This document shows positions 1 through 34,839 of a stretch of 34,839 nucleotides of DNA, piece after piece. Both the position numbers and the translations under genes were made by a program. The stretch's first letter is position 1. Each line of letters starts with the position of its first letter. Location of the stretch: the NCBI GenBank assembly GCA_947574255.1, contig CANPJT010000008.1:1-34839 (forward strand), read 5' to 3'. This stretch comes from an uncultured Mycoplasmatota bacterium (GTDB lineage Bacteria > Bacillota_I > Bacilli_A > RF39 > UBA660). Under the pieces are notes generated by a model, which saw nothing but the letters and a program-made list of their open reading frames with translations, did no database searches and was not told where the DNA came from.

Positions 1-39
1 TATCACACTTAACATTATTATTCTTTTTTTGTTTTCCAT
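1..39 (-). CDS. N-terminus of a gene leaving the left edge (partial)
   Basis: Read on the minus strand, an AGAGGG ribosome binding site lies 8 nt before an ATG at 39-37, followed by 13 open codons to the window edge (MENKKRIIMLSVI). A basic start followed by hydrophobic residues suggests a signal peptide or membrane anchor. Too little is present to name a function. The start call rests only on the Shine-Dalgarno match and the open frame. Confidence 0.45.
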   Translation of the reverse strand, partial: MENKKRIIMLSVI

Positions 40-296
40 GTTTATTACCCTCTTTATTTTTATATACTTATTATAACAGCTTTAAATATTAATACAATAA
101 AAAATACTTAATAATATTTTTAAATCAATGCTTGTAAAATTAATTATAAATAAAAAAAACTTATTTAAAAAACTTTAGAAAAATGAATTATCATTTATAA
201 TAAAGAAAATAAGTCCTTGATTCGAATTACAAAATACAAACGCAAAACATTAATGATTAAAAAAAAAATAAAATTTTATCATTTATATTAATAATT
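40..296. other. Intergenic region, no gene seen
   Basis: About 257 bp of very AT-rich DNA lies between the gene starting at 39 and the stop codon at 297. It should hold the promoter for the leftward gene and the end of the transcript from 297-1151. I see no convincing hairpin with a T-run and no open frame with a ribosome binding site. Confidence 0.5.
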
Positions 297-1151
297 TTAT
301 TTTCTTTGCCCAAAAGTTTCCTCATCATTCATTGGTTGTAACTTTCTAAAATATGCTTGTACTTCTGAATCAGAAATAGAATTAAGATAATCCTTTTTAC
401 TTTGATCATCAAGTGAATTCAAAAGCATTCTAATACTTTCTTCTAAAGAATTTAATTGTTCATTTTGAAATTCAGATAACTTAGCATCCATTTTTAATTT
501 ATTTCTTAAACCTATAATTTGCTCCATTTTATCATGTAAATGAGAAATTTTTTCTTTCTTTAAAATGTCTTTAAAAGACTCTTTTTGTTCAATAACATAA
601 GCAGAATTATCAACAAGTTCTCCAATTTTCTCATCTAATTTAATTGATAATCCATCTTCAGTTTCTACAATACCCCCAATATAATTTCCTGTAGAAGTAT
701 TACTATTTTGTATATAAGTATTATTATGAATTTTTATTAAATAATCTCTATTAAATAATTCTCTTAATACATATTCAGCATATAATTGATCACGTTTCAT
801 CCGTTCAATATTAAAGCTAGCAAATACTTTAATTTCATTATTACTAAGAAAACCTCGAAATATCTCTTTAGAAGTATTATCTCCTAAATATGCTCTCCCA
901 GGATGAGAATAAGTTACAATACACTCATATAAATCATCATTTTGCATCCCATAAGTATCGCATTTCTTAACATCAATTTGAACAAATAAATTGATATCAT
1001 CACCAAAAGCTTTATTCTCTACTGAACTTCCATAAATTCCCTTAAATCTAAACATTCCATTTGAAAGTTCTCCTTTATAACAAGAATTTATATTTTCTAT
1101 TTTATTATCTTCTGCTTTTTTTAATGAAAATAATTTGCTCCATATAGCCAT
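297..1151 (-). CDS. Hypothetical protein with helical C-terminal region
   Basis: Unrecognised protein of about 284 aa. The frame is open to a GTG at 1187, but AAGGAAGTG lies only 11 nt before the ATG at 1151, so I place the start there; an in-frame TTG 6 nt upstream is also possible. The N-terminal two thirds look globular and mixed alpha/beta. The last ~90 residues are charged and rich in Lys, Glu, Leu and Gln, as expected for a long helix or coiled coil. There is no signal peptide or membrane segment, so it is probably cytoplasmic. It begins just after the terminator of the upstream permease gene, so it must have its own promoter or depend on read-through. No function is proposed. Confidence 0.7.
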   Translation of the reverse strand: MAIWSKLFSLKKAEDNKIENINSCYKGELSNGMFRFKGIYGSSVENKAFGDDINLFVQIDVKKCDTYGMQNDDLYECIVTYSHPGRAYLGDNTSKEIFRGFLSNNEIKVFASFNIERMKRDQLYAEYVLRELFNRDYLIKIHNNTYIQNSNTSTGNYIGGIVETEDGLSIKLDEKIGELVDNSAYVIEQKESFKDILKKEKISHLHDKMEQIIGLRNKLKMDAKLSEFQNEQLNSLEESIRMLLNSLDDQSKKDYLNSISDSEVQAYFRKLQPMNDEETFGQRK

Positions 1152-1195
1152 TATCAATTTCACTTCCTTACTTTTTAATATTATCACATAAATAT

Positions 1196-1218
1196 AAAAA
1201 AGCTATCAAAAAGATAGC
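1196..1218 (-). terminator. Intrinsic terminator of the permease gene
   Basis: On the minus strand GCTATC, a 5-nt loop and GATAGC form a perfect 6-bp stem followed by a run of six Ts. It starts 7 nt after the permease stop codon. Confidence 0.8.
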
Positions 1219-1224
1219 AATTTC

Positions 1225-2661
1225 TTATAAATAAGTTAATAATGCAAATATTGCAATAACAAAAATTAACATTATAACAAAGAATTTCCAAATATGTTTA
1301 AACCATTTTTTATAAGGAATTTCTAAATATGCCAATCCAAGCATAACTAATGCACTTGTTGGTGCTATAAATTGAACTAAACCATTAATAACTATATAAA
1401 TAACAAAAGCAATATTAAATGATTCGCCAAAACTATTTACCATTACATCTCCTAAAACATAACCTGTATATCCAAAATCAATATGGAACAAAGAAGAAAT
1501 AAAGGCAGAAATAGAAGTTAAAAATGGATTAAATCCTTCACTAAGACCTAATAACCAATTAGAAATAGTTACTGTAAATGGTGCCCAATAGATAATAACA
1601 AATATAACATATATTAATAAAAGTATTGCCATTGGTTTAATCATTTTCTTTAAACCCTCAGTAGCATTATCAATTAATTCATCAAATTTAATTTTATAAA
1701 TTATTATTGAAATAAGCATTATAATAGCTAATACAATATTAATCGTATATAAGTCCCATGCTCCAAAAGCTGCAGCATTATTACCTAAAATATATTTAAA
1801 TATTGTATAATCACCAATAGATAATTCAGTTAACCATTTATGAAAACTATCAAAAATAGTAATTCCAAAATTATCATTCCATTTAACATATCCAAGAATT
1901 GTAAATACAAAAATAACAAAATAGAATAATACTATTGGCCATGTTTTTACTTTTTTAGATTTTACCTCTTCAACTTCAAACAAATCATCAAATTTTTCTT
2001 CTTTCTTTTTAGAAGATAAAACCTTTTTAACATGACGAATTGTAAAGAAATTAAATACAAAAAATGCAAAAGCTAAAATACCAAAACGTATACCTAATTC
2101 TAAAGTTATTTTTACTTCCTGATAGTAATTTAGATAACTAATAAAATAAGATAATCCTTCAGTTCCATAAGTAGCACCAATTATACCTATTAACATTGAA
2201 CCAAAAGTACATAAAAATGCTGTTATTTTATCTAAGTTAAGTTTATTTATAATATTAATTATTAATGGTATAAAAATTAATACTACAAAGCTTTGCGATA
2301 AAAATGTTGTTAATAAGGTTATAAATAGCGATACAATAAGTACAAATGCTTTTTCCTTTCCCTCAAATTTTTTAGCAATATTATTAACTAGGGCCTTATA
2401 ACCATTTGTTTTTGACATTACTCCATAGAAAATTCCTAAAAATGCTATAAAAAGAAGTTGCTGTAAAAAAAAGTTAGCACTATAAACCCCAGAAAGTAAA
2501 ATATCAGCTAGACCTTGTCTACTTAATCCATAATCTGAAAATTCACTACCTGTAAAATAGCCATAAGGAATAATCCAAGTTAATACAACAGTTATTAAGA
2601 TAGCCAATAACACAATTTTAACTAAATCATGTTTTTCAAACATATTTTTTATCTTTTTCAA
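1225..2661 (-). CDS. YfcC/DcuC-like multi-pass membrane permease
   Basis: 478-aa integral membrane protein with about 12 hydrophobic spans and a charged cytoplasmic loop near residues 210-240 (KKKEEKFDDLFEVEEVKSKK). The opening, a short basic N-terminus, a first span and then WIIPYGYF, resembles the 'IPAG.F' start of YfcC/DcuC-type transporters of the ion transporter superfamily. These carry C4-dicarboxylates, amino acids or short-chain acids; the substrate here cannot be told from sequence. The start is a TTG preceded by AGGAGGT with 9-nt spacing. A terminator follows directly, so it is probably transcribed alone. The family call is from overall pattern and is moderate. Confidence 0.7.
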   Translation of the reverse strand: MKKIKNMFEKHDLVKIVLLAILITVVLTWIIPYGYFTGSEFSDYGLSRQGLADILLSGVYSANFFLQQLLFIAFLGIFYGVMSKTNGYKALVNNIAKKFEGKEKAFVLIVSLFITLLTTFLSQSFVVLIFIPLIINIINKLNLDKITAFLCTFGSMLIGIIGATYGTEGLSYFISYLNYYQEVKITLELGIRFGILAFAFFVFNFFTIRHVKKVLSSKKKEEKFDDLFEVEEVKSKKVKTWPIVLFYFVIFVFTILGYVKWNDNFGITIFDSFHKWLTELSIGDYTIFKYILGNNAAAFGAWDLYTINIVLAIIMLISIIIYKIKFDELIDNATEGLKKMIKPMAILLLIYVIFVIIYWAPFTVTISNWLLGLSEGFNPFLTSISAFISSLFHIDFGYTGYVLGDVMVNSFGESFNIAFVIYIVINGLVQFIAPTSALVMLGLAYLEIPYKKWFKHIWKFFVIMLIFVIAIFALLTYL

Positions 2662-2704
2662 TCTAACTCGACCTCCTATTTAAAATTATAGCACAAAATA
2701 ATAC

Positions 2705-2732
2705 AAAAAAAAGCCAAATTATGGCTTTTTTT
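2705..2732 (-). terminator. Intrinsic terminator of lysS
   Basis: AAGCCA and TGGCTT pair around a 5-nt loop (2711-2727), flanked by A- and T-runs on both sides. It lies just beyond the lysS stop codon at 2742, and the hairpin could work in either direction. Confidence 0.8.
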
Positions 2733-2741
2733 AAAATTTAA

Positions 2742-4205
2742 TTAATCTTTTGGCTTCATTAAAGGAAATAAAATACAATCTTTAATATTTTCTGAATTTG
2801 TTAAAAGTTGTATTAATCGATCAATCCCTATTCCCCATCCTGAAATTGGTGGCATACCATATTCCATTGCCTCTATATAATCATAATCCATTGGCATTGC
2901 TTCCTCATCCCCTTGAGCTTTTAATTCTGCTTGAGCAAGCAATCTCTTTTCTTGTTCCTGAGGATCAACAAGTTCTGAATAAGCATTAATTATTTCGGCA
3001 CCATTAATAACTAACTGAAAACGATCAGTTATATCTGGATTATCGTCATTTGCCCGAGCCAAAGGTGATAACTCCGTTGGATGTTTGATTAAAAAAATTG
3101 GATTTACTATATAAGGACGAGCCACTTTTTTATATAATTGATCAACTAAATTTCCAAATCCTAAATTTTCTAATGGTGTTTCTGATTCAATTACCAATTG
3201 TTCTTCTTTAATTTTATTTAATAAAGATTCCTTAGTATTATATACTTCAATATCAATATCTATATAACGAAGAATTAAATCACGAAAAGATACTGCTTCC
3301 CACTCTCCACTCAAATCAACTACTTTATCACCAACTTGGATCTCTAAAGTCCCAAAAATACGTTTAATGATAGTTTGTAGCATTCCTTTTAAAAACTTCA
3401 TATTATCTTCATAATTTAAATAAGCTCCATATCCTTCTATCATTGTAAAATCTTGTAAATGCGTTTGATCCATTCCTTCATTGCGAAAACATCTTGCAAT
3501 CTCAAAAACTTTCGTAAATCCTCCTACTACTGCTCTTTTCAAATAAGTTTCTGGAGCAATTCTTAAAAATAAATCAATATCCAAAGCATTATGATGTGTA
3601 ATAAAAGGTTTTGCTAATGCTCCACTTGCTTTATTGTTTAAAATAGGTGTTTCAATTTCAATATAACCATGTTCATCTAAAAAATTCCTAATCTCACGAA
3701 CAAATTTTGAACGAAGCAAAAATACTTTTTTAGCTTCTTCATTTCTAATTAAATCAACGTAACGATTACGATAAATAGTTTCAATATCCTCTAAACCATG
3801 AAATTTTTCTGGAAGTGGTTTTAAAGCTTTACCTAAAAATTCAAAACTACTTACTCTAATAGTTTTTTCACCTGTGTGAGTTGTAAAAGTTTCTCCTTCA
3901 ACTCCAATAAAATCTCCTAAATCAAAATTATCTTTAAAATCTTGATATTTTTCTTCTCCTACCATATCTAACTTAATAGAAATTTGAATCTTACCTTCAA
4001 TATCACCTATTGTCAAAAATGACATTTTTCCCATCTTACGCATCAAAATAATACGACCAGCAACACGTACATTTGTAACTCCATCTTCTAATTTAGCGGC
4101 ATCACAAATATCATAATTTACTTCATACTTTTCTGGATAAGGATTTTTGATATTTTTTAATTTTTCTCTTCTAACCAATTCTTGTTCTGTAAATGTTCTT
4201 TCCAT
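2742..4205 (-). CDS. lysS: Lysyl-tRNA synthetase, class II
   Basis: 487-aa cytoplasmic enzyme that charges tRNA-Lys using ATP. It has the N-terminal OB-fold anticodon-binding domain (about residues 45-140) and then the class II catalytic core. Motif 2 is visible as FEIARCFRNEGMD, the lysine/ATP pocket region as NGAEIINAYSEL, and motif 3 as GWGIGIDRLIQLL near the C-terminus. The length matches bacterial LysS. The ATG has AAGGAAG upstream with 7-nt spacing, and a good promoter (4232-4260) and terminator bracket it as a single-gene unit. Confidence 0.98.
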   Translation of the reverse strand: MERTFTEQELVRREKLKNIKNPYPEKYEVNYDICDAAKLEDGVTNVRVAGRIILMRKMGKMSFLTIGDIEGKIQISIKLDMVGEEKYQDFKDNFDLGDFIGVEGETFTTHTGEKTIRVSSFEFLGKALKPLPEKFHGLEDIETIYRNRYVDLIRNEEAKKVFLLRSKFVREIRNFLDEHGYIEIETPILNNKASGALAKPFITHHNALDIDLFLRIAPETYLKRAVVGGFTKVFEIARCFRNEGMDQTHLQDFTMIEGYGAYLNYEDNMKFLKGMLQTIIKRIFGTLEIQVGDKVVDLSGEWEAVSFRDLILRYIDIDIEVYNTKESLLNKIKEEQLVIESETPLENLGFGNLVDQLYKKVARPYIVNPIFLIKHPTELSPLARANDDNPDITDRFQLVINGAEIINAYSELVDPQEQEKRLLAQAELKAQGDEEAMPMDYDYIEAMEYGMPPISGWGIGIDRLIQLLTNSENIKDCILFPLMKPKD

Positions 4206-4231
4206 AATTGCACTTCCTTTTAATTATGATT

Positions 4232-4260
4232 AGTATACAAATAATTACTTAAAAATGCAA
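4232..4260 (-). promoter_or_regulatory. Probable lysS promoter
   Basis: On the minus strand a TTGCAT -35 (4260-4255) and TATACT -10 (4237-4232) are separated by 17 nt, 27 nt before the lysS start codon. No T-box leader is visible. Confidence 0.65.
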
Positions 4261-4265
4261 ATTAA

Positions 4266-5093
4266 TTATCTTTTTAATCCATTAGTTTCATCTTCTTCAT
4301 AATTGAAATCTAAATCAGAATAAAAATCATAATTATATAAATATTGATTATCTATATCTATAACTGTCTCTTCTAGTTTAAAATCATTAGCTTTTATAAT
4401 TTTGCTAATATGATGATTTTCTTCAACGGGAACAAATCCAATAATATATTTAGGATTTAATCGTTTAAATCCATTTTCATCCTCAAAACAAATTTCTTTT
4501 TCTAAATCCTCATCAGGTATCTCAATTAAAATAGAGCCCTCAGACCCTTTATATAAGTCTGCATACATTAATTCCTTTATAATTGTTTTATTATCAGGAT
4601 AATATGATACATTATCACTTAATGAAACAGAAGATACTACGCCTGAACCTAAATGCCCTGAAATTATTAAACCATTTATTAATATGTCTTTAATACCATC
4701 AAACGTACATCCGCCTACTCGATGAATACCTATTAAAACTTTTTCTTTGGTAGTTAAATTTGTTAAAAATGATTCCATTTCTTTAGACATTGTCCCTGTT
4801 CCATCCCCTGAATACTCAAAAGACTCACAACTATATCCCTTAGCTTCTAAATAATCAGATCTTTCTCGAATTTTTTTTGCTTGAATACTTTCTTTAATCT
4901 TTTCTTCCATTAAAATTGGATTATCTTTCAATTTTTTATTTTCGTCATCTAGATTTTTTTTAGTTCTTCTATTTAAATATTTATATGAAATTTCTTTACC
5001 ACTATAATAATAAGAATATTGTTTTTTTTCTAAAATAAAACCCATCCAAATAGAATCTTTTTTATAATCCCATTTTTTCTTAAATAAATACAT
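4266..5093 (-). CDS. Hypothetical protein, possible ADP-ribosyltransferase-like fold
   Basis: 275-aa protein with no signal peptide or membrane span. Residues 1-95 are charged and helical. The C-terminal half carries a distinctive block, IHRVGG, then INGLIISGH, VSLSDNVSYYPDN, EGSILIEIPDEDL and LNPKYIIGFVPV. The layout (a His/Arg start, 'GL', a Ser-rich strand and a repeating beta pattern ending in a possible catalytic region) recalls ADP-ribosyltransferase or RNA 2'-phosphotransferase folds, but no catalytic triad can be assigned by eye. The start ATG follows GGTG with 6-nt spacing, and a TATAAT hexamer lies just upstream. It is better treated as unknown until a profile search is done. Confidence 0.6.
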   Translation of the reverse strand: MYLFKKKWDYKKDSIWMGFILEKKQYSYYYSGKEISYKYLNRRTKKNLDDENKKLKDNPILMEEKIKESIQAKKIRERSDYLEAKGYSCESFEYSGDGTGTMSKEMESFLTNLTTKEKVLIGIHRVGGCTFDGIKDILINGLIISGHLGSGVVSSVSLSDNVSYYPDNKTIIKELMYADLYKGSEGSILIEIPDEDLEKEICFEDENGFKRLNPKYIIGFVPVEENHHISKIIKANDFKLEETVIDIDNQYLYNYDFYSDLDFNYEEDETNGLKR

Positions 5094-5124
5094 TTTATCA
5101 CCATATTAATTATAACATATAATA

Positions 5125-5937
5125 CTATTTTTTCATTGCTTTACAAATATATCTGTGAATGTTAGCTATTTTTCGAGCAACACAATTTACATATTTTTTC
5201 TTAACATATTCTTTTAATTTATCTTTTTGTGTTAAAACAATTAAAATATATGGAATATCATCATACACAATCCTTACCTCATGATAAGCTATTCCAAAAC
5301 TTCCATATTTTTTGACAAACTCTTTATTATTCAAATTCTTTGGAGTAATAATTTCATAACCTGGATTTATCATATATTCTTTTAATTCTTTACTAAGAAT
5401 TGTATTCAAATTAAAATACTTATATAAAGCTTCTAAATATATCATCATATCAAACGAATTAACAATTCCAAATAAATCTACACCTTCTAAAGTATGCAAA
5501 GCACCTAAAGATTTACCAAATTCAATTAATTTTTCTTTTGTAATATACAAAACCAACTTTATATAGGCAGTATTATCACTTTCTTTTAAACAAAAATAAA
5601 TTAATTCACGAATTGTATATTCCAATTTTTCTTTATTATTTTTAAGAACTCCACTACCTAATTTAAAATCTTCTTCTTTTAAAATTATTTTTTCATCTAA
5701 TATTTTATCATCTTTTTCTGCTTTTTGGTAAATATATAAGGCCACTAAAAACTTAATAGAACTAGCAGCATAAAAACAAATATCATAATTAAATGTAAAA
5801 AAATCTCCTGTTACCAAATTTTTATAAGCATAAGAAACTTTCTCATTTTGTTTTAATAAATACTTATTTAAATTATACAATTTTTTTCTTATTTTTCTAT
5901 TTTGAATTTTAGTGTAACAAGAAACTTTTTCATTCAT
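5125..5937 (-). CDS. Class A beta-lactamase-like serine hydrolase
   Basis: 270-aa protein of the penicillin-recognising serine hydrolase fold. The three active-site boxes are visible: S59-x-x-K62 in AASSIKFLVALYIYQ, S120-D121-N122 in ESDNTAY, and K210-Y-G212 in VKKYGSFG, which replaces the usual KTG. Enzymes of this fold are beta-lactamases, DD-peptidases or esterases. The length fits class A beta-lactamases. Unlike secreted members, the N-terminus (MNEKVSCYTKIQNRKIRKK) is polar and lacks a signal peptide, so it may act in the cytoplasm or leave by another route. The 3rd box and the lack of a clear Omega-loop ExxLN make a true beta-lactamase doubtful. Confidence 0.8.
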   Translation of the reverse strand: MNEKVSCYTKIQNRKIRKKLYNLNKYLLKQNEKVSYAYKNLVTGDFFTFNYDICFYAASSIKFLVALYIYQKAEKDDKILDEKIILKEEDFKLGSGVLKNNKEKLEYTIRELIYFCLKESDNTAYIKLVLYITKEKLIEFGKSLGALHTLEGVDLFGIVNSFDMMIYLEALYKYFNLNTILSKELKEYMINPGYEIITPKNLNNKEFVKKYGSFGIAYHEVRIVYDDIPYILIVLTQKDKLKEYVKKKYVNCVARKIANIHRYICKAMKK

Positions 5938-5962
5938 GAATAATCACCTATGACATTATAAC

Positions 5963-5989
5963 ATAAAAAAAATAGATAAATTTCTATTT
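5963..5989 (-). terminator. Intrinsic terminator of typA overlapping the stop codon
   Basis: AAATAGA and TCTATTT pair (5970-5989), followed on the minus strand by a T-run. The hairpin includes the typA stop codon at 5984-5986. Confidence 0.65.
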
Positions 5990-7783
5990 CTTTTTTCGAT
6001 ATCTCTCTTTTGGATCTAAATATTCTTTACGTAAACGAATGTCATCTGGTGTTACCTCAACATATTCATCGTCTTCAATAAATTCTAAAGCTTCTTCTAA
6101 AGTAAATTTTTTTGGAGTAACTAAATTAATTGCTTCATCAGCTCCACTACTTCTTGTATTAGTTAAATTCTTATTCTTACATGGGTTAACATCTAAATCA
6201 TTATCACGATTATGAATTCCCACAATCATTCCTACATAAACATCTGTTGCTGGTTCAACTATTAAAGTACCACGTTCTTGTAAATTAAATAAAGAATAAC
6301 CAAGAGCTTTACCATTTTCCATTGACACTAAAACTCCGTTTTTACGTCTTGTAACTTCTCCAACATATGGCTTATATTCTTCAAAACTACGTACGCAAAT
6401 TCCTTCTCCACGAGTATTTGTAATAAAAGCACTACGATAACCAATTAAACCTCTTGTTGGTGCCGAAAATTCTAAATGAGCTTGATTATTCTCACTAGAA
6501 ACTACTAAAAGTTGGCCTTTTCTTTCTTGAATATCGCTTATAACAGTGCCTGAATATTCCTCTGGACAATTTATAATTACTTTTTCAAAAGGTTCATATT
6601 TCTTTCCATCTCTTTCTTCCATCAATACTTGAGGTTTAGAAACTGACAACTCATAACCTTCTCGACGCATATTTTCTAAAAGAATTGATAAATGCAACTC
6701 TCCCCTACCACTAACCTTAAAACCATCAGCATTAGTAAGTTCTTCCACAATTAATCCAACATTAGTTTCTAATTCCTTTTCCAAACGATCTTTAATATGT
6801 CTAGTTGTCAAAAACTTTCCACTTTTTCCTACAAATGGCGAATTATTAACTAAAAAATTCATTGATAATGTTGGCTTTTCTATCTCAATTGGAGGAAGCG
6901 GACAAACATTATCTTTATCACAAATCGTATCTCCAATAGATATATCACTACATCCTGCAACAGTAACAATATCTCCAAAATAAGCAACATTTTTCTCAAC
7001 TTTATTTAATCCTTCATTAACAAACAACTTTGTAATTTTAAACGAAGTTATACTTCCATCATTCTTAGATAAAGATACAACCTGACCAGTTTTAATAGAA
7101 CCTTTCGTAATTCTTCCAATCCCAAGTCGACCAATATATTCATCATATCCAAGATTTGATACTTGTAATTGTAAAGAATCATTTTCATTTCCTTCAAATG
7201 GTTTAACAATATCTAAAATTGTGTCAAGCAGTGGTGCAATAGAATTAGATTCCTCATCTAGAGACTTTTTAGCAACCCCATCTCTTGCAACTCCATAAAT
7301 AATTGGAAAATCAAGTTGTTCATCTGTAGCATTCAAATCCATAAATAAATTAAACGTCATATCAACAACTTCTAAAGGTCTAGCATCTTTTTTATCTATT
7401 TTATTAATAAACAAAATTGGTCTTAAATTTTGTTCTAAAGCTTTCTTTAAAACAAATCTAGTCTGAGGCATTGGGCCCTCTGCCGAATCAACTAATAAAA
7501 CAACTGTATCAACAGTTTTAATAACACGCTCAACCTCACTAGAAAAATCAGCATGACCAGGAGTATCGACAATATTAATCTTTATATCTTTATAACGAAT
7601 AGCACAATTCTTAGAATAAATAGTAATACCACGTTCTCTTTCAATGTCATTACTATCCATAACACAATCTACTTTTTCATCACGATCACTAAAAACTCCA
7701 TTTTGTTGTAACAATGCATCTACTAAAGTACTTTTACCAGCATCAACATGAGCAACTACAGCTATATTTATAATTTTATCCAT
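5984..7783 (-). CDS. typA: Ribosome-associated GTPase TypA/BipA
   Basis: 599-aa translational GTPase of the EF-G/LepA group that binds the 70S ribosome and supports 50S assembly and stress growth. The G motifs are AHVDAGKSTL (G1), RGITI (G2), DTPGHADF (G3) and NKID (G4). After domain II and the EF-G-like domains comes the BipA-specific C-terminal domain (GIHNRDNDLDVNPCKNKNLTN). The frame extends to a GTG at 7792, but that codon lies inside the AAGAGGTG ribosome binding site; the ATG at 7783, six nt after it, is the likely start. The gene is flanked by its own promoter and terminator. Confidence 0.97.
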   Translation of the reverse strand: MDKIINIAVVAHVDAGKSTLVDALLQQNGVFSDRDEKVDCVMDSNDIERERGITIYSKNCAIRYKDIKINIVDTPGHADFSSEVERVIKTVDTVVLLVDSAEGPMPQTRFVLKKALEQNLRPILFINKIDKKDARPLEVVDMTFNLFMDLNATDEQLDFPIIYGVARDGVAKKSLDEESNSIAPLLDTILDIVKPFEGNENDSLQLQVSNLGYDEYIGRLGIGRITKGSIKTGQVVSLSKNDGSITSFKITKLFVNEGLNKVEKNVAYFGDIVTVAGCSDISIGDTICDKDNVCPLPPIEIEKPTLSMNFLVNNSPFVGKSGKFLTTRHIKDRLEKELETNVGLIVEELTNADGFKVSGRGELHLSILLENMRREGYELSVSKPQVLMEERDGKKYEPFEKVIINCPEEYSGTVISDIQERKGQLLVVSSENNQAHLEFSAPTRGLIGYRSAFITNTRGEGICVRSFEEYKPYVGEVTRRKNGVLVSMENGKALGYSLFNLQERGTLIVEPATDVYVGMIVGIHNRDNDLDVNPCKNKNLTNTRSSGADEAINLVTPKKFTLEEALEFIEDDEYVEVTPDDIRLRKEYLDPKERYRKKK

Positions 7784-7810
7784 AAACAACACCTCTTAAA
7801 TAACGTTTGA

Positions 7811-7839
7811 ATTATACATCAAAAAAAAGTATTTTGCAA
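7811..7839 (-). promoter_or_regulatory. Probable typA promoter overlapping an upstream terminator
   Basis: On the minus strand TTGCAA (7839-7834), 17 nt and TATAAT (7816-7811) form a good sigma-A promoter. The -35 hexamer lies in the loop and stem, and the spacer in the T-run, of the terminator of the preceding gene. Confidence 0.65.
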
Positions 7840-7847
7840 CAAAATAC
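7821..7847 (-). terminator. Intrinsic terminator of the 111-aa membrane protein gene
   Basis: GTATTTTG and CAAAATAC form a perfect 8-bp stem with a 3-nt loop (7829-7847). It is followed on the minus strand by eight Ts and lies 5 nt after the stop of the gene at 7852. Confidence 0.85.
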
Positions 7848-7851
7848 CTTC

Positions 7852-8187
7852 TTAACTAATACTACTAATCCACTTTCTTAAAGTTTTAATAAAAAATGAA
7901 AGAGCCACAATTACATAAATAAATTCAATAATTAGTCCCCAAATAGCTAAAACTGTAATATTAGCCGCTGAAATAATTTCAATTAAATTATCTCCTAAAT
8001 TTCTAACAAAGATAAAAGGAATTTTTAAAATACAAGTAATAAAAATTAAAAATAATAAATCTATAATAATCTTACTTCTTTTTTTTCCATCACTATTTCT
8101 CAAAATTGTCGCAAAATCTAAAAGAGCGTCATAATAACTTTTAAATTTACCAGATAAACCCTTGTACTCTTTATTTTCAGTCTTCAT
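7852..8187 (-). CDS. Small membrane protein, hypothetical
   Basis: 111-aa protein with a charged N-terminal 40 residues and then two or three hydrophobic spans (about residues 42-62 and 72-103) ending in a short basic tail. AGAGGGG precedes the ATG with about 5-nt spacing. No family is recognised. It starts about 25 nt downstream of the stop of the next gene and is probably transcribed with it, ending at the strong hairpin at 7829-7847. Confidence 0.65.
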   Translation of the reverse strand: MKTENKEYKGLSGKFKSYYDALLDFATILRNSDGKKRSKIIIDLLFLIFITCILKIPFIFVRNLGDNLIEIISAANITVLAIWGLIIEFIYVIVALSFFIKTLRKWISSIS

Positions 8188-8212
8188 TTAATCCCCTCTT
8201 TTCGTTATATTA

Positions 8213-9970
8213 TCATTTTTCTTTTAAAGATACAAAATTTTCATAATAAATACATTTATTCATTTCTTTCATATCTGTTATAATTGTGAAATCATCATTT
8301 TGTATAAACTTATTTTTTTCATATCTGATTACACTCTTAGGTTGTTTTTTTGATTGAAAAGCAACTCTATCTTTTATCAAAAATATCGTTGGTTTATCTT
8401 TTACAACAAATTCTTCATAATTCACAATATCCAAAGATCTAACTATTTGAATTGGTGAATAATAAATTGAAATACTAGGCTTTACTTGAAATATATAAGA
8501 AATATTTTGATTTAAATGACTAAAATTCTTTAAATTTAATACAATAACTCCAGCTTCTAATGTTTTATTATATCCAATAAATCCATAATCTAATTTTATA
8601 TCTATCTCACCTAAAATATTTATTGTTTCTTTTAAAGATTCAATAAAATTTTCAAAAGAAGTAACTTTTAAAATACTCATATATTTTACTCTATACTTTG
8701 TATTTAAATAATTATCTAAAAGTTTAAAAGCTTCATTAAAACAATTTATACTTTTATCTTTAGTTAATTGTTCAATTATTTCTTTTGTACTCATTTGGTC
8801 AAAACCTTTAATATTAATTAAATAATTTAAACATTCACTCAAAAAAGATGTAGCTATATGACTAGCATCTTTTTCTATTTTTGATAACCTGTCATACTTC
8901 AATTGTAAATCTTTAAGTAATTCTTCTCTTTCAAAAGAAGTACAATCTTCTCCACTTTCTAAAACGTCTGGAATATTAATTTTTAAATTATCCACATTTA
9001 TAAAATAATCTCCTAAAAAATCTCGCTCTATATTTTCACAGTTGTCATACTTTTCTAAAATAAGTTTTCTTTCATTTTTAACATACAAATTAATATCTAA
9101 TAATTGTTTACAATTACTTTCTTTATCAACTTTATTAATTTCTTCTAAAATATTTTGTTTAGCATTAAAAATCTTTTTTTTATTTTTAATTGATTGATCT
9201 AAAATATCAATTTTTTTCTTCATATCTTCTATTTGAAAAGGATAATAGTTTAATAAATAAAGATTATGTAAATTAACTTCACTTAAATCCAAATCTTTTA
9301 AATATAACAATAACTCACCTATAAAACTATTTATCTCTTCAAATGTTTCTAAAGAAGATAATTTATGTAATAAAACTTCCGAAAAATTTTCACTTCCATC
9401 ATAATCATCTAAAGTTTCACAACCATCAAAGACCTCTGTTTTTGATTTATTATATTCATTAATTTTTTTCTCATATTCTTTATTTAATGCCTTTAAAGTT
9501 TTATATAGTCCTAAAACTTCAAAATAAGTCTCATTTTGTATTCTAAATTTTTCTTTTAAAATAGATATTAAAATTTCGGCGGTTCGAAAAAATTGCTTTT
9601 TCTTTAACAAAACCCCTTCGTCTACAATCAACCCTTTTTCCTTTTCAAAATTTTTCATCAGATCCATAGTCAAAATTGCATTTTTATATCTATAAAAAAC
9701 TTTGGGATTCAGTATTTCATAATCATCAAACTCCACAACGATACTATATTTATTTTTATTATTTAAATACCACCAGTATTTAAACACTTCTTCTTCCAAA
9801 GCAAGTTCATCGTTAAAGAATAAAACTCTCTCTAAATTACCATAATGAAGATTAGGCCACGAAAAACAAACCCCCCATTTATCCTCTTTACAATAAAGGT
9901 AAGGTGCTCTATTCAAAGAATAAAAACCATATTTTTTTAAAATTTTTAAAATCTGTTCATTCTTTAACAT
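8213..9970 (-). CDS. Large helical protein of unknown function
   Basis: 585-aa protein, mostly charged and helix-rich. Residues 1-90 include aromatic-rich strands (KYGFYSLNRAPYLYCKEDKWGVCFSWPNL is the general area). A long segment from about 130 to 380 looks coiled-coil (many K, E, L, N), and the last ~130 residues return to a beta pattern ending in TIITDMKEMNKCIYYENF. There is no membrane span, signal peptide or nucleotide-binding motif. The frame is open to 10015, but the ATG at 9970 sits behind AAGGGGAT, and the longer frame would run through the TATAAT at 9999-10004, so 9970 is the start. I propose no function; coiled-coil content hints at a structural or filament-associated role. Confidence 0.7.
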   Translation of the reverse strand: MLKNEQILKILKKYGFYSLNRAPYLYCKEDKWGVCFSWPNLHYGNLERVLFFNDELALEEEVFKYWWYLNNKNKYSIVVEFDDYEILNPKVFYRYKNAILTMDLMKNFEKEKGLIVDEGVLLKKKQFFRTAEILISILKEKFRIQNETYFEVLGLYKTLKALNKEYEKKINEYNKSKTEVFDGCETLDDYDGSENFSEVLLHKLSSLETFEEINSFIGELLLYLKDLDLSEVNLHNLYLLNYYPFQIEDMKKKIDILDQSIKNKKKIFNAKQNILEEINKVDKESNCKQLLDINLYVKNERKLILEKYDNCENIERDFLGDYFINVDNLKINIPDVLESGEDCTSFEREELLKDLQLKYDRLSKIEKDASHIATSFLSECLNYLINIKGFDQMSTKEIIEQLTKDKSINCFNEAFKLLDNYLNTKYRVKYMSILKVTSFENFIESLKETINILGEIDIKLDYGFIGYNKTLEAGVIVLNLKNFSHLNQNISYIFQVKPSISIYYSPIQIVRSLDIVNYEEFVVKDKPTIFLIKDRVAFQSKKQPKSVIRYEKNKFIQNDDFTIITDMKEMNKCIYYENFVSLKEK

Positions 9971-9998
9971 TTTTAATATCCCCTTTTTATTTTTTTTT

Positions 9999-10007
9999 AT
10001 TATAACA
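9999..10007 (-). promoter_or_regulatory. Extended -10 promoter of the 585-aa gene
   Basis: On the minus strand TGT precedes TATAAT (10004-9999), an extended -10 element, about 29 nt before the start codon. No good -35 is seen. It diverges from the promoter at 10029-10057. Confidence 0.5.
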
Positions 10008-10028
10008 CAGCCCATCTCTTTTTTCTAC

Positions 10029-10057
10029 TTGATAATTAATAAAATAACTAGTATCAT
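10029..10057 (+). promoter_or_regulatory. Promoter of the DUF308-like gene
   Basis: TTGATA (10029-10034), a 17-nt spacer and TATCAT (10052-10057) lie 21 nt before the ATG at 10078. It is back to back with the promoter of the minus-strand gene. Confidence 0.65.
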
Positions 10058-10077
10058 AAAATTGAAAGGAAGATTTA

Positions 10078-10617
10078 ATGAAGTCACAAAAAACAACGTT
10101 AATTAAACCCCAAAAAAGAAAAGAAAAAGAAAAAATAAATTATGAATTAATTAGTGCTATAATTTTGCTAGTTACTGGCATTATTCTTGTAACAAATTCA
10201 AGTAAAGCTGTCATTATAATTTGTTATTGCCTTGGTATCATAATAGCTTTATTTGGTGGCTTTAATTTATTAAATTATTATCGCTTAAAAAACGAATTAA
10301 AAATTGAGAGCAATACTCACTTAATATTAGGAGTGACAACTGTCTTTATTGGAATAATAATTATTCTACTGGCTAGTGCTATAGAAGCTTTTTTAAGATT
10401 TATAATTGGTTTAATCTTAATTATTAATGGTCTTAATAAAATAAAAACATCTATTGATAATCGTACATTTATCACATTAACTATTGGTATCATCCTTGTG
10501 GGAATAGGACTTTATACTATTTTAGCTGAAAATATTATCTTTATTATAGTTGGATCATTATTAATTTTATCTAGCACTATAGATCTAATTAAATACTTTA
10601 ATAATCAAAAAAAATAA
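10078..10617 (+). CDS. DUF308/HdeD-like six-span membrane protein
   Basis: 179-aa membrane protein with a basic N-terminal tail (QKRKEKEKIN) and about six short hydrophobic spans arranged in repeated pairs, each pair carrying a 'G(I)I(L)...NG/GG' turn (SAIILLVTGIILV, GIIIALFGGFNLL, GLILIINGLNKI, GSLLILSSTIDLI). This pattern is typical of the HdeD/DUF308 family, whose E. coli member is linked to acid resistance and whose biochemical role is unclear. The ATG has AAAGGAAG 5-6 nt upstream. It is the only plus-strand gene in the first 13 kb and has its own promoter and a shared terminator. Confidence 0.8.
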   Translation: MKSQKTTLIKPQKRKEKEKINYELISAIILLVTGIILVTNSSKAVIIICYCLGIIIALFGGFNLLNYYRLKNELKIESNTHLILGVTTVFIGIIIILLASAIEAFLRFIIGLILIINGLNKIKTSIDNRTFITLTIGIILVGIGLYTILAENIIFIIVGSLLILSSTIDLIKYFNNQKK

Positions 10618-10645
10618 AGCATTCTTAATGCCTTATTTTTTATTT
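10610..10645. terminator. Bidirectional terminator between convergent genes
   Basis: GCATT-CTT-AATGC (10619-10631) is flanked by AAATAA and TTATTT, which extend the stem. A T-run follows on the plus strand and another on the minus strand. It separates the convergent genes ending at 10617 and 10633. Confidence 0.75.
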
Positions 10646-11235
10646 GATTTCTTTTTTGTTGTTGTTTTTTTAGTTGAAGTACTATTAGAAGAATTTTTAG
10701 TTCTATCATTTACTTCTGTATCTTCACGAGCCATATAAATTAAAAAACTTATTCCTGCAATTAATGCAACAATAACCACTATTGCTACTGCTGAATTACT
10801 ACCATCTTCTTTTTTAGGCAATGAAGCCCCACCTATAATAGGTGCTACTACATCTTTATAACTTCCATCTTTATTCTCATAACCAGCTTTAATTGCTTTT
10901 TTTATATCTTCTTTATATTCTTCAGTAAAGCCTTGAAATGTTTTTTCTCCAATAATTATATATGGAACTCCACTAACACTTTCATTTAAATAACTGGCAA
11001 CTTCTTGCATCTTAGAAGCATTTTCTTCATCATTCCATACTTCTTTTTCTACTAAATTAAAATAGCTTTTATACTCGTCATCTAAGCTTTCAAAAAAAGT
11101 TAAAGCTTTTGCACAATAACCACAGCCTTCACCTTTAAATATATATACATTTATTTTTTCATTTTCAGCAAAAACTGTCAAAGGCATTAATAATAAAAAT
11201 ACAAAAACAACTAACAATCCCTTTATTTTTTTCAT
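10633..11235 (-). CDS. Exported, membrane-anchored thioredoxin-fold protein
   Basis: 200-aa protein. Residues 1-23 form a signal peptide (MKKIKGLLVVFVFLLLMPLTVFA, cleavage likely before E24) followed by a thioredoxin/glutaredoxin fold with C38-G-Y-C41 and a cis-Pro in SGVPY. Next come a second membrane span (about 148-168) and a Lys/Thr/Ser-rich cytoplasmic tail. It probably exchanges thiols or disulfides on the outer face of the membrane. The frame is open to an ATG at 11256, but that ATG overlaps the -10 region and precedes an AAGGAGG site; the ATG at 11235, 8 nt after AAGGAGG, is the real start. The redox partner is unknown. Confidence 0.85.
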   Translation of the reverse strand: MKKIKGLLVVFVFLLLMPLTVFAENEKINVYIFKGEGCGYCAKALTFFESLDDEYKSYFNLVEKEVWNDEENASKMQEVASYLNESVSGVPYIIIGEKTFQGFTEEYKEDIKKAIKAGYENKDGSYKDVVAPIIGGASLPKKEDGSNSAVAIVVIVALIAGISFLIYMAREDTEVNDRTKNSSNSTSTKKTTTKKKSNKK

Positions 11236-11257
11236 TTGTTTTTCCTCCTTAGACATT

Positions 11258-11286
11258 ATTATACAATTTTTTTACAATTTTTTAAA
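11258..11286 (-). promoter_or_regulatory. Probable promoter of the thioredoxin-fold gene
   Basis: On the minus strand TATAAT (11263-11258) has a weak TTTAAA -35 17 nt upstream. Transcription would begin near 11251, downstream of the upstream ATG at 11256, which supports the start at 11235. Confidence 0.5.
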
Positions 11287-11318
11287 GCAATAATCATTAA
11301 AAATAAGTAAACAAAATT

Positions 11319-11999
11319 TTAATCTTTTTTTCTTGTTCTTATCATATCTTCTTCACTTAAAAATTCTTCTTTTAAATTTTCCAAAAATAAATTAATAATT
11401 TTGCTTTTTAATTTTAAATTTTTCTTAAATTTGCCTGACTTAATATGCGATAAAATAAACTTTTTATCTAACTTTAAATAAAGACAATTATTTTTTATAT
11501 AAGGACAATATATAGAAGTATCAGCTCCCATAAAATTAGCCATCTCATAAACAAGTTCTAAATTTTTTATTGTAAATGATTTTTCCTTATAAAAATAAAT
11601 TTTAAACATATCTACATAATAATTTTCATAATTTCTAAAATTTGGATCCATGGTACTTTTAAAAAAAGATAAATCAACTTTTTTCTCCTTTTTACATAAA
11701 ATTAATTCAATAAAACCATATTTAGCTAATTTTTTTAAACCATATGTTGTGAATGCTTGACTATAACTTTGATAAAGAAACTTTGAATTTTCATCATTAC
11801 AATACAAATTTTGAAATAAATTAAAAAGTTCTAAAAAAAAGAAAGACTGTACATTTGGAAAAAGCAAAGAATAAAACAAAATATTTAAAGATGAATCATT
11901 CTGTCTAATTTCATAATATTCTTTTTCATCATGCTCTTGTTTTTCTATTATAAACACTTTATCTAAATATGATGAATTAAAAAAATCTCTTAACTTCAT
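11319..11999 (-). CDS. Hypothetical protein
   Basis: 226-aa protein rich in Phe, Tyr, Leu and Lys, with no signal peptide and no clear membrane span. The stretch LNILFYSLLFPNVQSFFFLELFNLFQNL (about 33-60) is hydrophobic but broken by polar residues and looks more like a buried helix pair. It ends in a very basic segment (KFKKNLKLKSKI, RTRKKD), which could bind nucleic acid or membrane lipid. A GGAGGTG ribosome binding site precedes the ATG. No family is recognised. Confidence 0.65.
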   Translation of the reverse strand: MKLRDFFNSSYLDKVFIIEKQEHDEKEYYEIRQNDSSLNILFYSLLFPNVQSFFFLELFNLFQNLYCNDENSKFLYQSYSQAFTTYGLKKLAKYGFIELILCKKEKKVDLSFFKSTMDPNFRNYENYYVDMFKIYFYKEKSFTIKNLELVYEMANFMGADTSIYCPYIKNNCLYLKLDKKFILSHIKSGKFKKNLKLKSKIINLFLENLKEEFLSEEDMIRTRKKD

Positions 12000-12031
12000 A
12001 AAAACACCTCCATTATTATACCTAAAATATT

Positions 12032-12054
12032 AAAAAAAGGAAGTTATTCTTCCT
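12032..12054 (-). terminator. Intrinsic terminator overlapping the stop of the coat-type gene
   Basis: AGGAAG and CTTCCT (12038-12054) pair across a 5-nt loop, followed on the minus strand by seven Ts. The stem contains the final Glu codons and the loop contains the stop codon of the gene at 12044. Confidence 0.75.
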
Positions 12055-12319
12055 CTTCTATATTACTTTCTTTACAACAACACTCTAACTTTTTCTTGGT
12101 TTCTTTAATTTTAGAATCATCAACACTAGAAACAGAATAAAAACCTACATTTTCCATTCCCTTATACAACTCATTATGCATCTTTAAAGTCTCACTAATT
12201 GCCTTATTAAAAAGCTGCATAACTTTCTCGTTACTTGACTCAATAACTCCATGCATATATAAATCATTTAATACTTTACTAGTATACAATAAATTTTCCA
12301 TTAAAAATTTATCATCCAT
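12044..12319 (-). CDS. CotF-like (coat F domain) small protein
   Basis: 91-aa helical protein. NEKVMQLFNKAISETLKMHNELYKGMENVGFYSVSSVD matches the layout of the coat F family (a helix ending in 'M..eLy..M...GfY'), known from Bacillus spore coat protein CotF and many small Firmicute coat-like proteins. It ends in a Cys-rich acidic tail (ECCCKESNIEEEE). AGGAGGT lies 6 nt before the ATG, and it follows the 58-aa gene by only 11 nt, so the two form an operon. The family is tied to spores in endospore formers; whether this organism sporulates cannot be told here. Confidence 0.7.
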   Translation of the reverse strand: MDDKFLMENLLYTSKVLNDLYMHGVIESSNEKVMQLFNKAISETLKMHNELYKGMENVGFYSVSSVDDSKIKETKKKLECCCKESNIEEEE

Positions 12320-12330
12320 AATTATACCTC

Positions 12331-12507
12331 CTATAAAATTTCCATAAACATTTCTAAAAGATTTTCATGTTTTTTTATCATTTTATTAACTAACTTAATT
12401 AGTGATTTATCAGATAAACAATCACTAACTTCATAACAAGTTTGAATCATATAAATTTCATGATTGACTGCGTCCTCTATATATAACAATTCTTTTTCAG
12501 TCATCAT
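12331..12507 (-). CDS. Small coat-associated helical protein
   Basis: 58-aa protein (starts MMTEKELLYIEDAVNHE, ends LLEMFMEIL). The 'EKELLYIEDAVNHE' opening and two-helix layout resemble the short ferritin-like/coat proteins found directly upstream of CotF-type genes in Bacillota. GGAGGTG is 4 nt before the first ATG and 7 nt before the second, so initiation may be at 12504. It is co-transcribed with the coat F-like gene, and the downstream ribosome binding site overlaps its stop codon. Confidence 0.65.
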   Translation of the reverse strand: MMTEKELLYIEDAVNHEIYMIQTCYEVSDCLSDKSLIKLVNKMIKKHENLLEMFMEIL

Positions 12508-12564
12508 AACACCTCCACATTATTAATATAATCATTTATCTTTTTTTTAGCTTAGAAAAAATTG

Positions 12565-12592
12565 GCAAAAAAAAATTAGAATAAACTAATTT
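12565..12592 (-). terminator. Intrinsic terminator of the radical SAM gene
   Basis: AAATTAG and CTAATTT (12573-12592) form a 7-bp stem containing the stop codon region, followed on the minus strand by a T-run. Confidence 0.7.
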
Positions 12593-13463
12593 GTTCTCTT
12601 GTAGGAATTTCTCTTTTATAATCTGCAATAATCTCACTCATATCACATAAAATATGATTTTTATTACATTCATTAATGAATACTTCTAATAAATCTCGAT
12701 ACCTAAGAGGATTACAAACCAAATTTTTTTCATATACACTTTGATAATCATTAGATAACCCAGGGTATAGTTTATCAATATGTTCATAATAATATTCTCT
12801 CACTTTTTTTCTCAAAGTCATTCCCATTTTAGTATAAATAAACTTTGCTCCACTCATTTTTGACTTTTCAACACACCTTTTTATATTATCTTCTGTATCT
12901 GTAACAAAAGGTAATACTGGTGTAATTAATACTCCCGCATAAATACCATTTTTATTTAATTCTTCTACAACTTTAAATCTTTTTGTCGATGAAATAACAT
13001 TAGGCTCTAAAAAATTGGCTAATTCATCATTATAAGTTGTAATACTTATCTTAATAATTACATTATTATTTTCTTGAATCTCTTTTAATAGTTCTATATC
13101 ACGTAATACTAAATCACTTTTAGTATCAATTGAAACTCCAAAACCATACTTTTTAATTAATTCTAAAGCTCCTTTTGTAATTTCATGTTTTTCTTCTTCT
13201 TCATTATAAGGATCACTTAAAGTTCCAAAACTTATAACTCCCTTATATTGCTTACTAGCCAGTTCTTCTTCTAATATTTCTAAAGCTTTTAATTTAGAAG
13301 TTATTTTATCAAAATTATCTATATGATAAGCATCACTTCTACTATCACAATAAATACATCCATAAGAACAACCCTTATATAAATTCATATGATAGTCAAT
13401 ACCAAACCAACGTTTACCTTGATCACTTTTTGTCATAATAGTTCTGGTTTTTATATAATCCAT
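12576..13463 (-). CDS. SPL-family radical SAM protein (Rv2578c-like)
   Basis: 295-aa radical SAM protein. The 4Fe-4S ligands are C32-x3-C36-x2-C39 in YKGCSYGCIYCDSRS. SFGTLSDPYNEEE, the TKSDLVLRDIELL region and PVLPFVTDT follow the pattern of the SPL/Rv2578c group, which is related to spore photoproduct lyase. The substrate of this branch is not established. True SPL repairs thymine dimers, but this protein lacks SPL's extra C-terminal features, so repair is only an idea. The frame opens at a GTG at 13472 that overlaps the purine-rich site; the ATG at 13463 after AAAGGGTGG is the better start. It diverges from the ABC operon with overlapping promoters. Confidence 0.85.
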   Translation of the reverse strand: MDYIKTRTIMTKSDQGKRWFGIDYHMNLYKGCSYGCIYCDSRSDAYHIDNFDKITSKLKALEILEEELASKQYKGVISFGTLSDPYNEEEEKHEITKGALELIKKYGFGVSIDTKSDLVLRDIELLKEIQENNNVIIKISITTYNDELANFLEPNVISSTKRFKVVEELNKNGIYAGVLITPVLPFVTDTEDNIKRCVEKSKMSGAKFIYTKMGMTLRKKVREYYYEHIDKLYPGLSNDYQSVYEKNLVCNPLRYRDLLEVFINECNKNHILCDMSEIIADYKREIPTREQISLF

Positions 13464-13486
13464 TGAAACCACCCTTTACTAAAACC

Positions 13487-13495
13487 ATTATATCA
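13487..13495 (-). promoter_or_regulatory. Extended -10 promoter of the radical SAM gene
   Basis: On the minus strand TGA precedes TATAAT (13492-13487), 23 nt from the start codon. The -35 region is weak and overlaps the divergent importer promoter. Confidence 0.5.
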
Positions 13496-13500
13496 CAAAT

Positions 13501-13529
13501 TTAACACTTTCAGGACAAATGAATATAAT
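13501..13529 (+). promoter_or_regulatory. Promoter of the ABC importer operon
   Basis: TTAACA (13501-13506), exactly 17 nt and TATAAT (13524-13529) make a near-consensus sigma-A promoter. Transcription would begin near 13536, just before the AAGGAGG at 13541. No TPP or other riboswitch fits in the roughly 20-nt leader. Confidence 0.75.
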
Positions 13530-13554
13530 ACCTATAGAAAAAGGAGGAATTTAT

Positions 13555-14556
13555 TTGAAAGCTAAAATTTTAAAAGTTTTAATTGGCATTATAATAATAT
13601 TAATCATATTTGTCACTATTGCTAAATTAAATAAGAATGAAAAGGTAGAAACTAAAAATATAGACAATATAAGACTTGCTGAAGTAACCCATAGCGCTTT
13701 TTATGCTCCACTTTATGTTGCTATTGAAAATGGGTACTTTAAAGACAATAACATTGATTTAGAATTAATCTTAACAAGTGGTGCTGATAAGGTATCCGCT
13801 GCAGTACTATCTAATGACGTTGAAATAGGATTTGCTGGTCCTGAAAGTGCTATATACATTTATAATGGCAAGGAAGAAGACTATTTAGTAACATTTAGTG
13901 GTTTAACAAAAAGAGATGGACAATTCATTGTTTCAAGAAAAGATATCAAAGATTTTAAACTTGAAGATTTAAAAGGAAAAGAAGTACTTGCTGGAAGATC
14001 AGGAGGAATGCCTGTACTTAACTTTCTAAATGCTTTAAAAAATGAAAATATAAAAGAATCAGACATAAATATTAATACTAGTGTTGAATTTGCATCTCTA
14101 TCTGGTTCATTCATTGCAGGGGATGGAGATTTTGTAAATTTATTTGAACCCAACGCTACTAATTTAGTAAAAGAAGGTTATGGTTATATTGTTGGAAACA
14201 TTGGATCATTCTCTGGAGAAGTACCATATACAGCTTTTTATGCCAGAAAAAGTTTTATTAAAAATAATAATGAAATAATCAAAAACTTTACAAATGCTAT
14301 TAATCAAGGACTACAATACGTAAAAGAACATTCTTCAGAAGATATTGCTAAAACTATATTACCACAATTTCCTGATATATCTTTAAAAGACTTGACTATT
14401 ATTGTTGATAACTACAAAAAATATGATTCTTGGTTAGAAAATCCATTCATTACTGAAGAAAGCTATAAAAACTTAGAAAATATAATGATTGATGCCAAAT
14501 TAATCGATAATTATGTTCCATATAATGAATTAGTAAACAATTTTTATAATGAATAA
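13555..14556 (+). CDS. ABC importer substrate-binding protein, NMT1/THI5-like
   Basis: 333-aa binding protein of the NMT1/THI5, nitrate/sulfonate/taurine type. A single N-terminal hydrophobic span (about residues 5-24) serves as an uncleaved anchor or signal; there is no lipobox Cys. The body has IRLAEVTHSAFYAPLYVAIENGYF, DVEIGFAGPESAI and GRSGGMPVLNF, typical of the two-lobe fold that binds pyrimidine thiamin precursors or alkyl sulfonates. The start is the TTG at 13555, seven nt after AAGGAGG; an ATG at 13519 sits inside the promoter and cannot be used. It overlaps the ATPase gene by 8 nt. The ligand is not determinable here. Confidence 0.85.
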   Translation: MKAKILKVLIGIIIILIIFVTIAKLNKNEKVETKNIDNIRLAEVTHSAFYAPLYVAIENGYFKDNNIDLELILTSGADKVSAAVLSNDVEIGFAGPESAIYIYNGKEEDYLVTFSGLTKRDGQFIVSRKDIKDFKLEDLKGKEVLAGRSGGMPVLNFLNALKNENIKESDININTSVEFASLSGSFIAGDGDFVNLFEPNATNLVKEGYGYIVGNIGSFSGEVPYTAFYARKSFIKNNNEIIKNFTNAINQGLQYVKEHSSEDIAKTILPQFPDISLKDLTIIVDNYKKYDSWLENPFITEESYKNLENIMIDAKLIDNYVPYNELVNNFYNE

Positions 14557-15298
14557 TATTTTAAAAATTACCAACTTATCTAAAAAATATCACACCAAAA
14601 ATGGCGAAATTACAGCTATTAAAGATATCAATATAGAAGTTAACAAAGGAGATTTTATCTCTTTAGTTGGATCATCTGGTTGTGGAAAATCAACTCTTCT
14701 TAATATCATTGCTAATCTAGAATCACCTAGTAGCGGAAATATAACTTTTTCTGATGAGAATTTTAAAATTGGTTATATGTTTCAAAGTGACAGTTTATTT
14801 CCTTGGTTAACTATTTATGAAAACTGCTTAATTGGGCTTAAAATTCAAAAAATAAACACTAAAGAAAATCAAGAATACGTTTTATCTTTACTAAAAAAAT
14901 ATAATTTATATGATTTTAAAGATAAATATCCTAATTGTTTATCAGGAGGAATGAAACAAAGAGTAGCATTAATTAGAACACTAGCTTTAAAGCCCAATAT
15001 TCTTTTATTAGATGAACCATTTAATGCCTTAGACTATCAAAGCCGTCTCGCAATTAGTAATGATGTATATGAAATATTAAAAAAAGAAAATCAAACTGCT
15101 ATTATGGTAACTCATGACTTATCAGAATGTGTTAGTATGTCCAACAAAGTATATGTTTTATCTAAAAGACCAAGTACAATCAAAAAAATTTATAATATTG
15201 AACTAGATAATCCATCTTCCCCAATTAATAATCGTAAAGATAAAAAATTCATGGAATACTACGATAAAATTTGGAAGGACTTAGATATAAATGTCTGA
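14549..15298 (+). CDS. ABC importer ATPase, nitrate/sulfonate/taurine type
   Basis: 249-aa ATP-binding subunit. Walker A is GSSGCGKST (41-49), the Q-loop is MFQSD (Q78), the signature is LSGGMKQR (130-137), Walker B is ILLLDEP (150-156) with a D-loop NALD, and the switch His lies in VTHDLSE. It powers import with the adjacent binding protein and permease. It overlaps both neighbours by 8 nt, so translation is coupled along the operon. The ATPase itself is intact, but its permease partner is interrupted, so the importer is predicted to be inactive while the element is present. Confidence 0.93.
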   Translation: MNNILKITNLSKKYHTKNGEITAIKDINIEVNKGDFISLVGSSGCGKSTLLNIIANLESPSSGNITFSDENFKIGYMFQSDSLFPWLTIYENCLIGLKIQKINTKENQEYVLSLLKKYNLYDFKDKYPNCLSGGMKQRVALIRTLALKPNILLLDEPFNALDYQSRLAISNDVYEILKKENQTAIMVTHDLSECVSMSNKVYVLSKRPSTIKKIYNIELDNPSSPINNRKDKKFMEYYDKIWKDLDINV

Positions 15299-15908
15299 AG
15301 AACAAAAAAAATTCATAAAAAAGCAAAAAAGAGAAAAACGAATTGTAATCAGTATTCAATTACTAACAACCTTTCTTTTTATAATAACTTGGCAAATTCT
15401 TGCTAATAAAAAAGTAATAAATCCATTTATATTTTCCAGTCCAAAAAAAATAATTGAGACAATTATATCGTTATATAATAATTATAATCTTTTTTCTCAT
15501 ATTATGACTACACTATATGAAACAATTATTGCTTTTTTATTAGGAATATCTTTGGGATTCATTATCGCTATACTATTATATGAATTCAAAATTCTAGCTA
15601 AAATAGTTGATCCATTTTTAACCATGATAAACTCCCTTCCAAAAGTTGCTTTAGGACCAATTATAATTATATGGGTAGGAGCAAATATAAACTCAATAAT
15701 TGTAATGTCAATTTTAATTAACCTTATTATAAGTATAATGACAATATATAATGGCTTTTTAAATACAGATCCTTACAAAATAAAACTATTAAAATCATTT
15801 AAAGCAAATAAATTACAAATATTAACAAAACTAATTATTCCTGAATCTTATAGCACAATAATATCTTCTTTAAAAATCAATATCTCAATGAGTTTAATTG
15901 GAAACTAA
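15291..15908 (+). pseudogene. ABC importer permease, 5' part, interrupted by a mobile element
   Basis: The first 204 codons of a SsuC/TauC/ThiX-type permease, ending after SMSLIG at a GGA codon (15900-15902) and then two foreign codons (Asn, stop). Four or five membrane spans and most of the cytoplasmic EAA loop region (IIPESYSTIISSLKI) are present; the last two spans are missing. The missing 57 codons are found at 21782-21955 in the same direction, and joining at GGA restores a 261-aa permease of normal length. The 205-aa product made now should not form a working channel. Confidence 0.9.
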
Positions 15909-15922
15909 GACATATGTAGAGA
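15890..15922. other. Left attachment junction of the serine-recombinase element
   Basis: Permease sequence AGTTTAATTGG runs to the GG at 15900-15901 and is followed by AAACTAAGACATATGTAG. The CTAAGACATA part is the inverted copy of TATGTCTTAG at the right junction, marking it as an attP half-site. Confidence 0.8.
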
Positions 15923-15941
15923 AAAATCTATATTTTTTATG

Positions 15942-17318
15942 TTAGTTTTCACTAACATTCCAATAAATTTTTAAAGTATTACCATCTACAACTATTTTAT
16001 CTAATAATTGTTCTATGATATTTCGTTTTTCTTTAAACTCAAGTGTATTCCAAACACTTTCTAAATTTTTTATTTTATCATAAGTTTTTGTTACTCTTTC
16101 TTTTTCTTTTATATCCTTTAACTCACTCAGTATATTCGACTTTTCATGAATTTTTTTAGCAAGTTCGCATTTTATCTCTACATTTGCTATATTATCTGAA
16201 AGTAACTGAATCAAGTTTTCAATTTTTTTCTGTGTCTTATCAAGTCTTATATTAAGCTCATCCACAACGTTTGTTTTAGATAAACCAAAAGTACTCCTAA
16301 ATAATTCTTCATTTAAAGACATGACAAATAATTGTTTTAAGAAGCTATCCTCAATTTCAAAACTATCAAGTCTTATATTATTACAATTCGGATCTTTGAT
16401 TAGTTTCGGTTTACTCTTTTGCCTAGAATAGCAATAACAAATAATTCTTTGTCCCCATTTTTGGTAACGATACTTTGCTCCACAATTACCACAATAAATT
16501 TTTCCTGATAACAAATAATGTCTTGCATGCTTGTTTTTACTTCTTTGTTTTTCTATTATCTGTAATTGCTGATATTCTTCTTCACTAATTACTGCCTCAT
16601 GCTTACCATCATAAAGTTCACCTTTGAATGGAATTTTCCCTAAATTAGTTTTAGAACTTAATATACCTTGAATCCATGCTTCATCATATCCTGTTACTTT
16701 AGAAAGTTCATTATAACTATATCCTTGAAGTCTTAATGTTTTCATTAAATCAAAGATGACTTTTCTTTCTTCATTAACAACAAGCATACCTGCTTCTTTA
16801 TCGTAATCATAAGCGAAAGGAGTTTTACCTCCACCTCGCCAATATCCATTTTCAGCTCGTTTTTTAAGACCAATTCTAGTACGCTCTAAAATAGTTTCTC
16901 TTTCAAGTTGTGCAAATACTGATAATATTCCAATCATTGCCTTACCAAATGGAGTAGTTGTATCAAAACTTTCTCTAACAGAGATAAAACCAACTTCATT
17001 ATTATTAAATACTTCTTCAATTAAATATAAAGTGTCTTTTTGACTACGAGATAGTCTATCTAGTTTGAAAACTAAAACCGTATCAATTTTTCCATCTTCA
17101 CAGTCTTTTATTAACTTCCTAATTGCAGGTCTTTCTAAGTTCTTACCACTAAATCCTGGATCAGCATATAATTCATAATCAGACCATCCTTGACTCTTTA
17201 AATAACCTTCTAATGATTCTATTTGTGCCTCTATTGAATATCCATCGACTTGAGCATCTGTTGATACACGAACATAAAGAGCTTTAATTTTTTTTACTTC
17301 TGCTTTTATATCGTTAAT
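15942..17318 (-). CDS. Large serine recombinase/integrase (AUU start)
   Basis: 458-aa integrase. The N-terminal resolvase domain carries the nucleophile S19 in LYVRVSTDAQ, then GFSGKNLERPAI, VFKLDRLSRS and AQLERETILERTRIGLK. A recombinase domain follows, then a zinc ribbon (YCGNCGAKY with later Cys), and a coiled coil (about 350-420). The resolvase domain is in frame and intact from 17318, where an ATT codon lies 7 nt after a perfect GGAGG. No ATG, GTG or TTG occurs between the upstream stop and Met128 (16937). Met128 would delete the catalytic domain, so AUU is the likely start. It would catalyse attP x attB integration, and excision if a directionality factor exists. Confidence 0.9.
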   Translation of the reverse strand: MNDIKAEVKKIKALYVRVSTDAQVDGYSIEAQIESLEGYLKSQGWSDYELYADPGFSGKNLERPAIRKLIKDCEDGKIDTVLVFKLDRLSRSQKDTLYLIEEVFNNNEVGFISVRESFDTTTPFGKAMIGILSVFAQLERETILERTRIGLKKRAENGYWRGGGKTPFAYDYDKEAGMLVVNEERKVIFDLMKTLRLQGYSYNELSKVTGYDEAWIQGILSSKTNLGKIPFKGELYDGKHEAVISEEEYQQLQIIEKQRSKNKHARHYLLSGKIYCGNCGAKYRYQKWGQRIICYCYSRQKSKPKLIKDPNCNNIRLDSFEIEDSFLKQLFVMSLNEELFRSTFGLSKTNVVDELNIRLDKTQKKIENLIQLLSDNIANVEIKCELAKKIHEKSNILSELKDIKEKERVTKTYDKIKNLESVWNTLEFKEKRNIIEQLLDKIVVDGNTLKIYWNVSEN

Positions 17319-17418
17319 ATTTTTTCCTCCTTCTTTTATAAAAGCATTTTTTGTAAAAAAACTTGCAACTACATAATACCATTTTTATACAAAAATGAGA
17401 TGCTTATAGTTTTTATTT

Positions 17419-17535
17419 TCATGCCTCTTTTAAATACTTTTTTAATAATGTATATATTAAACGAGAATTTAAAATTATTTCTTTTGGATTAATTTCCTTT
17501 CCTTCTTTATTGTAGTTCTCGACCATTAAATTCAT
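17419..17535 (-). CDS. 38-aa ORF upstream of the recombinase
   Basis: A short protein (MNLMVENYNKEGKEINPKEI at its start, ending LLKKYLKEA) preceded by GAGAGGAG with 8-nt spacing to the ATG at 17535. It is charged, helical and lies 100 bp upstream of the recombinase start on the same strand, probably in the same transcript. Its function is unknown. Small basic proteins beside serine integrases are sometimes recombination directionality factors, but nothing in this sequence proves that. Confidence 0.5.
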   Translation of the reverse strand: MNLMVENYNKEGKEINPKEIILNSRLIYTLLKKYLKEA

Positions 17536-17586
17536 ATAAACAACTCCTCTCTAAATTATATTTTTAAGACTCAAGACTGATTACAT

Positions 17587-17626
17587 CAAAAAAAGACTAA
17601 TTAGAAATTCTACTTTCTAATGAGCC
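17587..17626 (-). terminator. Intrinsic terminator of the transglutaminase-like gene
   Basis: On the minus strand GGCT-C-ATTAGAAA and TTTCTAAT-T-AGTC form a long stem with a 6-nt loop (17595-17626), followed by seven or more Ts. It lies 84 nt after the stop at 17710. Confidence 0.75.
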
Positions 17627-17709
17627 TTTATAATCCGCCAAATACTGGATATACTTTTATTTAAACCTTAACACTAATAGTTGAAACATATACTTTCCCA
17701 TTTTACATC

Positions 17710-18267
17710 TCATAATTTTATAAATTTACTATTATTTATATGTTCTCTCATTTCATATCCGTTTATATGGTATTTAGGTTTATTATACTGATAAATGAGT
17801 ATATTTTTCTCATCAAAACTTTTAGATATCATACCACATATAATAGCATTTTTTATCCATATAACTTTAAAATCAGTTAATAAATTATTTAGATTGTTGT
17901 ATTCACGAATTCCACTATAATAACAATCCTTATGTTGAAACATCGGTTCAAACCAATATAGTTTATTATCTTTATAATAAACTAAAATTGTATGGCTTGA
18001 ACAACCTTTTCCATCTTCATACAATAGATAATAAGTTTCATATCTCAAATTCGTCATGTTTTTAAAATAGTCTCTATATAATTCTGTCCTATCCCAACAT
18101 ATTCCTAATTTACTATACATTAGTTCTTTAGGTGATTGTAATGAATATGATTCACCATCATTGACACCTTCATGTTTTTTTCCATCTTGATCAATCCAAC
18201 CATAATTAAATTCTTTTTGACAATATTCAAAAAATTCTTCAATTGTGCTCATATTATATTTTTTCAT
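17710..18267 (-). CDS. Transglutaminase-like cysteine peptidase-fold protein
   Basis: 185-aa cytoplasmic protein with the layout of bacterial transglutaminase-like proteins: a helical start, LQSPKELMYSKLGICWDRTEL with candidate nucleophile C57, SSHTILVYY with H92, and YWFEPMFQH with acidic residue E107. The spacing of C-H-E fits the papain-like catalytic triad of this fold. Such proteins act as proteases, transglutaminases or deamidases; the substrate here is unknown. The frame opens at 18288, but AAAGGTGG lies between that codon and the ATG at 18267, which I take as the start. It has its own promoter and terminator and is cargo of the mobile element. Confidence 0.75.
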   Translation of the reverse strand: MKKYNMSTIEEFFEYCQKEFNYGWIDQDGKKHEGVNDGESYSLQSPKELMYSKLGICWDRTELYRDYFKNMTNLRYETYYLLYEDGKGCSSHTILVYYKDNKLYWFEPMFQHKDCYYSGIREYNNLNNLLTDFKVIWIKNAIICGMISKSFDEKNILIYQYNKPKYHINGYEMREHINNSKFIKL

Positions 18268-18292
18268 ATAAAAACCACCTTTAATCATTTAA

Positions 18293-18301
18293 ATTATACC
18301 A
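18293..18301 (-). promoter_or_regulatory. Extended -10 promoter of the transglutaminase-like gene
   Basis: On the minus strand TGG precedes TATAAT (18298-18293), 25 nt from the start codon. A weak TTCAAA lies 18 nt further upstream. The rest of the 265-bp gap up to 18532 holds the terminator of the next gene and no ORF. Confidence 0.55.
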
Positions 18302-18491
18302 TTTTTTCACTTGATGTTTGAACATAACCTAAAACCATTCTAATTCTTCATACAATAAGCTCATTATTTTTTAGCCTATTACTCTTGACATAATAAAACA
18401 TCAATTGTATTTTTGGAAGACTACTTACAACATATATCTTTATTGAACTAACACAAATACAAAGAAAAATTTATTTTGCTTTAAACAAATT

Positions 18492-18524
18492 AAAAAAAGT
18501 CTAACCTTTTTCAATTAGACTTTT
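18492..18524 (-). terminator. Intrinsic terminator of the surface protein gene
   Basis: AAAAGTCTAA and TTAGACTTTT form a 10-bp stem (18495-18524), followed on the minus strand by a T-run. It begins 8 nt after the stop codon at 18533. Confidence 0.8.
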
Positions 18525-18532
18525 AACATACT

Positions 18533-21196
18533 TTAATTTATTTCTATTCTTTCAACTAATTTAACATTCTTTTCATTTTTATCTGTAGCATTTATTGTTA
18601 ATTGATAAATCCCTGTTGGTAATGTATAATTTTGAATTTTAATACTAACTTTTTTAGGAATATCATTATTTATTATATATAATAATTTATTAGGAAGAGA
18701 ACCTGTTTCTACCACAGATAATTCTATATCATCCGAAATTATATTATACAAAACGTCTTCATTAAATTCAATTTCAATTGTATTATTAGTATATTTAAAA
18801 CTAGTTATTTTCAAAATACTATCGGTTGTAGGCGGAACTTGCTCTACAAACTCTGGAATTTTATAATGATCAACGAAACCTACACGATAATTTCCAACAT
18901 CATCAATAAATAATGCCCAAATTCTGGTATATTTAGTAACTTCAACATTACTTAAATCTATATCAATAGTATTAGCACCAGTATTTAATCTTTGCTTATT
19001 ACTTTTTATCTTTCCAGTTATAACATCACTTGCAAATGGCGTAGTTGAATTATAATCATATATTCCGCCATTCCATTCATAAATACCATAATATACTTCT
19101 CCTGACTCATCAGAATTAAACGTAAATTGTGCAGAATTAAGAGAATTTCTAACTACTCCATCAACTGCTCCAGTAATTACTGGTGGATTCATATGTGTAA
19201 CAAAATCTTTTTCAATTACTTCGTTTTCTGATACCTGAATCTTTACTGTATATTCATTATCTTTATGACCATAATTGCTTGGAATATCTATTATATAAGT
19301 CAATAAATCTGGGCTAACAAAAAATTTTGCATCCTTTATAGTTAAACCACTATCACTTGGACAATGAATTTCAAAATCGTCTAAAGTTAATTCTTTTGCT
19401 GGTATACGATTTAATTTAAATACAAAATGATTACTAACTTCTTCTTTAGCATATACTATTGAATATTTACTCGGATTTTCTTCATTTATTTGACTTGCAA
19501 CTTCAAATGGCCCCTTTATCTCTGAAATATTATCAAAAAATCCTTCTATAGCATAATATAGATTATAACTTTTTTCAGCTTCTAAACCTTCTATAGCAAT
19601 GCCATTAAAACCAACTTTTACACTTTCAGACTTTCCATTTTGTTTTATATCCGATATATCTGGAACTTTTCTTGTATTAGATTCCTCTAAAATATAATAT
19701 AAATATCCACCTTCATCAACACCATACAATTTTAAAGTAGCTTTTTTATCAGAAACTCTTTCTATTACAACATCCGTCACTGTCGGATTAGCATAATCAG
19801 TCCCAAAATCTTTACTAATAATATTACCATTTGGCAAAGTAATATAAAGTCCATATGAATCATTTTTAAAATAGTTTGTAGTCAAAGTATATGTTTTATT
19901 ATCTTCAGTATATAAATTAAATAAACTAATATTTTTTCCAGCAGTACAAATTACTGATATATCTTTTAATGTCAAATCAACAGCCTCACTCAAAGTAAAA
20001 ACTACACTTCCTTGAGTTTTTGAAACTACATCCAATATTTTAATTTGTTCTTCCTTACGTATTAAATAATCTATACTTTCGCTAGCTTCTACTCCATTAG
20101 AAACCTCCAAATAAATTCTTGTATTATTAGCCTCTATTTTAGTATTATTAATAGTACCATTACCTGATACAGTCGTATTTTCTCCTAAATTATGAAAACT
20201 CTTAATTACATTTCCTTCACTTACACGAATTGTACTACTTTTCATATTTTTTAAACTTGCTACTGGAGCATTAATATTAATCTTAGCCCCATCTTTTAAA
20301 TTTTCCAAAACTCTAGTTTCTGCATTTACAATAATAACTCCATTTGTATTTAAAGATAAATTATCACTTGGAATATTTAATACTACCTCTGATGTGTTAT
20401 TAACATTTATATTTGGAACTTGATTTTCTCCGTTTATTTCAATATTACTATTTATTATAATAGAATCTATAGAACTACCATCTTGAAAATTAACTGTCGC
20501 ACCATCTAATGATTTATTAACCTTTTCTAATACCTTAAAAGCCATTGAAAAGAATTGTATTGGACTATCCATTACTAACATTGATGACATCGAAGTATTT
20601 ATAATATCCAATTGATATTTACTTGGATCTATCAAAATTAAATCATTTTGTATCTCGATATTTTCTAATACCAATTTAACATTTTCTTTAATTCCTGAAT
20701 CAATAGTAATTGTCTTATATTTTTTATTAGCTATTTTATAAACTCCATTTTTAATCATTTCCTTAGTAACAATTAAATCTTCAACCTTTTCTTCATCAGG
20801 ATTTTCTGGTTCACTAGGTTTTATATCCTCACTTGGTAATTCTGGTTTAACTGGCTTCTCAATAATGCTTGGTTTATTTATAGCACCAGGTTTCCCTTTA
20901 TTTACCACATTATAATTATCTTTTTGAGAAAAAACTTGTCCTGTTATGACCTTATTTTCTAATTCAGTATTAGAATCTTCGTTATCATTTTGATTATTAA
21001 TACTGTTATTACTATTATCTATATTATCAATGTCTTCATCTAAATAATTATTATTTTCATCTTTATCTATCGAATCTTGTTCATTTTGAATTGATTCTTG
21101 TGTATTATCCAATTTTAGATTAACAAACATTGCTGCAATCCCACCTAATACACCAATTATTATTAAAGTAAAAATTATTACTTTGATTTTTTTCAT
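18533..21196 (-). CDS. Membrane-anchored, beta-rich surface protein
   Basis: 887-aa extracellular protein. Residues 1-30 hold a basic start and one membrane span (KVIIFTLIIIGVLGGIAAMFV) without a clear cleavage site, so it is probably a type II signal anchor. Then comes an acidic Asn/Asp linker (about 35-80) and a Pro/Glu-rich stretch (PVKPELPSEDIKPSEPENPDEE). Residues ~150-400 are a repetitive, Asn-rich beta pattern like a beta-helix, followed by several Ig/fibronectin-like beta domains to the C-terminus. No LPXTG motif is present. The start at 21196 follows AAGGTGGGG; an earlier in-frame ATG at 21226 precedes that site. It is likely an adhesin or cell-surface stalk and the main cargo of the element. 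Confidence 0.75.
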   Translation of the reverse strand: MKKIKVIIFTLIIIGVLGGIAAMFVNLKLDNTQESIQNEQDSIDKDENNNYLDEDIDNIDNSNNSINNQNDNEDSNTELENKVITGQVFSQKDNYNVVNKGKPGAINKPSIIEKPVKPELPSEDIKPSEPENPDEEKVEDLIVTKEMIKNGVYKIANKKYKTITIDSGIKENVKLVLENIEIQNDLILIDPSKYQLDIINTSMSSMLVMDSPIQFFSMAFKVLEKVNKSLDGATVNFQDGSSIDSIIINSNIEINGENQVPNINVNNTSEVVLNIPSDNLSLNTNGVIIVNAETRVLENLKDGAKININAPVASLKNMKSSTIRVSEGNVIKSFHNLGENTTVSGNGTINNTKIEANNTRIYLEVSNGVEASESIDYLIRKEEQIKILDVVSKTQGSVVFTLSEAVDLTLKDISVICTAGKNISLFNLYTEDNKTYTLTTNYFKNDSYGLYITLPNGNIISKDFGTDYANPTVTDVVIERVSDKKATLKLYGVDEGGYLYYILEESNTRKVPDISDIKQNGKSESVKVGFNGIAIEGLEAEKSYNLYYAIEGFFDNISEIKGPFEVASQINEENPSKYSIVYAKEEVSNHFVFKLNRIPAKELTLDDFEIHCPSDSGLTIKDAKFFVSPDLLTYIIDIPSNYGHKDNEYTVKIQVSENEVIEKDFVTHMNPPVITGAVDGVVRNSLNSAQFTFNSDESGEVYYGIYEWNGGIYDYNSTTPFASDVITGKIKSNKQRLNTGANTIDIDLSNVEVTKYTRIWALFIDDVGNYRVGFVDHYKIPEFVEQVPPTTDSILKITSFKYTNNTIEIEFNEDVLYNIISDDIELSVVETGSLPNKLLYIINNDIPKKVSIKIQNYTLPTGIYQLTINATDKNEKNVKLVERIEIN

Positions 21197-21778
21197 ATAT
21201 ACCCCACCTTCATAATATTCTTTCACAAAATCACAAAAAAGTCAACAAAAATCTTTCATTTTACTTCAAAAAATTACTATCAATTAACTCCGCACTTTCT
21301 ATAATAAATTATTCTAGATAAAATATTGTGTTACTACTTAAATATATCTTATCTTTATATGAAATTAAACCTAGATTTATTTTACTTAAAAGAATTCCTT
21401 GTACCATAATCTCATCAATTTCAAATAACTTTTATAATTATTGGTAACTATAACTTTGAATCCTAAGCAACTTTATCATATCAAATATTTTTTTACTATA
21501 AGGAACTGCCACCTTTCAATAAATTATATTTTTTTATATAAGAGTAATAACTAAAATATTTAAAAATTCAATTACAAATTTTTAATTTATACTCTATTCA
21601 TTTTTAAGATTTCTATCTTAAAATTCTTCATAGCTTTACTCCACTTTTAATCAAAAACAACGTTATTAAATATTTTAGGACTTATCTTATATTACTTTTC
21701 TCTTTTATTTCTTCCAAAAATTCACAAGATTTTAAACAAGAAAGCTTTTTTATAAGTTCTCCCTATATGTCTTAGAGC
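21197..21778. other. Non-coding right end of the element
   Basis: About 580 bp with no ORF longer than some 20 codons with a ribosome binding site. It must hold the promoter of the surface protein gene and ends in the right attachment half-site. I see no tRNA, repeat array or clear gene remnant. Confidence 0.5.
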
Positions 21779-21795
21779 GGAGTAATTATGGGTGA
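21764..21795. other. Right attachment junction of the serine-recombinase element
   Basis: Element sequence TATATGTCTTAGAGC ends at GG (21779-21780), and the chromosome resumes as AGTAATTATGGGTGAG, the next permease codons. TATGTCTTAG is the perfect inverse of CTAAGACATA at the left junction. Confidence 0.8.
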
Positions 21796-21955
21796 GTTTT
21801 TAGTAAGTAAAAAAGGTATAGGATATCTAATAATTTATGGAACTCAAATATTTAATTTAAGCATAGTAATGAGTGGCATTATAATACTAATTTTAATTTC
21901 ATTTATTCTATATGAAATAATAGATAAAATTGAAAAAAAACTATTAAATAAATAA
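21782..21955 (+). pseudogene. ABC importer permease, 3' part
   Basis: 57 codons (VIMGEFLVSKKGIGYLIIYG and on to EKKLLNK) matching the C-terminus of nitrate/sulfonate-type permeases ('V.GEf..s..GlGyli'), with the last two membrane spans. They continue the frame of the 5' part at 15291-15902 exactly. The fragment has no ribosome binding site of its own, although an ATG occurs at 21788. A terminator follows, which was the end of the original three-gene operon. Confidence 0.9.
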
Positions 21956-21983
21956 AAGTAAACACAAAAGGTTTACTTTTTTT
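21955..21983. terminator. Terminator of the ABC operon, shared with the convergent gene
   Basis: AAAGTAAAC and GTTTACTTT form a 9-bp stem (21955-21979), followed by a T-run on the plus strand and an A-run on the other side. It separates the permease end from the minus-strand gene ending at 21982. Confidence 0.8.
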
Positions 21984-22353
21984 AAGCCAATTTAGGGCTA
22001 ACATCTAAATCCTCAGAATTATCTAATTCTACTTCCATTTTATATATTAACAACATATTATATACTTCTACAAAAAAACGATACATATCTATAGAAAAAT
22101 GATAAGAACCTATTAAAGATTTAATTTCTTTTAATGCAAAGAATTTTTGTTCTTCTGAAAACATCCCTAAATAACTAAATTTAACAGCCGCACTATAAAA
22201 ATTTTCGATATTTTTTATATCATCAGCATTTAAATATGATAAATCTTGCCCTTTAAAAATATTTGCTTTAATTTTTTCGTAAGTATATAAAATTGATAAT
22301 GATACAAAATCATCTATTTTATACTTTTCAATTATATTTTTATATTTTCCCAT
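21982..22353 (-). CDS. Hypothetical helical protein beside the type VII locus
   Basis: 123-aa all-helical, Tyr/Phe-rich protein with no signal peptide, ending in a short acidic tail (ELDNSEDLDVSPKLA). GAGAGGAT precedes the ATG. It is the last minus-strand gene of the secretion locus but is separated from the Clp-like gene by a terminator, so it has its own promoter. An ATGGT/ACCAT dyad lies 40-50 nt upstream. No family is recognised; a chaperone or regulator for the locus is only a guess. Confidence 0.6.
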   Translation of the reverse strand: MGKYKNIIEKYKIDDFVSLSILYTYEKIKANIFKGQDLSYLNADDIKNIENFYSAAVKFSYLGMFSEEQKFFALKEIKSLIGSYHFSIDMYRFFVEVYNMLLIYKMEVELDNSEDLDVSPKLA

Positions 22354-22389
22354 TATTTATCCTCTCTAGTCCCCCTCAAACAACGAACA

Positions 22390-22405
22390 ATGGTGATACT
22401 ACCAT
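22390..22405. promoter_or_regulatory. Possible operator dyad upstream of the 123-aa gene
   Basis: ATGGT-GATACT-ACCAT is a perfect 5-bp inverted repeat in the short promoter region of the gene starting at 22353. It is small enough to be chance. Confidence 0.25.
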
Positions 22406-22435
22406 AAAACGTTCTAAAAGTAAAGAATTAATTTA

Positions 22436-22466
22436 AACAAAAAGTCTAGAAAGCGTTCTAGACTTT
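22436..22466 (-). terminator. Intrinsic terminator of the Clp-like gene
   Basis: AAAGTCTAGAA and TTCTAGACTTT form a perfect 11-bp stem with a 4-nt loop (22441-22466), 89 nt after the Clp-like stop codon. A short T-rich tract follows on the minus strand. Confidence 0.8.
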
Positions 22467-22554
22467 AAAAATAAAGTAATTTATGCTTTGACCATAAACA
22501 CTTAATAATGTGTAATACTATCATAATTGCAATTATCTATTTATTACTTACTAA

Positions 22555-24723
22555 TCATATCACATTTTTTAAGAGTATTTCAATATCTAATTCACTATTG
22601 TATTTATTAATTAAATTCTTTAAATTACGTAAGCCATACTTATCACATTCTGCTTCTTCTAAAACGCTTTCAACAGATATCTTTTTATTTTTTAAATTAT
22701 TTGATACATAATTTTTTAATAAATCACTATCTAAACTTTTATAAAAAATTATATCATTAAAACGCCCCAAAAATTCTTTACTAAATACTTCAGTTAAATT
22801 ATCACAATCATGACTAATAAATCCAACATTTTTCTTATTTATTACATTACTAGTCATAAAAATCATTGTATTGGTAAAATCAATTTTTTCTCCCATAGCA
22901 TTAGTTACAAATCCCTCATCTAAAATTTGTAAAAATAAATTAAGAACACGCGGATGAGCTTTTTCTAATTCATCTACTAGAATAATAGAATAAGGATTAT
23001 CAATAATCTTTCTAAAAATATAAGCATCATTATATCCAATATATCCAGCACTTACTCCTATCAGCTTATTTACTGACGTATCTAAATTAAATTCACTCAT
23101 ATCAAGACGAATTAAATTTCCATTAAAAATACTATCTGCAATAACTTTAACACTTTCTGTTTTACCAACTCCGCTAGGACCAAGCAATAACAATGATAAA
23201 GGTTTTCCATCTTTATTCAATTTAATCCATACATTTTTCAAAATTAAATCAATCGCTTTATCTTGTCCAAAAATTTTTGTCTTCAAATTATTTTTTAACG
23301 TAGTAAACATTTTTTCTTTATTCTTTAATAGTGGAATTTTAGTCTTTTTTTCAACTATTGTCAAAATATCTTCATATGAAATTGTACTTTGATTCTTATT
23401 TTTCAAACCTTTAAGTTTCTTCAATAACCTATTTTCTTCCTTTTTACACAAAGAAGCATTCTCATAATCATCATTATAAATATAATTATCTTTCTTATGT
23501 TTTATTTCTTTGATCTTGTTATTCAAATCATATATATTTTGCAAAGATACACCATTAATCTTTTTACTAGCACATACCATATCTAACAATTCAATTGATT
23601 TATCAGGATTACTTTTTTGTTTAATATATTGATTTGTTAATCTTACTATATCGGTAATATTTTGTTCACTAATTTGTATATCATGATGCGTTTCATAATC
23701 TTTCTTTATTCCTAACAAAATATCTTTAGTTTTATTTAAATCTGGTTCTTCAATTTGAATAGTAAAAAATCTTCTTTCTAAAGCTTTATCTTTAAAGATC
23801 GATTGATAATATTCATCAACAGTTGTTGCACCAATGCATTTAATATCTCCACGAGCCAAATATGGTTTTAAAATATCACTAGCATTTATAGCCCCCTCTG
23901 CTCCGCCAGCATTAATCATTGTATGTATTTCATCAATAAATAAAATGATATTTTTATTTTCTATAACTTCTTTAATTATTTTAGTTAATCGTTCTTCAAA
24001 TTCTCCTCGGTATTTAGTTCCAGAAATTAAAGATCCCATTTCTAACATTACAATTGTTTTATCTAAAAGTTCACTAGGAACTATTCCTTTATTAATTCTT
24101 CTTGCTAATTCTTCAACTATTGAAGTTTTTCCAACACCAGCTTTTCCAATCAACAAAGGATTACTTTTCTTCTTTCTTAATAACGTTTCTATTAACAAAT
24201 CAAGTTCTTCTTCTCTTCCTATTACCCTTTCTTCATTATTAACCGCTTTATTAAGATTATTCCCTATTTCATATATTTCTAACTTTTGATCGCGATTACG
24301 AACTAAGCTTGTTTTAAATTCATCATATAAATTATCTAAATCTACTCCCATTCCTAACATGATTCGAATAGCTATTCCTTCTCCCTCTTCAAGCAAAGCT
24401 AAAAATAAATGATTTACTGTAACCTGACCAGAATTATTATCCATCGCATCATTTGTCGCATTTTCAATAATTCTTTTTAAAAGTGGTGTATATAAAATAA
24501 AATTATTATCTTTTTTTGACATACCAACCACTTTTATCAACTCATCTTTAAATTTTTGAAATGTTAAATTATATGTCCTCAAAATATCACTAACTTTATT
24601 ATCTTCATCCAATATTGCTAGTAATAAATGTTCACTCCCAACATAAGGATGTTTCAAATTTTCTTTAAACACCTCTGCTTTTCTAAATAACGCTGCTATC
24701 TCTATTCCATAATTTTCAAACAT
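22555..24723 (-). CDS. ClpC-like AAA+ unfoldase in the type VII locus
   Basis: 722-aa hexameric unfoldase. It has a double Clp_N repeat (1-145), AAA1 with Walker A GKAGVGKT (193-200) and Walker B LFIDEIH (261-267), a UVR-like middle helix (about 405-440, as in ClpC), and AAA2 with GPSGVGKT (515-522) and ILVDELEKAH (581-590). A VGF tripeptide at 633-635 falls where ClpC docks on ClpP. It would unfold proteins and feed ClpP. It is shorter than the usual ~810-aa ClpC. It may be the cell's general ClpC or a paralogue serving the secretion system. AGGAGG precedes the ATG, and terminators on both sides make it a single-gene unit. Confidence 0.88.
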   Translation of the reverse strand: MFENYGIEIAALFRKAEVFKENLKHPYVGSEHLLLAILDEDNKVSDILRTYNLTFQKFKDELIKVVGMSKKDNNFILYTPLLKRIIENATNDAMDNNSGQVTVNHLFLALLEEGEGIAIRIMLGMGVDLDNLYDEFKTSLVRNRDQKLEIYEIGNNLNKAVNNEERVIGREEELDLLIETLLRKKKSNPLLIGKAGVGKTSIVEELARRINKGIVPSELLDKTIVMLEMGSLISGTKYRGEFEERLTKIIKEVIENKNIILFIDEIHTMINAGGAEGAINASDILKPYLARGDIKCIGATTVDEYYQSIFKDKALERRFFTIQIEEPDLNKTKDILLGIKKDYETHHDIQISEQNITDIVRLTNQYIKQKSNPDKSIELLDMVCASKKINGVSLQNIYDLNNKIKEIKHKKDNYIYNDDYENASLCKKEENRLLKKLKGLKNKNQSTISYEDILTIVEKKTKIPLLKNKEKMFTTLKNNLKTKIFGQDKAIDLILKNVWIKLNKDGKPLSLLLLGPSGVGKTESVKVIADSIFNGNLIRLDMSEFNLDTSVNKLIGVSAGYIGYNDAYIFRKIIDNPYSIILVDELEKAHPRVLNLFLQILDEGFVTNAMGEKIDFTNTMIFMTSNVINKKNVGFISHDCDNLTEVFSKEFLGRFNDIIFYKSLDSDLLKNYVSNNLKNKKISVESVLEEAECDKYGLRNLKNLINKYNSELDIEILLKNVI

Positions 24724-24782
24724 ACAATCCTCCTAATAAATTCTATGTTTATAATGTTAAAAATATTAAAATTTTATTCAAC

Positions 24783-24812
24783 AAAAAAGATGAAAATATT
24801 TTACTTTTCATC
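24783..24812 (-). terminator. Intrinsic terminator of the essC-esaB unit
   Basis: GATGAAAA and TTTTCATC form an 8-bp stem (24789-24812), followed on the minus strand by six Ts. It overlaps the stop codon of the EsaB-like gene. Confidence 0.8.
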
Positions 24813-25071
24813 ATTTAGTCAAAATAACTAATCTTGTCCCATTTCTTATATCAGTATTAAACAAAAGTATATTAGCATCATATAACTCTAAAGTATCGAC
24901 ATTATAAAGTTTACTACTTGTAGTAATTGGAAAATCACCATTAGTAAGTTCATTTATAGCTTTATTTAAAAGACTAGCTATAGTTCCCATTTTTTTATTT
25001 ATTGGTAAAAATACGTTAAATGTTTGATTTATTTCTGGAACAATTATTTTAATATTAACTTTATCATTCAT
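24811..25071 (-). CDS. esaB: EsaB/YukD-type ubiquitin-like protein
   Basis: 86-aa beta-grasp protein. IKIIVPEINQTFNVFLPINKKMGTI, a central helix (SLLNKAINELT) and the closing LELYDANILLFNTDIRNGTRLVILT match the EsaB/YukD family, cytoplasmic partners of EssC in Bacillota type VII secretion. It starts 20 nt after the essC stop codon and is followed at once by a terminator, so essC and esaB form one unit. The ribosome binding site is weak, suggesting translational coupling to essC. Confidence 0.88.
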   Translation of the reverse strand: MNDKVNIKIIVPEINQTFNVFLPINKKMGTIASLLNKAINELTNGDFPITTSSKLYNVDTLELYDANILLFNTDIRNGTRLVILTK

Positions 25072-25091
25072 TTTATCAACGCTTTCTAAGA

Positions 25092-28000
25092 CTACATATA
25101 TTTAACATATTCTAGTTTGCCATTTTTTACAAGCGTTACATTACTATTTCCTAAAGAAATATTACTATAACGATTGATTATTTCAAACAAATCTTGAGAA
25201 TCAAAATTTTTGCCTAACCAAATACCATTATTTCTTTTAAATAATGTATCAAGGCTTCCATCCACTATTGAACTAATCTCACTCTCTTTATCATATAAAA
25301 TATAACGAAAATTATTAATTGGCTTAGAATTAGAGATTAAATCATCAATAGTCACAACATCTGAATTTTCTTCTTTTCGAGACATCAAATGTTCTTGCAA
25401 TTTTTTATATCCAATAAATATAATAACAAAATTATTATTTGATCCTTCACTAATATATTTATTAACATTAGTATTAATTATATTTAATACTGATTGAAAA
25501 TTAGAATCATAATATTTAGCATCTCCAAAGCCATCATATTTAAGATTTTTAAACGCATTTATTACAATAACCTTAGTATTTGCTACACTTGTAAATATTT
25601 TAACTAATTTTGGAAAGAAATACTTTGCTGATATATTATTCTCCCCTGTAATAACATTTAATAAATTATTAAAATTAAATGTATTAATTTGAGCTGTTTG
25701 TATATTAATACCTATCGGAATATTTTCTAAATCAGTTATGTAAGGCTGTAATAACTTATAAGTAACCTCATTAGGTACTACTGGAACTCTTTTAGCTTTT
25801 TTCTTTAAATACAAACATAATTGTTCTATAGTATAACTTAAATTTTGCTCATAAACTTCGTCATCAAAAATAAGTGGTACTTGAAATTCTAATTCATCAA
25901 ATAACTCAATTAAACCACGTCCAGAATTTTTTTTAGGCATTGGAGGATTATCAAAAAATATTCTATAATCACTTGTATCTACCATATTAAGCATAATTTT
26001 TTTTGGAAAATTATTTTCAACATTATACCCCAAAGCATTAGTCAATGTTGATGTAACAATCAAATAAATACCAACTTTCGAACAATTTCTTGTGAATGGT
26101 CCAAAATCCTCATCTACAAGATCTTCAAAATTTTCTTTAAATATTTCAAATTGATTAATAATTAATACAATATTGGGAAAAATTGAATATCCCTTTTCAA
26201 CATCTTTAGCAAAATCTCCCCCATATTCACTATAATACTTAAATCTTTTATCTCTTTCATTCTGTAACATATAAAATAAAAATTTAATTTTTTCAGTATC
26301 CCCCGAAGTCAAAACCTCTCCAACTTGAGGAGCTTTCTTAAATATTTTTAATTTTTCAGAACCCATATCAATAATATAAATATTAACTTCATCAACACTA
26401 TGATTAATAATTATTGAATAAATAATTGTTGATAACAAAGTATTTTTTCCACTTCCATTAGCTCCCACAACAAAAGCATTTCCACAACTTACAAAAGGTA
26501 AATCAACATATCCTTGATGTTGATTAGAAGGATCATCATATTCTCCAATAATTGGATTAATATAAAATGGTTTAGATTTTAACTGATATTTTTTTATTAT
26601 ATCATTGTAAAAAATAGTTTCTGGAATATTTTCCAACCATAATGAAGAAAAATTAATATTTTCATTTTTGGCAACATCATAAAGACGTTTAACAACATTA
26701 GTTAATTGATCTCCTCTATCATCATTTTTCTCTTCTTTTTTAATTTCTTCATTTACAACCTTTAAAATTTCACCACTATTAGTTAAAAATAAAATACTAT
26801 CATCTAATTTTATCTGTATATTATCAGAAGGTATATATTTCGCACCAGCCCAACCAGACTGCCCAAGTTCAAACATTTCATCATTACCAACTTGTAAATA
26901 AAACCTACCAGCCTCTTTAATAAAAGCGGCATCATTACGTTTTAATAACTCGTTGCTATCTTCTGGAGATTGAACTTTTAAACAAACTCTAAAACGAGTA
27001 TTGCTCCATATTTGATCATCAACAACACCACTTGGTTTTTGAGTAGCTAAAATTAAATGCACTCCTAAACCACGTCCGATTCTAGCCGCTGAAACTAACT
27101 CATCCATAAAATCTGGCTGCTGCATTTTCAACTCAGCAAACTCATCACATATAATAAATAAATGTGACATTGATTCACTAACTTTACCTTCCCGATACAA
27201 TCTTTGATACTTATAAATATCAATAGTACTTTCATTATTTTGTTCACGAGCTTTATTAAAAACTCTCTGTCTTCTTTGTAATTCACTTTTTATAGAAACT
27301 AAAGTTCTATTCATTTCACTAAAATCTAAATTAGTAATTGTTCCAACTAAATGCGGAATTTTAATACCAGTCTCTCTATTTTCAAAAGCCCCTGCAAGTC
27401 CCCCACCTTTATAATCAATTAAAACAAATTGCACTTCATATGGATGATAATTAATAGCCATTGATAAAATAAAAGTAATTATAAACTCTGATTTACCACT
27501 ACCAGTCATACCTGCAATTAATCCATGAGGTCCATGATACTTTTCATGCAAATCTAATTCTATTAATTTATTATTTTCTTTCATTCCAATGGGAGCTTTT
27601 AAACTAATCGTCGGATTATTAGAAGCCCATCTGGACAAAATATTTAATTGATCCACTCTTCCTGCATAAAACATATCTAAAAAATTTAAACTACTTGGAA
27701 TATCATTGTTAGCATTTTTAATATTAACAGGAATATTAGAAATAATCTTAGCATATTTTTCAATATCCAAATTAGGAAGATAACTCATATTAAAAGATAC
27801 CTGTGCATTATTAGAAATATTTCTTTCAATAATTACTCCATTAGTATCAACAATTTGTACCAAAGTATTAAATTTACTAGGTAAATTTTTTATCGAACTT
27901 TCAAATATTAAAATAGAAAAACCTATATTTTCATTACTATCTAAAATCTTCTCAATTACCGATAATTCTCTAGCTAATTTAAAATCATCTGTTACAATAA

Positions 28001-29657
28001 GATAATACTCTGAAAAATTCATATACTTTTTTTGTTTTGAATTATTTGTTGTAAAATTTATTCTATTTTCATACTCTCGTTCTAAATACAATGACAATTG
28101 CATAATTTCATCTTCATTAGTTGCAAAAAATCTTCTTTCATAATCTCTATCCCAGCTATGTGAAGTATATTTCATAAAATCCCATTTTTTTTCATTATAG
28201 TCATTTGTAATCGTCACAATTTTCAAATCGTTTCCACTATAAAAATAAAGTAATTGAAGCATTATTGACTTAATATAGTCATCTGCATAATCAGAATCTA
28301 TTACAATAGGCGCAATAATATTATCAGCTATTGAAAATGTAATAGGTACATCTTTAAGTTTATTATTTCGATTAGCTATTTCTAACACTAATTCTTTTAA
28401 ATTATCATCTTCAAGAGCAAAGCGTTTCTGAGAAGCAACAATATTTAGCTTGGCTGGTAAATTCCCAACCCCAAAAGTAATAGATAAAAAATCATTATCA
28501 AAAATCTCTCTATTCCATATATCTTTGCAATTATTATTTATATTTTCAATAATCTTATCTAGAGATAAATTATTTACTTTTAAAACATTTTCTTGCTTTA
28601 ATATACATTGTTCTATCAATTCTTGACGTTGATTAAGATACTCTTTATATTTTGTTTGTCTCAATTTTTCCTTCTTTTTCAAATTCCCTTTTTCCCATTT
28701 ATCCATTAACATCGGTATAAATAAACTTACGACAAGCATAAGACCAAATACTATTATTTCTATTATTAAGGTAAATAAATCTCCTTGCCCTTTTGAATAA
28801 GAACGCAAACTATTTATCAAAGAAACTGAAGATGTTAAAGACATTATAGCAGAAGTACCAAAAGTAAAAATTACTGGGGTTTTTTGAATACTTTCTTTAG
28901 ATGGAGGTTCATCAAAAACTATTTCTTCTTCCTCTAATTCACTTTTTAATCTAGGCGTATGAACAAATAATTGATTTTCATTAAATAGCTTAACATTTTT
29001 TTCTACATCACTCACTGGTAAAATCTTAGTTGATATCATATTATTAGACATATTAATTTTTGTTAAACCAGAAATTTGAATAGAATTAGCAAAATCATTA
29101 ACTAAAATAAAATTTTTCATATATACAATTTGTATACCACTTACAAATACAATATCTCCAACACTTAATTTATCATTTTTATAAACCTGCGAATTCAAAT
29201 ATGAAGAATTCTTCTTCATATTCACTTTCTCTACAAAAAAATCATACCCATCTCTTTTTAAAGATACTGCTAAATTAATTAAATTTGGACTATAAATTTG
29301 ACATTCTCTCGAACTACCAATATCGATTTTATCAATTCCTTGAATAGAATAAGAAATATAATCAATAAAATTTGGAATTACATAAATACTTAAATATGTT
29401 GACATATCAGCAAATTTTAACTCTAAAAATAAATTTTCCTTTAAAGAAACAATATTACATCCAATTCCATTTTGTTTTATATTTAATTTATCATCAGATA
29501 TAATGTTCCAATAATTATCATTAGATTTCAAAGTTAAAACTTCATTATACTCAATACCATCAATAACGAACTGTAAATTTATCATATAAAAATTTTCTAT
29601 TTTTTGTGGTAAATGATAATATTTTATCTTTCTATCATCACAAACTAGCAATCTCAT
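25092..29657 (-). CDS. essC: Type VII secretion ATPase EssC
   Basis: 1521-aa membrane motor of type VIIb secretion. It starts with the typical MRLLVC, two FHA-like beta domains (1-235), and two membrane spans (about 261-283 and 294-317). A long cytoplasmic linker leads to three FtsK/SpoIIIE ATPase modules. D1 is intact: Walker A GMTGSGKS (716-723), Walker B LFIICDEFAE with D838-E839, and the ATQKP sensor. D2 has GANGSGKN (1065-1072) and a Walker B changed to IINQFE (Asn in place of Asp). D3 has lost its Walker A (ITGENNISAK, 1336-1345). AAAGGG lies 8 nt before the ATG. It is the energising core of the locus and probably recognises the WXG-like substrate encoded upstream. Confidence 0.95.
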   Translation of the reverse strand: MRLLVCDDRKIKYYHLPQKIENFYMINLQFVIDGIEYNEVLTLKSNDNYWNIISDDKLNIKQNGIGCNIVSLKENLFLELKFADMSTYLSIYVIPNFIDYISYSIQGIDKIDIGSSRECQIYSPNLINLAVSLKRDGYDFFVEKVNMKKNSSYLNSQVYKNDKLSVGDIVFVSGIQIVYMKNFILVNDFANSIQISGLTKINMSNNMISTKILPVSDVEKNVKLFNENQLFVHTPRLKSELEEEEIVFDEPPSKESIQKTPVIFTFGTSAIMSLTSSVSLINSLRSYSKGQGDLFTLIIEIIVFGLMLVVSLFIPMLMDKWEKGNLKKKEKLRQTKYKEYLNQRQELIEQCILKQENVLKVNNLSLDKIIENINNNCKDIWNREIFDNDFLSITFGVGNLPAKLNIVASQKRFALEDDNLKELVLEIANRNNKLKDVPITFSIADNIIAPIVIDSDYADDYIKSIMLQLLYFYSGNDLKIVTITNDYNEKKWDFMKYTSHSWDRDYERRFFATNEDEIMQLSLYLEREYENRINFTTNNSKQKKYMNFSEYYLIVTDDFKLARELSVIEKILDSNENIGFSILIFESSIKNLPSKFNTLVQIVDTNGVIIERNISNNAQVSFNMSYLPNLDIEKYAKIISNIPVNIKNANNDIPSSLNFLDMFYAGRVDQLNILSRWASNNPTISLKAPIGMKENNKLIELDLHEKYHGPHGLIAGMTGSGKSEFIITFILSMAINYHPYEVQFVLIDYKGGGLAGAFENRETGIKIPHLVGTITNLDFSEMNRTLVSIKSELQRRQRVFNKAREQNNESTIDIYKYQRLYREGKVSESMSHLFIICDEFAELKMQQPDFMDELVSAARIGRGLGVHLILATQKPSGVVDDQIWSNTRFRVCLKVQSPEDSNELLKRNDAAFIKEAGRFYLQVGNDEMFELGQSGWAGAKYIPSDNIQIKLDDSILFLTNSGEILKVVNEEIKKEEKNDDRGDQLTNVVKRLYDVAKNENINFSSLWLENIPETIFYNDIIKKYQLKSKPFYINPIIGEYDDPSNQHQGYVDLPFVSCGNAFVVGANGSGKNTLLSTIIYSIIINHSVDEVNIYIIDMGSEKLKIFKKAPQVGEVLTSGDTEKIKFLFYMLQNERDKRFKYYSEYGGDFAKDVEKGYSIFPNIVLIINQFEIFKENFEDLVDEDFGPFTRNCSKVGIYLIVTSTLTNALGYNVENNFPKKIMLNMVDTSDYRIFFDNPPMPKKNSGRGLIELFDELEFQVPLIFDDEVYEQNLSYTIEQLCLYLKKKAKRVPVVPNEVTYKLLQPYITDLENIPIGINIQTAQINTFNFNNLLNVITGENNISAKYFFPKLVKIFTSVANTKVIVINAFKNLKYDGFGDAKYYDSNFQSVLNIINTNVNKYISEGSNNNFVIIFIGYKKLQEHLMSRKEENSDVVTIDDLISNSKPINNFRYILYDKESEISSIVDGSLDTLFKRNNGIWLGKNFDSQDLFEIINRYSNISLGNSNVTLVKNGKLEYVKYM

Positions 29658-29740
29658 CCTATTAACCCTTTCTTATTCTGTACAATATTACATTATAAAA
29701 ACATTATACATTCTTTATAAAAAAATAACAACAGAAATAG
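29658..29740 (-). promoter_or_regulatory. Upstream region of essC
   Basis: This 83-bp AT-rich stretch separates the essC start from the divergent plus-strand promoter at 29741-29769. It must contain the essC promoter, since no co-directional gene is close upstream, but no single hexamer pair stands out. Confidence 0.35.
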
Positions 29741-29769
29741 TTGACAGTTTATTCTTTATATGTTAGCAT
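29741..29769 (+). promoter_or_regulatory. Strong plus-strand promoter with no ORF downstream
   Basis: A consensus TTGACA (29741-29746), exactly 17 nt, then TAGCAT (29764-29769) preceded by TG in extended -10 position. Transcription would begin near 29776. It points away from essC into 400 bp of non-coding DNA, against all genes of the locus. Confidence 0.65.
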
Positions 29770-29775
29770 AAAATT

Positions 29776-30189
29776 GTACTAGAGAATAATAAATGAATTA
29801 TGTTAATTACTTTTAACGATTTGCTTCATTTGATTTATTCCTAGACAATTCCAATAAACTTAAAAGTTTATTGGAAAATCCAGTAAAATGCTTTTATTAA
29901 GGCAATATTAAATAAAATATAAAAAAGATTGCGAATCGGCTTAATTAATCATAGCCATGTGTACACAATTTAGAGAAAAAGAATAAAAGCATTGAATGTG
30001 AGAGATGGACTCATATAACATTTAGAAAATCAATTATAAATGTTTATTGAAAAAAACTCGTAGTATAATGAATTATAGCTAAATTCACTATGCTTTAGAA
30101 AAAACAGTTATACCTTTTAATATGATTCACAAAGTTATATAAAAGTATATATTTTTTAGTAGAGACTTGATTATATCTCTGCTTTTTTT
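29776..30189 (+). ncRNA. Candidate structured non-coding RNA, about 414 nt
   Basis: Plus-strand segment between a strong promoter and a plus-directed terminator, with no usable ORF. Predicted helices in order: a broken long hairpin closed by CTAG/CTAG (29779-29844) enclosing GTTAA/TTAAC; a perfect 13-bp hairpin TTCCAATAAACTT/AAGTTTATTGGAA (about 29850-29877); a 12-bp long-range helix AATGCTTTTATT (29887-29898) with AATAAAAGCATT (29982-29993) enclosing GATT-GCG-AATC and GGCT...AGCC; ACATTTA/TAAATGT (about 30019-30044); a GAATT/AATTC hairpin near 30070-30094; and the terminator. It matches no RNA I know: it lacks the RNase P and tmRNA signatures. It converges on the acidic-protein gene and lies divergent to essC. 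Confidence 0.5.
30159..30189 (+). terminator. Plus-strand intrinsic terminator with no gene upstream
   Basis: GTAGAGA and TCTCTGC form a 7-bp stem with one G-T pair and a 10-nt loop, followed by seven Ts on the plus strand. The other side has no T-run in the minus direction, so it works only for plus-strand transcription. Confidence 0.7.
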
Positions 30190-30210
30190 ATTTAACAACA
30201 TAAATATATT

Positions 30211-30480
30211 TTAAAAAAAATCATTCAAATCTGATGATATTTTTTCAATATCATCATTATTTTCAACATCTAAAATATCTTCATCTATAAAACTATCATC
30301 GATTTCTTCTTCTCTTTCTATATCCTGTAATTTAAAATCTAATACACTAATATTATTATCATTAAAAAATTTAAATGTTTCAATAAGTTCTACAGGTACT
30401 TTATCATTAATTATAAATTTACCATCAGATCCAATATATTTTAAATATTCTTTCTTAGCATTTTCACTTAACTCTCTCAT
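30211..30480 (-). CDS. Small acidic protein of the type VII locus
   Basis: 89-aa protein whose last 40 residues are very acidic (EREEEIDDSFIDEDILDVENNDDIEK), with a helical N-terminus (MRELSENAKKEYLKYIG). Its size, charge and place between the WXG-like substrate and essC would fit a secretion chaperone or accessory factor, but no family is recognised. The frame is open to 30519, but that start would lie inside the terminator hairpin at 30514-30527; the ATG at 30480 follows AAGGAAGG. It is convergent with the candidate RNA. Confidence 0.7.
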   Translation of the reverse strand: MRELSENAKKEYLKYIGSDGKFIINDKVPVELIETFKFFNDNNISVLDFKLQDIEREEEIDDSFIDEDILDVENNDDIEKISSDLNDFF

Positions 30481-30504
30481 ATATTTTCCTTCCTTATTTC
30501 CTAA

Positions 30505-30527
30505 AATTAAAAAAGCCAAAAATGGCT
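30505..30527 (-). terminator. Intrinsic terminator of the WXG-like gene
   Basis: AGCCA-AAAA-TGGCT (30514-30527), followed on the minus strand by six Ts, 12 nt after the stop at 30539. A short stem, so some read-through into the acidic-protein gene is likely. Confidence 0.7.
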
Positions 30528-30538
30528 ATTTACTTTTA

Positions 30539-31249
30539 TTAAGCTCCAGCTGAATCACTTGATTTTGATATATTCTCAACCCTTTTTTCTAAATCATAAA
30601 TTTTTGCTTCCCATATACCATATCTAAAACGCTCAGTTAAGTTTTTCCTTCTTTTTGCACAGTAACTAGCTTGATTTTTACAACGTGTTGCCGCTGAATT
30701 CAAATTTTTATCCCATCCTGAACCAGCAAAACACTTTTTAGCATCAGTAAGATGTCCAGACAAAGCTTTAAAATATTTTTCAATATTAGTATAATTTAAA
30801 TCAATTTTAGCTTTATAATCAGCAGCAGAAGGATTAACAATAGCTGCATTAACATCAACACTAGCAGGAACTTTTAATATAGAACAATTAAGCTTAACAT
30901 TTGAACCATCTTTTGATTTTAATCCCGCCCATATTTTTGGATAAAGCCTAGTCAATACATTACTTAAAGCACTAACCTGATTATAAGCATAAGCATAATC
31001 TGCCAAATTATTATTATTATTTTTAACTGCTATTTCAAAAAAAGCATAAGCTTCCTCTCCGCTCCATAAAGCAAGACCATCTTGACCAATCATCATTTTT
31101 TCTAAATTTTCTTTTAATTGACTAAATTCTCTAAAAAGAAACTTTAAATTAGAATCAGCTTTTGTTACAATACCAGCTAATTTTTGTGGATTTTTTACAC
31201 CACTACTTTCCTTTTTATTTGCCCCATTAGAAACTAGAATATTAGACAT
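30539..31249 (-). CDS. Tandem WXG100-like candidate secretion substrate
   Basis: 236-aa, all-helical, with no signal peptide. Two helical hairpins appear in one chain: the first has its turn at W62-S63-G64 (LWSGEEAYAFF), the second at G178-W179 (GSGWDKNLNSA). They are joined by a less ordered segment with Pro and Val (about 110-145). Near the C-terminus Y210-G-I-W-E214 fits the YxxxD/E export signal of type VII substrates. WXG100 proteins are normally ~100 aa and pair as dimers; here two halves seem fused into a self-pairing unit. AAAGGAGAG precedes the ATG. It is probably secreted by EssC, or is a structural part of the export channel. Confidence 0.75.
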   Translation of the reverse strand: MSNILVSNGANKKESSGVKNPQKLAGIVTKADSNLKFLFREFSQLKENLEKMMIGQDGLALWSGEEAYAFFEIAVKNNNNNLADYAYAYNQVSALSNVLTRLYPKIWAGLKSKDGSNVKLNCSILKVPASVDVNAAIVNPSAADYKAKIDLNYTNIEKYFKALSGHLTDAKKCFAGSGWDKNLNSAATRCKNQASYCAKRRKNLTERFRYGIWEAKIYDLEKRVENISKSSDSAGA

Positions 31250-31277
31250 TTATAACGCTCTCCTTTCCCTATTATGT

Positions 31278-31306
31278 ATATAATATTATCATATTATTTT
31301 TAACAA
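31278..31306 (-). promoter_or_regulatory. Probable promoter of the WXG-like gene
   Basis: On the minus strand TTGTTA (31306-31301), 17 nt, TTATAT (31283-31278); an alternative TATTAT sits 2 nt closer. It lies 29 nt before the start codon. Confidence 0.45.
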
Positions 31307-31342
31307 TTCAATATAATTAATAACTTGAAACTAAAACTTTAC

Positions 31343-31373
31343 TAAAAGTATTATTTAATAAATTGATAATACT
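31343..31373 (-). terminator. Probable terminator of the HerA-like gene
   Basis: AGTATTAT and ATAATACT form an 8-bp stem (31347-31373), followed on the minus strand by only four Ts, 11 nt after the stop codon. It may be leaky. Confidence 0.55.
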
Positions 31374-31384
31374 AAGTCTTAAAT

Positions 31385-33142
31385 TCAATTTTCATACCAT
31401 TTATTTACTATATCTACATTTGTACTCTTAGGCATTGGATTAGGTATTTCAAATTCTGTAATCAAAGGCACCTTAAAAGCATTCCCAAACAATAATGCAG
31501 AACCAGGTCTTAAAGATTTAACTTTTTCAACATCATGCAAAGAAATATTTGAAGATATCGATGTTACCATTTTAATATCTTCAGGATAAAACATTCTAAA
31601 AACTATAAAATTAGAACATTGGCTTAAAGCATTAGATGAAAGTTCACTTATTCTTTGAGTAATAAGCCCTAAAAGTAATCCATATTTACGACCTTCCTTA
31701 GATATTCTATCAAATATATTATATCCAATTATATTTATATCATTATCATTTTGTACATATCTATGGGCTTCTTCTATAATTATATTAATTGGAAAACTGC
31801 CTCTATCTGGATTAGATGTGGAAAATTTATACAAAATCTTTGACATTATCTTAATTATAATTTTAGCAAAACGATCATCAATTCCATTAAAATCAACATC
31901 AACAAATTGAACATTATCATTAACAGGAGTTAAGAATAAACTTTTTACATAAGTATTTCTATCAACATTTCCATCGTATTCAAAAAACTTTCTCAAATCA
32001 CTATTAATAATACTGTGTAAACTTGTTTTTAATTTGTTCATTTTTTCGAAAATATTTTCATTAATCATTGCCCCTTCACTAACAATAGCAAACTCTAAGG
32101 CATAATATAAATCATTTAAATCATAAACAGTTGGCGTAATCTCAATTTGTTCAATACTAACTTCTGAATACTGTTTTAAATAATCAGATAAAAGTTCCAC
32201 AGCTGCTAGTTTTCCTTGTGAATCAACATTCAAACATTGTCTAATAGTTCTATTATATCCTGGTTGACTAATAATTGTTTCAGCATTTAAATCTTTAGTA
32301 TAAAATTTTGATAAAAAAGCTAAAGCTTGATCTCTAATCTGTTGAGCAGGTTTACCACTAGACAGCATATCTAATAATCCTTTAGCTACTATATCATTTT
32401 TATACTCATCACAAATTTTATCATCGCTTTTAAAAATATAAACATATGTTAAAGTTTTTTCTAACGTTGGAATAAGAGTAGGATCATCTGCATTTAATAA
32501 AACAGCCAAATCATCCGCATCCAATAAATATGGGGGAATTCTAATTTCTTCTACATTCTCTCCTTCATTATAAATTGAAGACAATATTTTAACATTTATA
32601 TCAGGATGAGTGTTAATATTAGTTAATGCTGAAATATATTCACCATAAGCATCAAACATAATCATGTGACAATTAATTGGGTTCTTCTTATTATCTGCAA
32701 ATACATTTTGAATAACCCTTGCTACTCCACATGATTTACCACCTCCAGTATTTCCTACTACTGCAAAATGATTAGAAAAAAAGTTATTTAAATTTGTCGT
32801 AATACTAAATCCATCATAAATAGTAGATTTACCAAATAGTAAATTTTCAGGCGATACAACATTTTGACTTCCAATTATATATTCCAATTCTTCTTTATAA
32901 ATAACTCTACATTTTGAATCAATCGCTGGATAACTATCAGCTCCAGCAATAAAACTATTTCCTTTAATCTCTCCAAGAAGAGCAATATGAAACTCTACTT
33001 CATTTACAAAAATAATCTCTCCAACTAGCTTTTTCTTATTTTCAAATACAACATAATACCCAATAATATCAATTAAAGAAACTTTCTTTAAATTTTCAAC
33101 TTTTATAATATTATCATCAATTTTTAATATTTTACCTAACAT
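31385..33142 (-). CDS. HerA/DUF87-like hexameric ATPase
   Basis: 585-aa ATPase of the HerA-FtsK superfamily. Residues 1-90 form a HAS-barrel-like beta domain. Walker A is GNTGGGKS (130-137), followed by MIMFDAYGEY, and a Walker B with paired glutamates sits in INIIIEEAHRYV with ITQRISELS after it. HerA proteins usually work with the nuclease NurA in DNA end processing or with effector nucleases in defence. No nuclease gene is adjacent here; the neighbours are type VII genes. No Shine-Dalgarno lies close to the ATG at 33142; a GAGGTG site is 30 nt upstream across a small hairpin. It may be a second motor for the locus or an unrelated defence or maintenance ATPase. Confidence 0.82.
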   Translation of the reverse strand: MLGKILKIDDNIIKVENLKKVSLIDIIGYYVVFENKKKLVGEIIFVNEVEFHIALLGEIKGNSFIAGADSYPAIDSKCRVIYKEELEYIIGSQNVVSPENLLFGKSTIYDGFSITTNLNNFFSNHFAVVGNTGGGKSCGVARVIQNVFADNKKNPINCHMIMFDAYGEYISALTNINTHPDINVKILSSIYNEGENVEEIRIPPYLLDADDLAVLLNADDPTLIPTLEKTLTYVYIFKSDDKICDEYKNDIVAKGLLDMLSSGKPAQQIRDQALAFLSKFYTKDLNAETIISQPGYNRTIRQCLNVDSQGKLAAVELLSDYLKQYSEVSIEQIEITPTVYDLNDLYYALEFAIVSEGAMINENIFEKMNKLKTSLHSIINSDLRKFFEYDGNVDRNTYVKSLFLTPVNDNVQFVDVDFNGIDDRFAKIIIKIMSKILYKFSTSNPDRGSFPINIIIEEAHRYVQNDNDINIIGYNIFDRISKEGRKYGLLLGLITQRISELSSNALSQCSNFIVFRMFYPEDIKMVTSISSNISLHDVEKVKSLRPGSALLFGNAFKVPLITEFEIPNPMPKSTNVDIVNKWYEN

Positions 33143-33544
33143 TTAAATTTCGTCAAGAACTAAACTTGACTACACCTCACTTTCATAACCATATAAAAGT
33201 CGTGTTAAAAACTATACAAAATTTAGTATCACACGCCCATATTTTCTTCTCACATTGTAACATGCCAAATAAAAAAAGTAAATTATAGATTAAATCTAAA
33301 TTTACTAACATTAAATATACTCATAAATATTGTGCAATAAAATTTTGTTATATCATTAAAAACAATATTATATAACTAAAATCTGTATACAGCTCTTTCC
33401 AAATAATACTTTCCTTCTAATTTTGCACATATTATTTTCTTTTATCAATTAATATCATCGTTTTTCACACTAATTTATAAAAATATATAAATTAACAAAC
33501 AAATCAAAAAACATTAAAATATATTGTTTATAAATACTTTAATT
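33143..33544 (-). promoter_or_regulatory. 400-bp leader region of the HerA-like gene
   Basis: No ORF with a good ribosome binding site is seen. Two inverted repeats stand out: GTCAAG/CTTGAC (33152-33170), 9 nt from the start codon, and a nested set CGTGT/ACACG enclosing ATAC/GTAT (33201-33235). Both could form in the leader RNA. The region also includes the end of the transcript from the gene at 33545, for which I see no clear terminator. Confidence 0.4.
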
Positions 33545-34207
33545 TTAATCAATTGTTAAATTAAGTGAATAATTACTTTCTGTTATTTGTTTTTGATATT
33601 CCTCCCTAATACGAATCAAAATATCATCTAATTCTAATGTGGTAAATATTCCTCCATTAATTGCTAACTTTTCTATTTCATCATCTGATAAATAGTTAAA
33701 TAAGGGTTGTCCTTCATTAAAGTGAATATATTTTGGGCAAATTGCATGTGCATGTTCTTCAGTATCTGGATGTAATCTATACCAAGCACTAAAAGTGTCA
33801 TGATATTCTGTATATATATCAGTAGCTCCATAATTATATAAGATGTATAAATTAGGTTTATTATTTATAGACGCATTTTCTATTACAGTTAAATCTTCTA
33901 TATTAAATGTTTTTACATTTTGAAGCTGTTGTTTTTGTTCTAATAATTTATCTATTTCTTGTTCTAACTCATCACGTTTTATAATATACTCATTTAAACA
34001 TTCACTTACTATTTTCTTATTACTTAATTCTGGTATATTATTTATTTTGTTAAATATTCCCTCTTCACAATTAATAGCTACACCATTATATTTATTATTA
34101 TTTTTAAAATCTGATTTACCTAATCCAAAACCAGTTAATAATATTGCTAAACTTAAACCACCTGACAATATCCCAACTTTTAATTTATCTTCATTTATCC
34201 CTCTCAT
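33545..34207 (-). CDS. Membrane-anchored hypothetical protein
   Basis: 220-aa protein with one N-terminal membrane span (about residues 10-29, LKVGILSGGLSLAILLTGFGLG), a coiled coil at about 70-98 (RDELEQEIDKLLEQKQQLQ), and a globular C-terminal domain rich in Tyr, His and acidic residues (TEEHAHAICPKYIHF). The anchor places the bulk of the protein outside, or inside if it is type I without cleavage; this cannot be settled by eye. AAGGAGGT lies 7 nt before the ATG, with a good promoter upstream. No family is recognised, and the link to the secretion locus rests only on position and strand. Confidence 0.65.
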   Translation of the reverse strand: MRGINEDKLKVGILSGGLSLAILLTGFGLGKSDFKNNNKYNGVAINCEEGIFNKINNIPELSNKKIVSECLNEYIIKRDELEQEIDKLLEQKQQLQNVKTFNIEDLTVIENASINNKPNLYILYNYGATDIYTEYHDTFSAWYRLHPDTEEHAHAICPKYIHFNEGQPLFNYLSDDEIEKLAINGGIFTTLELDDILIRIREEYQKQITESNYSLNLTID

Positions 34208-34231
34208 TAAAAAACCTCCTTCTAATAATAA

Positions 34232-34261
34232 ATTATATCATAAAAATAATAAACTGATCAA
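34232..34261 (-). promoter_or_regulatory. Promoter of the 220-aa membrane protein gene
   Basis: On the minus strand TTGATC (34261-34256), 18 nt, TATAAT (34237-34232), with TGA in extended -10 position, about 25 nt before the start codon. Confidence 0.65.
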
Positions 34262-34331
34262 AAAATATACACATCATACTCATTAAAAAAATATAAATCT
34301 TATTGCATTATACAATGACTTAAAACATATT

Positions 34332-34370
34332 AAAACTCGAATTTCTAAAAAAAATAAAAATTCGAGTTTT
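34332..34370. terminator. Hairpin downstream of the gene remnant
   Basis: AAAACTCGAATTT and AAATTCGAGTTTT form a perfect 13-bp stem with a 13-nt loop and short T-tracts on both sides. It lies 73 nt after the remnant's stop codon and could end minus-strand transcription from ssrA and the remnant. Confidence 0.6.
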
Positions 34371-34442
34371 CTATCAATCTAATGGACCTAACGAAGTCAA
34401 AGTCTTTAGTTGTGGTTTTGTGTTAATAATAAAACTTTAACT

Positions 34443-34661
34443 TTAATTTTTTTCTTCATAAGAAACATTTTCTAAATCTGCAAAGTCAAGAATAAGATCT
34501 TTACTATTAGAATATGCAGTTATTAATGAAAGTATTTTTTCTTGTTCAGTTAAACCTCTAAAAATATTTCCTTGAACATTTCCAGATTCCCTGATGCTTA
34601 TAAATGATAAACATTTATTACATTTCTTTACATTATAATATTTGAACTTTTTGATTAAATT
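34443..34661 (-). pseudogene. Start-less gene remnant with a CxxC motif
   Basis: A 72-codon open frame ending EEKN and stop, with KKCNKCLSF and RGLTEQEKILSLITAYSNS. It contains no ATG, GTG or TTG start. Just upstream in another frame an open stretch (about 34637-34741) encodes INGDFNGKWTFKAKKNY, which may be its former N-terminal part, so it is probably a frameshifted, decayed gene. The parent family is not recognised; the CxxC may be half of a zinc site. Confidence 0.5.
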
Positions 34662-34766
34662 TTACTTTCAAAATACAACGATAATTTTTCTTAGCCTTAA
34701 ATGTCCACTTCCCATTAAAATCACCGTTTATATAAATTCGATATAATCAAATTAAAAAATCAAAAT

Positions 34767-34839
34767 TGGTGGAGCAGAGGGGACTCGAACCCCTGTCCAA
34801 AATATCCTATCATACAATTTCTACAAGTTTAGCTAGATT
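34767..34839 (-). ncRNA. ssrA: tmRNA, 3' end (partial)
   Basis: Read on the minus strand, the RNA ends in GCTCCACCA, preceded by a T-arm of GGGG-TTCGAGT-CCCC and the tmRNA-type TTTGGACAGGGGTTCGAGTC. Further upstream lies TAGCTAAACTTGTAG, typical of the 3' pseudoknot region. It lacks an anticodon arm at the proper distance, so it is tmRNA and not tRNA. It rescues stalled ribosomes with SmpB. The 5' part, including the tag reading frame, lies beyond the window. Confidence 0.9.

Follow-up and report, generated by a model that had tools for sequence, protein, structure and literature searches.

To our knowledge, large structured RNAs are few in bacteria and the majority of them have no assigned function. 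OLE, ROOL, and GOLLD are RNA-only homo-oligomers by cryo-EM (PMC12286853). The RNA gene described here was predicted in a DNA stretch of 34,839 nt from an uncultured bacterial lineage, referred to as the window throughout. It resembles these three in being large and stand-alone, with an elaborate fold, long-range helices, and predicted loop-loop contacts. Its self-complementary elements would fit oligomers of the OLE/ROOL/GOLLD kind. However, it is shorter, at ~410 nt compared to 577 nt for OLE and 659 nt for ROOL (PMC12286853), and it lies in a T7SS locus, whereas RNAs of that kind have a prophage or tRNA-island setting. It also has no Rfam match to OLE, ROOL, or GOLLD.

Regulatory sRNAs of the Firmicutes are likewise intergenic genes with a promoter and an intrinsic terminator, but the present RNA has a much larger conserved architecture and a conserved target site was not found. 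The HMP-PP (thiS) riboswitch has a terminator-embedded aptamer (PMC6478431), and in the present RNA the terminator hairpin likewise belongs to the conserved fold. In contrast, most members of the present family have no sense gene downstream and thus no expression platform. A structured ncRNA tied to the T7SS did not turn up in searches of the openly accessible literature.

A predicted RNA gene with its own promoter and terminator

The predicted ncRNA gene occupies 29776-30190 on the plus strand, its 5′ end being set from the promoter. The original prediction of a TTGACA-17-TAGCAT promoter with an extended -10 was confirmed as a sigma-A-type consensus match at 29741-29769 on the plus strand, with TTGACA at 29741, a spacer of 17, TAGCAT ending at 29769, and TG ahead of the second hexamer. 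By itself, such a match is weak evidence, with 36 sites in the region compared to 25.9 expected. TTGACA is found at the equivalent place in four homologs (G015, L032, G415, and G346) and TTGACT in G155; in L033, this position is lost to the contig end. The terminator was also found as predicted, at 30158-30190 on the plus strand. It consists of AGUAGAGA...UCUCUGCU and a U-tract, forms hairpin P10 with the loop UGAUUA (30168-30173), and is kept in all seven members of the family. A simple terminator scanner had no entry for it.

Between these signals the unit is free of ORFs, as had been claimed: the plus strand has none of at least 20 aa within 29690-30200, and there is none of at least 70 aa within 29658-30210. 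As a control, 20 stretches of the same genome (439 kb) were searched for ORF-free promoter-to-terminator units. Four were found, namely a tRNA-Asn unit, two short units, and the RNA gene, which was the only one longer than 200 nt. The source genome is 838 kb and 74% complete, the window being its contig C8, and the 388 kb scanned held no further copies of the RNA.

The proposed shuffle check was run on the plus strand, which has a folding energy of -83.6. Shuffles of equal dinucleotide content reach -62.1 +/- 4.7 (z -4.56), and none of the 100 made was as good. The minus strand of the region folds well too (z -3.83). This and the AT-rich DNA would fit a spacer that folds by chance or a cis-regulatory leader, to which we give next to no credence. 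Across the seven members, the wobble-type cells are 31 G-U and 0 A-C, which identifies the plus strand as the RNA and, with the compensatory changes described below, argues against both.

Homologs in one family of uncultured Bacilli

Seven members of the family were found: the window, G015, L032, L033, G415, G155, and G346. The G015 copy is collinear and was found by BLAST in relatives. When 84,980 species genomes were scanned with a two-block pattern, the loci recovered were L031 (the G015 copy), L032, and L033. Those homologs that have named records come from ‘uncultured Bacilli’ MAGs with ‘Lapin’ in their isolate names, presumably from rabbit gut. A covariance model of the core was built from the window, G015, L032, and L033 and applied to 386 genomes of the host group, one uncultured Bacilli family. 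This covariance search reached three distant homologs: G415 (E 7.5e-6), G155 (9.2e-6), and G346 (7.5e-4). Despite the divergence, GAGA..ACUC, a block similar to CUCG, the loop UAGCUA, and AGAAAA are retained in their alignments.

The distribution is patchy, with the RNA in 4 of the 386 family genomes sampled and, by DNA search, in 2 of 22 in the genus. A class-wide search of 395 genomes recovered only the window; this absence is soft because the first pass scores only seven candidates per genome. The window region has no match in Rfam 15 at the gathering score, and a relaxed E gave only chance-level matches for the window, L032, L033, G415, G155, and G346. Phages, plasmids, and viral contigs were searched by BLAST and with patterns, likewise with chance matches only, and R2 had no match on 40 viral contigs. 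Two candidates were rejected as homologs: L034, which is a Thr-rich ORF, and a stretch of Staphylococcus phage SEP1 (E 0.2), in which the motifs are missing and the region reaches at most 5.1 bits with R1.

A fold conserved in diverged sequences

The fold comprises P1, then P3 enclosing P4-P5 and a palindrome, then P6-P8, P9, and the terminator P10, all on the plus strand. P1 (29779-29844) is a predicted 5′ hairpin domain with an inner GUUAAU..UUAACGAU hairpin, and its equivalents in homologs were judged by eye. The perfect 13-bp hairpin of the original prediction is P2 (29849-29876). It is lineage-specific, the site having a longer hairpin in G015 and none in G415. The perfect 12-bp helix spanning 107 nt was also found, and this one, P3, is conserved and covarying; its arms are 29887-29898 and 29982-29993. 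P5 (29938-29956) is a GGCU/AGCC hairpin with the loop UAAUCA (29946-29951), whose AAUC core is invariant, and it is followed by the palindrome GUGUACAC (29959-29966). P6 (30000-30012), GAG-AGAUGGA-CUC, is invariant in the four close members and G346, and its loop varies in G415 and G155. The conserved AAACUCGUAG (30054-30063) is AAAUUCGGG or AAACGCGGAG in distant members. P8 (30062-30094) has a covarying stem and the palindromic loop UAGCUA (30076-30081). The closing stem of P9 (30098-30157), GAAAA(A)/(U)UUUUU, which is AAAAG/CUUUU in G155, surrounds a variable hairpin.

P3, P5, P8, P9, and P10 are formed in all seven members, each read separately, with 287 of 287 cells paired. P3 has 82/82 cells paired and at least two Watson-Crick types at 11 of its 12 pairs, P5 has 30/30 with at least two types at all 5 pairs, and P8 has 78/78 with at least two types at 11 of 12; P10 has 56/56. 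When partner strands were swapped between members, pairing was 70% for P3, 46% for P5, 54% for P8, 93% for P9, and 78% for P10. By the pairing left after the swaps, P9 is little informative and P5 and P8 are the most informative.

The helix strands in this count were hand-chosen, and therefore P3 was given an unbiased test, in which the longest gap-free complement to the 14 nt before P6 was compared to 2000 dinucleotide shuffles per member. The 12-bp run was matched by 3 shuffles for the window, 10 for G015, and 20 for G155. The test was weak for L032 (125 of 2000) and L033 (104 of 2000), and G415 and G346 fail it, P3 requiring a one-base bulge there. In the four close members, P6 and P8 together were above all slid controls in cells paired and covariation score; within these four alone, further pair types were no more than in shuffles. 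The L032 and L033 folds, each alone, were weakly better than shuffles (z -1.7 and -1.9).

Homologs at 67% identity or below still hold the fold. Since seven diverged copies retain it while the letters change, the shape is under selection, and to the extent that sequence can decide, the covariation refutes a chance-folding spacer. The homologs, the covariation in P3, P5, and P8, the strand-specific G-U pairs, the conserved promoter and terminator, and the empty Rfam result bear out the prediction of an undescribed structured RNA. From these comparisons, we are almost certain that it represents a real conserved structured RNA family.

Loop complementarity and palindromes

The P5 loop, UUAAUC(A), is complementary to the terminator loop, (U)GAUUA(A), over 5-7 nt in all seven members, with a pairing energy of -1.9 to -4.6 kcal/mol. 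The letters of these kissing loops are almost invariant, and thus they offer complementarity but little covariation. Contact between the two loops would anchor the 3′ terminator hairpin to the core, and a terminator anchored in this way may leave the RNA compact and resistant to exonucleases.

The palindrome GUGUACAC is present in five members and is replaced by CAAUGUACAUUG in G155 and GGUGCACG in G346, so that self-complementarity is kept in every member. Its self-duplexes have energies of -12.6 to -22.6 kcal/mol, and it forms no stable hairpin in 4 of 7 members. The P8 loop is UAGCUA except in G015, where it is UAGCUG. Both palindromic elements are compatible with dimerization, and two copies of the RNA could pair through GUGUACAC and the UAGCUA loop to form a dimer.

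Neighboring genes and modes of action

In the window, the RNA is divergent from essC, the gene of the T7SS motor ATPase (25092-29657, minus strand; TIGR03928, 918.8 bits with a cut-off of 778.4). It is convergent with the gene of a 102-aa acidic protein (30211-30519, minus strand), which has no Pfam family and matches proteins of G415 (E 8e-12) and L033 (3e-8). The locus also encodes a ClpC-like ATPase (22555-24723) and a HerA/DUF87 ATPase (31385-33142), both on the minus strand. A candidate essC promoter, TTGTTA-17-TATAAT (29703-29731, minus strand; consensus match only), lies next to the RNA promoter and faces the opposite way.

Acidic proteins of ~100 aa were observed adjoining EssC or the RNA in the window (30211-30519), L032 (2545-2856), L033 (666-980 and 1915-2229), and L040 (6553-6846). 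They have a conserved N-terminal part and a C-terminal DLNDFF, DLNDLF, NDLNDMF, or DNLNSLF. In L033, the acidic protein is within a duplicated three-gene cassette.

The RNA had been called antisense to the secretion locus, and this did not hold. It overlaps no gene, essC starting at 29657 and the 102-aa gene ending at 30211, and cis-antisense RNA was rejected on these ORFs, UTRs apart. Moreover, a separate candidate promoter serves essC, the G155 copy runs in the same direction as its EssC genes, and the G346 copy is away from any T7SS gene in the 13 kb covered. The related statement that all neighboring genes run the opposite way is true of the window and not of every homolog, as the G155 arrangement illustrates. 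A riboswitch or leader was rejected as well: it would need a codirectional gene behind the terminator, but a convergent gene is located there in the window, G015, L032, L033, and G415, a contig end in G155, and a codirectional gene only in G346.

A base-pairing regulatory sRNA, acting on mRNAs from the secretion locus or from other loci, would suit a gene that has its own promoter and terminator and adjoins essC, and the unpaired conserved AAACUCGUAG and the P6 loop could serve as seed regions. We consider it improbable, because AAACUCGUAG is altered in distant members and the size and fold are unlike those of the usual short-seed sRNAs. In addition, the conserved unpaired stretches, ACUCGUAG included, have no shared complementary site in the contigs that carry the RNA. 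Even less probable, and very much so, is a dual-function RNA with a small peptide from an AUG in the P6 loop (window 30000-30030). The AUG is at the equivalent place in all seven members (GUG in G415), and 6 of 7 start with MDS or MNS (VTQ is also among the starts). However, the frames are 6 to 21 codons long, their stop positions differ, conservation ends at the third codon, a spaced Shine-Dalgarno is absent, and the letters are accounted for by the P6 hairpin.

Probable association with one EssC subtype

Six of the seven copies are in T7SS loci. The RNA is between EssC and the small acidic protein in the window, L032, and G415, and in L033 it adjoins the acidic protein at the contig end. The G015 copy is flanked by the ClpC-like gene and the HerA gene of a T7SS locus, and in G155, the RNA comes after an 83-aa gene that follows EssC. 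The G346 copy, near rpoB, has a UPF0236-family gene on one side and a methyltransferase gene on the other, and the 13 kb covered there contain no T7SS gene.

Among 60 relatives, EssC was detected in 17. It is in the RNA locus of the window, G015, L032, G415, and G155. In the EssC tree, all five of these testable RNA-bearing EssCs are in one seven-row clade (support 100/100), a result that is descriptive because they were ascertained through the RNA. The clade's other two rows are G010:C2, in which the RNA was not found, and G025:C2, which has a second RNA family. R1 and R2 gave no match in EssC loci outside this clade, and most T7SS loci, G010:C2 included, are without the RNA. The RNA is likely linked to one T7SS EssC subtype, judging from these sequence comparisons.

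The reading that we favor, and hold to be reasonably probable, is a stand-alone, trans-acting structured ncRNA of a new family that is encoded among the T7SS genes of a single EssC subtype and has a role in the T7SS. The folded RNA would serve the secretion system in trans, which is the weakest step of the proposed mechanism. Its partner would most likely be a protein encoded at the locus, with EssC and the 102-aa acidic protein as first candidates, rather than an mRNA reached by base pairing. Because the setting is a single T7SS EssC clade, the role of the RNA is testable.

A different reading, possible but somewhat unlikely, is that the RNA is a passenger with its own function, selfish or other, in T7SS loci that act as variable islands gathering accessory genes. 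The G346 copy outside the T7SS, adjoining a UPF0236-family gene, would fit this, as would the patchy presence in the family and genus, the varying position and orientation within the locus, and the tmRNA beside the window T7SS locus. Against it stand the six copies in T7SS loci, the single clade of the five testable EssCs, the phages, plasmids, and viral contigs without a match, and the second family, which occupies a like place at two further EssC loci. The tmRNA gene is represented by its 3′ end (34767-34839, minus strand) at the contig edge and is a possible integration site.

A second RNA family at EssC loci

The second family, family B, has one copy in the T7SS locus L065 (G025:C2) at 5210-5626 on the minus strand (417 nt, z -5.75). 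Its other copy is in L147 (G210:C43) at ~1395-1785 on the plus strand, adjoins the EssC C terminus, and has 74% identity over the core. The G210 copy has no match in Rfam, and R2 without filters found nothing convincing on L065 and L066. Family B contains several UAGCUA elements, and one of its hairpin loops is complementary to the loop of its terminator (-11.6 kcal/mol in G025 and -5.0 kcal/mol in G210). The loop pairs are AAUGACC/GGUCAUU in one copy and AAUGAUU/AAUCAUU in the other, and these two compensatory changes provide independent support for a loop-terminator contact.

Family B may be a distant relative of the first family or a convergent design. Both families occur at EssC loci and have the loop-terminator kissing architecture, which suggests a common design principle. 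A more detailed version of the favored reading, in which a kissing-closed RNA from at least two families would be a homodimeric or larger component of the secretion system with one EssC subtype, is speculative, and we regard it as unlikely.

Other candidate RNAs were observed at T7SS loci. L065, the locus of the G025 copy of family B, also has two paralogous RNAs of ~165-220 nt at 10412-10574 and 4906-5130, both on the plus strand (z -6.25 and -3.3). They have in common a AAUUAGUAGGAGAG..CUCC hairpin, a TTGACA promoter, and a terminator; the first of the two, at 10412-10574, has no Rfam match. On another T7SS contig (L073, from G003), a promoter-terminator unit of 106 nt is present at 5794-5899 on the minus strand (z -4.9).
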